Source of the DNA: an uncultured Bacteroidota bacterium
GTDB taxonomy: Bacteria > Bacteroidota > Bacteroidia > Flavobacteriales > Flavobacteriaceae
DNA length: 35,859 nt
NCBI GenBank assembly: GCA_902593075.1
Contig: CACJHA010000012.1
Coordinates: 1 to 35,859, forward strand
Direction of reading: 5' to 3'
Below are positions 1 through 35,859 of the stretch, piece after piece; positions within the stretch are counted from its first letter, which is position 1; each line of letters opens with the position of its first letter. Both the position numbers and the translations under genes were made by a program. The notes under the pieces were generated by a model that saw only the letters and a program-made list of their open reading frames with translations, searched no databases and had not been told where the DNA came from.

Positions 1-1
1 C

Positions 2-1345
2 TATGATTTAGGAGGAGGTACTTTTGATATATCTATCCTTGAGTTGGGAGATGGTGTTTTTGAAGTTTTGTCAACTAATGGTGACACGCATTTAGGAGGA
101 GACGATTTTGATCAGGTTTTAATTGATTGGTTAGCTGAACAATTTAAGAAAGATGAAAATATAGATTTAAGAAAAGACCCTATGGCTTTGCAGAGACTTA
201 AAGAAGCTGCTGAAAAGGCAAAAATTGAGCTCTCTTCATCTGCCCAAACAGAAATTAATTTACCCTATGTAACTGCATCTCCTTCAGGACCGAAGCATTT
301 AGTTACTTCACTTACTCGTTCTAAGTTTGAACAATTATCTGATGATTTAGTTAAAAGATCAATATCTCCTGTAAAAAAAGCATTGAAAGATGCTGGTTTA
401 AGCACTTCCGATATAGATGAAGTTATTTTGGTAGGAGGTTCAACAAGAATTCCTGTAATCCAAAGTGAAGTAGAAAAGTTTTTTGGAAAAAAACCTTCTA
501 AAGGAGTTAATCCAGATGAGGTTGTTGCTGTTGGTGCAGCAATTCAAGGAGGCGTTTTAACAGGTGATGTTAAAGATGTTTTACTTTTAGATGTTACTCC
601 TCTTTCATTAGGTATCGAAACAATGGGAGGTGTCCTGACAAAACTTATAGAGGCTAATACAACAATACCTTCAAAAAAATCTCAAGTTTTTTCTACAGCA
701 GCTGATAATCAACCCTCCGTTGAAATACATGTGCTACAAGGAGAAAGATCAATGGCTGCAGATAATAAGACAATTGGAAGATTTCATCTTGATGGAATCC
801 CACCTGCACCAAGAGGAACTCCTCAGATTGAGGTAACTTTCGATATTGATGCTAATGGAATAATTAAAGTTACTGCAGCTGATAAAGCAACTGGTAAATC
901 TCAAGACATTAGAATAGAAGCATCTTCAGGTCTCACTGAAGAGGAAATTGAAAAGATGAAAAAAGAAGCTGAAGCTAATGCAGAGGCTGACAAAAAAGCT
1001 AAGGATGAAGTCGATAAATTGAACAGTGCTGACCAAATGATTTTCCAAACGGAAAGTCAACTCAAGGAATTTGGAGATAAACTTTCAGAAGATAAAAAGA
1101 AGCCTATTGAGGAGGCTTTAAAAGAATTAAAAAATGCTTATGAGAGCAAAGATCCAAAACTCATTGATTCTTCGTTAGAGAAAATCAACAATGCTTGGAA
1201 AGCTGCTTCCGAAGAAATGTATAAAGCACAAGCTGCCAGTCAAAACCAGTCCAAAAACGAAAACAAAGGACAAAATAAAAAAAATGATAAAGGTAAATCC
1301 GGCAAAGATGATGTTCAAGACGTCGATTTTGAGGAAGTTAAATAA
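2..1345 (+). CDS. dnaK: Chaperone DnaK (Hsp70), 5'-truncated by window edge
   Basis: ATP-dependent cytosolic Hsp70 chaperone that works with DnaJ and GrpE. The reading frame is open from base 2, so the gene starts outside the window; 447 residues are visible. The first ones read [11 protein letters not shown], the second phosphate-binding loop of the Hsp70 ATPase domain, near residue 193 of E. coli DnaK, so about 190 residues are missing. GGSTRIP and the interdomain linker [16 protein letters not shown] follow, then the beta-sandwich substrate-binding domain, the helical lid, a Lys/Asn/Gln-rich tail and the conserved acidic end DVDFEEVK. The gene stands alone here and is closed by a strong hairpin terminator. 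Identification is certain; only the start is unseen. Confidence 0.98.
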
Positions 1346-1351
1346 ATTATA

Positions 1352-1376
1352 AACGCCATTTTAAATGGCGTTTTTT
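1352..1376 (+). terminator. Rho-independent terminator of dnaK
   Basis: AACGCCATTT at 1352-1361 pairs with AAATGGCGTT at 1363-1372. The practical structure is a 7-8 bp stem with a short AT loop, followed by a run of T at 1371-1376. It begins 6 bases after the dnaK stop codon. It is the only clear intrinsic terminator I found in the window. Confidence 0.88.
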
Positions 1377-1448
1377 GTATTTATAATTAAGCTCATAATT
1401 AGATATTTTAACAATATAATAAGCTATATTTAAGGATAAATTTAGATT

Positions 1449-2795
1449 ATGAAAAGTGTAATTATTTGCGACATGGAGGGTGTTATTCAAGAAATAAATA
1501 AAGGAGCGCTTGATATGTTTGGGTATTCAAAAAATGAACTAGTTGGCATAAAAAGGGTTTCAATTTTTTCAGAAGCAGATATAGTTATTCAAAATGTTTT
1601 GGGTTGGTTAGATGAGGCTAATAAAAAAGGTAAGTCAATAGTTAAAACTAGGTTTAAAAGAAAGGACGGTTCTTTATTTAATGCTGAAATTTTAATAACT
1701 CCAAATTATGCAAATGGAAAAGATAAGGGACAAACTGGTTACTGTGGTATAACAAAAGAAATAAATGAAAAAGTACAAATACCAATTAAACTTTCAACAA
1801 AGTTTATTAGAGGAATTGCTATAACGAGGGGGGGTTTTACTTTGGCTTCAATTTTACCTATGGTGGTTGTTTCTTATTTTTTGTCTTCTTCTGGTAATTT
1901 AAATTTTCTAAATTCAATTTTATCAATCACTGGAGTTTTTTTTCTTCACCTATTTTCAAATTTGTATAACGATTATTTTGATGTTAAGCACGGGACAGAC
2001 GAAGCAAATAGTGAATATTTCAATGTCGGTGATAAATCTTTAGTTTTAAGGGGTGCCCAAATATCAGGAGGAAGTAGGGCAATAGAATTAGGTCTGATAA
2101 CATTAAAAAACACCAGCATACTTGCTAATATTATGCTGTTTATTTCTTTGATTTTTTTAATAATGGTTTGTTATAACAGTTATTTAGTTACAAGTTCATT
2201 CGCAAATATAAAAGCAATGGGATTGATTGCTTTAACAGCTACATTATTTGGTTATTTTTATACGGCCAAACCTATTAGACTATGTGCTAGAAAAGGATTA
2301 GGAGAATTAACTATTTTTTTATGTTTTGGACCTCTCTTGACCATCGGAAGTGCTATTGCAATGTCTACAAATACCATAAATTTAGATTATGAAAATCTAA
2401 GAGATTTTATCTTAATTGGATTACCACTGGGTCTATTAACAACAAATATTTTATTTATTAATCAATTCCCAGATTATAATTCTGATAAGATAACTGGAAA
2501 AATAAATCTGGTTGTCTTGTTAGGCAAAAAGTTATCAAGATGGATATTTTTGTTAAATATTGCATTAACAATCCTTCTTTCATATTTTCTTAAGGATGTA
2601 ATTTCATCAAAAGTTTTAAATTTTAATGAAATTGTTTACTCTATAATTATTTCAATTTTAGCATTATATGGACTTTTTATTTCGTTAGGTTTATTTAAAA
2701 ACTACGATAAGAGATCTCTTGTTTACTATAATATCCAAACCATATACTTTCAAATCTTTTTCTGTTTTGGAATAATTATTAGTTTTTACTTTTAA
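1449..2795 (+). CDS. PAS domain fused to MenA-like UbiA prenyltransferase
   Basis: A 448-residue two-part protein. Residues about 1-106 look like a PAS sensor domain: MEGVIQEINKGALDMFGYS, then NELVG, then FKRKDGSLFNAEI and GYCGITKEI. Residues about 118-448 are an integral membrane UbiA-family prenyltransferase with roughly eight or nine hydrophobic segments. Both Asp-rich motifs are intact: NDYFDVKHGTD (174-184) and DYNSD (342-346). GGSRAIELGLI (207-217) resembles MenA, which transfers a polyprenyl chain to 1,4-dihydroxy-2-naphthoate in menaquinone synthesis. The start is firm because an in-frame stop lies two codons upstream. The usual MenA is about 300 residues with no sensor domain, so the fusion is notable. 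The prenyl acceptor is inferred; another UbiA substrate is possible. Confidence 0.85.
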   Translation: MKSVIICDMEGVIQEINKGALDMFGYSKNELVGIKRVSIFSEADIVIQNVLGWLDEANKKGKSIVKTRFKRKDGSLFNAEILITPNYANGKDKGQTGYCGITKEINEKVQIPIKLSTKFIRGIAITRGGFTLASILPMVVVSYFLSSSGNLNFLNSILSITGVFFLHLFSNLYNDYFDVKHGTDEANSEYFNVGDKSLVLRGAQISGGSRAIELGLITLKNTSILANIMLFISLIFLIMVCYNSYLVTSSFANIKAMGLIALTATLFGYFYTAKPIRLCARKGLGELTIFLCFGPLLTIGSAIAMSTNTINLDYENLRDFILIGLPLGLLTTNILFINQFPDYNSDKITGKINLVVLLGKKLSRWIFLLNIALTILLSYFLKDVISSKVLNFNEIVYSIIISILALYGLFISLGLFKNYDKRSLVYYNIQTIYFQIFFCFGIIISFYF

Positions 2796-2816
2796 GAAAA
2801 TTTTCCATTTAAAATC

Positions 2817-3722
2817 ATGGAAGTTAAAAAGAACAGTTTTCTAGAAGATTTTAGTAAAGAAAAAAAGTCTTTACGGTTTTATCTTCTTGGATCATTAATA
2901 GTTTTAATTTTTTCAATTATTGGTCAAACCCCAATGTTTTTTTTTCTACCCAATGAAATGAATACTTATTCAGAAGGATTTGATATTTTTTCTTCTCTTG
3001 ATAAAAACTTATTGTTTTTTTTATTGCTATTACCTTCTGTTTTTTCTTTTTTAGGATTATGGTTTGTTTTAAAACAAATCCACTTTAGATCATTAATTTC
3101 AATAATAACTTCAAGAGAAAAAATTGACTTTAAAAGATTTAAATTTGCATTTATTCTCTGGTCCGTAATAAGCATATCTATTTTCTCTTTTGAAATTTTA
3201 CTTAATCCAACTGACTATCAATTGAATTTTAATTACTCAAAATTTCTTATTCTCTTTTTAATTTCAATAATAATGATTCCAGTTCAATCAGTATTAGAAG
3301 AATTAATTTTTAGGGGATATTTAATGCAGGGGTTTAGTGTTTTTTTTAAAAATAGGATAATGCCACTTTTAACTACTTCAATAATATTTGGTTTTCTCCA
3401 TATACTTAATCCAGAAATTCAAAAGATTGGATATGGATTATTGATTTATTATGTTGGAACTGGTTTATTTTTTGGAATTGTAACTCTAATGGATGAAGGA
3501 GTCGAATTGTCTTCTGGGTTTCATGTATCAAACAATCTTGTAGCCTCCCTTTTAGTTACTGCTGATTGGACTGCATTTGAGACATATTCAGTTTTTAAAT
3601 TTATTGGAAACCCTTATTTCAGCAAAGAAGTTTTATTATATGTTTTTATAATTTATCCTTTAATAATTTTTTTCCTTTCCAAAAAATATAAATGGCCCAG
3701 CTGGAAAACAAAAATTCTTTAG
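2817..3722 (+). CDS. CPBP family intramembrane metalloprotease (CAAX protease-like)
   Basis: A 301-residue membrane protein with about seven hydrophobic segments and the three signatures of the CPBP/Abi family: EELIFRG with E161, E162 and R166; FGFLH with H195; and HVSNN with H236 and N240. In Rce1-type enzymes these residues form the catalytic site within the membrane. Bacterial members cleave membrane proteins or act in bacteriocin immunity, but the substrate here cannot be read from sequence. It starts 21 bases after the PAS-prenyltransferase gene with no terminator between, so the two are probably cotranscribed. The family call is firm; the role is unknown. Confidence 0.88.
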   Translation: MEVKKNSFLEDFSKEKKSLRFYLLGSLIVLIFSIIGQTPMFFFLPNEMNTYSEGFDIFSSLDKNLLFFLLLLPSVFSFLGLWFVLKQIHFRSLISIITSREKIDFKRFKFAFILWSVISISIFSFEILLNPTDYQLNFNYSKFLILFLISIIMIPVQSVLEELIFRGYLMQGFSVFFKNRIMPLLTTSIIFGFLHILNPEIQKIGYGLLIYYVGTGLFFGIVTLMDEGVELSSGFHVSNNLVASLLVTADWTAFETYSVFKFIGNPYFSKEVLLYVFIIYPLIIFFLSKKYKWPSWKTKIL

Positions 3723-3797
3723 TAAATATCGGTTCAAATTATTTTTGTGTATTTTAATTTAATTTGTATAAAAAATCGATATTTGTAATAGTTTTAT

Positions 3798-3977
3798 ATG
3801 AGCTTAAATAAAAATAAAATATTTAGGATTTCTTCCTTGTGTATGGGTATACTTGGTACTGCTTTGATTCTTTTAGGTTTATTTAAATATAGAGAGTATG
3901 CAATAGGTTTCTCTGTCGCTGGGTTAGGTTTTTACGCAATTTCCTGGGCTTTTAATGCTCTCAAGGGTCGAGTTTAA
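3798..3977 (+). CDS. Small membrane protein, 59 aa (CAL67264-like)
   Basis: A short reading frame starting MSLNKNKIFRIS and ending FNALKGRV. It has two hydrophobic helices, about residues 12-28 and 36-53, separated by the polar FKYREY loop. From memory, the pattern (two helices, KYREYAIGF, and a final NALKGRV) matches small flavobacterial proteins annotated as the CAL67264 family, of unknown function. It fills what would otherwise be a 270-base gap. It ends 13 bases before the ATG chosen for the next gene, suggesting cotranscription. The family link is from recall and not checked by search. Confidence 0.75.
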   Translation: MSLNKNKIFRISSLCMGILGTALILLGLFKYREYAIGFSVAGLGFYAISWAFNALKGRV

Positions 3978-3990
3978 ATACTTCACTTAT

Positions 3991-4917
3991 ATGATTAGTT
4001 TTAAACAAATATTTATAGCAATTGTATTTGTTTTGTTTGCCTTTTCTGTTTTACTTATATCAAATATTGCTAGAGACATACCTTTAGAAGAGTTAAAAAC
4101 AGAATTTAAAAACAAGAATTCGAGATTTGTTGAAGTTGATGGAACATTTGTTCATTATGTTGATGAAGGTGATGGAATACCTATAATTCTTCTTCACGGA
4201 ACAGGAGCTTCGCTACATACTTGGGATTTATGGGCAGAAAGATTAAAAGACAAATATAGAGTTTTAAGAATTACACTCCCTGGCTTTGGTTTGTCTGGCC
4301 CTCGCTCTGACAAAAAATATAAAATTAAAGATTATGTTAATCTGCTTGAAAGCTTTGTTGAAAAAATTGGAGTTAAAAAGTTTTATCTTGCCGGAAATTC
4401 CCTAGGGGGTTCAATTGCTTGGCTTTATACTTCATTTTATGATAAAAAAGTAAAAAAATTAATTTTGATTAATTCATCTGGATTTGAATTCGACGAGATC
4501 CCTTTTGTAATTAAAATAGCAAGAAATAGTTTTTTAAACTTCTTAATAAAAAAAACATCACCTAAATTTTTAATAAAAAAGTCTTTAAAAGAGGTTTATT
4601 ATGATGATAAACTTATATCAAAATCAATTATTAACAGATATTATAAATTAAACTTAAGACAAGGTAATAGACAGGCATTCATTGATCGAGCCTCAATTAA
4701 TTATAAAGACCATACATCAAGATTAAATAAAATTGAATCCCCAACTCTTATATTATGGGGAAAAAATGATGAATGGATAAATGTGAAGTTTGCACAAAAA
4801 TTTAAAACAATGATCAAAAGATCTAGGGTTTCCATTATGAATGAGACTGGACACATTCCAATGGAAGAGAAACCCTATGAAAGCCTAAAAATTATTGAAG
4901 ATTTTTTAGTGGATTAA
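3991..4917 (+). CDS. Alpha/beta-fold hydrolase, membrane-anchored
   Basis: A 308-residue protein with an N-terminal hydrophobic segment (about 6-24) that probably anchors it in the inner membrane or acts as an uncleaved signal. The alpha/beta hydrolase fold follows: oxyanion loop LLHGTGAS (68-74), nucleophile elbow GNSLGG with S137, LWGKND with D260, and GHIPMEEKP with H288, giving a complete Ser-Asp-His triad. An in-frame ATG at 3955 would overlap the preceding small gene by 23 bases, so I prefer the ATG at 3991. The substrate is unknown; esterases, lipases and C-C hydrolases share this pattern. Its end overlaps the convergent acetyltransferase gene by 12 bases. Confidence 0.85.
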   Translation: MISFKQIFIAIVFVLFAFSVLLISNIARDIPLEELKTEFKNKNSRFVEVDGTFVHYVDEGDGIPIILLHGTGASLHTWDLWAERLKDKYRVLRITLPGFGLSGPRSDKKYKIKDYVNLLESFVEKIGVKKFYLAGNSLGGSIAWLYTSFYDKKVKKLILINSSGFEFDEIPFVIKIARNSFLNFLIKKTSPKFLIKKSLKEVYYDDKLISKSIINRYYKLNLRQGNRQAFIDRASINYKDHTSRLNKIESPTLILWGKNDEWINVKFAQKFKTMIKRSRVSIMNETGHIPMEEKPYESLKIIEDFLVD

Positions 4918-5376
4918 ACTTAACTCCATCTTTATGTTTCCTCTTGAATATATAAGATTTTTTTCTATAGGTATTTCTTTAAATCCGTATTTTCTATACA
5001 AATGAATTGAATTTTTAAGTTTTGTATTCGAATAAAGAATTAACCTTGACCACTTTTTGTTTTTTGCAAATTGGATTAAAAACCTCATAGCTTTGTTGCC
5101 ATACCCGTTTCCTCTTTCATCAGGTATTATCGCCATTTTACTAAATTCATAAATCTTTTCACTTTTCTTAATGAATGCAAAAGTTCCAATGATGTCAGAT
5201 TTTTTTTCAATCATGAAAATGAAGCCGCCTTTATCGATAATTTCTCTCTTGGGATTATTGAGAACTAGTTCGTCAATTGGTTCAACTTTAAAATATCTAT
5301 TTAACCATTCTAGGTTTAATGACTTGAATTTTTCAGAATCAATTTTTGAAAACTTTTTAAAGCTAATTTTTGTCAT
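4906..5376 (-). CDS. GNAT family N-acetyltransferase
   Basis: A 156-residue protein of the acetyl-CoA-dependent GNAT fold. The motif A region reads [20 protein letters not shown], with the R/Q-x-x-G-x-G/A acetyl-CoA pyrophosphate loop seen as RGNGYG. A later [11 protein letters not shown] is the usual motif B, where Tyr and the YGF turn line the acceptor site. Flavobacterial relatives are often annotated simply as GNAT proteins, and the acceptor (an amino acid, amine, peptide or antibiotic) cannot be told. The start overlaps the end of fumC by 14 bases on the same strand, indicating translational coupling; its 3' end overlaps the hydrolase gene. Confidence 0.85.
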
Positions 5377-6766
5377 TACCCGTCATATCTTCAGGCTTGA
5401 CCCACTTATCAAAGTCTTCTTCTGAAACATAGTTTAATTTTTTTGCTGCTTCTTTAAGAGAAATATTTTCTTTGAATGCGAAATTGGCTATTTCAGCTGA
5501 TTTATAATATCCTATTTTAGTATTTAAAGCAGTAATTAGCATTAGGGAATTGTTTAATAGTTCATCAATTTTTTCCAAGTTGGGTTTAATTCCAGAAACA
5601 CAATTTTCACTAAAGCTTTTACAAGCGTCACCTAATATTTGAGACGACTCCAAAATATTCTTTGCAATTAGGGGTCTAAAAACGTTTAACTCGAAATGCC
5701 CCTGTGTGTTGCCAATTCCTATAGAAACATCATTTCCCATAATTTGAGCACAAACCATTGTTAATGCTTCGCATTGAGTTGGATTTACTTTTCCTGGCAT
5801 TATAGAACTTCCAGGTTCATTTGCAGGTAAGTAGATTTCGCCAATGCCTGACCTAGGTCCAGAGCCCATAAGTCTAATATCATTTGCAATTTTATTTAGA
5901 GATATTGCTAATTGTTTTAATGAATTGTGAACAGCAACAATTGCATCATTTGAGGATATTGCTTCAAATTTATTTTTGGCAGTTACAAACTTTATGTTTG
6001 TTGACTTAGATATATAACGAGCAACACAGTCGCTGTATCCATTCGGAGTATTAATTCCCGTTCCAACTGCTGTTCCACCTAAAGCGATTTCAGATAGGTG
6101 GTTTAGAGAAAATTTTAGTGAATCTAAACCGTACTCTATTAGAGAAGAATATCCAGAAAACTCTTGACCCAAAGTAACAGGAGTTGCATCCATAAGGTGC
6201 GTTCTACCAATTTTAACGATTTTTTCAAATTCTTTAGCTTTTGTTTTTAATGAACTTAATAGATTTTCAATCCCAGGGATTGTAACTTCCTTTAATTTTA
6301 GATATGTTGCAATATGAATAGATGTAGGGAATGTATCATTTGAGGATTGTGACATATTAACATCATCATTAGGGGATAATTCTTTTTTTCCAGCTCCCAA
6401 TTTATTTCCAAGAATTACATGTGCTCTATTACAAATTACCTCATTAATATTCATATTCGTTTGAGTACCAGATCCAGTCTGCCAAATAACAAGAGGGAAG
6501 TGATCGTCAAGCTTTCCCTCGATAATTTCATCACAAACTTTCACGATTAAATCTTTTTTATTTTTCTCCAAAACGCCAAGCTCGTGATTTGCCATTGCAG
6601 CCGATTTTTTCAAGTACGCATAACCATAAATAATTTCAATTGGCATTGACTTTGATGTTCCAATTTTAAAATTTTGTCTAGATCTTTCAGTTTGTGGACC
6701 CCAATAGACATTCTCTGGAACCTTTACTTCACCTATTGTATCTTTTTCTATCCTGTATTTCATCAA
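5363..6766 (-). CDS. fumC: Class II fumarate hydratase (fumarase C)
   Basis: TCA-cycle enzyme interconverting fumarate and L-malate; a cytosolic homotetramer without an iron-sulfur cluster. At 467 residues it matches E. coli FumC in length. Signature pieces are [16 protein letters not shown] (95-110), SSNDTFPT (141-148), [15 protein letters not shown] with H190, and [16 protein letters not shown] (319-334), the family signature carrying the catalytic serine loop. The C-terminal domain includes [21 protein letters not shown]. Two successive ATG codons open the frame and either could be used. The gene is divergent from the small membrane-protein gene at 6893, with a 126-base AT-rich gap, and is followed by the overlapping GNAT gene. 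Confidence 0.97.
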
Positions 6767-6868
6767 AAATTATTTTATAAAATTACAACAAATTTTTCTC
6801 AGCTTAAATTTTTAAATTCACCAAATTATTTTTTTAAAAAAACAGAAATTTTATTTAGAAAAATAAAT

Positions 6869-6876
6869 TAAATTTG
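6869..6876 (+). promoter_or_regulatory. Candidate Bacteroidota -7 promoter element
   Basis: TAAATTTG is an exact match to the Bacteroidota -7 consensus TAnnTTTG, 16 bases before the ATG of the small membrane-protein gene. I see no good -33 TTG about 19-20 bases upstream. In DNA this AT-rich such matches also arise by chance. Confidence 0.4.
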
Positions 6877-6892
6877 AAGTATATTAATAAAT

Positions 6893-7054
6893 ATGTTTGA
6901 ATTTGATCAATATTTAGGTTTTTTATCATTTCTGGGAATACTCACAATAGGATTTTGGCTAATGTTTTTTTTGCTATTATTTATTATACCCTATTGGTTA
7001 ACTGGAACTTTTCTAGAATGGATTAAAGGCAAGACCTCTTCTAAAAAATCTTAG
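6893..7054 (+). CDS. Small membrane protein, 53 aa, unknown function
   Basis: A short frame starting MFEFDQYLGFLSFLG and ending in a basic, serine-rich tail, KGKTSSKKS. Residues about 9-39 are strongly hydrophobic, enough for one long or two short membrane helices, and the positive tail suggests a cytoplasmic C-terminus. A TAnnTTTG match lies 16 bases upstream. It ends 16 bases before the convergent outer-membrane receptor gene. I do not recognise the family; the support is the membrane-protein composition, the promoter match and its fit between flanking genes. Confidence 0.6.
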   Translation: MFEFDQYLGFLSFLGILTIGFWLMFFLLLFIIPYWLTGTFLEWIKGKTSSKKS

Positions 7055-7070
7055 TTTAAACTTATTTAAT

Positions 7071-9515
7071 CTAAAATTCAAATTCTTGTCCATCTGAATT
7101 GTATTGGCGTGAATTTCTTCTTCTATTAGATTTATTTTCGTTAACTCTGTAAGTAAGTGTTAGTATGTATGTAGGTGCTCTCCATTGAAATTCTGTATAA
7201 TTTTCAAAACTATCGGTTAAAGTTGTACTTCTTGAAATTTGTGAATTAAATATATCTGAAGCCCTAAATGAAATTGTACCTTTCTTTTTAAAAATCTGCT
7301 TATTTATTGCTCCCGAAAAACCAACTAGACCTTTAGTTTTTCTTTGAGCATTTTCCCTTGGTCCTCTATAATAACCATTTATTTGAGCATTTGTTCCAAG
7401 TGGGAGTGGAAAACTTGAATTAATTCTTGCAAACCAGGTCAAAATTCTTGCATCAAACGAGTCACCTTTATAGCTACCAATAGTTTCAGAATTAAAAAGG
7501 TTAAAATTTCCACTTACTCTGACGGTTCTTTTGGGTGTGTAGGTAAGAGTAAACTCGGTCCCTGTTCTTATATTTTCCGATAAATTAATGGAAGTAAATC
7601 TTAGTGCCGGTACATCAACTATTGGATTTTCACTCACCCTAACTATTTCCCCCGTTTCTTCTGTGATTCTTTGAATAACGTCTGTCTCTTTTTGAAAATA
7701 TAGTGAACCGCTGAAGGTAATTTTTTTCATTCTTTTTAAATATCCCAAATCATATGAATTAGAATAGGAGGGGTCTAAATCTGGATTGCCTTGTCTAAAA
7801 AAAGTAAGACTCGTAATGGATTGAAAGGGATTTAATGACCAAGAACGGGGTCTTCTAATTCTCCGACTGTATCCTAGTGTAATATTTTCAGAGTTACTAA
7901 ACTCGTATGATAAATTAACAGTTGGGAATAAGTCTGTATATTTTTTTTGATTTGACTCCTGAGAGGTTTTCTGATTAAATTGAAGATCAGTGGTTTCTGC
8001 TCTAAGGCCTAGTAGGTATGAAAATTTATTTATTTTTTTTCCAAATTGAGTATAATAAGCATTTACATCTTGACTAAAAACGAATATGTTTGACAAATTT
8101 AAATTTCTTATTGTTTCATTATTCCTAATATCTAAAACGTTATAATCTGTATTTAAATCGGTAAAATTACCCCGATACCCAAGCTCGAATTGAGTATTTT
8201 TATCAATAGGATAAACATAGTCTATTTGAAGTAGTTTTCTTTGTTGAGTCTCATCTGTAATTGATGATTGGTCAAAAGTATTTGTATTTGATGCATAATC
8301 ACTTTCATCCTCAGTACTTCTCTCCGTCTGAAACTCAATTACCAGTTCGTGGCCCTTTTTATTAAATTTTTTTGTAAAGTTAAAGGTCAATTGGCTTGAT
8401 ATATCATCTTCTTCTTCATCTTGAAATCTTCCAAATTCATTTAATATTTCCTTGTTTTGGTCAAGGTCCTGTATAATGGTGGAATTATTGCTTAGATTAT
8501 CAGAATTTCTCGTAAAACCACTAATTGTCAGAGAAGTTTCATTGTTAAAATAATATTCCCCACCAAGGTTTAAGAAAACTCTTTTTCTTACCCTATCATA
8601 ATCCCTATCCTCGTATGTAAATGTACTAGGATTGATACCATTAAAATATTCGCTATCAAATAAACCACCTCCTAGTGATTTTGAGTCATTTACACTTATC
8701 GTTGAAAAAAAATTTAGTTTGTTTTTTCTAAAATTCATATTCAAATTACTTCCTACGGCTCTTGGAAAACCAGAATTCAATGCTAATGATCCATTAAAGC
8801 CCTCTAAATTTTGTTTTTTAAGGATTATATTAAGAATTCCTGCTGTTCCAGAAGCTTCATATCTAGCTGAAGGTGATGTTATTACCTCTACTTTCTCAAT
8901 TGATTCAGCAGGAAGTTGTCGCAGTCCCTGAGGACCGGATAAGCCAACTAAACCAGATGGCTTACCATTTATTAAAATCCTTACATTACCATTTCCTCGT
9001 AAAGAAATATTTCCTTCAGGATCAACCGACACAGAAGGAATATTATTCATGACATCAGATACGCTACCTCCTCTAACAGTTATATCTTTTCCTACATTGT
9101 AAACTCTTTTGTCTAATCTTATTTCTACTTGAGTTTGTTCTCCAATTAATTCAACTTCATCTAAATTAGATATAGAAATTTTCAATTTTATTTCACCGAT
9201 ATTTTTTGAACTATTTAAAACAATTCCTTTATCAATATTTTTTTCAAATGAAATATATTCAGTTATAATATCGTATTTACCAGGAATTATTTCGATTTTA
9301 AAAACTCCATTTTGATTGGTGATACCTCCTTGATTTAATTTAGGAGCGTTTGGATTTTTAAATGAAATAGTTGCATATTCTAGGGGTTGTCCAGTATCAA
9401 TATCGATTACTTTACCTGTAATAAATATTTTTTTAACTCCAGATGGAAAATTTCTCTGAGCTTTAGTGTTTAAAGCCACAAAAAAGAAAACCAGTAAAAG
9501 GAGTGATTTTTTCAA
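7071..9515 (-). CDS. TonB-dependent-receptor-like outer membrane beta-barrel protein
   Basis: An 814-residue exported protein. MKKSLLLLVFFFVALNTKAQ is a signal peptide, probably cut after A19. A carboxypeptidase-regulatory-like beta-sandwich (about 29-110; FITGKVIDIDTGQPLEYATI) precedes a plug domain (about 125-230) with VSDVMNNIPSVSVDPEGNIS, VRILINGKPSGL and SARYEASGTAGILNI. The rest is a large beta-barrel rich in aromatic strands, ending in a terminal Phe (QEFEF) as outer-membrane barrels usually do. The layout matches the Bacteroidota outer-membrane beta-barrel family close to SusC/TonB receptors. The transported substrate is unknown; no SusD partner is adjacent, which argues against a polysaccharide locus. 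It starts 48 bases downstream of the arsC-like stop on the same strand and may have its own promoter. Confidence 0.9.
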   Translation of the reverse strand: MKKSLLLLVFFFVALNTKAQRNFPSGVKKIFITGKVIDIDTGQPLEYATISFKNPNAPKLNQGGITNQNGVFKIEIIPGKYDIITEYISFEKNIDKGIVLNSSKNIGEIKLKISISNLDEVELIGEQTQVEIRLDKRVYNVGKDITVRGGSVSDVMNNIPSVSVDPEGNISLRGNGNVRILINGKPSGLVGLSGPQGLRQLPAESIEKVEVITSPSARYEASGTAGILNIILKKQNLEGFNGSLALNSGFPRAVGSNLNMNFRKNKLNFFSTISVNDSKSLGGGLFDSEYFNGINPSTFTYEDRDYDRVRKRVFLNLGGEYYFNNETSLTISGFTRNSDNLSNNSTIIQDLDQNKEILNEFGRFQDEEEDDISSQLTFNFTKKFNKKGHELVIEFQTERSTEDESDYASNTNTFDQSSITDETQQRKLLQIDYVYPIDKNTQFELGYRGNFTDLNTDYNVLDIRNNETIRNLNLSNIFVFSQDVNAYYTQFGKKINKFSYLLGLRAETTDLQFNQKTSQESNQKKYTDLFPTVNLSYEFSNSENITLGYSRRIRRPRSWSLNPFQSITSLTFFRQGNPDLDPSYSNSYDLGYLKRMKKITFSGSLYFQKETDVIQRITEETGEIVRVSENPIVDVPALRFTSINLSENIRTGTEFTLTYTPKRTVRVSGNFNLFNSETIGSYKGDSFDARILTWFARINSSFPLPLGTNAQINGYYRGPRENAQRKTKGLVGFSGAINKQIFKKKGTISFRASDIFNSQISRSTTLTDSFENYTEFQWRAPTYILTLTYRVNENKSNRRRNSRQYNSDGQEFEF

Positions 9516-9563
9516 ACAAAAATTTTATGCAAAACTCGACATTTTTTCTGAGTAATTTTTTTT

Positions 9564-9908
9564 TTACATAAAGTTTAACAGTTTATCAATTGGTTTTGCA
9601 ATTATGGAACTTTTACCCTTTGTAACTATTGGCCTTTCAATTAGTTTTGGATATTTTGAAAGAGCATTTATAATTTGATTATCATCTAAATCTTTGTTTT
9701 TAAAATTTTCTTTCCAAATCGCTTCGTTTTTCCTTACCAATTCAATAGGTTTAATTTTTAAAGAGTCTATTAAGTCCAACGTTTCTTCAACTGATAGAAG
9801 GTTTTTAATGTAATCTCTAATCTCAAAATCGTATTTTTTATCTTGAAGATATTTTAGAGCTTCTCTTGATTTTCTACACCTAGGGTTGTGGTAAATTATA
9901 TATTTCAT
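9564..9908 (-). CDS. ArsC-family thioredoxin-fold protein (arsenate reductase-like)
   Basis: A 114-residue protein of the glutaredoxin-linked ArsC/YffB/Spx family. YHNPRCRKSREAL places the active-site cysteine at C11, aligning with E. coli ArsC Cys12. R59 (ELVRKNE) and R92 (ERPIV) match two of the three arginines that bind the arsenate oxyanion. The third (Arg107 in E. coli R773 ArsC) appears to be lysine, K105 in IIAKPID, so true arsenate reduction is less certain. No arsenite pump or ArsR regulator is nearby. Its start overlaps the HAD gene stop by 4 bases, so the two are translationally coupled. The family is sure; the reaction is only probable. Confidence 0.82.
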   Translation of the reverse strand: MKYIIYHNPRCRKSREALKYLQDKKYDFEIRDYIKNLLSVEETLDLIDSLKIKPIELVRKNEAIWKENFKNKDLDDNQIINALSKYPKLIERPIVTKGKSSIIAKPIDKLLNFM

Positions 9909-10525
9909 AATATTTTAAGTTTTTTTAAATCAGCCTCTAAATTTTCTGGATTTTTAAAAAGAATACTTTTTTTTATTCCAAAATCAATAGCAGCATTGAT
10001 ATTTCTTTGATTGTCATCAATAAAGACTGTTTCGTCACAATTCAAATTATATCTGTTGATTGTTAATTGATATATTTCATCAAAAGGTTTTCTAGTTTTT
10101 TCTTCTCCTGAAACTACAATTCCTGAAAATAATCTTAAAAATTTAAATTTTTTTAAAGCAATTGGAAAAGTTTCTGAGCTCCAATTAGTCAAACCAATGA
10201 GTTTAAATTTTTCTTTCAGATAAAGATTTTTTAATATTTCGACGGTTCCTGAAATTTCACCACCAAGCATTTCTTTCCATCTTCCATAATATGCGAGAAT
10301 TAATTTTTCATATTCAGGGAATAATTTTATTCTTTCTCTTGTTGCTTTTTTTAAAGGATATCCCATATCCTGATTTTCATTCCACTCAAATGTGCAAACT
10401 TTTTCGTAGAAAAATTCACGATCTGTTTTCTTTTTTATTAGTTTTTTAAAAACATAATCTGGATTCCAATCAATTAAAACTCCTCCTAAATCAAAAATTA
10501 TATTTTTAATTGATTTATTTTTCAT
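9905..10525 (-). CDS. HAD superfamily phosphatase (YihX-like)
   Basis: A 206-residue HAD subfamily IA hydrolase. Motif I is IIFDLGGVLIDW, with the nucleophile Asp followed by LGGV, as in E. coli YihX (DLGNVIVD) and haloacid-dehalogenase or epoxide-hydrolase-type members, rather than the classical DxD. Motif II is GLTNWS, the lysine of motif III lies in EKTRKP, and motif IV is FIDDNQRNINAA. YihX dephosphorylates alpha-glucose 1-phosphate, but the substrate here cannot be assigned. The ATG overlaps the prfB stop region by 11 bases and its stop overlaps the arsC-like start by 4 bases, so all three probably share one transcript. Confidence 0.87.
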   Translation of the reverse strand: MKNKSIKNIIFDLGGVLIDWNPDYVFKKLIKKKTDREFFYEKVCTFEWNENQDMGYPLKKATRERIKLFPEYEKLILAYYGRWKEMLGGEISGTVEILKNLYLKEKFKLIGLTNWSSETFPIALKKFKFLRLFSGIVVSGEEKTRKPFDEIYQLTINRYNLNCDETVFIDDNQRNINAAIDFGIKKSILFKNPENLEADLKKLKIL

Positions 10526-11619
10526 CTTTTGCTCCTGATTGCATTAAAAATTCTTTAAGGAATACGTCAAGATTACCATCCATAACAGATTCTACATCTG
10601 AGACCTCACAATTACTTCTTAAGTCTTTTACCAATTTATATGGGTGAAAAACATAGTTTCTGATTTGAGAACCCCATTCAATTTTCTTTTTTGAAGCTTC
10701 AATTTTGTCTCTTTCCGATGTTCTTTTTTTTAGTTCAATTTGATACAACTGAGATTTAAGAAGATGTAATGCTTTATTTTTATTATCAAGTTGAGAACGA
10801 CTCTCTGAGTTCTCAACAATTATACCTGTAGGTAAATGTTTTAATCTCACTGCTGTTTCAATTTTATTGACACTTTGACCACCAGCTCCGCTTGACCTCA
10901 TAGTTTCCCATTTGAGATCGGATGGATTGATTTCAATTTCAATTTCCTCATCAACTAGTGGATAAACATAAACTGATGCGAAAGAAGTATGACGTTTTGC
11001 ATTACTATCAAAAGGAGAAATTCGCACCAACCTGTGAACCCCATTTTCTCCTTTAAGCCACCCAAAGGCATAGTCACCCTCTATTTGAATTGTAACGGTT
11101 TTAATTCCTGCAACATCCCCAGATTGATTATTTAGTTCCTTTAACTTGAATGAATTCTTTTCCCCCCACATTAAATACATTCTCATAAGCATTTCAGCCC
11201 AGTCACAACTCTCTGTACCTCCAGCTCCAGCATTAATTTGAACAATTGCACTCAAATTATCCCCTTCATTTGAAAGCATGTTCTTAAACTCTAAATCTTC
11301 AAGGTGTTTTATGCATTTAGAATAGGATTTTTCAATTTCGTCGGTTGTATTTTCTCCTTGTTCATGATATTCACAAAGAATTTCAATGTCATCGAAAATG
11401 GTTTGAATTTGATTGAATTCAGTAATCCACTTTTTAATAGTTTTCATTTTTTTCATAACCATTTCAGCTTCTTTTGAGTCATTCCAAAAGTCTGATTTTG
11501 AAATAATGAGTTCTATTTTTTTTAGCGCATCAAGTTTCCCATCGATGTCAAAGATACCCCCTTAACGCATCCAGTCGCTTTTTAAGATCTAGTTTTTGAT
11601 CATTTGAAATCATTTGCAT
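10515..11619 (-). CDS. prfB: Peptide chain release factor 2, programmed +1 frameshift
   Basis: RF2 recognises UGA and UAA stop codons in the ribosomal A site and triggers peptide release. The gene is in two frames. Zero frame begins with ATG at 11619 and reads MQMISNDQKLDLKKR, then LDALRGYL, stopping at an in-frame TGA (11550-11548). A +1 shift there continues DIDGKLDALKKIELI to the stop at 10515, giving about 367 residues (365 in E. coli). The anticodon-like SPF is at 201-203 and the catalytic GGQ at 246-248. LRGYLD across the join is the same as in E. coli RF2. A second in-frame ATG lies two codons after the first. Low RF2 lets the ribosome pause at UGA and shift, so the protein controls its own level. 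It heads an overlapping set with the HAD and ArsC-like genes. Confidence 0.97.
11547..11562 (-). promoter_or_regulatory. prfB +1 recoding site (AGGGGG TAT CTT TGA C)
   Basis: Read on the minus strand the site is AGG GGG TAT CTT TGA C. It combines an internal Shine-Dalgarno-like AGGGGG, a three-base spacer, the slippery CTT, the stop TGA and a following C that weakens termination. To my recollection this is the same string as in E. coli prfB. The frame continues only after a +1 shift, from CTT to TTT, resuming with GAC. Confidence 0.95.
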
Positions 11620-11688
11620 TTAAATTTAAAAAATAAATTTACTGTTCTTTTTTTCTTTAATTTTAAGTATACCTAAAATATAAAAATA

Positions 11689-14124
11689 ATGCGTTTTAAA
11701 ATCATATTTTTTTTACTGTTTTTTTTAAATTTTAACCTTTATTCATTTGAGAATTCCAATAACTTAGTATTTGATTATTCTAATTCTTTTCAGCTACAGG
11801 AAAAAGTACTCAAAGGTTTTTTTGAATTTTCATATAGTTCTGAAGATGGTCGTATAATTTTAAAATTAAATAAATCCAAACATTTAGAGAAAGAATTTTT
11901 ATATGTAAGTAGCCTAAGTCAAGGAATTGGTAGTAATGATATTGGTCTCGATAGAGGGCAACTTGGAGAAGAAAGATTAGTTTATTTTAAGAAGATGGGG
12001 AACAAAATAATGCTGATTCAACCAAATCTAATTTTTAGAAGTAGTTCTAGCAACAAGCTCGAAAAAAAATCTATTGATGAGGCATTTGCGAAGTCTGTCC
12101 TTTTTGGTTTTAATATTTATAAATCTACAAATACAGACATTTTTATTGATCTTACTCCTTTTCTAATGCAAGATATGCACGGTGTTTCAGACAGATTAGA
12201 AAAAAGAGGAGAGGGTACTTATATGATAGATAAAAACAGATCTGCTATTTTTTTAGAAAGAACTAAAAATTTCCCTAAAAATACTGAGTTTGATGTAATG
12301 CTTACATTTTCTGGAATTCCAACAGGAAAACTACTGCAAACAGTTACACCCTCTCCGAAAAGTGTTACAGTTCATCAGCACCATTCTTTCGTTGAGCTGC
12401 CAGACAAAAATTACATTCCTCGTGAATTTGACCCTAGATCTGGAGCCAATGGACTTCATTTTTTTGATTATTCTACACCGGTAAATGAAACAACAAAGAA
12501 AACTTACATATTAAGACACAGATTGAAGAAGAAAAACCCCTCTGAGAGTATAAGCGAAGCTATTGAACCCATAATTTACTATTTAGATAACGGGACACCC
12601 GAACCTGTGAGATCTGCCCTCATAGAAGGAGGAATGTGGTGGAACCAAGCATTTGAAAATGCCGGATATAAAAATGCTTTCAGGATAGAAATTTTGCCAG
12701 AAAACGTTGATCCCCTTGATGTAAGATATAATGTAATTCAGTGGATTCACAGATCAACCCGAGGGTGGAGTTATGGATCAAGTGTTGTAGATCCTAGGAC
12801 AGGAGAAATCATAAAGGGACATGTTAGTTTAGGAAGTTTAAGAATACGTCAGGATTTTATGATTGCACAATCTCTGTCAAAAGATCCATATAAATATACT
12901 GATGAAAATGATATAGAAATGTTGAATATGTCAATTAATCGAATTAAACAATTATCTGCCCACGAAATTGGTCACACACTTGGCTTTGCTCACAACTTTG
13001 CGTCAAGTGTTAATAATAGGGAGTCAGTTATGGATTATCCACACCCATTAATTGAACTTGTAAATGGTGAAATTAAACTTGATAATGCTTACGATGAAGG
13101 AATTGGTGAATGGGATAAAACATCCGTACTTTACTCTTACCAAGATTTTCCAACAGAACAAAATGAACAAAATCAATTAAATAAAATTTTAAATGATAGT
13201 TATAGTAAGGGTCAGAGGTTTATAACCGACAAAGATGCGAGACCCATAGGTGGAGCCCACCCAAATGCTCATCTTTGGGATAATGGTTCAAACCCTATAA
13301 AAGAGTTTAACCACTTACTCAAAGTGAGAAAAGTCGCAATGGATAATTTTTCAATGCACCAACTAAAAAAAGGTGATCCAATTTCAATACTTAGAGACAG
13401 GCTTGTTCCAATATACTTTCTTCATAGATACCAAATTGAAGCTGTTTCAAAACTAATTGGTGGACAAAACTTTAATTATTCAGTAAAAGGCATATCAAAT
13501 GAAAAAGTTTCACCTGTAAATGAAGTTATTCAAAGAGATGCCCTTAACGCATTATGTGAATCATTAAACCAAAATCATGTAATAATTCCAAAAAAAATAC
13601 TAGAGTTTTTACCACCTTTTGCATTTGGATCGAGTAAATCTCGTGAAAGTTTTTCAGGGTTTACTGGACCAACTTTTGACTTATTAAGTCCAGTAAATTC
13701 TTTAAGTGACCTAATTTTCTCCTTTATTTTAAATTCAGAAAGAGCAACCAGACTTGCACAGCAGAAAGTTTACTATAAAAACCAGCTTGGATTAAATGAA
13801 AGTTTAGATTTTATAATCAATAAATTTTTTAAAACCACAACTAAAGATAATGTCGAGCAAATAGACTTAACTATACGTGATAATTTAATTTTTAAAATAA
13901 TCGATTTATTTGAAGACAAAAATTCTCCAGTTGAAGTTAAATCAATTGTATTGAATAAACTTCATGAGTTAAATACCTTTTTTGAAAATTTTGACAATAA
14001 ACAAAATGATTATTTTAAGTTTATTTTAAAACGATTTTTCGAAGGTAAATTACAGTTTGAATCCAAATCGAAATTAAAAATTCCAGATGGGTCTCCTATT
14101 GGTCAAACTCTTAGTTGTGAATAG
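11689..14124 (+). CDS. Zinc-dependent metalloprotease, secreted, metzincin-type
   Basis: An 811-residue exported protein. The N-terminus MRFKIIFFLLFFLNFNLYSF is a signal peptide. The zinc site is HEIGHTLGFAHN (H425, E426, H429, H435), with a Met-turn-like SVMDYP at M448, both typical of metzincins. The layout resembles the Bacteroidota proteins of about 800 residues carrying DUF5118, DUF5117 and DUF4953 around a reprolysin-like core. The upstream part includes GIGSNDIGLDRGQLGEERLV and a beta-rich region. The likely role is extracellular or periplasmic breakdown of proteins or peptides, but the natural substrate is not known. Its TAG stop is followed directly by the ATG of the aldolase gene, with no space between. 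Confidence 0.88.
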   Translation: MRFKIIFFLLFFLNFNLYSFENSNNLVFDYSNSFQLQEKVLKGFFEFSYSSEDGRIILKLNKSKHLEKEFLYVSSLSQGIGSNDIGLDRGQLGEERLVYFKKMGNKIMLIQPNLIFRSSSSNKLEKKSIDEAFAKSVLFGFNIYKSTNTDIFIDLTPFLMQDMHGVSDRLEKRGEGTYMIDKNRSAIFLERTKNFPKNTEFDVMLTFSGIPTGKLLQTVTPSPKSVTVHQHHSFVELPDKNYIPREFDPRSGANGLHFFDYSTPVNETTKKTYILRHRLKKKNPSESISEAIEPIIYYLDNGTPEPVRSALIEGGMWWNQAFENAGYKNAFRIEILPENVDPLDVRYNVIQWIHRSTRGWSYGSSVVDPRTGEIIKGHVSLGSLRIRQDFMIAQSLSKDPYKYTDENDIEMLNMSINRIKQLSAHEIGHTLGFAHNFASSVNNRESVMDYPHPLIELVNGEIKLDNAYDEGIGEWDKTSVLYSYQDFPTEQNEQNQLNKILNDSYSKGQRFITDKDARPIGGAHPNAHLWDNGSNPIKEFNHLLKVRKVAMDNFSMHQLKKGDPISILRDRLVPIYFLHRYQIEAVSKLIGGQNFNYSVKGISNEKVSPVNEVIQRDALNALCESLNQNHVIIPKKILEFLPPFAFGSSKSRESFSGFTGPTFDLLSPVNSLSDLIFSFILNSERATRLAQQKVYYKNQLGLNESLDFIINKFFKTTTKDNVEQIDLTIRDNLIFKIIDLFEDKNSPVEVKSIVLNKLHELNTFFENFDNKQNDYFKFILKRFFEGKLQFESKSKLKIPDGSPIGQTLSCE

Positions 14125-15153
14125 ATGAAAACATATGTCAATTTAATAAGTGATACAGTCACAAAACCAGATAGTAAAATGATTGACTATATGTTAAGTG
14201 CTGAAGTAGGTGATGATGTTTTTAAGGAAGATCCAACTGTAAATAAACTAGAGTTAATGCTATGTAAGTTATTTGGTAAAGAATCTGCGCTTTATTTTCC
14301 CTCCGGAACTATGGCAAATCAAACGGCTATAAAAATTCACACACAGCCAGGCGATCAATTAATATGTGATCATTTCTCTCATATTTTTAATTATGAAGGA
14401 GGTGGTGTAAGTTTTAATAGTGGTGTTTCCTGTTCTTTAATTGAGGGAGATAGAGGTAGAATTAATGCTGAACAAGTTGAAGAAAAAATAAATCCAAGTG
14501 ATTTTTATCACTCGCCAAGAACATCATTAGTTTCAATTGAAAATACCACAAACAAGGGTGGGGGAGCATGTTACGATATAAGAGAATTAAAAAAAATAAA
14601 TAAAATTTGTGATAAATATGGTTTTCCAATTCATTTAGATGGAGCAAGATTGTGGAATGCAATGATTGCAACGGATTCAAAACCCTCTGACTATGGTGGA
14701 ATGTTCGACACAATATCAGTTTGTTTTAGCAAGGGTTTGGGAGCACCAGTTGGGTCTGCACTTATTTGTTCAAAAAAAAATTATGAAAAAGCACTTAGAG
14801 TTAGAAAAATTTTAGGTGGTGGGATGAGACAATCAGGTTATCTTGCAGCTGCAGCAATTTATGGTATAGAAAATAATTGGGAAAGATTACAAGAAGATCA
14901 TAGAAAAGCAAAAGAATTGTCCAAAACACTAATAGAAGTAAGGGGAGTAAAAAAGATTTATCCAGTTGAAACTAATATTATTATTTTTGAATTTGAAAAA
15001 GAAAATTTAAAAAACCATTTTATTAAAAAAATGAACAATTCGAAAATAAAAATTATAAATATGGATAAACAAAAGCTAAGAATGGTTACTCACAGAGACT
15101 ATACTGAAAAACAACATGAATATGTTTTGGAATCACTTAAAAAGTTATGTTAA
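14125..15153 (+). CDS. ltaE: Low-specificity L-threonine aldolase
   Basis: A cytosolic PLP enzyme that splits L-threonine or allo-threonine into glycine and acetaldehyde. The 342-residue protein opens with NLISDTVTKPDSKM and GDDVFKEDPTVNKLE, both hallmarks of the family. It has FPSGTMANQTAI around the cofactor phosphate pocket, HLDGARLWNA with D172 and R175, and the Schiff-base lysine K203 in CFSKGLGAPVGSAL. Length matches E. coli LtaE (333). The ATG abuts the stop of the metalloprotease gene and the next gene follows by 12 bases, so it is likely part of one operon that uses peptide-derived amino acids. Confidence 0.94.
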   Translation: MKTYVNLISDTVTKPDSKMIDYMLSAEVGDDVFKEDPTVNKLELMLCKLFGKESALYFPSGTMANQTAIKIHTQPGDQLICDHFSHIFNYEGGGVSFNSGVSCSLIEGDRGRINAEQVEEKINPSDFYHSPRTSLVSIENTTNKGGGACYDIRELKKINKICDKYGFPIHLDGARLWNAMIATDSKPSDYGGMFDTISVCFSKGLGAPVGSALICSKKNYEKALRVRKILGGGMRQSGYLAAAAIYGIENNWERLQEDHRKAKELSKTLIEVRGVKKIYPVETNIIIFEFEKENLKNHFIKKMNNSKIKIINMDKQKLRMVTHRDYTEKQHEYVLESLKKLC

Positions 15154-15165
15154 TTCAAATTGCTA

Positions 15166-17301
15166 ATGGATAATAGAATTTATAATATTGCAACTTTTGT
15201 GATTTTTATATTACTATTTGGTTGTACTGAAAAAAAAATAATGAATCAAGAACAAGAATCTGATCCACCAAAAGCTGAAATAAAGGAATATCAGCATAAA
15301 ATCCATAATGATATTAGAGTTGATGAATTTTATTGGCTTAATAATCCAGATGACCCAGAAGTTATTGACTATTTGGAAAGAGAAAATGATTATTATAAAA
15401 ACTCAACTAAGCATCTAAAAAGTTTAGAAAATAAGTTATTCACTGAAATGAGGAGTAAAATAAAAGAGGATGACTCTTCTGCACCTTATTTCTATAATGG
15501 TTACTGGTATATAACTCGCTATGAAAAAAACAAACAATACCCTATTTATACTAGAAAAAAAGAAAATCTGTCTGCCACTGAAGAAATTTTATTTGACTGT
15601 AATAAACTTGCAAAGGATTATGATTATTTTAAGTTAGTTGGGATTAATATAAGCCCTGATAATAAAAAAGTTGTATTTGGTGTTGACACTTTATCAAGGC
15701 GCAAATATACCCTTATGATAAAAGATCTAGAATCCGGAGAGTTATTAAACACACACATAAAAAACACAACTGGGTATGGTGTTTGGGCTAATGATAATGA
15801 ACATATTTTTTATACTAAAAAGAATTCAAAAACATTAAGAGCAGAGAGTGTTTTTAGACAATCAATAATTCAGGGCAAGGATTCGGATAAGCTAATTTAT
15901 AGGGAAAAAGATAGTACATTTAATACTTTTGTGAGTAAATCAAAATCAGATTCTTATATTTTTATTGGATCATTTAGCTCCCTTACTACTGAATATCAGT
16001 TTTTGGACGCGTCCAAACCTCTTGACGACTTTAAATTCGTTCAAACAAGAATAGAGGGATTAGAATATAGTATTTCACATTTTAAAAATAATTTCTATAT
16101 ATACTCAAATGCTGACAATGCAAAAAATTTTAAAATTGATGTTGTTCCAATATCAAATCCTTCAAAGCAAAATTGGAAAACTTTTTTACCGCATAGAGAA
16201 GATGTGCTTCTAGAAGATATTGATTTGTTTAAAAATTTTTGGGTAACAACTGAGAGAATAAACGGACTTACCAAAATATTTATTAGAAATTGGAAGGATT
16301 CAAATACAATAGAAATAGATATGGATAGTGAAACTTATACAACTTACACCTCAACCAACCTAGAGTTTGATACAAATTATCTTCGGTATGTTTTCTCTTC
16401 AGTGACTCAGCCAAGTCAAATTATTCAAATAGATATGAATACTTTAAAAAAAGAGGTTCTTAAAGAGCAACTAATACTGGGTGATTTTGAAATAAATAAA
16501 TATACTTCAAAAAGAATCTGGGTTGACTCCAGAGATGGTAAAAAAATACCTGTTTCAATCTTATTTAAAAAAAATATTGAAATTAATTCGAATACCCCAT
16601 TATTACTATATGGCTATGGTTCCTATGGGTCTACAATAGATCCATCTTTTTCATCTAATATTTTAAGTTTGGTGGATAGAGGTTTTATTTATGCCATTGC
16701 CCACATTAGGGGGAGTGAGTATTTAGGAAGAAAATGGTATGATGATGGTAAAATGTTGAACAAAAAAAATACATTTTTTGATTTTATTGATGTATCAAAT
16801 TATTTAATAGATCAAAATTATACATCTTCCGAACATTTATATGCCTATGGGGGATCTGCTGGTGGTTTGCTTATGGGTTTTGTTGTAAATGAAGCCCCAG
16901 ATTTGTACAAAGGTGTAATTGCTGCAGTTCCTTTTGTTGACGTGGTTACGACAATGCTAGACGAAAGTATACCCTTAACTACTGGAGAATTTGATGAATG
17001 GGGAAATCCTAAAAATAAAAAATATTATGAATATATAAAATCTTATTCTCCTTATGATAACATTAAAAAACAAACCTACCCAAATTTACTCATAACATCC
17101 GGTTTGTACGATTCCCAAGTTCAATATTGGGAGCCTGCAAAATGGGTTGCAAGACTTAGGCTAAATTCTAATAACATTAATAAAATTTATCTAGATACAA
17201 ATATGGAAGCTGGCCACGGAGGTTCTTCAGGAAGATTTAATTCTCTTAAAGAAACCTCAAAGAAATACGCTTTTCTTTTAGGACTTGAGAACAAAAAATA
17301 A
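15166..17301 (+). CDS. S9 prolyl-oligopeptidase family protein (oligopeptidase B-like), lipoprotein
   Basis: A serine peptidase of family S9A that cuts short peptides; oligopeptidase B members prefer basic residues. I take the ATG at 15166, not the TTG at 15160, because MDNRIYNIATFVIFILLFGC then forms a lipoprotein signal with C20 as the lipidated residue. A beta-propeller follows (about 60-430), then the hydrolase domain: LLYGYGSYGS, the nucleophile S564 in YGGSAGG, D649 in SGLYDSQV and H684 in AGHGG. The 711-residue length fits the family. E. coli PtrB is cytosolic, so this one being a predicted lipoprotein points to periplasmic peptide trimming. Confidence 0.92.
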   Translation: MDNRIYNIATFVIFILLFGCTEKKIMNQEQESDPPKAEIKEYQHKIHNDIRVDEFYWLNNPDDPEVIDYLERENDYYKNSTKHLKSLENKLFTEMRSKIKEDDSSAPYFYNGYWYITRYEKNKQYPIYTRKKENLSATEEILFDCNKLAKDYDYFKLVGINISPDNKKVVFGVDTLSRRKYTLMIKDLESGELLNTHIKNTTGYGVWANDNEHIFYTKKNSKTLRAESVFRQSIIQGKDSDKLIYREKDSTFNTFVSKSKSDSYIFIGSFSSLTTEYQFLDASKPLDDFKFVQTRIEGLEYSISHFKNNFYIYSNADNAKNFKIDVVPISNPSKQNWKTFLPHREDVLLEDIDLFKNFWVTTERINGLTKIFIRNWKDSNTIEIDMDSETYTTYTSTNLEFDTNYLRYVFSSVTQPSQIIQIDMNTLKKEVLKEQLILGDFEINKYTSKRIWVDSRDGKKIPVSILFKKNIEINSNTPLLLYGYGSYGSTIDPSFSSNILSLVDRGFIYAIAHIRGSEYLGRKWYDDGKMLNKKNTFFDFIDVSNYLIDQNYTSSEHLYAYGGSAGGLLMGFVVNEAPDLYKGVIAAVPFVDVVTTMLDESIPLTTGEFDEWGNPKNKKYYEYIKSYSPYDNIKKQTYPNLLITSGLYDSQVQYWEPAKWVARLRLNSNNINKIYLDTNMEAGHGGSSGRFNSLKETSKKYAFLLGLENKK

Positions 17302-17337
17302 ATTATTTAAATTTGCACCGTTTTAATACCGTTTAGA

Positions 17338-18375
17338 ATGAATTTAAATCCTGAAATTTATCCTAATTTGCTCAAGCTTATAGGAGAAACTCCTCTAATT
17401 AAATTAAATAAAATTGCATCAAATTATAAAGGAACTTATTTTGCAAAATGGGAAGCATTCAATCCTGGACATTCAAATAAAGATAGAATTGCATTACATA
17501 TTATCGAGGATTTAGAGAAACAGGGCAAAATCGTTAAAGAATCTACAATAATCGAGACCACCTCTGGTAATACAGGTTTTAGTTTAGCAATGGTAGCAAT
17601 AATTAAAGGTTATAAGTGTGTTTTAGCAGTAAACTCAAAATGTTCAAATGACAAAATTAATATGTTAAGAGCGCTAGGTGCAGAAGTATATGTGTGTCCA
17701 GCAAATGTTAAAGCTGGTGACCCAAGGTCTTATCATCAGGTTGCAAAAAAATTATTAAATGAGACTAAAAATTCTATTTATATAAATCAATATTTCAATG
17801 AATTAAATGTACAAGCTCATTATAAAACCACAGGCCCTGAGATTTGGAAGCAGACTAAGGGCAAAATAACTCATCTGGTAGCGTGCAGTGGTACTGGTGG
17901 TACTATTTCGGGTTGTGCAAAATATTTAAAAAAAATGAATCCTACTGTAAAAATAATTGGTGTTGATGCATACGGTTCTGTTTTAAAAAAATATCATGAA
18001 ACTAACGAACTAGATCCTAATGAAATATACCCATATAGAATTGAAGGATTAGGGAAAAATCATATACCCAGTACAACCAATTTTGAGTTGATCGATGAAT
18101 TTATAAAAGTAACTGACGAAAAAAGCGCTTATATGGCTAGAAAAATCACAAAGGAAGAAGGGATATTTGTAGGTTACACTTCTGGTGCTGCCTTTGAGGC
18201 AATAAGATTATTAAATAAGAAAAATAAATTTTCTAAAGAAAGTTGTGTGGTTGTAATTTTTCCAGATCATGGTTCAAGATATCTTAGTAAAATTTATAGT
18301 GAAAAATGGATGTTAGAACAAGGATTTAATCAGTATGGTCTATTTGAAAACCAGTCTAAAGTTGAATATATATAA
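17338..18375 (+). CDS. Cysteine synthase/CBS-like PLP enzyme, probable cysteate synthase
   Basis: A 345-residue beta-family PLP enzyme. [13 protein letters not shown] opens the fold; the Schiff-base lysine is K48 in [14 protein letters not shown] (N78) binds the cofactor ring region; SGTGGT (184-189) holds its phosphate. By sequence alone it could be cysteine synthase or cystathionine beta-synthase without the regulatory domain. It lies 24 bases upstream of an AONS-family acyltransferase. In Flavobacteriia such a pair makes L-cysteate (from a serine-type substrate and sulfite) and then condenses it with a fatty acyl group to start capnine/sulfonolipid synthesis. I infer that role from context and recall. 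The family is firm; the substrate is not proven. Confidence 0.85.
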
Positions 18376-18399
18376 TAATTAAAATATATTCGTAGAAAA

Positions 18400-19650
18400 A
18401 TGAAAGATTTATTTCAAAGAATTATTGAAAATAAGGGGCCATTAGGTAAATGGGCTTCAATCGCTGAAGGATATTTTGTTTTTCCAAAATTAGAGGGACC
18501 TATTTCTAATAGAATGAAGTTTAATGGTAAAGAAGTTATTACTTGGAGTGTTAATGACTACTTAGGACTCGCTAATAACCCTGAGGTAAGAGAAATAGAT
18601 TCAGAAGCAGCACAGAAATTTGGTTCAGCACATCCCATGGGCGCAAGAATGATGTCTGGTCACACAGAATTACATGAAAAGTTAGAAAAAATTCTTTCTG
18701 ATTTAGTAAACAAGGAGTCATCATATGTCTTGAATTTTGGATATCAGGGTATATTATCTACAATAGACACACTAGTCTCTAAAAATGATGTTATAGTTTA
18801 TGATAACGACTCCCATGCCTGTATTATTGACGGTGTAAGACTTCATTTAGGAAAACGTTTCACTTATAGACATAATGACATAGAAAGTTTAGAAAAAAAC
18901 CTTATTAGAGCATCTAAGGTTGCAAATAATAGTGATGGAGGTATTTTGGTTATTTCTGAAGGTGTTTTTGGAATGAGGGGTGAGCAAGGTAAGTTAAAAG
19001 AAATAGTTGAATTAAAAGAAAAATATAAATTTAGATTTTTAGTTGATGATGCTCATGGTTTTGGAACTTTAGGAAAAAATGGATCTGGAACAGGTGATGA
19101 GCAAGGTGTTCAGGATCAAATTGATGTATATTTTGCAACTTTTGCAAAATCAATTGCTTCAACTGGAGCTTTTATTGCGGGTTCTAAAGAAGTAATTGAT
19201 TTCCTTAAATACAATATGCGTTCTCAAATGTTTGCAAAATCCTTGCAAAGTGTTTTGGTTTATGGTATTATCAAAAGGATAGAAATGATGAAATCAAGAC
19301 CAGAATTTAAAAAGAGGTTATGGGAAAATGTTTATTCACTTCAGGAGGGACTTAAAAATAGAGGTTTTGATATTGGTAATACCCAAAGCTGTGTAACACC
19401 TGTTTATTTAAAAGGAAGTATACCTGAAGCTATGGTGTTGGTTAAGGATTTAAGAGAGAATTATGGAATTTTTTGTTCTATAGTAGTTTATCCAGTTATT
19501 CCAAGAGGACTGATACTATTAAGATTAATACCAACTGCGTCACACACAATAAAAGACACTGAAATTACACTGGAGGCCTTTTCATCAATTAGGGAAAAAC
19601 TTAACAATGGAACCTATAAAACTATGTCTCAAGCAATTCCAGCGCTTTAG
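18400..19650 (+). CDS. AONS-family PLP acyltransferase, probable cysteate acyltransferase (capnine synthesis)
   Basis: A 416-residue alpha-oxoamine synthase, the family of serine palmitoyltransferase, KBL, BioF and HemA. Seen: VNDYLGLANNPEV, SAHPMGARMMSGH, NFGYQGILST, the His stacking on PLP in DNDSHACIIDG, DDAHGFGTLG, and the lysine K250 in FATFAKSIASTGAF. The N-terminal extension PLGKWASIAEGYFVFP resembles flavobacterial members rather than E. coli KBL. Serine palmitoyltransferase would give ceramide-type lipids; the adjacent cysteine-synthase-like gene instead favours cysteate plus acyl-ACP giving 3-ketocapnine, a precursor of sulfonolipids linked to gliding in Flavobacterium. The family is certain and the lipid assignment is inference. 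Its stop overlaps the dnaN stop by 4 bases. Confidence 0.87.
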   Translation: MKDLFQRIIENKGPLGKWASIAEGYFVFPKLEGPISNRMKFNGKEVITWSVNDYLGLANNPEVREIDSEAAQKFGSAHPMGARMMSGHTELHEKLEKILSDLVNKESSYVLNFGYQGILSTIDTLVSKNDVIVYDNDSHACIIDGVRLHLGKRFTYRHNDIESLEKNLIRASKVANNSDGGILVISEGVFGMRGEQGKLKEIVELKEKYKFRFLVDDAHGFGTLGKNGSGTGDEQGVQDQIDVYFATFAKSIASTGAFIAGSKEVIDFLKYNMRSQMFAKSLQSVLVYGIIKRIEMMKSRPEFKKRLWENVYSLQEGLKNRGFDIGNTQSCVTPVYLKGSIPEAMVLVKDLRENYGIFCSIVVYPVIPRGLILLRLIPTASHTIKDTEITLEAFSSIREKLNNGTYKTMSQAIPAL

Positions 19651-20768
19651 TCACTATTAAGCATTACTGGCATAATTAACATAGTTATTTCTTCATTATT
19701 ATCATCTTTATTATTGGGAGTTATTATCCCAGCTTTATTTGGGAGTGACATTGACAAACAAATTTCGTTACAATCCAAATTGTTTAACATATCAATTAAA
19801 AACCTGGAATTAAAACCTATCTCAATATCATCACCATTATAATTGCAACTAACTCTCTCTTCGGCCTTGTTGCTATAATCATAATCTTCAGCAGAAATAT
19901 TCATTTCAGACCCAGCAATTTTAAATTTAATTTGATTTGTACTTTTGTTTGAAAAAACACCTACTCTTCTTACAGAATTGAGTAACAAAACTCTTTCTAT
20001 TACAAGTCTATTTGGATTTTCTTTTGGTATAACGGCTTCGTAATTTGGATATTTCCCTTCTATCAATCTACAGCTAAGTGTATAATTTTCAAATGTAAAT
20101 TTTGCATTAGTTTCATTAAATTCTATTGAGAGATCATTTTCAAAGTCACTTAAAATATTTTTTAAAACCTGCAAAGCTTTTTTAGGCATTATGAATTCAG
20201 AATTACCATCGGAAGTTATATCATTTCTTACATATCTTACTAGTTTGTGTGCATCGGTTCCAACCAGAGTTATATTTTCAGAACTAAATTGAAAAAAAAC
20301 CCCACTCATAACCGGCCTTAAATCATCATTTCCAGTGGCAAAAATAGTAGAATTTATTGCTTTGGAAAGAATTCCAGCACTTAGAGAAGTTAACGAAGAG
20401 TCTTTTATTTCAATTGGTTTTGGAAATTCTTCTGCTGGAACAAACGATATTCTATATTTGCCATCATTTGCATTTATCTCTAGAACACTTTCCTCTTGAG
20501 TGGAAAATGTAAGAGGTTGTTCAGCAAAGTTCTTTAAAGCATCAACTAATAATTTAGCTGGCACAGCGATTTCCCCAGAACTCTCCGATTCAATTTCGAT
20601 AATAGTTGACATTGTGGTCTCCAAATCAGAAGATGTAATTTTTAAAGAATTTTTATTTATTTGAAATAAAAAGTTATCCAGTATAGGTAAAGTATTTGTT
20701 GTATTAACTACGCCTAAAAGTATTTGTAACTTTTTTAAAAGAATATGACTTGAAACTATAAATTTCAT
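19647..20768 (-). CDS. dnaN: DNA polymerase III beta sliding clamp
   Basis: A ring-shaped clamp holding DNA polymerase III and other partners on DNA. It has 373 residues in three similar subdomains, beginning MKFIVSSHILLKKL with TLPILDNFLF, then GEIAVPAKLLVDAL, a middle domain with GNDDLRPVMSGVFF and TDAHKLVRY, and the end ITMLIMPVML, the conserved clamp C-terminus near the partner-binding pocket. It is not next to dnaA or recF here, which is usual for Bacteroidota. It converges on the acyltransferase gene with a 4-base overlap. Confidence 0.97.
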   Translation of the reverse strand: MKFIVSSHILLKKLQILLGVVNTTNTLPILDNFLFQINKNSLKITSSDLETTMSTIIEIESESSGEIAVPAKLLVDALKNFAEQPLTFSTQEESVLEINANDGKYRISFVPAEEFPKPIEIKDSSLTSLSAGILSKAINSTIFATGNDDLRPVMSGVFFQFSSENITLVGTDAHKLVRYVRNDITSDGNSEFIMPKKALQVLKNILSDFENDLSIEFNETNAKFTFENYTLSCRLIEGKYPNYEAVIPKENPNRLVIERVLLLNSVRRVGVFSNKSTNQIKFKIAGSEMNISAEDYDYSNKAEERVSCNYNGDDIEIGFNSRFLIDMLNNLDCNEICLSMSLPNKAGIITPNNKDDNNEEITMLIMPVMLNSD

Positions 20769-20784
20769 TAATATTATATTATAT

Positions 20785-20792
20785 CAAATATA
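20785..20792 (-). promoter_or_regulatory. Candidate -7 element for dnaN
   Basis: On the minus strand TATATTTG matches TAnnTTTG exactly, 16 bases before the dnaN ATG. The expected start of transcription would fall near 20780. No clear -33 TTG is seen at the right spacing. Confidence 0.4.
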
Positions 20793-20936
20793 AGTTTAAT
20801 GAAATAGATAATAAAACTTAGTTGCAAAAAGTTATTACCATTATATTTTATAAAAAAAAGGGTGAATTACTAAATTAAGTTTTTATACAAAAACAATAAT
20901 TTTCATAGAATTTTCGATAGTATAAAATTATTTGTT

Positions 20937-21767
20937 CTATAAAAATTCAACAGTTATAGTGGTTCTAAACTCTAGACCAAATAAGCTGTTTGCACTTCCT
21001 ACCTTTGAAGGATTACTCTTGTATATTGCAATTTCTAAATATCCGGCTGAATTCCAAATTGCAATCTTTTTCCCTTCTTCTTCCCTTTTGATTTTAGGAA
21101 TATCAAAATCAATAGCTTCGGAATACGAGTTATAAACTTTTTGAAATTTTACACTGTTTGCATAAATAATGAAATCTCTTGATTTACGTACATCTAAAAA
21201 ATATTTTTTTTTAATGTTTGTAACTACATTACCAAAGTTGTCTATATAAATAACACTTCCAATTAATTGAGTTTTGGATTCATTAAGCACCGGATTAACA
21301 TTAACTATTTCTTTTAATTTTTTAGTTTCAATTCCAACCACCTCCATATTTCCTTTTCTGCTTAGGTGTCCTGCAACCTTAACAAATACATCTAACACAG
21401 GAAATGAACTAACAGATAATTCGTGTATATTAATTTCTATTAACTTGTCATATTTTCTTCCTTCCAACAATAACGAAAAAATCCCATTGTTAGCACCTAT
21501 AAAGTAATGATCATCAAAGCTCATCAACATATGTTTATTTTCAGGTGAAAATTCAGAATCAACACCGACAATATGGATAGATTTTTTTGGGAATGCGGAA
21601 TATGAATTTTTTAAAATATATGCGGCCTCAGAATGATTGAATGGACTTATTGAATTTGAAATATCTATTACATTAGCACTAGGGATTTCCTTATAGATTG
21701 AAGCCTTTATTACAGAAACAAAATAATCTTTAGTTCCAAAATCAGTTGTTAAAGTAATTATTGACAT
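20937..21767 (-). CDS. SAM hydrolase (adenosine-forming), DUF62 family
   Basis: A 276-residue member of the family that includes chlorinase and fluorinase but in most bacteria hydrolyses S-adenosylmethionine to adenosine and methionine. The start ITLTTDFGTKDYFVSVIKA is a family hallmark. IHIVGVDSEFSPENKHM and FIGANNGIFSLLL form the SAM pocket, and YIDNFGNVVTNI opens the C-terminal beta-barrel. Fluorinase-specific insertions are not apparent. It is divergent from phoH with an 88-base gap; this SAM hydrolase / PhoH / purC order is, to my recollection, frequent in Flavobacteriia. The biological reason for SAM hydrolysis is poorly understood. Confidence 0.9.
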   Translation of the reverse strand: MSIITLTTDFGTKDYFVSVIKASIYKEIPSANVIDISNSISPFNHSEAAYILKNSYSAFPKKSIHIVGVDSEFSPENKHMLMSFDDHYFIGANNGIFSLLLEGRKYDKLIEINIHELSVSSFPVLDVFVKVAGHLSRKGNMEVVGIETKKLKEIVNVNPVLNESKTQLIGSVIYIDNFGNVVTNIKKKYFLDVRKSRDFIIYANSVKFQKVYNSYSEAIDFDIPKIKREEEGKKIAIWNSAGYLEIAIYKSNPSKVGSANSLFGLEFRTTITVEFL

Positions 21768-21819
21768 AAAGAATTTAATTTAAATTTAGTTTTTATTTTG
21801 AAAAATGTTAATTTGCTTA

Positions 21820-21827
21820 CAAACTTA
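21820..21827 (-). promoter_or_regulatory. Candidate -7 element for the SAM hydrolase gene
   Basis: Minus-strand TAAGTTTG matches TAnnTTTG, 52 bases before the ATG at 21767, inside the divergent gap shared with phoH. No -33 TTG was found, so support is weak. Confidence 0.3.
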
Positions 21828-21855
21828 CAAATACTAGAAAAATAATTTATTTTAA

Positions 21856-22785
21856 TTGAACGAGATAAAAATTGAATTTAAGGAAATCAATCCTCAAAGT
21901 TTTTTTGGTAATGGTCAAACATTAAGTAAAATAAAAGAAACATTTCCTAAGTTGAAATTAGTATTTAGAGGGTCTTTTGTTAAAGCCTTCGGTGATAAAT
22001 CAGAGTTAGACAATTTTAAAATTAAATTTAACTCACTTATAAACTATTACATAAAATACAATAATATTTCTTCTAATATTTTAGATGAAGTTCTTAGTTC
22101 AGATTCTAATAATTTTGAATTTATTCCCAAGACAGACGAGATAATCACATATGGAGTAAAGGGAAATTTAATTAGGGCTAAGACCAAAAATCAAATTAGG
22201 ATTGTTGAATTATCAAAAAAATATGACATGTTGTTCGTAGTAGGTCCTGCAGGAACCGGAAAAACTTATACTAGCGTTGCGTTAGCAGTAAAAGCTCTAA
22301 AAGAAAAAAAAATTAAAAGAATTATATTAACTAGACCCGCTGTGGAGGCAGGAGAAAACTTGGGATTTTTACCTGGTGATATAAAAAATAAATTAGATCC
22401 ATATATTCAACCACTATACGATGCCCTTTATGACATGATTCCAACAGAAAAGCTTCATTCGTATCTTGAAAGAGGAATAATTCAAATTTCGCCTCTGGCA
22501 TTCATGAGAGGAAGGACTCTGAATAATGCTTTTGTTATTTTGGATGAAGCCCAAAATGCTACACATTCACAGATGAAAATGTTTCTTACTAGAATGGGAC
22601 CTGAAGCAAAATTCATTATAACTGGTGACCCAGGCCAAGTAGACCTTCCTAAAAAAATTAAATCTGGTTTAAATGAAGCCCTTAATATTCTTAAAAAAAC
22701 TAGTGGTATCAAAATTTTAAATCTTGATGAAAAAGATGTAATTAGACACAAACTTGTAAAGAAAATCATTACAGCATATAATTGA
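21856..22785 (+). CDS. phoH: PhoH-family ATPase
   Basis: A 309-residue cytosolic P-loop ATPase. An N-terminal KH-like region (about 1-105) precedes the ATPase core with Walker A GPAGTGKT (130-137), RPAVEAGENLGFLPGD, Walker B VILDEAQN (D230, E231) and TGDPGQVDLP. The initiation codon is TTG; there is no nearby ATG, and the encoded N-terminus MNEIKIEFKEINPQSFFG matches the usual flavobacterial PhoH start, so TTG is credible. Roles in RNA metabolism and phosphate starvation have been proposed for the family, without a settled function. It is followed 6 bases later by purC. Confidence 0.93.
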   Translation: MNEIKIEFKEINPQSFFGNGQTLSKIKETFPKLKLVFRGSFVKAFGDKSELDNFKIKFNSLINYYIKYNNISSNILDEVLSSDSNNFEFIPKTDEIITYGVKGNLIRAKTKNQIRIVELSKKYDMLFVVGPAGTGKTYTSVALAVKALKEKKIKRIILTRPAVEAGENLGFLPGDIKNKLDPYIQPLYDALYDMIPTEKLHSYLERGIIQISPLAFMRGRTLNNAFVILDEAQNATHSQMKMFLTRMGPEAKFIITGDPGQVDLPKKIKSGLNEALNILKKTSGIKILNLDEKDVIRHKLVKKIITAYN

Positions 22786-22791
22786 ATTGAC

Positions 22792-23739
22792 ATGAGCACT
22801 TTATTATCAACCAGCTTTGAATTACCTAATCAATTATCAAAATATAAAGGTAAAGTAAGGGAAGTTATATCTCTTGAAAATGATTTGTTAGTTATAATAA
22901 CAACTGATCGTCTTTCTGCATTTGATGTTGTCCTTCCAAAAGGGATTCCGTATAAAGGTCAAATTTTAAATCAAATTTCATTACATATGCTTAATTCAAC
23001 AAAAAACCTTGTGCCAAACTGGCTAATATCTTCTCCTGATCCAATTGTTTCAATAGGAAAAAAGTGTGAGCCATACAAGGTAGAAATGATAATTAGAGGA
23101 TATTTATCCGGACACGCGGCAAGAGAATATAAAAAAGGTAAAAGATATATTTCTGGTGTAAAAATGCCTGATAATATGAATGAAAATGATCCTTTTCAAG
23201 CCCCAATAATTACTCCATCAACAAAATCTTCAAATGGTCATGACGAGGATATATCAAAAGAGGAAATTTTAGATAAAGGTCTTATTTCTGAAAGTGATTA
23301 TAAAAAAATTGAAAGTTATACCAATATACTCTTTGAAAAAGGTTCAAAAATAGCTAGTGATAGAGGCTTAATTTTGGTTGATACAAAATATGAATTTGGT
23401 AAATCCAAAGATGGAGAGATTTTGCTTATTGATGAAATTCACACACCCGATTCTTCAAGATATTTTTATATAGAAGGATATGAAGAAAGACAAAAAAATC
23501 TTAATGATCAGAGGCAGCTGTCAAAAGAATTTGCTAGACAATGGCTAATTTCTAAAGGTTTTCAAGGTCTTGAAGACCAGCAACTACCAGAAATAGATGA
23601 TAATTTCACAAATATGGTTTCTGACAGGTATATTGAGTTATATGAAACTATTACTGGAAAAAAATTTATGCCAGCTCAAATTGAAAATATAGAAAATAGG
23701 GTCAAAGACAACATTTTAAGGTTTCTTGAAAATTATTAA
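22792..23739 (+). CDS. purC: SAICAR synthase (purine biosynthesis)
   Basis: Phosphoribosylaminoimidazole-succinocarboxamide synthase joins CAIR and aspartate with ATP in de novo purine synthesis. The 315-residue protein is of the longer Bacteroidota/eukaryote-like type. It shows KYKGKVREVI (nucleotide loop), TTDRLSAFDVVLP, MIIRGYLSGHAAREY, LIDEIHTPDSSRYF (metal and ATP site) and LSKEFARQWL. It lies 6 bases after phoH and is presumably cotranscribed with it. About 100 bases of AT-rich DNA with no clear promoter match separate it from parE. Confidence 0.97.
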   Translation: MSTLLSTSFELPNQLSKYKGKVREVISLENDLLVIITTDRLSAFDVVLPKGIPYKGQILNQISLHMLNSTKNLVPNWLISSPDPIVSIGKKCEPYKVEMIIRGYLSGHAAREYKKGKRYISGVKMPDNMNENDPFQAPIITPSTKSSNGHDEDISKEEILDKGLISESDYKKIESYTNILFEKGSKIASDRGLILVDTKYEFGKSKDGEILLIDEIHTPDSSRYFYIEGYEERQKNLNDQRQLSKEFARQWLISKGFQGLEDQQLPEIDDNFTNMVSDRYIELYETITGKKFMPAQIENIENRVKDNILRFLENY

Positions 23740-23840
23740 ATACCAATATTAAAATCAGATAGTTTTCAACCCAAATGTGTTAATTACTTTTATTGTCTTC
23801 GCATACATATCTACTGATTCAACCATTATATTTACTAATT

Positions 23841-25697
23841 ATGTCAGAACAGATAAAATACACTGAGGAAAACATAAAATCTTTAGACTGGAAGGATCAT
23901 ATTCGAACTAGACCAGGAATGTATATTGGAAAGTTAGGAGATGGCTCTTATTCTGATGACGGAATTTATATTCTTTTAAAAGAAATTATAGATAATTCTA
24001 TTGATGAGTTTGTCATGGGATCTGGAAAAAAAATTGAAATTGAAACAAATCACTTTGAGATTTTTGTTCGTGATTATGGAAGAGGTATTCCACTTGGAAA
24101 GTTGGTTGATGTTGTTTCTAAGATGAATACCGGAGGTAAATATGATTCTAGGGCATTCAAAAAGTCAGTTGGTTTAAATGGAGTCGGAACTAAAGCTGTA
24201 AATGCATTATCTTCTTCATTTACCGTTGAATCTATTAGAGAAGGGAGATCAAAATTAGCTAGTTTCCAGTGTGGTATTTTGGTTGACCAGGTTGAGGATG
24301 AAAACTCTGCCAAAAAAAATGGTACAGAAATTACTTTTACTCCTGACAAATCTATTTTTAAAACTTATAAATATAGAGATGAACATATTGAAAGAATGCT
24401 AAAGCATTATGTTTTTTTAAATCCTGGTCTAAGGATTTATTACAATACCAAAACTTTTTTTTCTCTAAATGGCTTGCGTGACTTGTTAGAAGATCAATCT
24501 AATGTAAATGATTTTTTATATCCAATAATTCATTTAAAAGGTGATGATATTGAGGTGTCTTTAACTCACAGTAGAACACAGTATAGTGAGGAGTATCATT
24601 CATTTGTTAATGGACAAAATACTACTCAGGGAGGAACTCATTTATCTGCTTTTAGAGAAGGGTATGTAAAAACAATAAGAGAGTTTTTTGGAAAAAATTT
24701 TGAATCTTCGGACATAAGAAAATCTATTGTTTCCTGCATTAGTATTAAGGTTATGGAGCCTGTTTTCGAATCTCAAACTAAAACAAAACTCGGTTCAACT
24801 GAAATGGGAGAAGGATTACCTTCAGTGCGTTCTTATATTATTGATTTTCTTGGAACACAATTAGATAATTTTCTTCATAAAAACACTGAAGTTGCAGATT
24901 CTATTCAAAAAAAAATACTTCAAGCAGAAAAAGAACGAAAAGAACTATCAGGAATTAGAAAAATAGCAAGAGAAAGAGCTAAAAAAGCAAGTTTGCATAA
25001 TAAAAAACTAAGAGATTGTAGAATTCATCTTGGAGATATTGGTAAAGATAGAAGATTAGATTCAACAATTTTTATTACAGAAGGTGATTCGGCTAGTGGA
25101 TCAATTACAAAGTCTCGTGATGTCAACACTCAAGCAGTTTTTAGTCTAAGAGGTAAACCTTTGAACACTTATGGTATGTCAAAAAAAATAGTTTACGAAA
25201 ATGAAGAATTTAATCTTTTGCAAGCAGCTTTGAATATCGAAAATAGTCTTGAAAGTTTGCGTTATAATAAAATCGTGATTGCCACTGATGCCGATGTAGA
25301 TGGTATGCATATCAGACTTTTATTGATTACCTTTTTTTTACAATTTTTCCCAGAATTAGTTAAAGAAGGGCATTTGTATATTTTACAAACGCCTCTATTT
25401 AGAGTTAGAAATAATAAAAAAACTGAATATTGTTACTCTGAGTTTGAGAAAAAGAAATCAATTGATAGGTTAGGTGTCAATTCTGAAATAACAAGGTTTA
25501 AAGGCTTGGGTGAAATATCTCCAGATGAATTCAAATACTTTATTGGACAATCTATGCGCTTAGATCCAATTAGAATGGATAAAGAGACAACTATTGAGGA
25601 GCTATTAGAATTTTATATGGGAAAAAACACACCCGATAGGCAAAACTTCATTATTGACAATTTAAAAATTGAAGCTGACTTAATTGACCCTGTTTAA
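23841..25697 (+). CDS. parE: DNA topoisomerase IV subunit B
   Basis: ATPase subunit of the type IIA enzyme that decatenates daughter chromosomes. It has 618 residues, the short form without the gyrase B insertion. GHKL ATPase features: [32 protein letters not shown] and [13 protein letters not shown]; the TOPRIM part has [17 protein letters not shown] and [11 protein letters not shown] start at the ATG at 23841; a TTG 48 bases upstream would add a poorly conserved hydrophobic stretch. The partner gene follows 5 bases later. Gyrase would be encoded elsewhere; assignment to ParE rests on length and pairing with a long ParC-like subunit. Confidence 0.94.
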
Positions 25698-25702
25698 TTC
25701 AC

Positions 25703-28324
25703 ATGGAAGAAAATTTAAATTTTTACAATAAAGAAAATTCTTTAGGTTCTGAGGAGATACTTGTACGAGTAACTGGTATGTATAAAGACTGGTTCTTAGA
25801 TTATGCTTCTTATGTAATCTTAGAAAGAGCAATACCTGACATTTTTGACGGACTAAAACCTGTTCAAAGGAGAATTTTGCATTCCATGAAAGAACTTGAT
25901 GATGGTCGCTTCAATAAGGTTGCCAACATAGTCGGCCACACCATGCAGTTTCATCCACATGGTGATGCGAGTATTTCAGATGCAATTGTACAAATTGGAC
26001 AAAAAGATTTACTCATCGAAACTCAAGGAAATTGGGGTAATATTCTCACTGGAGATAGAGCAGCTGCGTCTAGGTATATTGAAGCAAGACTATCAAAGTT
26101 TGCTCTTGAAGTTATTTTTAGCCCAAAAATTACAGAATGGCAATTATCTTATGACGGTAGAAAAAAAGAGCCCATCCACCTTCCGGTAAAATTTCCTTTA
26201 CTTTTAGAACAAGGTGCAGAGGGAATAGCTGTTGGGCTTTCAACAAAAATTCTACCGCATAATTTTAAAGAATTAATTAAAGCTAGCATTTCTTATTTAA
26301 AAGGTAAAAATTTTAGAATTTTTCCTGACTTTCAGACTGGAGGAATTATGGATGTTCAAAATTACAATGATGGCCAGAGAGGTGGAAAAATTAAGGTTCG
26401 CGCAAGAGTTTCATTAAAAGACAAGAATACTTTAGTTATATCAGAAATACCTTTTGGAACAACAACTACCTCATTAATAGAGTCAATTCTAAAAGCGAAT
26501 GATAAAGGTAAAATAAAAATTAAAAAAATTGAGGACAATACTTCCTCTGAAGTTGAAATTTTAATACATCTTCCTTCTGGAATTTCCCCTGACAAGACAA
26601 TAGATGCTCTTTATGCATTTACTTCTTGTGAAACTTCTGTATCCCCTCAAGGGTGTGTTATAGTTAATAATAAGCCTAGTTTTATGGGGATAAGTAATAT
26701 TTTAAAAATTTCTACTGATAATACAGTAGAATTATTAAAAAAAGAACTTGAGGTTAAGCTCATAGATTTAGAAAATCAGTGGAGATTTTCAACATTGGAG
26801 AGAATTTTTATTGAAAATAAAATATATAGAGATATTGAAAAAGAAAACACATGGGAGGGAGTAATAAGTGCGATTCGAAATGGTTTAATTCCATTTGAAA
26901 GTCATATTAAATATGAGGTTAATGATGATGATATCCTTAAATTAACTGAAATAAGAATAAAAAAGATTTCTAGATTTGATTTAAACAAGGCAATAGAGAA
27001 AATCACTCAAATTGAAGAATCTATTTCTACAGTTAAAAATAATCTTAAAAACTTAATTGACTATTCTATTTCTTATTTTGAGGGTTTGTTGAAAGATTAT
27101 GGAATAAATAAAGATAGAAAAACTGAAATTAGGGTTTTTGACAACGTTGATGCAACTAAGGTTGTTACTAGAAATTTAAAACTTTATGTTAATAGAGAAG
27201 AAGGTTTTATTGGAACTTCCTTACGAAAGGATGAATATGTTTGTGAGTGTTCAGATATAGATGATATAATTGTATTTACTAAATCTGGAAAGATGAAAGT
27301 GGTTAGGGTAGATAGTAAAACTTTTATTGAAAAAAAGATCGAATATGTTTCAGTTTTCAAGAAAAAAGATTCTAGAACTATCTATAATTTAATCTATAAA
27401 GATGGGAAGTCAAAAATTTCTTATATCAAAAGATTCGCTGTTACTGGAATTACAAGAGATAAGGTTTATGATGTTACACAGGGTAGTCCTGGTAGTGCTG
27501 TGCTTCACTTCACCGCCAATTCGAATGGAGAAGCTGAAAAAGTAAGATATTATATCAAAAAGTCTAAAAGCACCGAGAATTTAAGAAAAAGAGACTATGA
27601 TGAAGATTTTTCACTTTATCAAATAAAAAGCAGAAGTGCAAGAGGTAATATTTTATCAAAACATAACCTCTTAAAGGTTGATTTTAAAGAAAAAGGTCTC
27701 TCTACTTTAAAACCCAGAAATGTTTGGTTTGATCCAATTGTCTTAAAATTGAATTTGGACTCTAGAGGAAATCCACTTGGTGCATTTAGAGCAGAGGATT
27801 TAATCCTTATTATAAGCGAGGATCGCACTTTGAAAACTACTACCCCAGAACTATCAACTCAATTTAAAGGATTACCAATAGTAATAGAGAGATGGATTAA
27901 AAGAAAACCAATTACTTTGGTTTATTATGATGAAAACAAAAAAGATTACTTTATTAAAAGATTTTTAATTGAAAATCAAAACAAAGAAATATCTTATCTA
28001 AAAGATGGAGGAAAATTAGTATTTATTACAACTGAGTGGAGACCAGTTATAAATATTCAATTTAAAAAGAACAGAGGGGAGGAGTCAAATCAAGAGAAAA
28101 TGTTAAATGTTGAAGAATTCATAGATGTAAAAGGATTCAAGGCTAGTGGAAATCGACTTTTAACTGAAAAAAAATATTCCAAGAGAAAGATAAATAAAAT
28201 TTATTTGTTTGAAAGTTTACCATATGAGGATGATATGGAAAATAAAGAAATTAATGAATTAGAAGTTAATGAACCGGAAACAGTTCCAAAATCTGACAAA
28301 ACTCAAATTAAATTAAAGTTTTAA
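25703..28324 (+). CDS. parC: DNA topoisomerase IV subunit A
   Basis: DNA-cleaving partner of ParE, 873 residues. The breakage-reunion domain starts with YASYVILERAIPDIFDGLKP and VQRRILHSM. The catalytic tyrosine is Y125 in SRYIEAR. The helix that faces quinolones reads HPHGDASISD, with Ala (A89) at the place of E. coli GyrA Ser83 and D93 at Asp87; I believe Ala here is normal for Bacteroidota ParC. A long C-terminal region forms a degenerate beta-pinwheel (GYxGTSLR-like repeats from about residue 510) and ends in an acidic then basic tail. Its stop overlaps the convergent lipoprotein gene by 12 bases. Confidence 0.95.
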   Translation: MEENLNFYNKENSLGSEEILVRVTGMYKDWFLDYASYVILERAIPDIFDGLKPVQRRILHSMKELDDGRFNKVANIVGHTMQFHPHGDASISDAIVQIGQKDLLIETQGNWGNILTGDRAAASRYIEARLSKFALEVIFSPKITEWQLSYDGRKKEPIHLPVKFPLLLEQGAEGIAVGLSTKILPHNFKELIKASISYLKGKNFRIFPDFQTGGIMDVQNYNDGQRGGKIKVRARVSLKDKNTLVISEIPFGTTTTSLIESILKANDKGKIKIKKIEDNTSSEVEILIHLPSGISPDKTIDALYAFTSCETSVSPQGCVIVNNKPSFMGISNILKISTDNTVELLKKELEVKLIDLENQWRFSTLERIFIENKIYRDIEKENTWEGVISAIRNGLIPFESHIKYEVNDDDILKLTEIRIKKISRFDLNKAIEKITQIEESISTVKNNLKNLIDYSISYFEGLLKDYGINKDRKTEIRVFDNVDATKVVTRNLKLYVNREEGFIGTSLRKDEYVCECSDIDDIIVFTKSGKMKVVRVDSKTFIEKKIEYVSVFKKKDSRTIYNLIYKDGKSKISYIKRFAVTGITRDKVYDVTQGSPGSAVLHFTANSNGEAEKVRYYIKKSKSTENLRKRDYDEDFSLYQIKSRSARGNILSKHNLLKVDFKEKGLSTLKPRNVWFDPIVLKLNLDSRGNPLGAFRAEDLILIISEDRTLKTTTPELSTQFKGLPIVIERWIKRKPITLVYYDENKKDYFIKRFLIENQNKEISYLKDGGKLVFITTEWRPVINIQFKKNRGEESNQEKMLNVEEFIDVKGFKASGNRLLTEKKYSKRKINKIYLFESLPYEDDMENKEINELEVNEPETVPKSDKTQIKLKF

Positions 28325-28759
28325 AGGCAAATTCAATCCCTCACTTATTTTCAAAATCTTTCCTCTCTGCCTCTTTTTATTATCGCCAACTAATGAAAAT
28401 TCGAAAATGTAGTAGTCTTCATGGGTGCTTATGATTTTTATTGATATTGGTTTTTTTTCTATATTATTAATTGGATTTTGTTTTTTTAAAATGAATTCAC
28501 ATTCATTTACCCAATTTATTTTAGAGGTATCTATTTTGTTATTATAATATTCAATTTCTATATCATTATTTCTAATAAAAAAAGAGGTAGATAATTTATC
28601 TCCAATTACTCTTTCGTATTTAAATGTACCAAATCTGAAATTTGAACAATTTCTCTCAACTTTGTAACATGAATAGTTTAAAAATATCAAGAAAAAAAGC
28701 GAGTATTTACAAATAAAGTTAAGATTAGTTAGAGTTTTTAAAAAGCTTAAAAGTTCCAT
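28313..28759 (-). CDS. Probable lipoprotein of flavobacterial topoisomerase neighbourhood
   Basis: A 148-residue protein with a hydrophobic N-terminal stretch (about 18-30) ending in NYSC, a relaxed Bacteroidota lipobox with C31 as possible lipidation site. The mature part (CYKVERNCSNFRFGTFKYER, DIEIEYYNNKIDTSKINWV, FEFSLVGDNKKRQRGKI) resembles, from memory, a conserved flavobacterial protein of about 130 residues found beside parC and often mislabelled as topoisomerase IV. Function is unknown; nothing in it looks like a topoisomerase. The ATG at 28759 overlaps the regulator gene by 35 bases and may not be the true start. Export is probable and the role unassigned. Confidence 0.7.
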   Translation of the reverse strand: MELLSFLKTLTNLNFICKYSLFFLIFLNYSCYKVERNCSNFRFGTFKYERVIGDKLSTSFFIRNNDIEIEYYNNKIDTSKINWVNECEFILKKQNPINNIEKKPISIKIISTHEDYYIFEFSLVGDNKKRQRGKILKISEGLNLPLKL

Positions 28760-29069
28760 TTTCGTAAAAGTGTACTATCGTTTTAATTTTTTTTGTGTTA
28801 TCTTCTTTATTATTCTTATTTAAATAGGCTGATCCATCGTACTCTTCTAACGACTTAACCTCTTCATTTATAAACCAGTCCAATGAAATATCATCAAAAG
28901 AATCTACAATTTTAATTAAAAAATTTAAACTAGGCTTATTCCTACCTGACAAGATGTGGGAAACGTTTGCCCTTTTTGATTCAATTTTTTTTGCAAATGA
29001 TGAAGGGGTTAATTTATTATCATCTATTAATTTCTTAATTCTTGAAACTATCAATTCATTGTTTATCAT
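28725..29069 (-). CDS. XRE-family HTH transcriptional regulator
   Basis: A 114-residue protein. Residues about 4-62 form a Cro/CI-type helix-turn-helix: LIVSRIKKLIDDNKLTPSSF, AKKIESKRANVSHILSGRNK and PSLNFLIKIVDSF. The C-terminal part ends TIVHFYENGTFKLFK, a short motif I recall from related Bacteroidota regulators. A TTG at 29078 could add three residues, but the ATG at 29069 is preferred; this ATG lies inside the palindrome ATTGTATACAAT, a natural place for self-repression. It is divergent from the M14 peptidase gene across a 229-base region holding further GTATAC palindromes, and is followed by the lipoprotein gene. Confidence 0.88.
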   Translation of the reverse strand: MINNELIVSRIKKLIDDNKLTPSSFAKKIESKRANVSHILSGRNKPSLNFLIKIVDSFDDISLDWFINEEVKSLEEYDGSAYLNKNNKEDNTKKIKTIVHFYENGTFKLFKNSN

Positions 29070-29079
29070 TGTATACAAT
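29068..29079. promoter_or_regulatory. Palindrome at XRE gene start, candidate operator
   Basis: ATTGTATACAAT is a perfect 12-bp inverted repeat centred at 29073.5 and covering the regulator's start codon. It shares the TGTATACA core with the sites near 29240. Binding of the regulator here is inference. Confidence 0.5.
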
Positions 29080-29156
29080 TTAATAATAAATTATTTTTTT
29101 TAAAAAATAAAGCGTAGAAAAATTACTAAACCGTCTTATTTTTATTGAACTTTTAA

Positions 29157-29176
29157 TTTAATATATATATATTAAA
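29157..29176. repeat. 20-bp perfect AT palindrome
   Basis: The stretch is TTTAATATAT followed by its exact reverse complement, centred at 29166.5 in the middle of the divergent gap. It could be a bent or easily melted segment of the promoter region, or simply an AT repeat; no protein site can be assigned. Confidence 0.5.
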
Positions 29177-29234
29177 ATATTGATTAACAGTCTTTTAATA
29201 ATTAAAATTAATTTTTGCTTTGCAAAATTATTTT

Positions 29235-29256
29235 ATTTGTATACAAATGTATACAT
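29235..29256. promoter_or_regulatory. Tandem GTATAC palindromes, candidate regulator operator
   Basis: ATTTGTATACAAAT (29235-29248) is a perfect 14-bp palindrome. It runs into ATGTATACAT (29247-29256), a perfect 10-bp palindrome. Their centres (29241.5 and 29251.5) are 10 bp apart, one helical turn, so two dimers could bind on the same face. They lie 43 bases before the M14 peptidase start. Confidence 0.55.
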
Positions 29257-29286
29257 GTTAAAGAATTTAATTACTTTTTCATTTCA

Positions 29287-29294
29287 TAAATTTG
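29287..29294 (+). promoter_or_regulatory. Candidate -7 element for M14-Lrp-ppc operon
   Basis: TAAATTTG matches TAnnTTTG exactly and ends 4 bases before the GTG start at 29299. If real, transcription would begin at or next to the start codon, implying a leaderless or nearly leaderless mRNA. A -33 element is not evident. Confidence 0.4.
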
Positions 29295-29297
29295 TAG

Positions 29298-29307
29298 TGT
29301 GTACACA
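29298..29307. promoter_or_regulatory. TGTGTACACA palindrome over the peptidase start codon
   Basis: A perfect 10-bp inverted repeat centred at 29302.5, differing from the TGTATACA sites by one step per arm. Its centre is 51 bp (about five turns) from the nearest tandem site. It spans the GTG start, mirroring the palindrome over the XRE gene start. Confidence 0.4.
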
Positions 29308-30390
29308 TTTAACAATAAACGATACTTGCCTCCTGCTGCTCTTGATGACTTAATAGTTCAAAATAATTTATATGACTATACATCTATTTTGGGTTATTCT
29401 GTTGAAAACAGGCCTATTCTAGTGTCTTCATTTGGCTCTGGTAAAAGAAAAGTTTTGCTATGGTCACAAATGCATGGAAATGAGAGTACCACAACACGTG
29501 CTCTAATTCAACTTTTTTCTGACTTGACATTAAAAAAATCTAGTTTTTTGGATAATTTAAGTATTAAGGTTATATATCAACTAAATCCTGACGGTTCAAA
29601 TAAATATTCAAGATTTAATGCCAATGGTATTGACTTGAATAGAGATGCCATTAAAAGTACTCAACCAGAATCAAAATTGCTTAATTCACTTTTTAATGTT
29701 TTCAAGCCACATTTTTGCATAAATCTTCATGATCAACGTTCAATTTATGCTGCAGGAAATACAAATGTTCCAGCATTGATATCTTTTTTAGCTCCTAGTT
29801 ACGATGAATCAAAATCAATCAATGAGGTCAGAGAAAGTGCAATGGCAATGATTGGTAATATTTACAAAAAAATTAAACCTAATAAAAATTGGTCAGTAGG
29901 GCGCTATAATGATGATTTTAATATTAATTGTTTTGGTGATTTTTTTATGTCCCAAAATACACCTACTATTCTAATAGAGGCCGGACATCACCCAAATGAT
30001 TTTGGAAGGAATTTGGTTGTAAACGAGATCTATAAATGCCTATCAAATTTTTTGAATTTATTTGCCCACGGAAATCAAGCTAAATCTAATATTAACACTT
30101 ACTTATCAATTCCTGAGAACTATAATCATCTAAGAGACCTTGAAATTACTAATATTAGGTGTTTAGAAGGATTATCAAATAAACTTTTTATTCAATTTTA
30201 TGAAAGTTTAAAAAGGGATAAAATTTATTTTTTTCCAAAAATTGAAAAGGAAAGTTCTAAAAAACTTTATGGAAACAGAATTATAGATTTTTCAAAATTT
30301 ACCAACAAATCAATAGACTTAAAGCAAAATAATCAAAAAATTATAGAAAAATTAAAATTATTCTTAGATTTTGATTTATTTTTAAGATGA
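29299..30390 (+). CDS. M14 family zinc carboxypeptidase, cytosolic
   Basis: A 363-residue metallocarboxypeptidase-like protein. Zinc ligands H59 and E62 in MHGNEST and H144 in NLHDQRS, substrate-binding N114-R115 in GIDLNRD, and the catalytic E227 in ILIEAGHHPND are all in place, so it should be active. The substrate is not certain: peptides, or peptidoglycan-derived peptides, are likely. There is no signal peptide. The start codon is GTG at 29299; the first conserved segment, LPPAALDDLI, begins at residue 10, and a TTG at 29326 is a less likely alternative. It overlaps the Lrp gene by 4 bases (ATGA) and heads a three-gene operon ending in PEP carboxylase. Confidence 0.87.
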   Translation: MYTFNNKRYLPPAALDDLIVQNNLYDYTSILGYSVENRPILVSSFGSGKRKVLLWSQMHGNESTTTRALIQLFSDLTLKKSSFLDNLSIKVIYQLNPDGSNKYSRFNANGIDLNRDAIKSTQPESKLLNSLFNVFKPHFCINLHDQRSIYAAGNTNVPALISFLAPSYDESKSINEVRESAMAMIGNIYKKIKPNKNWSVGRYNDDFNINCFGDFFMSQNTPTILIEAGHHPNDFGRNLVVNEIYKCLSNFLNLFAHGNQAKSNINTYLSIPENYNHLRDLEITNIRCLEGLSNKLFIQFYESLKRDKIYFFPKIEKESSKKLYGNRIIDFSKFTNKSIDLKQNNQKIIEKLKLFLDFDLFLR

Positions 30391-30881
30391 ATAATAAAAA
30401 AATGAAAAAAATAAAACTTGACGAAATTGATCATCAAATTCTTGATATATTGATTGATAATGCTAGAATTCCTTTTACAGACATTTCAAAAAAATTACTC
30501 GTTTCAGCTGGAACAGTTCATGTTAGGGTTAAAAAAATGGAAGACGCAGGAATTCTTAAGGGTTCTTCTCTAAATTTGGACTATGAAAAATTAGGATATT
30601 CTTTTATTGCTTACATTGGAATATATCTCGAAAGAAACGATATGACTGAAAAAGTCCTTTCAGAACTAGAAAAAATACCTAATGTTACTGTTGCTCATAT
30701 AACTACTGGAAAATTTAATATTTACTGTAAACTAAGAGCTAGAGATACAAAACATGCCAAAGATCTAATTTTTACAATAGACGATATTCCTGGAATATCT
30801 AGATCTGAAACTATGATTTCACTTGAAGAAAGCATAAACGATAAGAAAAGGTTAATGCATACAATATTCTCCGATTTATAA
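30387..30881 (+). CDS. Lrp/AsnC family transcriptional regulator
   Basis: A 164-residue regulator. The N-terminal winged HTH reads LDEIDHQILDILIDNARIPF, TDISKKLLVSAGTVHVRVKK and MEDAGILKGSS. The C-terminal RAM ligand-binding domain (about 80-155) carries YSFIAYIGIYLE and VTVAHITTGKFNIYCKLRAR, in the place where amino acids usually bind. Lrp-type proteins form octamers and sense amino acids. The ATG overlaps the M14 stop by 4 bases; a second ATG five codons on is also possible. It sits 8 bases before ppc, so it may couple amino-acid supply to anaplerosis. The family is firm; the ligand is unknown. Confidence 0.93.
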   Translation: MNNKKMKKIKLDEIDHQILDILIDNARIPFTDISKKLLVSAGTVHVRVKKMEDAGILKGSSLNLDYEKLGYSFIAYIGIYLERNDMTEKVLSELEKIPNVTVAHITTGKFNIYCKLRARDTKHAKDLIFTIDDIPGISRSETMISLEESINDKKRLMHTIFSDL

Positions 30882-30889
30882 GTTTTTAA

Positions 30890-33460
30890 ATGGCTCGCAA
30901 AACTAAGCTTGAAAGATTTAATGAACATGTTTTATCAAAATTTGAAATTTATAATTCACTATTTCTCACCCTTCCTTTTAAGTCAATCTTAAAAACCTCA
31001 TTATTATTGCCATTGTTTTCTGAGCATTGTAAATCCAGTTACAATGAAAAAAAATCACCCTTATTTATTGTTGAATCTTTTTTTGACAAGTATTGTATTG
31101 AGTTAAGTAATAAAGAAAGACTCAACCTCATGTTTTCTTTTATTCAGTTCATAGAACGTCAAATCGTTTTATTTGATGCAATAGAAGATTCTGCTTTCTC
31201 AATTGTAAATAATATGCACGGTAGAGGTACTTTAAGGTATATCAAAGAGGAAACAATAGGAAAAGGAAAGTTAAAAGAACTCAGTAATTATCTGGAGTCT
31301 TTTAAAATTAATCTTGTTTTAACAGCTCATCCAACACAATTTTATCCTGGCAGTGTTCTTGGAATTATTAATGATTTATCGTTTTTTATTTCCGAAGGAA
31401 ATATTGATGAAATTAAAAAGTTGCTCTTGCAACTTGGAAAAACTAGATTTTTTAAAAAAAAGAAGCCTACTCCTTTTGACGAGGCAATGAGCTTAATATG
31501 GTATTTAGAGAATATATTTTATATCTCGTCTAGTAGAATATATAATTACATCGAACAAAATATTTTAGATGGAAAGAAATTAAAAAATGAGCTTTTCAGC
31601 TTTGGGTTTTGGCCTTGTGGAGATCGTGACGGAAATCCCTACGTGACACCAGATATATCAATAAAAACGGCTAAGAAACTAAAATATTCTATCCAAAGAA
31701 ACTATTATAGGGACTTACGAAAACTAAGGAGGAAAATAACTTTTGATGAAGTTGAAGAAATAATAGATGATACAGAAAGCAGAATGTATAATTCTTTACT
31801 AAACAAAAGTAAACAGATAAATCTTAAAGAATTCAAACATAGGTTAAGTCAGGTAGTAGATATTTTAAATAAAAAGCATAATGGGATATATGTAGAAGAA
31901 GTATTAGACCTTTATAACAAAGTCAAAATTTTTGGATATCATTTTGCCAGCCTTGATATTCGTCAAGACTCTCGTGTTTTGAAAAAAGTTTTTATTGATA
32001 TTGTGGAATCTAGAGAATGTAGCAAATTTTTGAATGTTCATTTAAATGAAAAATATAATTCACTTGACTTAGAAAAAAAGATAGACTATCTCTCAAAAGT
32101 TAACGGCACTATATCTTCATCTATTTTTAAAGACTCAATTATAGTTGATACTTTAGGTTCGATTGAGGCGATGAAACTTATTCAAGAATTAAATGGCGAA
32201 AAAGGATCAAATCGATATATTATTTCAAATTGTTCATCTTTGGAAGATATATTGATTCTTTTTGCTTTAATTAGAATAACTGGATGGATTCAACCGACAG
32301 TAGATATAATTCCTTTATTTGAAACTATTACAGATTTGGAAAAATCAACACAAGTTTTAAAAAACTTATATGAAACAAAATTATATCAAAACCATCTTAA
32401 AAAGAGAAATAACAAACAGATTGTGATGCTCGGTTTTTCTGACGGAACTAAAGATGGCGGGTATATTATGGCAAACTGGAGTATATATAAAGCGAAGGAA
32501 TCTCTTTCTCAATTATCTAATAAATTTAAATTTGATATTTCTTTTTTTGATGGTAGGGGAGGTCCACCAGCAAGAGGTGGAGGAAATACACATCAATTTT
32601 ATGCCTCACTAGGAGAAGAGATAGCCTCAAATGATATTGAATTAACTGTACAAGGGCAAACTATTAGTTCAAACTTTGGAACACTAGACTCGAGTCAATT
32701 TAATTTAGAGCAATTATTGAGTTCAGGATTTCAAAATAATGTTCTTGAATCTAAAAAAAATAAATTTTCTAATAAAGACAGAAAAACATTTGAAAAAATA
32801 GCTAATATTAGTTACGAGAAATATTTAGAACTCAAAGAGCATCGAAATTTTACTGGTTATCTGAAAAATATGACTACATTAAAATATTATTCACAAACTA
32901 ATATAGGTAGTAGACCTTCGTCAAGGTCAAAGTCTAAGGAGTTGAATTTTGAGGATTTAAGAGCGATTCCATTTGTTGGTGCGTGGAGCCAATCAAAACA
33001 GAATATTCCTGGTTTTTATGGAGTTGGAACAGCCTTAAATTATTTTAAAAAAAATAATGATTTCCAACTTGTAAAATCCCTTTATAATAATTCTCTATTT
33101 TTTAAAACTCTTATTGCAAATAGCATGATGAGTTTGTCAAAATCATTTTTTGGTCTAACAAATTATATTGGAAAAGATAAGGATTACGGGGATTTTTGGA
33201 ATATGTTGTACACGGAGTTTTTATTAACTAAAAAATTGCTTATAGAACTATCTGGTCAAAATGAACTTATGGAAGATCAACCTGCTGGGAAAAAATCAAT
33301 AGATATAAGAGAAGAAATTGTTTTGCCCTTATTAACAATTCAACAATTTGCTCTTATGAAAATCAAGAATAATGAAAGAGCAAAGGATGAAAAAGTTTAC
33401 GAAAAATTAATTTTAAGATCTCTTTTTGGAAATATTAATGCCAGTAGAAATTCGGCATAG
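30890..33460 (+). CDS. ppc: Phosphoenolpyruvate carboxylase
   Basis: Converts PEP and bicarbonate to oxaloacetate, refilling the TCA cycle. The 856-residue protein carries LTAHPTQ with catalytic H147, FGFWPCGDRDGNPYVTPD, DIRQDSRV, MLGFSDGTKDGGY with the conserved lysine, FFDGRGGPPARGGGNTH (glycine-rich loop) and QGQTISSNFGT. The C-terminus NINASRNSA corresponds to the conserved end motif (AGMRNTG in E. coli), where the last residues reach the active site. It is slightly shorter than E. coli Ppc (883). It ends one base before the convergent aroB stop. Confidence 0.97.
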   Translation: MARKTKLERFNEHVLSKFEIYNSLFLTLPFKSILKTSLLLPLFSEHCKSSYNEKKSPLFIVESFFDKYCIELSNKERLNLMFSFIQFIERQIVLFDAIEDSAFSIVNNMHGRGTLRYIKEETIGKGKLKELSNYLESFKINLVLTAHPTQFYPGSVLGIINDLSFFISEGNIDEIKKLLLQLGKTRFFKKKKPTPFDEAMSLIWYLENIFYISSSRIYNYIEQNILDGKKLKNELFSFGFWPCGDRDGNPYVTPDISIKTAKKLKYSIQRNYYRDLRKLRRKITFDEVEEIIDDTESRMYNSLLNKSKQINLKEFKHRLSQVVDILNKKHNGIYVEEVLDLYNKVKIFGYHFASLDIRQDSRVLKKVFIDIVESRECSKFLNVHLNEKYNSLDLEKKIDYLSKVNGTISSSIFKDSIIVDTLGSIEAMKLIQELNGEKGSNRYIISNCSSLEDILILFALIRITGWIQPTVDIIPLFETITDLEKSTQVLKNLYETKLYQNHLKKRNNKQIVMLGFSDGTKDGGYIMANWSIYKAKESLSQLSNKFKFDISFFDGRGGPPARGGGNTHQFYASLGEEIASNDIELTVQGQTISSNFGTLDSSQFNLEQLLSSGFQNNVLESKKNKFSNKDRKTFEKIANISYEKYLELKEHRNFTGYLKNMTTLKYYSQTNIGSRPSSRSKSKELNFEDLRAIPFVGAWSQSKQNIPGFYGVGTALNYFKKNNDFQLVKSLYNNSLFFKTLIANSMMSLSKSFFGLTNYIGKDKDYGDFWNMLYTEFLLTKKLLIELSGQNELMEDQPAGKKSIDIREEIVLPLLTIQQFALMKIKNNERAKDEKVYEKLILRSLFGNINASRNSA

Positions 33461-33461
33461 A

Positions 33462-34529
33462 TCAAGACTTGTAATACTCTAATGATTCAATAATTGTTTT
33501 CTTTGGAACTTCAATATTTATTTTGGCTTTACCAATTTCAGAAAGTAAAGCAAAAAGAACTTTTCCATCCTTACTTTTCTTATCAAACTTTATAAGATTT
33601 ATAATTGATTTTGAATCATCCTTATTTATTTTAATTTTTTGAAATTTACTGCTTATGGTTTTCTTAATGTTTAGACATTGTTCATATGGCATTCTCAAAA
33701 TTTTGTACGAAATATAGCTTTCCAAGACCATCCCAATAGAAATAGCTTCTCCGTGTAGAAGAGTTTTTGATTTTTTTTTACCAAGAAAATGACTTTCAAT
33801 TGCATGCCCAAGTGTATGCCCAAAATTTAAAATTTTTCTAAGGTTTTTTTCTTTTGGATCATTCTTTACGATTTCATTTTTAATTTTAATAGAATTGTAA
33901 ATCAATTCAGTACTCAATTTTGAATCTATATATTTTAATTCAGATAGCATTTCATAATATTTTTTTTCAAAAATTAGTCCATGTTTTATCATTTCTGCAA
34001 ATCCGCTATTCAGCTCTCTTTTTGGCAGTGTTTCTAAAAAGGAAGTATCGATTAAAATTAATTTTGGGTAATTAAAAACACCAACCTGATTTTTTAATTT
34101 GTCAATGTTTATTCCTACTTTGCCACCAATTGAAGCGTCTACCATTGAGAGTAAAGTAGTTGGAACGTTAACAAAATCAATACCGCGATTATAAGTAGAC
34201 GCAACGAAGCCTCCCAAATCTGATACCAATCCACCACCAAGATTAATTAAAAGGCTGTTTCTATCACCTCCAAGTTTTGAAATTTTAATCCAAACTGAAT
34301 ATAAGTTTTTTGTGTTTTTATTTTCTTCACCATTTTTAATTTTGATTAATTCAATTTTTGTTTCACTCAAATGCTTTTTTAAAAATAATTTCAGACAACA
34401 TTTTTTTGTATTTGAATCTACTAGAATAAATACTTTGCTATATTTATTTATAGATATTAATTCGTTAATCAATGATGAATTTTGATTGGAGAGAAAAATA
34501 TCATAATGATTTGTTTTTATCTTTTGCAT
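33462..34529 (-). CDS. aroB: 3-dehydroquinate synthase
   Basis: Second step of the shikimate pathway; converts DAHP to 3-dehydroquinate using NAD and zinc. The 355 residues include INLGGGLVSDLGGFVASTY (NAD loop), VPTTLLSMVDASIGGKVGIN, and the metal ligands E179 (SGFAEMIKHG), H242 in FGHTLGHAIES and H259 in LLHGEAISIGM. Length is typical (362 in E. coli). The first ATG gives MQKIKTNHYDIF. It is divergent from proline dehydrogenase with a 79-base gap; I recall the two being neighbours in other Flavobacteriia. Confidence 0.97.
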   Translation of the reverse strand: MQKIKTNHYDIFLSNQNSSLINELISINKYSKVFILVDSNTKKCCLKLFLKKHLSETKIELIKIKNGEENKNTKNLYSVWIKISKLGGDRNSLLINLGGGLVSDLGGFVASTYNRGIDFVNVPTTLLSMVDASIGGKVGINIDKLKNQVGVFNYPKLILIDTSFLETLPKRELNSGFAEMIKHGLIFEKKYYEMLSELKYIDSKLSTELIYNSIKIKNEIVKNDPKEKNLRKILNFGHTLGHAIESHFLGKKKSKTLLHGEAISIGMVLESYISYKILRMPYEQCLNIKKTISSKFQKIKINKDDSKSIINLIKFDKKSKDGKVLFALLSEIGKAKINIEVPKKTIIESLEYYKS

Positions 34530-34537
34530 ACAATGTT

Positions 34538-34545
34538 CAAAATTA
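34538..34545 (-). promoter_or_regulatory. Candidate -7 element for aroB
   Basis: Minus-strand TAATTTTG matches TAnnTTTG and ends 8 bases before the aroB ATG, implying a very short leader. No -33 element is visible at the expected distance. Confidence 0.35.
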
Positions 34546-34608
34546 AGTTATTTTAAATGATTTAATATCTAATGATTTTATTATTTCTATTATAATCTTT
34601 GATATAAA

Positions 34609-35784
34609 ATGTCTAAAAAATTGTTTGAAAATACAAAATTAGCTTTTGAGTTGAAAAGTAATAATTCTCTAAGGAAAAGTCTTTTTCTATTTAGTATTAT
34701 AAAATATCCTTTGATTGTTAAGTTGGGTTCTATTTTAATGCGATTATTTCTGAAATTAAAGCTACCTGTAACCCCAATTATTAAAAATTTACTTTTCGAC
34801 CAATTTTGCGTTGGCTTAAATGAAAAAGAGTCAATGATGACTGTTAAAAAATTATCAAAATTTAATTTAAAATCAATCCTTCACTATCATGTCGAGGGTT
34901 ATGAATCAGAAAAAAGTTTTGATGAATGTCATGAAAACACTATTAAAACAATAAAGTCGGCTTCAAAAAACGATAATGTTCCTTTCACAGTATTTAAACC
35001 TACAGGTTTAGGTTCATTGGAGTTGTTTCACAAAATAGCTCAGGGTTTGATTCTTAATGAAAATGATAAAAGTCAACTTGAAAGAGTTGAGAAAAGATTT
35101 GATTCATGTTTCCAAGCCTGTGAAAAATATGGTGTAAAAATTTTAGTTGATTCAGAAGAATCTTGGATTCAACCAGGAGTTGATATTTTGGTTGAGAAAT
35201 TTATGATTAAATATAATAAAGAGGATGCATTGATATACAATACCGTGCAAATGTATTTAAAATATAAAATTAAATATTTACAACATTTGTTGAGTTGTTC
35301 GAAAAAAAAATTATTTGTTCCTGGTATAAAAATTGTTAGGGGAGCATACATGGAAAAAGAAAGATTAAGAGCAAAAAGGCTTGGTTATGATGATCCCATA
35401 TGTAAGAATAAATTTGAAACAGATAAAAACTTTAATAATGCTCTTCAATTCCTTGTTAAAAACTTAAAATATTTTAATGTAATAGTTGGTAGTCATAACG
35501 AAGAAAGTTCATATTTACTTATGGACTTAATGAAAAGAAATAAAATAAAAAGTAACAACAAGAACATCTGGTTCGCACAATTATATGGTATGAGCGACCA
35601 AATAAGTTTTAATATTGCAAACTTAGGTTATAATGTATGTAAACTGCTTCCATATGGACCCGTTGAGGAGGTGATTCCATATTTGATTAGAAGGGCAGAA
35701 GAAAATTCATCTGTAAGAGGTCAGTCTTCTAGAGAATTGGATTTAATAAAAAAAGAATTTAAAAGGCGTAGAATTAATTCTTAA
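34609..35784 (+). CDS. Proline dehydrogenase (FAD-dependent)
   Basis: Oxidises L-proline to pyrroline-5-carboxylate, passing electrons via FAD to the quinone pool, probably at the inner membrane. The 391-residue protein is the single-domain PRODH, not the two-domain PutA. Barrel motifs: ILHYHVEGYESE, KPTGLGS, ILVDSEESWIQPG, PGIKIVRGAYMEKERLRAKR, VGSHNEESS and FAQLYGMSDQISF; the proline-binding arginine pair is R361-R362 in LIRRAEENSSVRGQ. The ending is basic, KKEFKRRRINS. P5C dehydrogenase is not in this window. Its stop overlaps the next convergent frame by 11 bases. Confidence 0.95.
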   Translation: MSKKLFENTKLAFELKSNNSLRKSLFLFSIIKYPLIVKLGSILMRLFLKLKLPVTPIIKNLLFDQFCVGLNEKESMMTVKKLSKFNLKSILHYHVEGYESEKSFDECHENTIKTIKSASKNDNVPFTVFKPTGLGSLELFHKIAQGLILNENDKSQLERVEKRFDSCFQACEKYGVKILVDSEESWIQPGVDILVEKFMIKYNKEDALIYNTVQMYLKYKIKYLQHLLSCSKKKLFVPGIKIVRGAYMEKERLRAKRLGYDDPICKNKFETDKNFNNALQFLVKNLKYFNVIVGSHNEESSYLLMDLMKRNKIKSNNKNIWFAQLYGMSDQISFNIANLGYNVCKLLPYGPVEEVIPYLIRRAEENSSVRGQSSRELDLIKKEFKRRRINS

Positions 35785-35859
35785 TCACTTTCGCATTAAT
35801 AATTTTAGAACAATTTTCGGCGTTTATAATAATTTCTTTGTATTTGTTAATTCCTTTTA
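35774..35859 (-). CDS. 3' end of an unidentified gene, cut by window edge
   Basis: A minus-strand frame is open from the right edge for 27 residues and ends at TAA (35776-35774). The visible tail reads KGINKYKEIIINAENCSKII followed by NAKVIKN. Composition and codon use fit the neighbouring genes, and the 11-base convergent overlap with proline dehydrogenase is like other junctions in this window. By chance a frame this long would stay open in roughly one case in ten or less. I cannot identify the family. Confidence 0.45.
   Translation of the reverse strand, partial: KGINKYKEIIINAENCSKIINAKVIKN

Follow-up and report, generated by a model that had tools for sequence, protein, structure and literature searches.

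We report here a gene in which a PAS domain is fused, in a single reading frame, to a MenA-type UbiA membrane prenyltransferase (positions 1449..2795, + strand). It lies in a 35,859-nucleotide stretch of an uncultured flavobacterial genome (contig CACJHA010000012.1), referred to below as the window. The architecture is shared by 48 other proteins from Flavobacteriales, Saprospiraceae, Kapaibacteriaceae, and a Marinoscillum genome, and key enzymes of the two known menaquinone pathways were not found in the carrier genomes searched. Our preferred reading, to which we assign a probability of roughly 40%, is that the fusion serves as the prenyltransferase in a quinone route distinct from both the Men and the futalosine pathways, that this divergent PAS-MenA replaced the resident MenA, and that the PAS domain acts as a redox gate.

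The open reading frame encodes one 448-amino-acid protein plus stop, with an ATG start and no internal stops; in-frame stops are seen directly upstream of the ATG, as the first-pass annotation of this DNA had noted. The PAS domain (residues 1 to 106; 1449..1766, + strand) is matched by Pfam PAS_9 over residues 3 to 105 (33.7 bits; cutoff, 27), by the Pfam PAS model (23.2 bits; cutoff, 22.6), and by NCBIfam sensory_box (42.9; cutoff, 22.9). The UbiA-type membrane prenyltransferase domain (residues 113 to 448; 1785..2792, + strand) is matched by Pfam UbiA (PF01040) over residues 136 to 423 (87.3 bits; curated cutoff, 34.2). An AlphaFold2 model built with a 35-sequence alignment (pLDDT, 84.1; pTM, 0.80) shows the strands and helices of a PAS fold, from a strand at residues 3 to 8 through one at residues 97 to 104, followed by a helical domain. 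Using VIA-align, residues 1 to 108 were aligned with the PAS domain 3lyx_A (Z, 16.9; 105 residues aligned; 1.6 Å) and residues 115 to 448 with UBIAD1 8djk_B (Z, 24.5; 269 residues aligned; 3.0 Å). The PAS part of the model also aligns with Aer 8dik_B (Z, 15.6) and NifL 2gj3_B (Z, 15.2), and the UbiA part with 4od4_A (Z, 24.3). A repeat protein, 7rdr, came first among the PDB matches of the PAS profile and was taken as spurious. The unbroken run from a PAS fold into a UbiA-type enzyme that the annotation had proposed is thus borne out by the frame, by both Pfam cutoffs, and by the modeled PAS fold. That an assembly or frame error joined a PAS gene to a UbiA gene is scarcely credible: the window does come from a draft genome that is 65% complete, but the same architecture recurs in many independent assemblies, down to 43% identity and including the one-contig genome G188, and the PAS part has a dN/dS of 0.02 to 0.09.

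The distribution of the fusion was surveyed in several genome sets. A search of the window's own genome and its relatives, 99 in all, found the full-length fusion in 9, the window's own included; it was not seen in G003 and G006, which belong to the same genus as the window and are 67 and 87% complete, respectively. A genome collection yielded 69 loci, of which 40 (L032 to L071) encode PAS plus UbiA, a few being clipped at contig ends; L072 holds the UbiA end only, and the remaining 28 hold UbiA alone, PAS alone, or a fragment. In a sample of 395 Bacteroidota genomes, with at most four candidates scored per genome, the fusion is present in 12, in one of them (G241) as a piece covering residues 2 to 191. 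Nine of these 12 belong to family f39, which is identified by tree and gene order as Kapaibacteriaceae, the family of L070. The f39 carriers have near-complete genomes of 2.2 to 3.3 Mb; small genomes are common among carriers. The search across Bacteroidota that the first-pass annotation had recommended therefore returned a recurring architecture. Among the open-access papers searched, none was found to describe a PAS-UbiA fusion, and none to cover menaquinone in Kapabacteria.

Conservation was assessed in an alignment of 50 full-length or nearly full-length rows, which represent 49 different proteins, the window's own appearing twice. Both Asp-rich motifs, described earlier as intact, are present: N174, D175, D178, G182, and D184 in the first (NDYFDVKHGTD, residues 174 to 184; 1968..2000, + strand) and D342 and D346 in the second (residues 342 to 346; 2472..2486, + strand) are invariant in all 50 rows. 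The same is true of GGSR at residues 207 to 210 (2067..2078, + strand) and of K351. The two motifs, the Pfam score, and the helical fold place the protein in the UbiA superfamily. It scores below the cutoffs of the MenA equivalog models (TIGR00751, 56.9 versus 102.15; TIGR02235, 81.9 versus 225; NF004751, 72 versus 264); an ordinary flavobacterial MenA scores 261.5 with TIGR00751. In all five fusion proteins tested, the top-scoring NCBIfam models are MenA models, and no MqnP model is among the 14 NCBIfam matches of the fusion protein. In a tree of 81 rows, the fusion UbiA domains form one clade with support of 100/100, and six flavobacterial MenA rows sit beyond a long branch from it; long branches meet outside the fusion clade, as the tool warned. 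This distance suggests that a different, already fused protein replaced the local MenA, rather than that a PAS domain was added to it. The substrate prenylated would be 1,4-dihydroxy-2-naphthoate (DHNA) or a close relative. In Thiothrix (L093, 4148-5738), a UbiD-like gene was seen by eye directly upstream, on the opposite strand, of the PAS-free MenA-like UbiA relative.

In the window, a terminator-like hairpin (1351..1373, + strand; consensus scan only) lies after dnaK and before the fusion gene, and the next gene, 21 bases downstream of the fusion, encodes a CPBP (Rce1-like) intramembrane protease (2817..3722, + strand; Pfam Rce1-like, 53.5 bits). Scans of the window for Rfam families and tRNAs gave no hits. 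Elsewhere in the window, 17338-18375 encodes a protein just below the cutoff for CapA (589.1 versus 600 bits), the cysteate synthase of sulfonolipid synthesis.

The usual gene order in Flavobacteriales is dnaK, a MenI-like thioesterase, the fusion, the CPBP protease, and then, in one group, a MenE-like gene. Across 42 sources (the window plus 41 loci, some clipped at contig ends), CPBP lies near the fusion in 37, the thioesterase in 29, and MenE in 11; thioesterase and MenE are absent at the locus in the window and in four close relatives (L032, L033, L034, and L053). The men operon of ordinary relatives contains the same thioesterase, MenF, MenD, MenB, MenA, MenC, CPBP, and MenE. In L145, MenD (353 bits), MenB (463), MenA (261.5), and MenF (242.9) score over their cutoffs, and the MenC, MenE, and MenI of intact operons fall below equivalog cutoffs (L145 genes and the L146 MenE were typed). 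Fusion-lineage neighbors share 58 to 61% (thioesterase/MenI), 42 to 59% (CPBP), and 39 to 49% (MenE) identity with their intact-operon homologues. The first-pass annotation had advised looking for another menA beside men genes; at the fusion loci of Flavobacteriales, the usual menA is missing, as are menF, menD, menB, and menC. We read this locus, from its gene content, as a relic of the menaquinone operon. The MenE-like genes downstream of the fusion (L035 to L041, L049, L057, L063, and L071) have lost the TSGSTG P-loop in 9 of 11 copies, which may be either decaying or given a new role, and the relic operon may therefore simply be decaying. The LHGGA...E stretch is kept in all 29 fusion-lineage thioesterases. 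In the Marinoscillum record (L064), the thioesterase again adjoins the fusion in an otherwise different neighborhood, and in the stretches analyzed from the loci of families f39, f29, and f6, the Flavobacteriales MenI, CPBP, and MenE gave no homologous hit.

The two known menaquinone pathways were traced by MenB (called at an E value of 1e-90) and MqnC (1e-60), present in 289 and 49 of the 395 Bacteroidota genomes, respectively. A comparison of the genome lists by eye shows no overlap between MenB and MqnC and finds neither in the fusion genomes (0/12 for each). The one-sided Fisher p value for this absence is 2.8e-11, inflated by kinship; it overstates the case because nine of the 12 fusion genomes belong to f39. 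Contrasts within families make the better argument. In f29, the fusion occurs without MqnC in G225 and G365, and MqnC without the fusion in G134, G207, and G353. In f1, the family of the window, MenB is found in 39 of the 41 genomes sampled; the two without it are G000 and G370, the latter also having no MqnC and no fusion. Neither MenB nor MqnC is present in 57 of the 395 genomes, 12 with the fusion and 45 without, so the fusion is not the sole way to live without both pathways. Some of these 45 may be DHNA auxotrophs such as oral Porphyromonas. A second set comprised 45 genomes, 41 of them fusion handles (two of the set, G058 and G114, look like one genome). MenD, MenB, and MqnC were over cutoff in none of the 41; MenD and MenB were over cutoff in the noncarrier G068 alone, and MqnC in none of the 45.

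Two kinds of weaker match in carriers were set aside. MenD-like matches of about 569 amino acids, at first reminiscent of a diverged MenD lying a fixed distance from the fusion, were taken as acetolactate synthase, L126 showing the order IlvD-IlvB-IlvN-IlvC (by eye, one locus). MenB matches of 260 amino acids, far below the cutoff, were taken as ordinary crotonases. The first-pass annotation had suggested that the PAS domain could let redox state, oxygen, or a small ligand set the rate of menaquinone production. The description of the protein as a MenA-type UbiA with a PAS domain stands, but the MenA cutoffs are missed, and regulation of menaquinone synthesis cannot be assumed because the classical feeding pathway (MenD and MenB searched) was not found in carriers.

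The carriers still seem to use a quinone. UbiE/MenG scores above 150 bits in 29 of 38 fusion handles, with a fragment in G109 (of the f39 and f29 sample genomes, this count covers G129 alone). SdhC of the b558 type, from a quinone-reactive succinate dehydrogenase, is over cutoff in 41 of 49 fusion handles, including 12 of the 12 rated high quality, and heme O synthase was typed in two carriers (L101 and L115). The window's own 65% complete genome yields no UbiE above 150 bits, no SdhC b558, no heme O synthase, and no second UbiA; many marine carrier genomes are incomplete, and genome sampling is clustered. A third UbiA gene (287 to 306 amino acids, ten carriers) was considered as a hidden second MenA and rejected, the typed copies being other UbiA types. 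The L152 and L153 copies belong to the geranylgeranylglycerol-phosphate type, those of L154, L155, L156, L163, and L164 resemble L153, and the L157 copy belongs to the phosphoribosyl type; this typing leaves out G116 and G119, as well as further extra UbiA genes, such as those in G128.

These observations bear on a reading in which the enzyme prenylates a compound other than a quinone and the quinone is imported whole or made by unrecognized enzymes. We consider it improbable. It would account for the failure of every MenA equivalog model to reach its cutoff and for the nearest UbiA relatives outside the clade being proteins of putative function. However, MenA models give the best NCBIfam matches in the five proteins tested, the Flavobacteriales fusion sits beside MenI and CPBP, and the other UbiA proteins typed in carriers are heme O synthase, lipid type, or phosphoribosyl type.

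In the route that we favor, a polyprenyl tail would be joined to an aromatic acid, DHNA or something close to it, by a membrane enzyme of the MenA kind, and UbiE/MenG would then methylate the prenylated product. In the Flavobacteriales fusion lineages, the divergent PAS-MenA would have displaced the resident MenA in the operon, the early Men genes would have vanished, and the head group would be supplied by a further, putative gene set, for which no candidate gene was found. Because the Men and futalosine enzymes were not found, the naphthoate-like acid would come either from an unrecognized route or from outside.

The latter source defines the main competitor: carriers may be auxotrophs that import DHNA or a similar compound from neighbors and complete menaquinone by means of PAS-MenA and UbiE, with the PAS domain matching prenylation to supply or redox state. 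We regard this salvage as a serious possibility, if short of an even chance, and it explains the gene losses about equally well. A MenA-type gene and mostly UbiE are kept and MenD and MenB are not found, which is the pattern given for Porphyromonas pasteri in the accessible part of a published report (PMC9704088), and small genomes are frequent among the carriers. The f39 carriers, however, are near-complete at 2.2 to 3.3 Mb, MenI, unneeded for free DHNA, retains its active-site stretch, and a single divergent PAS-fused clade, common to several families, has taken the place of the resident MenA. Such a replacement is expected if the substrate changed and less so if DHNA is only imported. We lean slightly, and weakly, toward an unrecognized route because an enzyme that is divergent and common to other families now stands in for the resident MenA and because the thioesterase is intact.

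Homogentisate, as in a plastoquinone-type route, was considered as a common precursor. A homogentisate dioxygenase-like gene was seen by eye near the Kapaibacterium fusion. HPPD is over cutoff in 16 of the 46 fusion handles scored, a set in which G129 and G263 seem to be a single genome; it is over in all nine f39 genomes and below in both f29 genomes. With HPPD in only 16 of the 46, homogentisate was ruled out as the general source; it is a possible source for f39 alone. The methyl-plastoquinone (mPQ) route of Nitrospirota, which uses MpqE and other mpq genes, was considered through the UbiE of one carrier (L168): it scores 210.6 with the MpqE model (cutoff, 335) and 254.4 with MenG/UbiE (cutoff, 158.35).

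In textbook cases, PAS domains regulate kinases, cyclases, or transcription factors. The PAS domain of the fusion contains two cysteines, C7 in strand A (residues 3 to 8; 1467..1469, + strand) and C99 in strand I (residues 97 to 104; 1743..1745, + strand), that are invariant in all 50 rows of the alignment (49 different proteins), as are many other PAS residues. Over the first 33 of 35 rows, pairwise identity averages 72% in PAS and 59% in the whole UbiA domain; UbiA subregions match the conservation of PAS, with 77% around motif 1 and 69% at residues 265 to 360. Among five members of the window's genus, dN/dS is 0.02 to 0.09 in PAS and 0.08 to 0.14 in UbiA, with the PAS value the lower in 10 of 10 pairs. 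Purifying selection thus acts more strongly on PAS than on the enzyme taken in its entirety. The LOV flavin-binding cysteine motif is GxNCRFLQ; direct reading of the sequence finds no cysteine between residues 8 and 98, in agreement with the earlier remark that a LOV-type cysteine is absent. Strands A and I adjoin in PAS folds, so C7 and C99 may be close in space.

Under our preferred reading, the PAS domain would gate the enzyme, the likeliest signal being the redox state of the quinone pool or of the cytosol, sensed through C7 and C99. Control by redox state or a ligand, as first suggested, is made plausible by the purifying selection on PAS and by the two invariant cysteines, and the gating itself we infer. 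The cysteines could also be structural. It is rather unlikely, in our judgment, that the PAS domain is no sensor but a fixed structural part, such as a module for dimerization or for docking MenI or the aromatic substrate close to the active site, a proposal that concerns the PAS part alone and is compatible with any reading of the enzyme. The domain is present in all aligned full-length members and conserved above the enzyme as a whole, which is unexpected for a sensor module, and MenI is often the neighboring gene (29 of 42 sources). Its fold and length, on the other hand, match ligand-binding PAS domains such as those of NifL and Aer, and two invariant cysteines among many other invariant residues suggest a chemical role. 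The fullest form of our proposal we put forward only tentatively, with the odds against it: PAS-UbiA would mark, and carry out the prenylation in, a third bacterial route to a membrane quinone, so far undescribed and spread among Bacteroidota (marine flavobacteria, Saprospiraceae, and Kapaibacteriaceae), with feedback from the quinone pool through a PAS cysteine switch.

A PAS domain on the quinone prenylation step would mean direct protein-level control of a respiratory electron carrier. More importantly, the fusion provides a sequence handle on lineages that apparently use a quinone without either known menaquinone pathway. According to the accessible part of a 2026 survey of 26,264 genomes, no quinone pathway is present in many lineages, most of those named being Bacillota and Chloroflexota, and the survey suggests that further quinones await discovery (PMC13386864). 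The fusion makes this a concrete matter of the kind of quinone in the carriers and the origin of its ring. The pathway to which the fusion points could be new.

Among known systems, MenA (TIGR00751, NF00475x, and TIGR02235) shares with the fusion the UbiA fold, the NDxxDxxxGxD and DxxxD motifs, the best NCBIfam match, and the operon neighbors MenI, CPBP, and (at 11 loci) MenE. The fusion differs in its N-terminal PAS domain, its scores below cutoff, its separate clade, and the genomes around it, in which no MenD or MenB was found. Asgard archaeal UbiA proteins (L073, L074, L080, L089, and L091) likewise place an extra domain of about 130 amino acids before a MenA-like UbiA, but that domain is not PAS, and the proteins are archaeal and form a separate branch. 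These Heimdallarchaeota/Asgard genes are open frames of 450 to 472 amino acids (for example, L073, 5551-6936, and L089, 5620-6969). In the two scanned, PNPOx_N reaches 24.0 bits in L089, below its cutoff of 28.1, and is not detected in L073. P. pasteri, of the same phylum, is without five men genes, retains the last two steps, and requires DHNA; like the carriers, it has lost early men genes and kept the MenA-type and UbiE steps, and neither a PAS fusion nor a MenA replacement is among what the accessible part of that report describes (PMC9704088).

The nearest mechanistic parallel for the fusion PAS is that of the histidine kinases EvgS and ArcB, whose cytosolic PAS cysteines, according to the accessible part of the source, report the redox state of quinones (PMC8174306). 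Both PAS types contain two cysteines, which in EvgS and ArcB are tied to quinone redox state. C683 of EvgS and C99 of the fusion both lie in strand I, each followed by a glycine (the EvgS glycine being read from a primer given in that paper), although the register may differ by one residue, and the second cysteine is in strand H in EvgS and in strand A in the fusion (PMC8174306). The PAS domains of EvgS and ArcB gate kinases, whereas that of the fusion sits on an enzyme of quinone synthesis (PMC8174306).
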